Below are positions 1 to 13,199 of a DNA stretch of 13,199 nt, piece by piece. The DNA is from a bacterium (GTDB lineage: Bacteria; JALSQH01): assembly GCA_026985515.1 (NCBI GenBank), contig JALSQH010000108.1:1-13199 (forward strand). The letters run 5' to 3'. The notes below the pieces were generated by a model. The model saw only the letters and a program-made list of their open reading frames with translations. It ran no database searches and was not told the origin of the DNA. The translations under genes were made by a program, and so were the position numbers. The number at the start of each line of letters is the position of its first letter. Positions within the stretch are counted from its first letter, which is position 1.

Positions 1-139
1 TAAGAGCGGCAAATTCGCTCTTCGTTTCACTTACACCTGAAATTCGGCGTAGCAGCTTCATATAAAGAAGAAAGAAAAATAGAAAGAGGAGAAAGAGGAA
101 AACCACCCACAATATTCTGTTTATCAGGTCCGCTTTCAT
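1..139 (-). CDS. N-terminus of a membrane-anchored protein (partial)
   Basis: An open frame begins at ATG (137-139) and stays open to the left edge of the window, giving at least 46 residues. The N-terminus is short and weakly polar. It is followed by one very hydrophobic stretch (about residues 8-27, dominated by Phe and Leu) and then a basic segment with adjacent arginines, so a single N-terminal signal-anchor with the remainder outside the membrane bilayer is likely. There is no Shine-Dalgarno site. A perfect TATAAT lies 9 nt before the start on this strand, so the mRNA may be leaderless. The gene is divergent from capA with 75 bp between starts. No family can be recognised from this fragment, and because the visible part is mostly one low-complexity transmembrane segment, its being a gene is probable rather than certain. 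Confidence 0.55.
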   Translation of the reverse strand, partial: MKADLINRILWVVFLFLLFLFFFLLYMKLLRRISGVSETKSEFAAL

Positions 140-148
140 TTCTGAAAT

Positions 149-154
149 ATTATA
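149..154 (-). promoter_or_regulatory. -10 element of the left-edge partial gene
   Basis: On the minus strand this reads TATAAT, a perfect sigma70-type -10 hexamer, 9 nt before the ATG at 139. No convincing -35 is visible at 16-18 bp. The position predicts transcription starting at or within a few bases of the start codon. Confidence 0.4.
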
Positions 155-176
155 CTCCGGTAGACATTTTCGCAAA

Positions 177-209
177 ATTTGTAAAACATTAGAAGATTTG
201 TAAAATATT
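177..209 (+). repeat. 19-bp-spaced direct repeat over the capA promoter
   Basis: Two 14-bp copies, 177-190 and 196-209, have the consensus ATTTGTAAAAnATT and differ at one base. They start 19 bp apart, about two helical turns, and cover the -35 and -10 regions proposed for capA. They may bind a regulator in tandem, or simply reflect an AT-rich promoter. Confidence 0.35.
179..206 (+). promoter_or_regulatory. Putative capA promoter (leaderless)
   Basis: TTGTAA (179-184), a 16-bp spacer and TAAAAT (201-206) lie directly before capA. The -10 ends 8 nt before the ATG at 215, so the predicted start of transcription falls at or next to the start codon. No Shine-Dalgarno site is present. Confidence 0.45.
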
Positions 210-214
210 TTTCA

Positions 215-1255
215 ATGGTGAGAAAAGTTTTTCTTCTGATTTTTCCCCTCTTAACTGCCACTCTTCTGGATGCCGGGTCAATTACTCTTGTTCTCACAGG
301 CGACATAATGCTGGGAACGACCTTTCCTCATCCCTTTTTACCTCCCGACAGAGGAAGAAATCTCTTCAATGAAGCCCTTCCCATTCTGAAAAGCGGAGAT
401 ATTATCTTTGGAAATCTTGAAGAGACCCTCAATGATAATTGTCTGTGTGTAAAAAAAGTGAAAAAAGGAAAAGTATACGCATTCCGATCTCCAGTAACAT
501 TTGTTGTTACACTTAAAGAAGCTGGGTACAATATCCTATCTCTTGCCAACAATCACACATTTGACTTTGGAGAGTGTGGCCTGAAAGAAACGGAAAACAC
601 TTTGAAAAAGGTTGGAATCCAGTTTGCCACAAAAGATGAAAAAATTGCAACTTTCAATATAAGGGGAATAAAAATTGCCCTTATGGCTGTTTCTTTCGGA
701 CCACCCCCGGGGAGTATACTATACCCCGAAGAGATACTCAAAAGAGTCAAGGAACTATCAGATAAATATGACATCCTGTTGATTTCAGTCCACAATGGGA
801 GAGAGGGGCTATCTGCACTTCACGTAAAGGATGAGGAAGAGATTTTCTATGGAGAGGATCGTGGCAACATTTACCGATTTGCACATAGAGCTATAGATGC
901 CGGAGCAGACCTCATTATAGGCCATGGACCACATGTTCCACGAGGCATGGAAGTTTACCGGAAACGCCTTATCATTTACAGTCTGGGGAACTTCTGCACA
1001 TACGGATGGATTGCCCTTAAAAAGGAAGAGGGACTGGCACCTGTTGTCAGGGTTGAACTTGACAGGGATGGAAAATTTATAAAAGGAAGAATCTTTTCAT
1101 TTATACAGAAACCACCAGGGGGACCAGTCACAGATAGTGAACAGAGGGCACTCAAATTGATTGAACAATTATCAAAGGAGGACTTTGGAGAAAAGGCTCC
1201 AGCTTTTAACAATGATGGTGAATTTTACCCCCCTTCATTGCAAAAGGAAAATTAA
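215..1255 (+). CDS. CapA-family (PGA_cap) metallophosphatase-like protein, exported
   Basis: This 346-residue protein has a basic N-terminus and hydrophobic segment (about 1-20) resembling a signal peptide, so it probably acts outside the cytoplasm. The rest matches the CapA/PGA_cap calcineurin-like fold. LTGDIMLG (Asp30) starts the metal site, FGNLEE lies at 66-70, the LANNHTFDFG block has Asn112-Asn113-His114 and Asp117, then come His193 (SVHNG), His237 and His240 (IIGHGPHV) and the family's SLGNF at 257-261. CapA of Bacillus takes part in poly-gamma-glutamate capsule export, but most family members have no known substrate and no capB or capC is nearby, so a capsule role is not claimed. The usual SVHWG motif is SVHNG here. 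The start at ATG 215 has no Shine-Dalgarno site but a well-placed -10 element. The next gene follows after 42 nt, suggesting co-transcription. Confidence 0.85.
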   Translation: MVRKVFLLIFPLLTATLLDAGSITLVLTGDIMLGTTFPHPFLPPDRGRNLFNEALPILKSGDIIFGNLEETLNDNCLCVKKVKKGKVYAFRSPVTFVVTLKEAGYNILSLANNHTFDFGECGLKETENTLKKVGIQFATKDEKIATFNIRGIKIALMAVSFGPPPGSILYPEEILKRVKELSDKYDILLISVHNGREGLSALHVKDEEEIFYGEDRGNIYRFAHRAIDAGADLIIGHGPHVPRGMEVYRKRLIIYSLGNFCTYGWIALKKEEGLAPVVRVELDRDGKFIKGRIFSFIQKPPGGPVTDSEQRALKLIEQLSKEDFGEKAPAFNNDGEFYPPSLQKEN

Positions 1256-1297
1256 AAGGTTAAACTAACCTTAAAACATTGAAAAGGAGGTAACAGG

Positions 1298-2659
1298 ATG
1301 GGAGAAAGACTGATAGTAATAGGCGGAGTTGCTGCGGGAATGAGTGCCGCAAGTCAGGCAAAGAGGAGAAATAAGGATCTGGAGGTTGTGGTTTTTGAGA
1401 GAGATCCCCACATCTCCTATGGAGCCTGCGGTATTCCCTACTACCTGGGGGATGTCATCAAGGATCCTAACTCTCTCCTTGTTTTACCTCTGGAAAAAGC
1501 AAGAAAAGAGAGAGGAATTGATGTGAGAATCAATCACGAAGTGGTGGAACTGGACGCAAAAAATAAAAAAGTAAAGGTGCTGAACAAAGAGGAAAATAAA
1601 GAGTTTGAAATGGAATTTGACAGACTTGTTTACACAACCGGCGCATCTCCCATCAGATTGAATGTCCCCGGTGGAGAGCTGGAAAATATCTTTTACCTCA
1701 GAACATTGAAAGATGGTTTGAGGATCAAACAGTTTTTAGTTGAGGAAAAACCCCGGAAGGCTGTTCTTGTTGGAGCGGGATTCATTGGTCTGGAAGTGGC
1801 GGAGAACCTTAAAAGAATCGGACTTGATGTTACGGTTATTGAGCTTCTTCCCCATGCTCTTGGTACCATGGATCCCGATATCTCAAAAATTGCCACAGAT
1901 GAGATGGAAAAAAATGGTGTTAAATTCCTCTTTGAAACAAAGGTTGAAGGTTTTGAGGGAGAAGATGGGAAGGTGAAAAGGGTTATCACAAACAATGGTA
2001 CAGTGGAAGCTGACTTCGTACTGGTGGGGATCGGGGTCAAACCCAATGTGGAGCTTGCAAAAGAGGCAGGCATTGAACTTGGTGAAACTGGAGCCATCAA
2101 AACAAATGATTACCTGAGAACCAATTTCCACTACATCTTTGCAGCTGGAGATTGCGCCGAGTACAAACACAGAATAACTGGAAAACCCGCCTTTGTTCCC
2201 CTCGCTCTCAATGCAAATAGAAGTGGAAGATACGCCGGAGCCAATGCCGCCTTCGATAGAGATGTGGAGAAATTCCCGGGCACCCTTGGAAGTGCAGTGG
2301 CAAAACTCTTTGGAGTGGAAATAGCCAGAACAGGTCTTTCAACTGTAGAGGCAGAAAGAGCGGGTATTGATTTTGAAAGTGTTGTAATTACTGATCACAC
2401 TCAGGCTGGTTATTATCCCACGAAGGAAAAAATCACTGTTAAACTTCTCGCAGAAAAACCATCGGGAAGATTGATAGGAGCAATGCTTGCAGGCGGAAAG
2501 GGAACCGGGCTCAGGATAGATGTTCTGGCAACAGCTCTTCACAACAATATGACTATCAAAGAATTAAGTGAAATTGACCTTGCATATGCTCCACCATTCG
2601 CACCCACATGGGATCCAATACTCATTGCAGCAAATGTGGGTAAGAAAAAATTCAGATAA
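1298..2659 (+). CDS. CoA-disulfide reductase / NADH oxidase family flavoprotein
   Basis: This 453-residue pyridine-nucleotide-disulfide oxidoreductase belongs to the single-cysteine class. An FAD-binding Rossmann motif is at 9-14 (GGVAAG), and the redox-active Cys44 sits in SYGACGIPYY. A second nucleotide-binding motif is GAGFIG (159-164), with an acidic residue near the end of the following strand that favours NADH. The second FAD contact is AAGDCA. The C-terminal dimer domain keeps the tyrosines in DHTQAGYYP and LAYAPPFAPTWDP, as in CoA-disulfide reductases. Thermophile members reduce CoA disulfide or polysulfide and can also reduce oxygen, so it probably serves cytosolic thiol redox balance or oxygen detoxification. 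The exact substrate cannot be told from sequence. A strong AAGGAGGT site at 1284-1291 fixes the ATG at 1298. A hairpin terminator begins 2 nt after the stop. Confidence 0.9.
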   Translation: MGERLIVIGGVAAGMSAASQAKRRNKDLEVVVFERDPHISYGACGIPYYLGDVIKDPNSLLVLPLEKARKERGIDVRINHEVVELDAKNKKVKVLNKEENKEFEMEFDRLVYTTGASPIRLNVPGGELENIFYLRTLKDGLRIKQFLVEEKPRKAVLVGAGFIGLEVAENLKRIGLDVTVIELLPHALGTMDPDISKIATDEMEKNGVKFLFETKVEGFEGEDGKVKRVITNNGTVEADFVLVGIGVKPNVELAKEAGIELGETGAIKTNDYLRTNFHYIFAAGDCAEYKHRITGKPAFVPLALNANRSGRYAGANAAFDRDVEKFPGTLGSAVAKLFGVEIARTGLSTVEAERAGIDFESVVITDHTQAGYYPTKEKITVKLLAEKPSGRLIGAMLAGGKGTGLRIDVLATALHNNMTIKELSEIDLAYAPPFAPTWDPILIAANVGKKKFR

Positions 2660-2660
2660 A

Positions 2661-2690
2661 AATGAAGGGGGCTTTCAGGCCTCCTTCATT
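2661..2690. terminator. Bidirectional terminator hairpin shared by the two convergent operons
   Basis: An inverted repeat forms a 12-bp stem (2661-2672 with 2679-2690, including one G-T pair) and a 6-nt loop. On the minus strand it is followed by TTT, extending the stem's own T pair into a short T-run, so it works best for the truD operon. On the plus strand it follows the flavoprotein stop by 1 nt but has only a poor T-run. The truD stop codon lies in the loop and its last sense codons form one arm. Confidence 0.6.
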
Positions 2691-3913
2691 CTTGCAAAAA
2701 TAGTCTTTATCATCATGGTCGCATAGCTGCCAGGGGGGAGAAGGAACATGAAAGTATACTTGTACTTACCCGGAAATGAGTCATCTTTCTCGTAACTTCC
2801 TCTGTCAATTATGGTCGGTACAACCCATACCTTTCTGAAGAACTTTTTGAAATGTGTGCCCCTGTACTTTTTCATGTTAAAGGAAACATCATCAATTCCT
2901 TCTATCCTTAAAACTTCCCTTCTGGCAGAAAAGATATCATCCCTGAGTTCCGTATCAAGTTTCTCCCCCAGCCACTTCTTGTGCAGAAGAGTAAGTTGCA
3001 GATCAGGATAGGGGAAATTATCCGGCACCAGAAGATCAACTCCAGCAACCCTTATGCGGGGCCCGGATAGATTCAGTCTCGTGAATAGAATATTGAGAAA
3101 TTCATTCCACACATATGACTGATACTTCATGAAATGAAAATCCATGACTTTTGAACTGATCATCTCCAGGACACTCTCCGGTTTATAAGATTCGCTGAGG
3201 AGTTCAAGTATTATGTTTGAAACAACTCCATTGAAGTAATGCTTCAGAGTATCCCAGTCTTTCCAGTGTTTCTCCACTATGGCTGGATCAACTCTCTTTA
3301 CCTCACCAATGTCCTCCTGAAATCTGGTAAAAAAGAGTTTAATGGCACCCATAAAGTGCTTTTTCAAAATGAGTCTGGCGATAAAATCTTCCCGGGAATA
3401 GATATGGTAAAATCTCTGCTCATCATAGTAATTGGGGAAACCATTTCTTGTTGTATAATCAATAAGTTCTGGTAAATTCTCAACCTCTTCCTTTCCAAGT
3501 TCTCTCAGAGTAATGGTAAATTTGTTACCCAGGACCTTGTCACTCCCCATGGGATGTGGAACATATCCCAGGAAACCGAGTCTCCCGATTCTCCCTTTTC
3601 TCTCTATATCAAAACCCCTTCTTTTTAACCTCTCAACATTTCTCTTTAATCTCTGGGGCACTTTCTCGTAATTCAATGTAACATACTGAATTGAAAAAGC
3701 ATTTTTATCTTTAATGCCACCTATCTGAAAAATTTCCCTCGCTTCGACACGGGAACCAAATACTTTGTCGGTTATCATTCTCAAAAGATACCAGGTATTG
3801 TACCCACTCTTTTCAAGTTTGAACAAAAGATAGGGCCACTCAGGAAGATCAGAAAAAGGGATACTGATAACTTCTTCAACAATGAAATCTGAAGGTAAAA
3901 ACTTTACCTTCAT
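2675..3913 (-). CDS. truD: tRNA pseudouridine synthase TruD
   Basis: TruD isomerises a uridine (U13 in E. coli tRNA-Glu) to pseudouridine. The family signature G-[IL]-K-D-K-x-A is present as GGIKDKNA, with Asp69 the expected nucleophile. The N-terminal FIVEEV and the later NYYDEQRF block (N-Y-x-x-x-Q-R-F) are also typical. At 412 residues it is longer than E. coli TruD (about 350), with the insertion domain between the two catalytic halves. It is the last gene of the thiol-redox operon. Its ATG overlaps the upstream stop as ATGA and no Shine-Dalgarno site is visible, so translation probably depends on coupling. Its 3' end is embedded in the shared terminator hairpin. Nothing suggests a functional link with the thioredoxins beyond co-transcription. 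Confidence 0.9.
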   Translation of the reverse strand: MKVKFLPSDFIVEEVISIPFSDLPEWPYLLFKLEKSGYNTWYLLRMITDKVFGSRVEAREIFQIGGIKDKNAFSIQYVTLNYEKVPQRLKRNVERLKRRGFDIERKGRIGRLGFLGYVPHPMGSDKVLGNKFTITLRELGKEEVENLPELIDYTTRNGFPNYYDEQRFYHIYSREDFIARLILKKHFMGAIKLFFTRFQEDIGEVKRVDPAIVEKHWKDWDTLKHYFNGVVSNIILELLSESYKPESVLEMISSKVMDFHFMKYQSYVWNEFLNILFTRLNLSGPRIRVAGVDLLVPDNFPYPDLQLTLLHKKWLGEKLDTELRDDIFSARREVLRIEGIDDVSFNMKKYRGTHFKKFFRKVWVVPTIIDRGSYEKDDSFPGKYKYTFMFLLPPGSYATMMIKTIFARMKEA

Positions 3914-4620
3914 GGAGCTAAGAGGGAATCAATTTTATTTTTGAAAACCTCATAGGGCTGGGCACCCACAACCATCTCCCCTGTCATAGTACCATCCCCA
4001 TTATCTTTTCCAATTATAAAGGTGGGTGTTCCCCTTATTCCAATCGCACTTCCGTATCTCATGGACTCAGCAACTTTATCCTTCACTTCTTCACTATCAA
4101 GACAGCGACCAAATTTTTCCCTGTCGAGACCTATCTCTTCTGCAACCTGTGCAGGGGAAGAAGGATTGAGCATTTCCACATTGAAGATTTTGAAATAATA
4201 CTTCCAGAAGGCATCCCTTCCACCCAGTTCCCCGGCACAAACCAGACCTCTGGCAGCGGGAAAGGCAAATTGATGAAATCTCAATGGAAAGTTTTTCACC
4301 ACCCATTTTACGAGACCCTTGTCGATGTAATTCTCTTTAAGAAGTGGAAAGGTCTGATGGTGAAAACGTCTGCAGAAAGGACACTGAAAATCTGTAAATT
4401 CAACTACTACAACTTTTGCATCAGGATTTCCAAGAACATAATCATTTCTTATATCTACCGTTCTTACTTCAGCTCCGGGTGAAAATTGCTTTTTCTGTGA
4501 AAACTCTTTCTTTTTTTTAACTTCATGTTTTGAAGGTGATTCTGCTTTTTTGTGACATCCTGTCCCCATCAATAAAAATGAAAAAGCAATTATAAAGAGA
4601 GTGTAACCTAACCTTCTCAT
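3910..4620 (-). CDS. DsbA-family thiol-disulfide oxidoreductase, probable lipoprotein
   Basis: This 236-residue protein has a thioredoxin-fold domain of the DsbA/Thioredoxin_4 type. The active site CPFC is at 80-83 in FTDFQCPFCRRF, and the cis-proline loop RGTPTF has Pro199. The N-terminus has a hydrophobic stretch ending in LLMGTGC, with Cys22 the probable lipidated residue; the Gly at position -3 is not ideal for a lipobox, so lipidation is likely but unproven. A Lys/Glu/Ser-rich linker (23-50) would hold the domain away from the membrane. The role is probably oxidation or isomerisation of envelope disulfides, next to two TlpA-like proteins. No DsbB, DsbD or CcdA partner is in the window. 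An AAGGAGGGG ribosome site inside the end of the upstream gene supports the ATG at 4620, which overlaps the upstream stop (ATGA). Confidence 0.85.
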   Translation of the reverse strand: MRRLGYTLFIIAFSFLLMGTGCHKKAESPSKHEVKKKKEFSQKKQFSPGAEVRTVDIRNDYVLGNPDAKVVVVEFTDFQCPFCRRFHHQTFPLLKENYIDKGLVKWVVKNFPLRFHQFAFPAARGLVCAGELGGRDAFWKYYFKIFNVEMLNPSSPAQVAEEIGLDREKFGRCLDSEEVKDKVAESMRYGSAIGIRGTPTFIIGKDNGDGTMTGEMVVGAQPYEVFKNKIDSLLAP

Positions 4621-5126
4621 TTCTTCTTCCCCTCCTTGAGGAGTGACCTGAAGTAATCGATGAACTCTTCTGAAGTCCAGGGCCTTGCTCCAATAAATTT
4701 ATTTCTTATTACACCTTTTCTATCCACCACAAATGTTGTGGGAAGAGCCCTCACTCCAAAAGCCCGTGCGGCGGAAAAGTCAGCATCAAGGTAATAGTCA
4801 AACTGAATATTGTTGTATCTGAAAAAGGCTTTTACTCTATCTATGGAATCCCTTGGATTTGCAACAGCCACAATCTCCAGCCCCTTTGAATGCAATTTCT
4901 GGTAAAGAGCATTTAAATAGGGCATCTCATGGACACATGGTGGACACCATGTAGCCCAGAAATTTATGAGTACCACTTTTCCCTTAAAAGACCTGAGAGA
5001 AACGATTTTTCCATCGCTTCTTATCAGTTTTATGTCAGGTACCTTATCACCTGGTCCCACAAAAGTAAAGGAAGAAAAGATAAAAAAAGCAAGTAAAAGT
5101 AATAAAACAGTTTTTTTGTTCTTCAT
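4617..5126 (-). CDS. TlpA/ResA-like exported thioredoxin (second copy)
   Basis: This 169-residue protein has a cleavable-looking signal peptide (about residues 1-22) followed by an AhpC/TSA-like redoxin of the TlpA/ResA type. The active site is WATWCPPC (Cys60, Cys63) and the cis-Pro is Pro128 in RALPTTF. Such proteins use reducing power passed across the membrane to reduce cysteines of periplasmic or lipoprotein clients, as in cytochrome c maturation. No cytochrome or heme-lyase gene is visible, so the client is unknown. It resembles its upstream neighbour along its length, including a shared C-terminal KFIG...W.S.E pattern, and probably arose by tandem duplication. The ATG at 5126 follows a GAGGGGGT ribosome site, 11 nt downstream of the preceding gene. 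Confidence 0.87.
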   Translation of the reverse strand: MKNKKTVLLLLLAFFIFSSFTFVGPGDKVPDIKLIRSDGKIVSLRSFKGKVVLINFWATWCPPCVHEMPYLNALYQKLHSKGLEIVAVANPRDSIDRVKAFFRYNNIQFDYYLDADFSAARAFGVRALPTTFVVDRKGVIRNKFIGARPWTSEEFIDYFRSLLKEGKKK

Positions 5127-5137
5127 ATTACCCCCTC

Positions 5138-5668
5138 TTACTTCAAGTATCTTTCAATAAATGAGACCATTTCCTTCGAACTCCAGTTCTTCGGTCCTAT
5201 AAATTTGTATCTTATTTTTCCCGAAGTGTCAATGAGAAAAGTTTCTGGAACGCCACCTATGGAGTAAAGTGTTCCCACCTTCCTTGAAGGGTCAAGCAGC
5301 ACAGGAAACTTAACATTAAACTTCCTTATAAAGGGAATAACTGCATCAGCACCTCTGTTGTCTTCGCTAACTGCAAGGATAACGAAGTTTTTCCCTCTCA
5401 TTATTTCTGACAGAGAATTGAGAGAAGGTATCTCTTCTTTACATGGATTACACCATGTTGCCCAGAAATTCAATAATACTACCCTGCCTCTGAAACTGGA
5501 AAGGGTAACCTTTCTTCCATCCACAGAATACAGAGTGAAATCCGGAGCCTCTTCTCCCACCTTAATTTTTCTGAAATTTCCCCGCTGAAGATAAACCACC
5601 ACGAGCACCACCAGGGCGACGCCCACTATTATGGAAATATCTTTCAGGAGAGAACTTTTCCCAGACAT
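5138..5668 (-). CDS. TlpA/ResA-like membrane-anchored thioredoxin (first copy)
   Basis: This 176-residue protein has one uncleaved-looking transmembrane segment (about 10-27) and a TlpA-type redoxin domain. The active site is WATWCNPC (Cys73, Cys76) and the cis-Pro is Pro141 in GGVPETF. Its CNPC dipeptide differs from the CPPC of its neighbour, so the two may differ in redox potential or clients. The anchor also differs: a membrane helix here, a signal peptide there. It leads the operon tlpA-tlpA-dsbA-truD. Its start at ATG 5668 has no Shine-Dalgarno site, but a promoter-like sequence is placed so that transcription would begin at the start codon. Confidence 0.87.
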   Translation of the reverse strand: MSGKSSLLKDISIIVGVALVVLVVVYLQRGNFRKIKVGEEAPDFTLYSVDGRKVTLSSFRGRVVLLNFWATWCNPCKEEIPSLNSLSEIMRGKNFVILAVSEDNRGADAVIPFIRKFNVKFPVLLDPSRKVGTLYSIGGVPETFLIDTSGKIRYKFIGPKNWSSKEMVSFIERYLK

Positions 5669-5676
5669 AGAGAATT

Positions 5677-5704
5677 AGTTTATCAGAAAAGTAAATTTAT
5701 TCAA
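5677..5704 (-). promoter_or_regulatory. Putative leaderless promoter of the tlpA-tlpA-dsbA-truD operon
   Basis: On the minus strand TTGAAT (5699-5704), a 16-bp spacer and TAAACT (5677-5682) lie upstream of the ATG at 5668, with 8 nt between the -10 and the start. This matches the spacing seen before capA. Confidence 0.45.
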
Positions 5705-5780
5705 CGGAACCAAATCCTCAAATAAAAATCTGGTTGGTCCACCATCAGCTTTTTTGCCTATAAATCAACACCCCACATTT

Positions 5781-5799
5781 CGTCACCCTCTGTGTGACG
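5781..5799. repeat. Inverted repeat in the 197-bp gap between the tam41-like gene and tlpA
   Basis: The arms CGTCAC (5781-5786) and GTGACG (5794-5799) flank a 7-nt loop. No T-run follows on either strand, so it is not a standard terminator; an operator or an RNA hairpin in the 3' end of the tetR-tam41 transcript are alternatives. A second, weaker hairpin (AAATCT/AGATTT, 5839-5854) lies just past the tam41-like stop codon. The rest of this gap shows only the tlpA promoter. Confidence 0.3.
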
Positions 5800-5865
5800 G
5801 AGAAAAGCAAGTTTTAAAATTATAAATTCAGGCACCCAAAATCTCTTAAGATTTGGAGACAGATA

Positions 5866-6846
5866 CTAATGAACTTTTCCTTTCTTTTTAAGCCTGAAAT
5901 AATGCCTCCAGCCTGTTATGAGGATTATTTTTCTCTCCCAGGGAGGAATCTCAAGTTTTATTCCATGTACCCTTTCCAGTTTCCAGAGAAGCTGATCAAC
6001 CCACTTATCGACTGTTATCATCATCTTGGGCCACCGCGCCTTTGTTCTGAGTCTTGATTGTTTTAGATAATCAGCCACGCTTTTTCTCTTTTTTTCTATC
6101 TCTTCGGGGGGTATCTGATAAAAAATTAAACCGGTTCCATTATCCAGCCTGACAATCCCCTCCGATACAAGGTAACCAAAAACATGCTCACCGTAAAGGG
6201 TATTGTAGTAATCACTGGCAGCCATATAAAGTTCTCTGCTTTTAACTGAAAAATCTTCAATTCTCTCCTCTGCCATGTAGCTGAAGGAAAGGGAAAGTAC
6301 AATCCATTCCTCAATGGATAATGGTCTTGGTAAAAGATAAATGGAATTCATTCCCGTGAAAAAGGCTGACCTTGCCATCCCTTCCACAATTTCATTGAGA
6401 ATCTCCTCATCCCTGTAATACAGGAGAGCCATCCTTTTGGAAAACCTACCAAGAATATAGTTGTCAGGGGGATAAAAGGATGTATAAGTTTTAAAATCAT
6501 GGAGGGAGATCACATTATACTTGCATACATACCTGATCCCGTTAACCACCTCATCGAAGTAGTAGAGATTGGGGGGTAAAAAGACACTGAGCATTTTATG
6601 AAGAGGTGGTATGTCAAGTTCGAAATAGGAATCAACTATGAGGAAAAAATCTCTGAAGCTATCTTTTTTTCTTGTAACCTCACTCAGGAAAGAACCATAG
6701 TGTAGAATTGCAAGTAAATGGTCACCAAATTTCTCACGGAACATCGATATGTAAAAATCAAGATCATCTCCCTTTACTGGCTCAAGTAATTGGTTTTTAA
6801 TCACTGGAAGAGAGTTTTTAAAATAACCACTGCTTTCAACCTTCAT
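5866..6846 (-). CDS. Tam41/Mmp37-like phosphatidate cytidylyltransferase (CDP-diacylglycerol synthase)
   Basis: The 326-residue protein resembles the mitochondrial Tam41/TAMM41 family, soluble or peripheral enzymes that make CDP-diacylglycerol from CTP and phosphatidic acid for cardiolipin synthesis. Family landmarks occur in order: HYGSFL (Y50-G51-S52), like YGSGV of Tam41; RDFFLIVD (Asp66, Asp72), like the metal-binding DFxF strand; KYNVIS (109-114), like KYGVIS; NYILGRFSK (129-137), like LYIAGRLxKP; LLPRPLSIEEW (171-181), like MLPESFSEED; and FSYMAEERI (188-196), like LSYSGDFRM. No transmembrane helix is evident, unlike CdsA. The comparison is from memory and activity is inferred. A longer frame opens at GTG 6858, but GGAGG at 6853-6857 lies 5 nt before ATG 6846, making that the better start. 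That start overlaps the tetR stop by 11 nt, so the two are one operon. Confidence 0.72.
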   Translation of the reverse strand: MKVESSGYFKNSLPVIKNQLLEPVKGDDLDFYISMFREKFGDHLLAILHYGSFLSEVTRKKDSFRDFFLIVDSYFELDIPPLHKMLSVFLPPNLYYFDEVVNGIRYVCKYNVISLHDFKTYTSFYPPDNYILGRFSKRMALLYYRDEEILNEIVEGMARSAFFTGMNSIYLLPRPLSIEEWIVLSLSFSYMAEERIEDFSVKSRELYMAASDYYNTLYGEHVFGYLVSEGIVRLDNGTGLIFYQIPPEEIEKKRKSVADYLKQSRLRTKARWPKMMITVDKWVDQLLWKLERVHGIKLEIPPWERKIILITGWRHYFRLKKKGKVH

Positions 6847-7396
6847 TTTCTCCTCCACGAAGTATGGATCTTACAATTAAACTGAAATTTTCCTCGTCCA
6901 GCCCTGATAGATGGGATGGAAGCAGAGCAACAGATAAAATCAAATCAACAAGAATTGAGGATATTCTTTCCTTTTCAGACACCTTTCTTGTTGTATCAAT
7001 CAGATCCCTGAAAAACTCGGTAAACAATTTTTTGATTTTTTCAACTGCCTTGCTTATATCAGGTATCTCCAGCAATTTCTCATCAAGCAGAGTTTCCTGA
7101 ATCAACGGATTTCTCCTTAACTCTCTGATATGAGCAATGGATGCCTTGAGTATTTTTTCTTCAGGATCATCCTGTTCACTTATTATGTTACGAACACCCT
7201 CCATGAGTTTTTTAGCCTCATGCATAAGAACCGCAGAAAAGAGGTCATATTTGCTTTTAAAGTAGTAATAGAGCGTCCCCTTCCCCACCCTTGCCTCATC
7301 AGCTATATCATCCATGGCCGTTTTGTAGAATCCAAAGTGGTAAAAGAGGTCAGCCGCTTTTTTCAGAATATATTCCCTTGTTTTCCTGCCTCTCAT
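6836..7396 (-). CDS. TetR/AcrR-family transcriptional regulator
   Basis: This 186-residue protein has the typical TetR N-terminal helix-turn-helix (about 10-50): KTAMDDIADEARVGKGTLYYYFKSKYDLF, with the GTLYYYF recognition-helix signature at 40-46. The helical C-terminal part (about 55-186) would bind a ligand and dimerise; its ligand cannot be read from sequence. The gene overlaps the tam41-like gene, and a palindrome covering its own promoter is a likely operator. It therefore probably represses itself and the lipid-synthesis gene, perhaps in response to an acyl chain or lipid intermediate, by analogy with TetR-type fatty-acid regulators such as FadR and FabR. That analogy is inference. The start at ATG 7396 gives the normal N-terminal length for the family, though no good Shine-Dalgarno site is present. 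Confidence 0.9.
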   Translation of the reverse strand: MRGRKTREYILKKAADLFYHFGFYKTAMDDIADEARVGKGTLYYYFKSKYDLFSAVLMHEAKKLMEGVRNIISEQDDPEEKILKASIAHIRELRRNPLIQETLLDEKLLEIPDISKAVEKIKKLFTEFFRDLIDTTRKVSEKERISSILVDLILSVALLPSHLSGLDEENFSLIVRSILRGGENEG

Positions 7397-7405
7397 TTTT
7401 CGACC

Positions 7406-7428
7406 ATAATACTCTTTTAGTCTATTAT
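7406..7428. promoter_or_regulatory. Palindromic TetR-type operator candidate
   Basis: A 23-bp imperfect palindrome of form ATAATAnnCTnnnAGnnTATTAT is centred on 7417; 8 of 11 positions in each half are symmetric. It lies 10 nt upstream of the tetR start codon and overlaps the -10 and predicted transcription start. Size, symmetry and position fit an autorepression site. Confidence 0.6.
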
Positions 7429-7452
7429 ACAGAACAGCACAAAATTTTGCAA
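7424..7452 (-). promoter_or_regulatory. Promoter of the tetR-tam41 operon
   Basis: On the minus strand TTGCAA (7447-7452), a 17-bp spacer and a perfect TATAAT (7424-7429) precede tetR. The predicted transcription start is near 7417, inside the palindrome. A second -10-like TATTAT (7406-7411) lies 9 nt before the ATG and could instead give a leaderless message, but lacks a good -35. Confidence 0.6.
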
Positions 7453-7468
7453 GAAAAAATAAGGGATC

Positions 7469-8287
7469 TCAGTGTGATATTTTGTTTATGAGGACATAAA
7501 TGTCCCTTGATGTATCCCATTCATTGTTTTTTATCGCCTTTTCCAGAATATCAATGCCTCTCATGTATTTGGTGTTCATATAGAGTTCCATCCATGTTTT
7601 TGATTTCACATCTTTTGCCTTTTCAAGAACACTCAGAGCCTCACTTTTCTTCCCCATTGCGTTCAAAGTTTCTGCAAGAAAAAGGTAAAAGGGGATCATA
7701 TCTGGATTAACCCTTATTGCAAGTTTCAGATATTTTTCGCTTTGTTTATAATCCCCCAGAGATACAGGAAAAGGAGGAATTTTGTAGTAATATCTTCCCA
7801 GAATCATAGATGGGACACCCAGACAGCATCGCGGATCCTTATTTACCACATCAGTCAACGCTCTTATAATTACAGGTAGCTCCTTCAACATCTGTAATCC
7901 GAGATAGAGATACTTTTCAGCAATAAATGTGGTGTACCAGAAATGAAGAACGTTACTATCAGGAAGCCTTTTTAATCCAATAACACTGTACTTGATTCCC
8001 AGATCTGCAACTTTTACTTTCCCCACCGGTCCCGCTGTATTTTCATAAAGTAACTGCAAAAGATAACCTCTTACCTTATAAGCCTGCTCAGAAGCAGGAT
8101 GCTTCAAAATATACGCATTAACATTTTTAATCTGATTCAGAAGCCATTCCGGATTTTGCATATTCTCGTATGTTAAAATGGAACCTTTGTAATTAATTGA
8201 TTTTTCGGGGTCGACCGAATCAATATTAAACCCATACAGGTTCAGAGAGAAAAAAAGAACCAGCAGCAGAAAATTTAATTTTTTCAC
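7469..8287 (-). CDS. Exported tetratricopeptide-repeat protein, TatT-like
   Basis: This 272-residue protein has an N-terminal signal peptide (Lys-Lys followed by about 15 hydrophobic residues) and an all-helical remainder. The clearest TPR units lie at about 178-228 (LGDYKQSEKYLKLAIRVNP and the following AETLNAMGKKSEALSVLEKA). The LGRYYYKIPPFPVSLGD segment before them resembles the TatT family, periplasmic TPR proteins associated with some TRAP transporters. No TRAP permease or binding protein is in the window, so this is a family-level resemblance only. A longer frame opens at GTG 8293, but the ribosome site GGAGG (8294-8298) sits 6 nt before the GTG at 8287, which is preferred. It stops 72 bp before the tetR start and could run on into that operon, as no terminator is visible between them. 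Confidence 0.7.
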   Translation of the reverse strand: MKKLNFLLLVLFFSLNLYGFNIDSVDPEKSINYKGSILTYENMQNPEWLLNQIKNVNAYILKHPASEQAYKVRGYLLQLLYENTAGPVGKVKVADLGIKYSVIGLKRLPDSNVLHFWYTTFIAEKYLYLGLQMLKELPVIIRALTDVVNKDPRCCLGVPSMILGRYYYKIPPFPVSLGDYKQSEKYLKLAIRVNPDMIPFYLFLAETLNAMGKKSEALSVLEKAKDVKSKTWMELYMNTKYMRGIDILEKAIKNNEWDTSRDIYVLINKISH

Positions 8288-8318
8288 TTTCACCCTCCGG
8301 GATAGATTTTAAAAAGTA

Positions 8319-8347
8319 ATTTTATTAAACAAACAGCATCCTATCAA
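8319..8347 (-). promoter_or_regulatory. Promoter of the TPR-protein gene
   Basis: On the minus strand TTGATA (8342-8347), a 17-bp spacer and TAAAAT (8319-8324) lie about 32 nt upstream of the start codon. The predicted leader of about 25 nt contains the GGAGG ribosome site, so this gene, unlike several neighbours, has a conventional leader. Confidence 0.6.
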
Positions 8348-8445
8348 TTAAAATTTGTAAGTTCTTTAAATTTAAAATTATCTTCTGCAGAATCTCCACC
8401 TTATGAGCTTAACATTCGAAATGCCCTAATATCTGGAAAATTTCC

Positions 8446-8470
8446 TCAGAAATTTGATTGGAGTTTCTGA
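8446..8470. promoter_or_regulatory. Inverted repeat over the DUF364 gene promoter
   Basis: The perfect 7-bp arms TCAGAAA (8446-8452) and TTTCTGA (8464-8470) are 11 bp apart. Their centres are 18 bp apart, close to two helical turns. The repeat spans the -35-like TTGATT, so it is an operator candidate for the gene starting at 8491. Confidence 0.4.
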
Positions 8471-8484
8471 AGCAGTAGTATAAA
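8454..8484 (+). promoter_or_regulatory. Putative leaderless promoter of the DUF364 gene
   Basis: TTGATT (8454-8459) and TATAAA (8479-8484) are separated by 19 bp, longer than ideal. The -10 ends only 6 nt before the ATG at 8491, and no Shine-Dalgarno site is present, so the transcript is probably leaderless. Confidence 0.35.
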
Positions 8485-8490
8485 AATGAA

Positions 8491-9240
8491 ATGGATGGTT
8501 TCTATTCAAGGTTGAAAGAAACAATTTTACAACTGGGTAAAGGGAAAAAGCTGGAGGAGGTTATTGTTGGACTTGGATACATCTATGTGGAAACTGGAGG
8601 AGAAGTTCCCGGCCTTGCCTATACTTTCAGATTTGAAACAGACCCAACATGTTCTCCTCTCCGGGAAGCTGGCACTATAAAGGGAAGGAGTGTGGAAGAA
8701 ATTGCAGGTTGGATCTACTCCAATAATCTTTTGAAATCAGGGATTGCCATAGCCACCCTTAACTCCTCGATCACCCCACCCGAAAATATTACAACCGGAG
8801 ACATAACTCTCCTGCCTGAACTTGGAGAATCCTCAATAATTGCCATGATAGGTTTCTTTGAGCCTGTGGCTGAAAGGCTTGAGAAAATGGGTAAAACGGT
8901 TTATATCTTTGAGAAAAAGAACTATGAAGGAAGAAACTTTTTCACCGATTCAGAAATCCCGGAGAAACTACCCAAAGCTGAAGCTGTTATTATAACTGCA
9001 ACAACTCTGATTAATAGGACTTTCACGGAAATCATAAAGTTTGTTAGAGAAGGCGCAACTGCAATTCTGCTTGGTCCCACAGCTCCCCTTCTGCCAGAGT
9101 TGTACCTGGATACGCCCGTAAAATATATCGCGGGAACAGTGGTAACAGACAGAGAAAAAGTTAAACAGATAATAAAAGAAGGGGCAGGATCAAGGGTCTT
9201 TGGAAAGAGTGTAAAGAGAGTTATCCTTCCCTTGTCTTAA
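8491..9240 (+). CDS. DUF364/DUF4213 domain protein (putative heavy-metal chelation family)
   Basis: This 249-residue, probably cytosolic protein has two parts. An N-terminal alpha/beta region (about 1-90, ending in the conserved-looking IAIATLNSSI) corresponds to DUF4213. The C-terminal Rossmann-like domain (about 105-249) corresponds to DUF364: IIAMIGFFEPVAERLEKMG, then KAEAVIITATTLINRTF, then AILLGPTAPLLPELYLD. Structural-genomics work led to the name putative heavy-metal chelation, but no biochemical function is established to my knowledge. Relatives often sit near metal uptake or metallocofactor genes; none is visible here, and the next gene is a thioredoxin 44 nt downstream. There is no Shine-Dalgarno site. 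An out-of-frame ATG at 8486 slightly precedes the chosen start. Confidence 0.75.
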   Translation: MDGFYSRLKETILQLGKGKKLEEVIVGLGYIYVETGGEVPGLAYTFRFETDPTCSPLREAGTIKGRSVEEIAGWIYSNNLLKSGIAIATLNSSITPPENITTGDITLLPELGESSIIAMIGFFEPVAERLEKMGKTVYIFEKKNYEGRNFFTDSEIPEKLPKAEAVIITATTLINRTFTEIIKFVREGATAILLGPTAPLLPELYLDTPVKYIAGTVVTDREKVKQIIKEGAGSRVFGKSVKRVILPLS

Positions 9241-9259
9241 CGAGAATAACAGGTATAAT
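9232..9259 (+). promoter_or_regulatory. trxA promoter
   Basis: TTGTCT (9232-9237), a 16-bp spacer and a perfect TATAAT (9254-9259) overlap the end of the DUF364 gene. The predicted start near 9266 leaves a short leader with the GGAGG ribosome site, so trxA can be transcribed on its own. Confidence 0.6.
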
Positions 9260-9284
9260 ATTTTTCAAAAAAGTGGAGGAACAG

Positions 9285-9611
9285 ATGGCTGAGGTGTTAA
9301 ACATCACAGATGAAAATTTTGAAGATGAAGTGATAAATTCACCAATACCGGTGGTGGTTGACTTCTGGGCTACATGGTGCGTACCCTGCAGGGCAATAGA
9401 ACCTGTAGTGGAAGAACTTTCAAAAGTTTACGACGGGAAAGTAAAGGTAGTTAGAATAAATGTTGATGAAAGTCAAAGAACACCTGCAAGATTTGGAATA
9501 AGAGGCATACCCACCCTTCTTCTTTTCAAAAATGGAAGAGTCAAAGGACAGCTTGTTGGTGCAGTCCCCCGCAGTAAGATAGAAGAACTCTTTCAGAACG
9601 CACTGGAGTAA
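9285..9611 (+). CDS. trxA: Thioredoxin with CVPC active site
   Basis: The protein has 108 residues and no signal peptide, so it is a cytosolic disulfide reductase that would be recycled by a thioredoxin reductase (not in the window). The active site WCVPC places Cys32 and Cys35, and the cis-proline Pro76 lies in RGIPTLLLF, the same numbering as E. coli thioredoxin. The usual CGPC is replaced by CVPC, which may shift the redox potential; valine at this position is uncommon. Asp26 of the buried-acid position is retained in VVVDFWA. The longest frame opens at GTG 9273, but its first codons are the ribosome site itself (GGAGG, 9275-9279), 5 nt before the ATG at 9285. The stop is 1 nt from the stop of the opposing rodA, with no terminator between them. 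Confidence 0.92.
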   Translation: MAEVLNITDENFEDEVINSPIPVVVDFWATWCVPCRAIEPVVEELSKVYDGKVKVVRINVDESQRTPARFGIRGIPTLLLFKNGRVKGQLVGAVPRSKIEELFQNALE

Positions 9612-9612
9612 T

Positions 9613-10698
9613 TCAAAACATATACCTGTTCACATCCACATTGAATAGAAGTGCAATTTCAATAATTGTTACTATGGTGGCAGTGCCTCCGTAACTGAAG
9701 AGGGGTAGAGGTATACCCACAACGGGAAAGGCGCCTGTTATCATTGCAAGATTTATCACTGTGTGAAGGAGTATATGGAGGACGATGCCTGTGGCAAGAA
9801 TTCTTCCAAACTTATCCCTTGCATTCAATGCAACATCAATTCCCCACATTATAATAACAAGGTAAAGCAACAGAACAAAGAGCACACCAAAAAACCCCCA
9901 CTCTTCTGAGAAAACTGAAAAGGCAAAATCGGTGTGCTGTTCTGGCAAGAAGGAAAACTGAGTCTGCGTACCCTTCAAAAAGCCTTTTCCGAACCAGCCA
10001 CCAGAACCAATTGCAATCTTTGACTGAATAACATGATACCCTGCACCAAGAGGATCCTTTTCAGGATTGAGAAAAGCCACTATTCTCCTTTTCTGATACT
10101 TTTTGAGGAGAAATTTCCATACAAAAGCAACAAATGCGACTCCCCCCGTTACAGATGCCCAGAATACCTTTTTACTTATCCCGTAAATTACCAGAATGAA
10201 TGCTCCAATGAGCAAAATAATCCCTGCCGTTCCAAGATCAGGTTCCATGGCAACGAGTAAAAAAGGGATGATCACAATGAGCAGTGGAATCATCAGATGT
10301 TTCAGATCAAGTAATTCCTCTTTCACTTCCGAAAGGTAAAAAGAGAGATAGAGTATGGTTGTAAATTTGGTAAACTCAGATGGTTGAAAAGAGACGGGTC
10401 CTAAAGTAAGCCACCTGTGAGCTCCATTTATGGAAGGGGAAAAAAGGAGGACAGCTACAAGTAAAAAAAGGGAAAACAGGTACAACCAGAAAGAATACTT
10501 TCCAATCACCCTGTAGTCAATTCTGAAAAAAGGGAAACCAATCCCAATTCCCGTAATCACCCACAGGATCTGTCTGTAAAAATATCTGTGGGTGTGGTCT
10601 GCTATGGAGGCACTGTATATGTTGACGATCCCGGTAATTACAAGCAAAAAGAAAACTATCAAAACTCCAGTATTTAACCTTCTCTTAATTTTCTGCAT
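9613..10698 (-). CDS. rodA: RodA, peptidoglycan glycosyltransferase of the elongasome (SEDS family)
   Basis: This 361-residue multi-pass membrane protein polymerises lipid II into glycan strands together with PBP2 during lateral wall growth. Family landmarks are the NPEKDPLGAGYHVIQSK block starting near residue 211, the conserved Asp257 in LPEQHTDF (the position known to be essential in RodA proteins), and GIPLPLFSYGGTA near the C-terminus. About ten hydrophobic segments are visible. The frame is open back to 10863, but residues encoded upstream of 10698 are the antisense-like out-of-frame reading of the mrdA end and do not resemble RodA. The ATG at 10698 has an AAGGA ribosome site 7-8 nt upstream and overlaps the mrdA stop by 14 nt. 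It is the last gene of the mre operon and converges on trxA. Confidence 0.95.
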   Translation of the reverse strand: MQKIKRRLNTGVLIVFFLLVITGIVNIYSASIADHTHRYFYRQILWVITGIGIGFPFFRIDYRVIGKYSFWLYLFSLFLLVAVLLFSPSINGAHRWLTLGPVSFQPSEFTKFTTILYLSFYLSEVKEELLDLKHLMIPLLIVIIPFLLVAMEPDLGTAGIILLIGAFILVIYGISKKVFWASVTGGVAFVAFVWKFLLKKYQKRRIVAFLNPEKDPLGAGYHVIQSKIAIGSGGWFGKGFLKGTQTQFSFLPEQHTDFAFSVFSEEWGFFGVLFVLLLYLVIIMWGIDVALNARDKFGRILATGIVLHILLHTVINLAMITGAFPVVGIPLPLFSYGGTATIVTIIEIALLFNVDVNRYMF

Positions 10699-12436
10699 GA
10701 TATTTCCTTGCAAAATAGTATTTGAGAAATCTGCCCACAATGGGTGCTGCAGCTGATCCTCCATGACCACCATGCTCAATAACAACTGCAACAACAATCT
10801 CAGGATCATCTGCCGGCGCAAAAGCCACAAACCATCCGTGATCTCTGTACCAGAATTTCTCAAATTTCTTTCTCTTCTCCTCTTTTTTCTCCTTCACTAC
10901 CTGAGCAGTTCCCGTTTTACCTGCAACAACGACATTTTTCAATCTGGCCCAGCCACCTGTCCCGTGGGGTTCATTCACAACACCCTCAAGAGCTGAAATA
11001 ACAACATTGAAAAAATCCTTATCAATAGGCACATTCACATAATGGCTCCGGCTCATTTTTAAAACATGCAAAAATGGCATTTTCCCTCTCATTGCTATGG
11101 CAGAATAGGCTCTTGCAAGCTGGAGAGGTGAGACCAGGAGGTACCCCTGTCCTATGGCTACTGGGATTGTTTCTCCCGGATACCATGGTTGATGAAAAGT
11201 TTTCTTCTTCCATTCAGGTGTGGGTACAAGGCCAGTTCTCTCATCGGGAAGCTCAATTCCAGTTCTCTCTCCAAATCCAAACATAAAAGCATACCGGGCA
11301 ATTCTGTCAATGCCAAGCATATCCCCAACAGTGTAAAAATACACATCACATGATTGAACAATTGCCTTGTGAAGATCAGTCCAGCCATGGCCATGCTTTT
11401 TCCAGCATCCAAAGGTATCTTTCCCCTTCCTGTATGATCCTGAGCAGAAGATTTTAAAATCCGGCGTGATAACACCCTCCTGCAGAGCTGCAAGTGCAAC
11501 AATTGGTTTGAAAGTGGAACCTGGCGGATAAACTCCTCTTCTTACTCTGTCCTCCAGTGGATGAAGCGGGTCATAAACAAGTTCCTCCCACTCTTTCTCA
11601 TCTATTCCCCTTGCAAATTTTTCCGGGTTGAACCATGGAGAACTGACCCAGGAGAGAATTTCTCCATTCCTGGGATCCACAGCTACAAGAGCACCCACCT
11701 TCCCTTCCATTAACCGCATTCCCTCATTCTGCAGAGCACTATCAATTGTCAGTTCAACTCTCTTCCCGGGCTTTGGGGGCACTCTCTTTAAAACTTTAAG
11801 CACTTTTCCCTGGGCATCCACGAGAATTTTTATGTAGCCCTCTTTACCCCTGAGATCCCTTTCCAGAAGCTTTTCTATGCCGGTCTTACCCACCCAGTCG
11901 CCATAATGGTAATCGAGACCATTTTTTCTGTACCTCTTCAATTCCCGCAAATTGATCTTACCTATGTAACCTATCAGGTGGGGAAGATAGGGTTTGTAAT
12001 ACGTTCTTCTGTACCATATCTGCACAACCAGTCCGGGATAAAAAACCCGGTGTGTTTCCACCCATCCGAGCATATCTCTCGGAATATCCTCCGCAATCTT
12101 TACCAGATCTATGCCACCTATTCTGTTTTTCTCAAAATTTTTCAGAAAAGGGTAATGAAGTTTTTTCTCAAGTTCAGATAAAAGCTTAACCGGTTCCTTA
12201 ACCATTTTGAGATCGAGATAGAGATCGTACGCAGGCCTGTTGCCTGCAAGCAGGATACCATTTCTGTCAACAATCTCCCCCCGCATTGGAGGGATTCTTC
12301 TAATTTTAACGACGTTTCTCCTGCTGTACAATCTGTACTTCTCCATATTGTAAATTTGAAGATACCAGAACCTCAGAGCAATTAAAAGAAATAAAAAACC
12401 TGTTAAAAATCGGAGAATATTTAAACGCTTCTCCAT
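10685..12436 (-). CDS. mrdA: Penicillin-binding protein 2, elongasome transpeptidase
   Basis: This 583-residue class B penicillin-binding protein cross-links peptidoglycan made by RodA. A short cytoplasmic N-terminus and one membrane anchor (about 9-26) precede a dimerisation/pedestal domain that includes RRIPPMRGEIVDRNG (46-60). The transpeptidase domain runs from about 225. Its catalytic motifs are all present: STFK with Ser307 and Lys310, SCD at 362-364 (the PBP2 form of SxN) and KTG at 507-509. Length and motif spacing are normal for PBP2, and it should bind beta-lactams. The ATG at 12436 directly abuts the mreD stop, with only a weak, distant ribosome site, which suggests translational coupling. 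The 3' end overlaps rodA by 14 nt. Confidence 0.95.
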   Translation of the reverse strand: MEKRLNILRFLTGFLFLLIALRFWYLQIYNMEKYRLYSRRNVVKIRRIPPMRGEIVDRNGILLAGNRPAYDLYLDLKMVKEPVKLLSELEKKLHYPFLKNFEKNRIGGIDLVKIAEDIPRDMLGWVETHRVFYPGLVVQIWYRRTYYKPYLPHLIGYIGKINLRELKRYRKNGLDYHYGDWVGKTGIEKLLERDLRGKEGYIKILVDAQGKVLKVLKRVPPKPGKRVELTIDSALQNEGMRLMEGKVGALVAVDPRNGEILSWVSSPWFNPEKFARGIDEKEWEELVYDPLHPLEDRVRRGVYPPGSTFKPIVALAALQEGVITPDFKIFCSGSYRKGKDTFGCWKKHGHGWTDLHKAIVQSCDVYFYTVGDMLGIDRIARYAFMFGFGERTGIELPDERTGLVPTPEWKKKTFHQPWYPGETIPVAIGQGYLLVSPLQLARAYSAIAMRGKMPFLHVLKMSRSHYVNVPIDKDFFNVVISALEGVVNEPHGTGGWARLKNVVVAGKTGTAQVVKEKKEEKRKKFEKFWYRDHGWFVAFAPADDPEIVVAVVIEHGGHGGSAAAPIVGRFLKYYFARKYHAEN

Positions 12437-12925
12437 CTATTTCACAAGCTCCACATACATTTTTCTTCTGAGAATTTGATCAAACAGCAGGAAAGCCCCT
12501 GTTCCTGCAAAGAGATTGAGAGCGGCAAAAATTAGATGATACGTGATTCCATAACCATCCGTACCACCTTCAATGAGCAGAATATATCCCCATAATAACC
12601 ACCTCAGCACTTCCACCGACAGGAGATAGATAAAAACGAAAAGTAGAGAATCAACATAGAAGAACAGCTTCGCAAGGGAAACTCCGCCCGCCACAAAAAG
12701 GGTCATCAGCAGATAAAAACCGGGAACAGGGGGAGATGAAAAGGTTTCAAGAAGAAAAATCTGGATAATGATGAGAACTATCTTTTCCGGATAGAATAAG
12801 ATCAGGTACCACAGCATAAATTCAGGTATTGAAGGATAAATCGCAACAGGAAGATAGAGTGTGAGCAGAAAATGAAATATATAGGAGATCAGAATGATCA
12901 GAACAAGTGCACTATTTTGTTTCAT
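12437..12925 (-). CDS. mreD: MreD, rod-shape-determining membrane protein
   Basis: This 162-residue hydrophobic protein has about five predicted transmembrane segments, the usual architecture and length of MreD. MreD sequences diverge strongly, so the call rests mainly on size, topology and position between mreC and mrdA. It works with MreC in the elongasome, linking cytoplasmic MreB to periplasmic wall synthesis. The ATG at 12925 overlaps the mreC stop by 14 nt. The sequence just before it (AAGAGGT) abuts the start more closely than usual for a ribosome site. Confidence 0.88.
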   Translation of the reverse strand: MKQNSALVLIILISYIFHFLLTLYLPVAIYPSIPEFMLWYLILFYPEKIVLIIIQIFLLETFSSPPVPGFYLLMTLFVAGGVSLAKLFFYVDSLLFVFIYLLSVEVLRWLLWGYILLIEGGTDGYGITYHLIFAALNLFAGTGAFLLFDQILRRKMYVELVK

Positions 12926-13199
12926 ACCTCTTCATCTCAGGTATAAAAACGAATCTTACTTTGAAAAAATTTACCACAGGTTTTGCTTCAATTACGAAAA
13001 AAGGTTCTTCCTTCATCCTCCTTACAGAAACAGTTTTTGCAACTCCAATACCAGGAGGATAAACTCCGTCAAGTCCTGAAGTTATCCAGAGATCTCCCAC
13101 CTTAACATCCTGATCAGATGTGACATACTTCACCTTTCCCAGCATACCCCCCTCTCCCTGAAAAACGCCTCTCACACCACTTCTTGCATCCATCACATC
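12912..13199 (-). CDS. mreC: MreC, C-terminal part (gene continues beyond the right edge)
   Basis: The frame is open to the window edge, so only about the last 95 residues are seen. They match the MreC beta-barrel domain: an early SGVRGVFQGEGGMLGKV strand pair, the family-typical VGDLWITSGLDGVYPPGIGVAKT block (VGDxxxTSGxxGxxPxGIxVxxV), and the closing FFKVRFVFI strand. MreC is a bitopic protein whose periplasmic part activates PBP2-RodA. A GTG at 13196 is in frame but is internal, not the start. The upstream part of the gene and probably mreB lie outside the window. Confidence 0.9.
   Translation of the reverse strand, partial: DVMDARSGVRGVFQGEGGMLGKVKYVTSDQDVKVGDLWITSGLDGVYPPGIGVAKTVSVRRMKEEPFFVIEAKPVVNFFKVRFVFIPEMKRYETK

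Follow-up and report, generated by a model that had tools for sequence, protein, structure and literature searches.

The window analysed here, a stretch of 13,199 nucleotides, carries on its minus strand a gene for a Tam41-type protein, which we call P0001, together with a gene for a TetR-type regulator with which it overlaps:

5866..6846, minus strand: coding sequence of P0001, 326 amino acids plus stop, with an ATG start at 6846 and the stop at 5866-5868
6850..6856, minus strand: Shine-Dalgarno-like GGAGGAG, just 5' of the ATG at 6846, read from the sequence
6836..7396, minus strand: TetR-type regulator, whose 3' end overlaps the start of the P0001 coding sequence by 11 bases

An in-frame GTG at 6858 was also considered as the start of P0001 and is the less likely one, because GGAGGAG directly precedes the ATG. 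The TetR and P0001 gene pair recurs in the relative L002 and, in the sole other genome of the host's family (the collection holds only two genomes of the host phylum), the P0001 gene is conserved (66% identity) together with the TetR gene and with the redoxin block that lies downstream. The P0001 gene is followed, at 2675-5668, by genes for a pair of TlpA-type redoxins, for a DsbA-like thioredoxin and for a TruD-like protein, an order that L002 shares. The last two names are taken from sequence only, and so are those of the rodA-, mrdA/PBP2- and mreD-like genes and the mreC end, which lie one after another on the minus strand at 9613-13199. Within the window the neighbours of P0001 are the TetR and TlpA-type genes, there are no lipid genes and no cpgA or cpgB neighbour, and promoter and terminator scans gave scores no better than those of shuffles.

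Taken as a single sequence, P0001 has no significant match in Pfam, NCBIfam or the PDB sequences and finds nothing among viral contigs; it lies below the curated cut-off of the Tam41 model PF09139, which gave no match when run on the host's own genome. Once a family profile had been built, this lack of a Pfam match was not counted as a refutation. Sixteen further homologues, at 27-37% identity, were found among 386 bacterial genomes, and the profile of 18 homologues matches both yeast Tam41 (6ig2, E 4.6e-12) and the Firmicutes Tam41 (7ecd, E 8.1e-12) across the nucleotidyltransferase (NT) and helical domains. A profile restricted to the P0001 clade, with the CpgC-like members left out, still matches Tam41 (E 1.7e-11). 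PF09139 itself is matched by 14 of the 18 family members, seven of which (L023, L025, L027, L028, L030, L034 and L035) exceed its curated cut-off of 24 bits when scanned singly. The original prediction, that this is a bacterial homologue of the mitochondrial CDP-diacylglycerol synthase Tam41, which joins CMP to phosphatidic acid, had named an HMM search as a check; this search fails for P0001 alone and succeeds for the family.

The AlphaFold model of P0001 (pLDDT 91.2, pTM 0.89) provides a second line of evidence. Foldseek ranks 7ecd, 6ig4 and 6ig2 at the top, and VIA-align places the model on 7ecd with a Z of 19.5 (230 residues, 3.4 A) and on yeast Tam41 with Z of 15.9 and 15.3; the alignments with Tam41 cover 223-230 residues of P0001, at an identity to the solved proteins of 13-17%. 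Homology to Tam41 is borne out by both the family profile and the model, and the suggested comparison of structures puts the Tam41 folds (Z 15.3-19.5) well ahead of the next (7.3). As a profile (E about 1e-11 to 1e-12) and as a fold, the match of the family to Tam41 is far beyond chance. That next fold belongs to the aminoglycoside nucleotidyltransferases and extends over about 115 residues, and it is here that one could seek an alternative reading of P0001, as a general nucleotidyltransferase like those of the aminoglycoside (ANT) or MNT type, with a small molecule or a protein as its target. The N-terminal fold is indeed common to ANT and MNT domains (Foldseek E 6e-5, Z about 7), but these matches span about 115 residues, all within the NT domain, against 223-230 for Tam41, none of the 18 members has the second acidic residue (DxD) and the sister group is found among genes for lipid synthesis; we regard this alternative as very unlikely.

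The sequence blocks of the Tam41/Mmp37 family, and a C-terminal region, were located in P0001 as follows:

6691..6699, minus strand: YGS, residues 50-52; Y50, G51 and S52 invariant in 18 homologues
6631..6651, minus strand: DFFLIVD strand, residues 66-72; D66, invariant, is the single conserved catalytic-type Asp, with no DxD
6505..6522, minus strand: KYNVIS, residues 109-114; K109 invariant; aligned to KYGV of Tam41
6442..6459, minus strand: YILGRF, residues 130-135; G133 and R134 invariant; aligned to YLAGRF of yeast Tam41
6307..6336, minus strand: LLPRPLSIEE, residues 171-180; aligned, not a conserved signature
6262..6285, minus strand: FSYMAEER, residues 188-195; S189, Y190 and R195 invariant; aligned to LSYxGDxR of Tam41
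5869..6054, minus strand: basic C-terminal region, residues about 265-326 (RWPK..., GWRHYF...), conserved in the P0001 branch and the CpgC-like group

All six blocks are present and in order, as predicted, and five of them hold the residues that are invariant across the 18 homologues; the exception is LLPxxxSIEE, which is not conserved among them and so does not stand as a signature. The prediction that the NT strand keeps its first Asp, as in Tam41, holds, since D66 is invariant whilst position 68 is hydrophobic, aromatic or Cys in all 18 homologues and never acidic, with profile and structure in agreement; PMC11646218 states that Tam41 retains just one of the three acids of the NT fold. Residue 53 varies within the family, P0001 having YGSF. 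The protein contains no transmembrane or hydrophobic segment, its last 80 residues have a net charge of +13, and most of the conserved C-terminal region (some 60 residues) falls beyond the stretch aligned with Tam41.

Because the family profile, the fold and the single Asp without DxD agree, we assign P0001 to a divergent branch of the Tam41 type. It is probably a CTP:lipid-phosphate cytidylyltransferase with the Tam41 fold, soluble, peripheral to the membrane and dependent on a metal. In the mechanism that we envisage, the GS motif would bind CTP together with three conserved basic residues (K109, R134 and R195), and D66 would help to hold the metal. A membrane lipid, by default phosphatidate but perhaps some other phosphorylated lipid alcohol, would then attack the alpha-phosphate of CTP through its own phosphate, yielding pyrophosphate and a CDP-lipid. 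The protein may be held on the membrane by its basic C-terminal region. It would work beside CdsA, probably under the coupled TetR regulator. Counting against the Tam41-type assignment are the failure of P0001 alone to reach any curated model, YGSF in place of YGSG, SYMA in place of SYxG and the low identity to solved Tam41, as well as the presence of CdsA in the same genome, which leaves the need for a second enzyme unexplained.

The question of CdsA was raised by the original prediction, which allowed that the Tam41-type enzyme might replace or supplement it and proposed a search for cdsA in the rest of the genome. An intact and complete CdsA is encoded at G000:C139 of the host genome (E 6.4e-66, with the full signature ending PGHGGVLDRLDS), so cdsA is not absent, replacement in the host is not supported and, as a claim about gene content, it is ruled out; a supplementary role may still apply. 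To see in P0001 the sole CDP-diacylglycerol synthase of its host, one could point to its Tam41 fold and to clade members in two CdsA-less genomes, but with this complete host CdsA, and another in the relative G001, the idea is hardly credible. Yeast Tam41 has itself been tested for relief of CdsA depletion in E. coli (PMC6362211).

Across the wider sample, CTP_transf_1 is found in 360 of the 386 genomes (314 of the 333 good ones) and in 16 of the 18 that carry P0001 homologues. The other two, G034 (97% complete) and G179 (95% complete), whose loci are L031 and L035, hold members of the P0001 clade and lack a CTP_transf_1 match yet have CDP-alcohol transferases, which supports the Tam41-type reading. 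The family occurs in 3 of 19 good CdsA-less genomes against 11 of 314 with CdsA (one-sided Fisher p 0.04); p becomes 0.17 without G104 and 0.13 with all genomes, and PF09139 is matched in only 2 of 20 CdsA-less genomes. The enrichment of the family is judged only suggestive. The CdsA-less genomes that carry the P0001 clade bear on the natural replacement of CdsA, which for a few lineages is a reasonable guess and nothing firmer. Separately, G104 (93% complete, no CTP_transf_1 match) encodes a more canonical bacterial Tam41 of 295 amino acids (L101:1486-2373, G104:C54; PF09139 E 9.4e-21), a candidate natural replacement of CdsA.

A bacterial Tam41 with solved structure and activity has already been published (Kimura 2022, as reported in PMC11646218), and the presence of one therefore reveals little, by itself, about the origin of mitochondrial Tam41. 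The bearing on that origin which was claimed for this gene is accordingly not supported by this genome, the P0001 branch moreover being divergent, and as a bacterial Tam41 homologue alone P0001 extends a published kind. Its value is as a bridge that connects the Tam41 fold with proteins encoded where cpgC stands in sphingolipid gene clusters.

Two P0001 homologues, in G225 and G194, stand near lipid genes. The G225 locus comprises a DAGK-type kinase, a CDP-alcohol phosphatidyltransferase, a desaturase, a serine palmitoyltransferase (SPT; the best PDB match is to this enzyme, E about 1e-128) and, as named from their sequences, an ACP, an epimerase and an acyl-AMP-ligase-like protein. A plasmid search with the G225 protein returned 17 records, from Roseomonas, Pseudomonas, Diaphorobacter and Qipengyuania, annotated 'hypothetical protein'. 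On the Roseomonas plasmids the order is CDP-alcohol transferase, DAGK-type kinase and then the Tam41-type homologue, with LptF/LptG, metallophosphoesterase and nucleotidyltransferase-family genes nearby, and two of the three loci add SPT-like aminotransferase, ACP, acyl-AMP ligase and phosphocholine-cytidylyltransferase-type genes. Most parts of this cluster are found, in other orders, on the Pseudomonas and Diaphorobacter plasmids; Qipengyuania has the kinase neighbour only.

These plasmid-borne, phosphosphingolipid-type clusters (L167 and L169-L172, from Roseomonas, Pseudomonas sp. JS425 and Diaphorobacter sp. JS3051), in which the gene in the cpgC position is annotated hypothetical, resemble the Caulobacter cpg region. 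The Diaphorobacter cluster is on an IncP conjugative plasmid and that of Pseudomonas JS425 is beside a class 1 integron. In Caulobacter, the region CC_1152 to CC_1168 includes CC_1159-CC_1160-CC_1161, encoding CpgA, which has a CDP-alcohol domain, the ceramide kinase CpgB, and CpgC; an InterPro CDP-diacylglycerol synthase domain is reported for CC_1161, and the authors speculated on an NDP-activated ceramide (PMC11324152). The mechanism of CpgC was still called unidentified in 2025 (PMC12275187), and a 2026 preprint has it turning ceramide-1-phosphate into ceramide phosphoglycerate 'via an unidentified mechanism' (PMC13228409). The plasmid clusters share their gene content with CC_1152 to CC_1168, and those of Roseomonas also the core order; by this content and order, the plasmid proteins in the cpgC position are apparently CpgC, equivalent to CC_1161.

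The profile of the CpgC-like proteins aligns with that of the P0001 clade over the full length, including the C-terminal region (hhalign E 3.8e-46), and a direct tblastn with P0001 finds the Pseudomonas protein in the cpgC position (E 1e-15). A narrow profile of seven CpgC-like proteins does not by itself reach Tam41 among the PDB sequences, and the link of this group to Tam41 runs through the P0001 clade, whose profile matches Tam41 and aligns along its whole length with the CpgC-like one. A tree of 25 proteins sets the CpgC-like group apart (100/99 when G194 is left out), and P0001 and its relative fall among the remaining members, in a poorly resolved part. These comparisons suggest that CpgC may be a Tam41-type enzyme that makes CDP-ceramide, and that the P0001 branch is a little-studied, divergent branch of bacterial Tam41 that would include the apparent CpgC enzymes of sphingolipid clusters.

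The substrate of P0001 itself can be considered in the same light. The host has an SPT-like gene (L151:4317-5573, G000:C195), present as a partial copy, 82% identical, in G001, and may make sphingolipids; it also has three paralogous DAGK-type lipid kinases (L153, L154 and L156, at G000:C132, C221 and C139) of 36-49% mutual identity. In a narrower form of our preferred explanation, differing in the substrate, P0001 would act on ceramide-1-phosphate or a similar kinase-made lipid, activating it as CDP-ceramide for head-group transfer in a CpgC-like pathway. Homology along the whole length to the cpgC-position proteins argues for this, as do the ceramide-kinase-type gene that adjoins the sister group in sphingolipid clusters, the DAGK-type kinases directly upstream of the P0001-clade genes of G015 and G306, which are related to the three host kinases (E 1e-22 to 1e-38), and the host SPT-like gene, with its best PDB match to Sphingobacterium SPT (E 6.6e-119). 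On the other hand, the window has no lipid genes and most clade members stand alone, an SPT-like gene is missing, by our comparison, from 10 of the 18 genomes, P0001 retains LGRFSKR where the CpgC-like group has WARFxQP, and the two clade members in CdsA-less genomes point to phosphatidate. We hold ceramide-1-phosphate to be possible but rather doubtful. Loci in G070, G211 and G341, with BioF-like and DAGK genes on the contigs of the homologues, were rejected as sphingolipid loci, because their BioF-like genes adjoin a gene that is bioA-like by sequence and are read as BioF.

For P0001 as a lipid-phosphate cytidylyltransferase, we thus slightly favour phosphatidate as the putative substrate, with ceramide-1-phosphate or a similar lipid next; a substrate other than phosphatidate is possible because the upstream kinases of G015 and G306 resemble those of the host, which has an SPT-like gene. 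Also tentative is the wider proposal that the P0001 branch and CpgC form a bacterial Tam41 subfamily that would cytidylylate lipid phosphates supplied by partner lipid kinases, ceramide-1-phosphate included, with CDP-ceramide as the missing intermediate in bacterial phosphosphingolipid synthesis and P0001 as one such enzyme.

Amongst known systems, P0001 is closest in fold to Tam41/TAMM41 (PF09139; 6ig2, 6ig4) and FbTam41 (7ecd), with which it shares the NT and helical domains (Z 15.3-19.5) and the want of a transmembrane segment, its family also having YGS, the single Asp, KY.V, GR and SY...R in common with them. It differs from the solved proteins in having YGSF and SYMA for their YGSG and SYxG, in its identity of 13-17% and in a score below the Pfam cut-off, and the conserved basic C-terminal region is its branch's own. 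CpgC (CC_1161, compared through the syntenic plasmid proteins L167-L172) is alike over the full length (hhalign E 3.8e-46, tblastn E 1e-15), but P0001 belongs to a separate clade, is not beside a ceramide kinase or CDP-alcohol transferase and has LGRFSKR rather than WARFxQP. The aminoglycoside nucleotidyltransferases (ANT(4'), kanamycin nucleotidyltransferase) resemble P0001 in the N-terminal fold (Z about 7), with half the aligned length of Tam41, and P0001, with only D66 conserved, is without their second acid. CdsA (CTP_transf_1, PF01148) possibly catalyses the same reaction as P0001, but is an unrelated, multi-pass membrane protein, whereas P0001 has neither a PF01148 match nor a hydrophobic segment.
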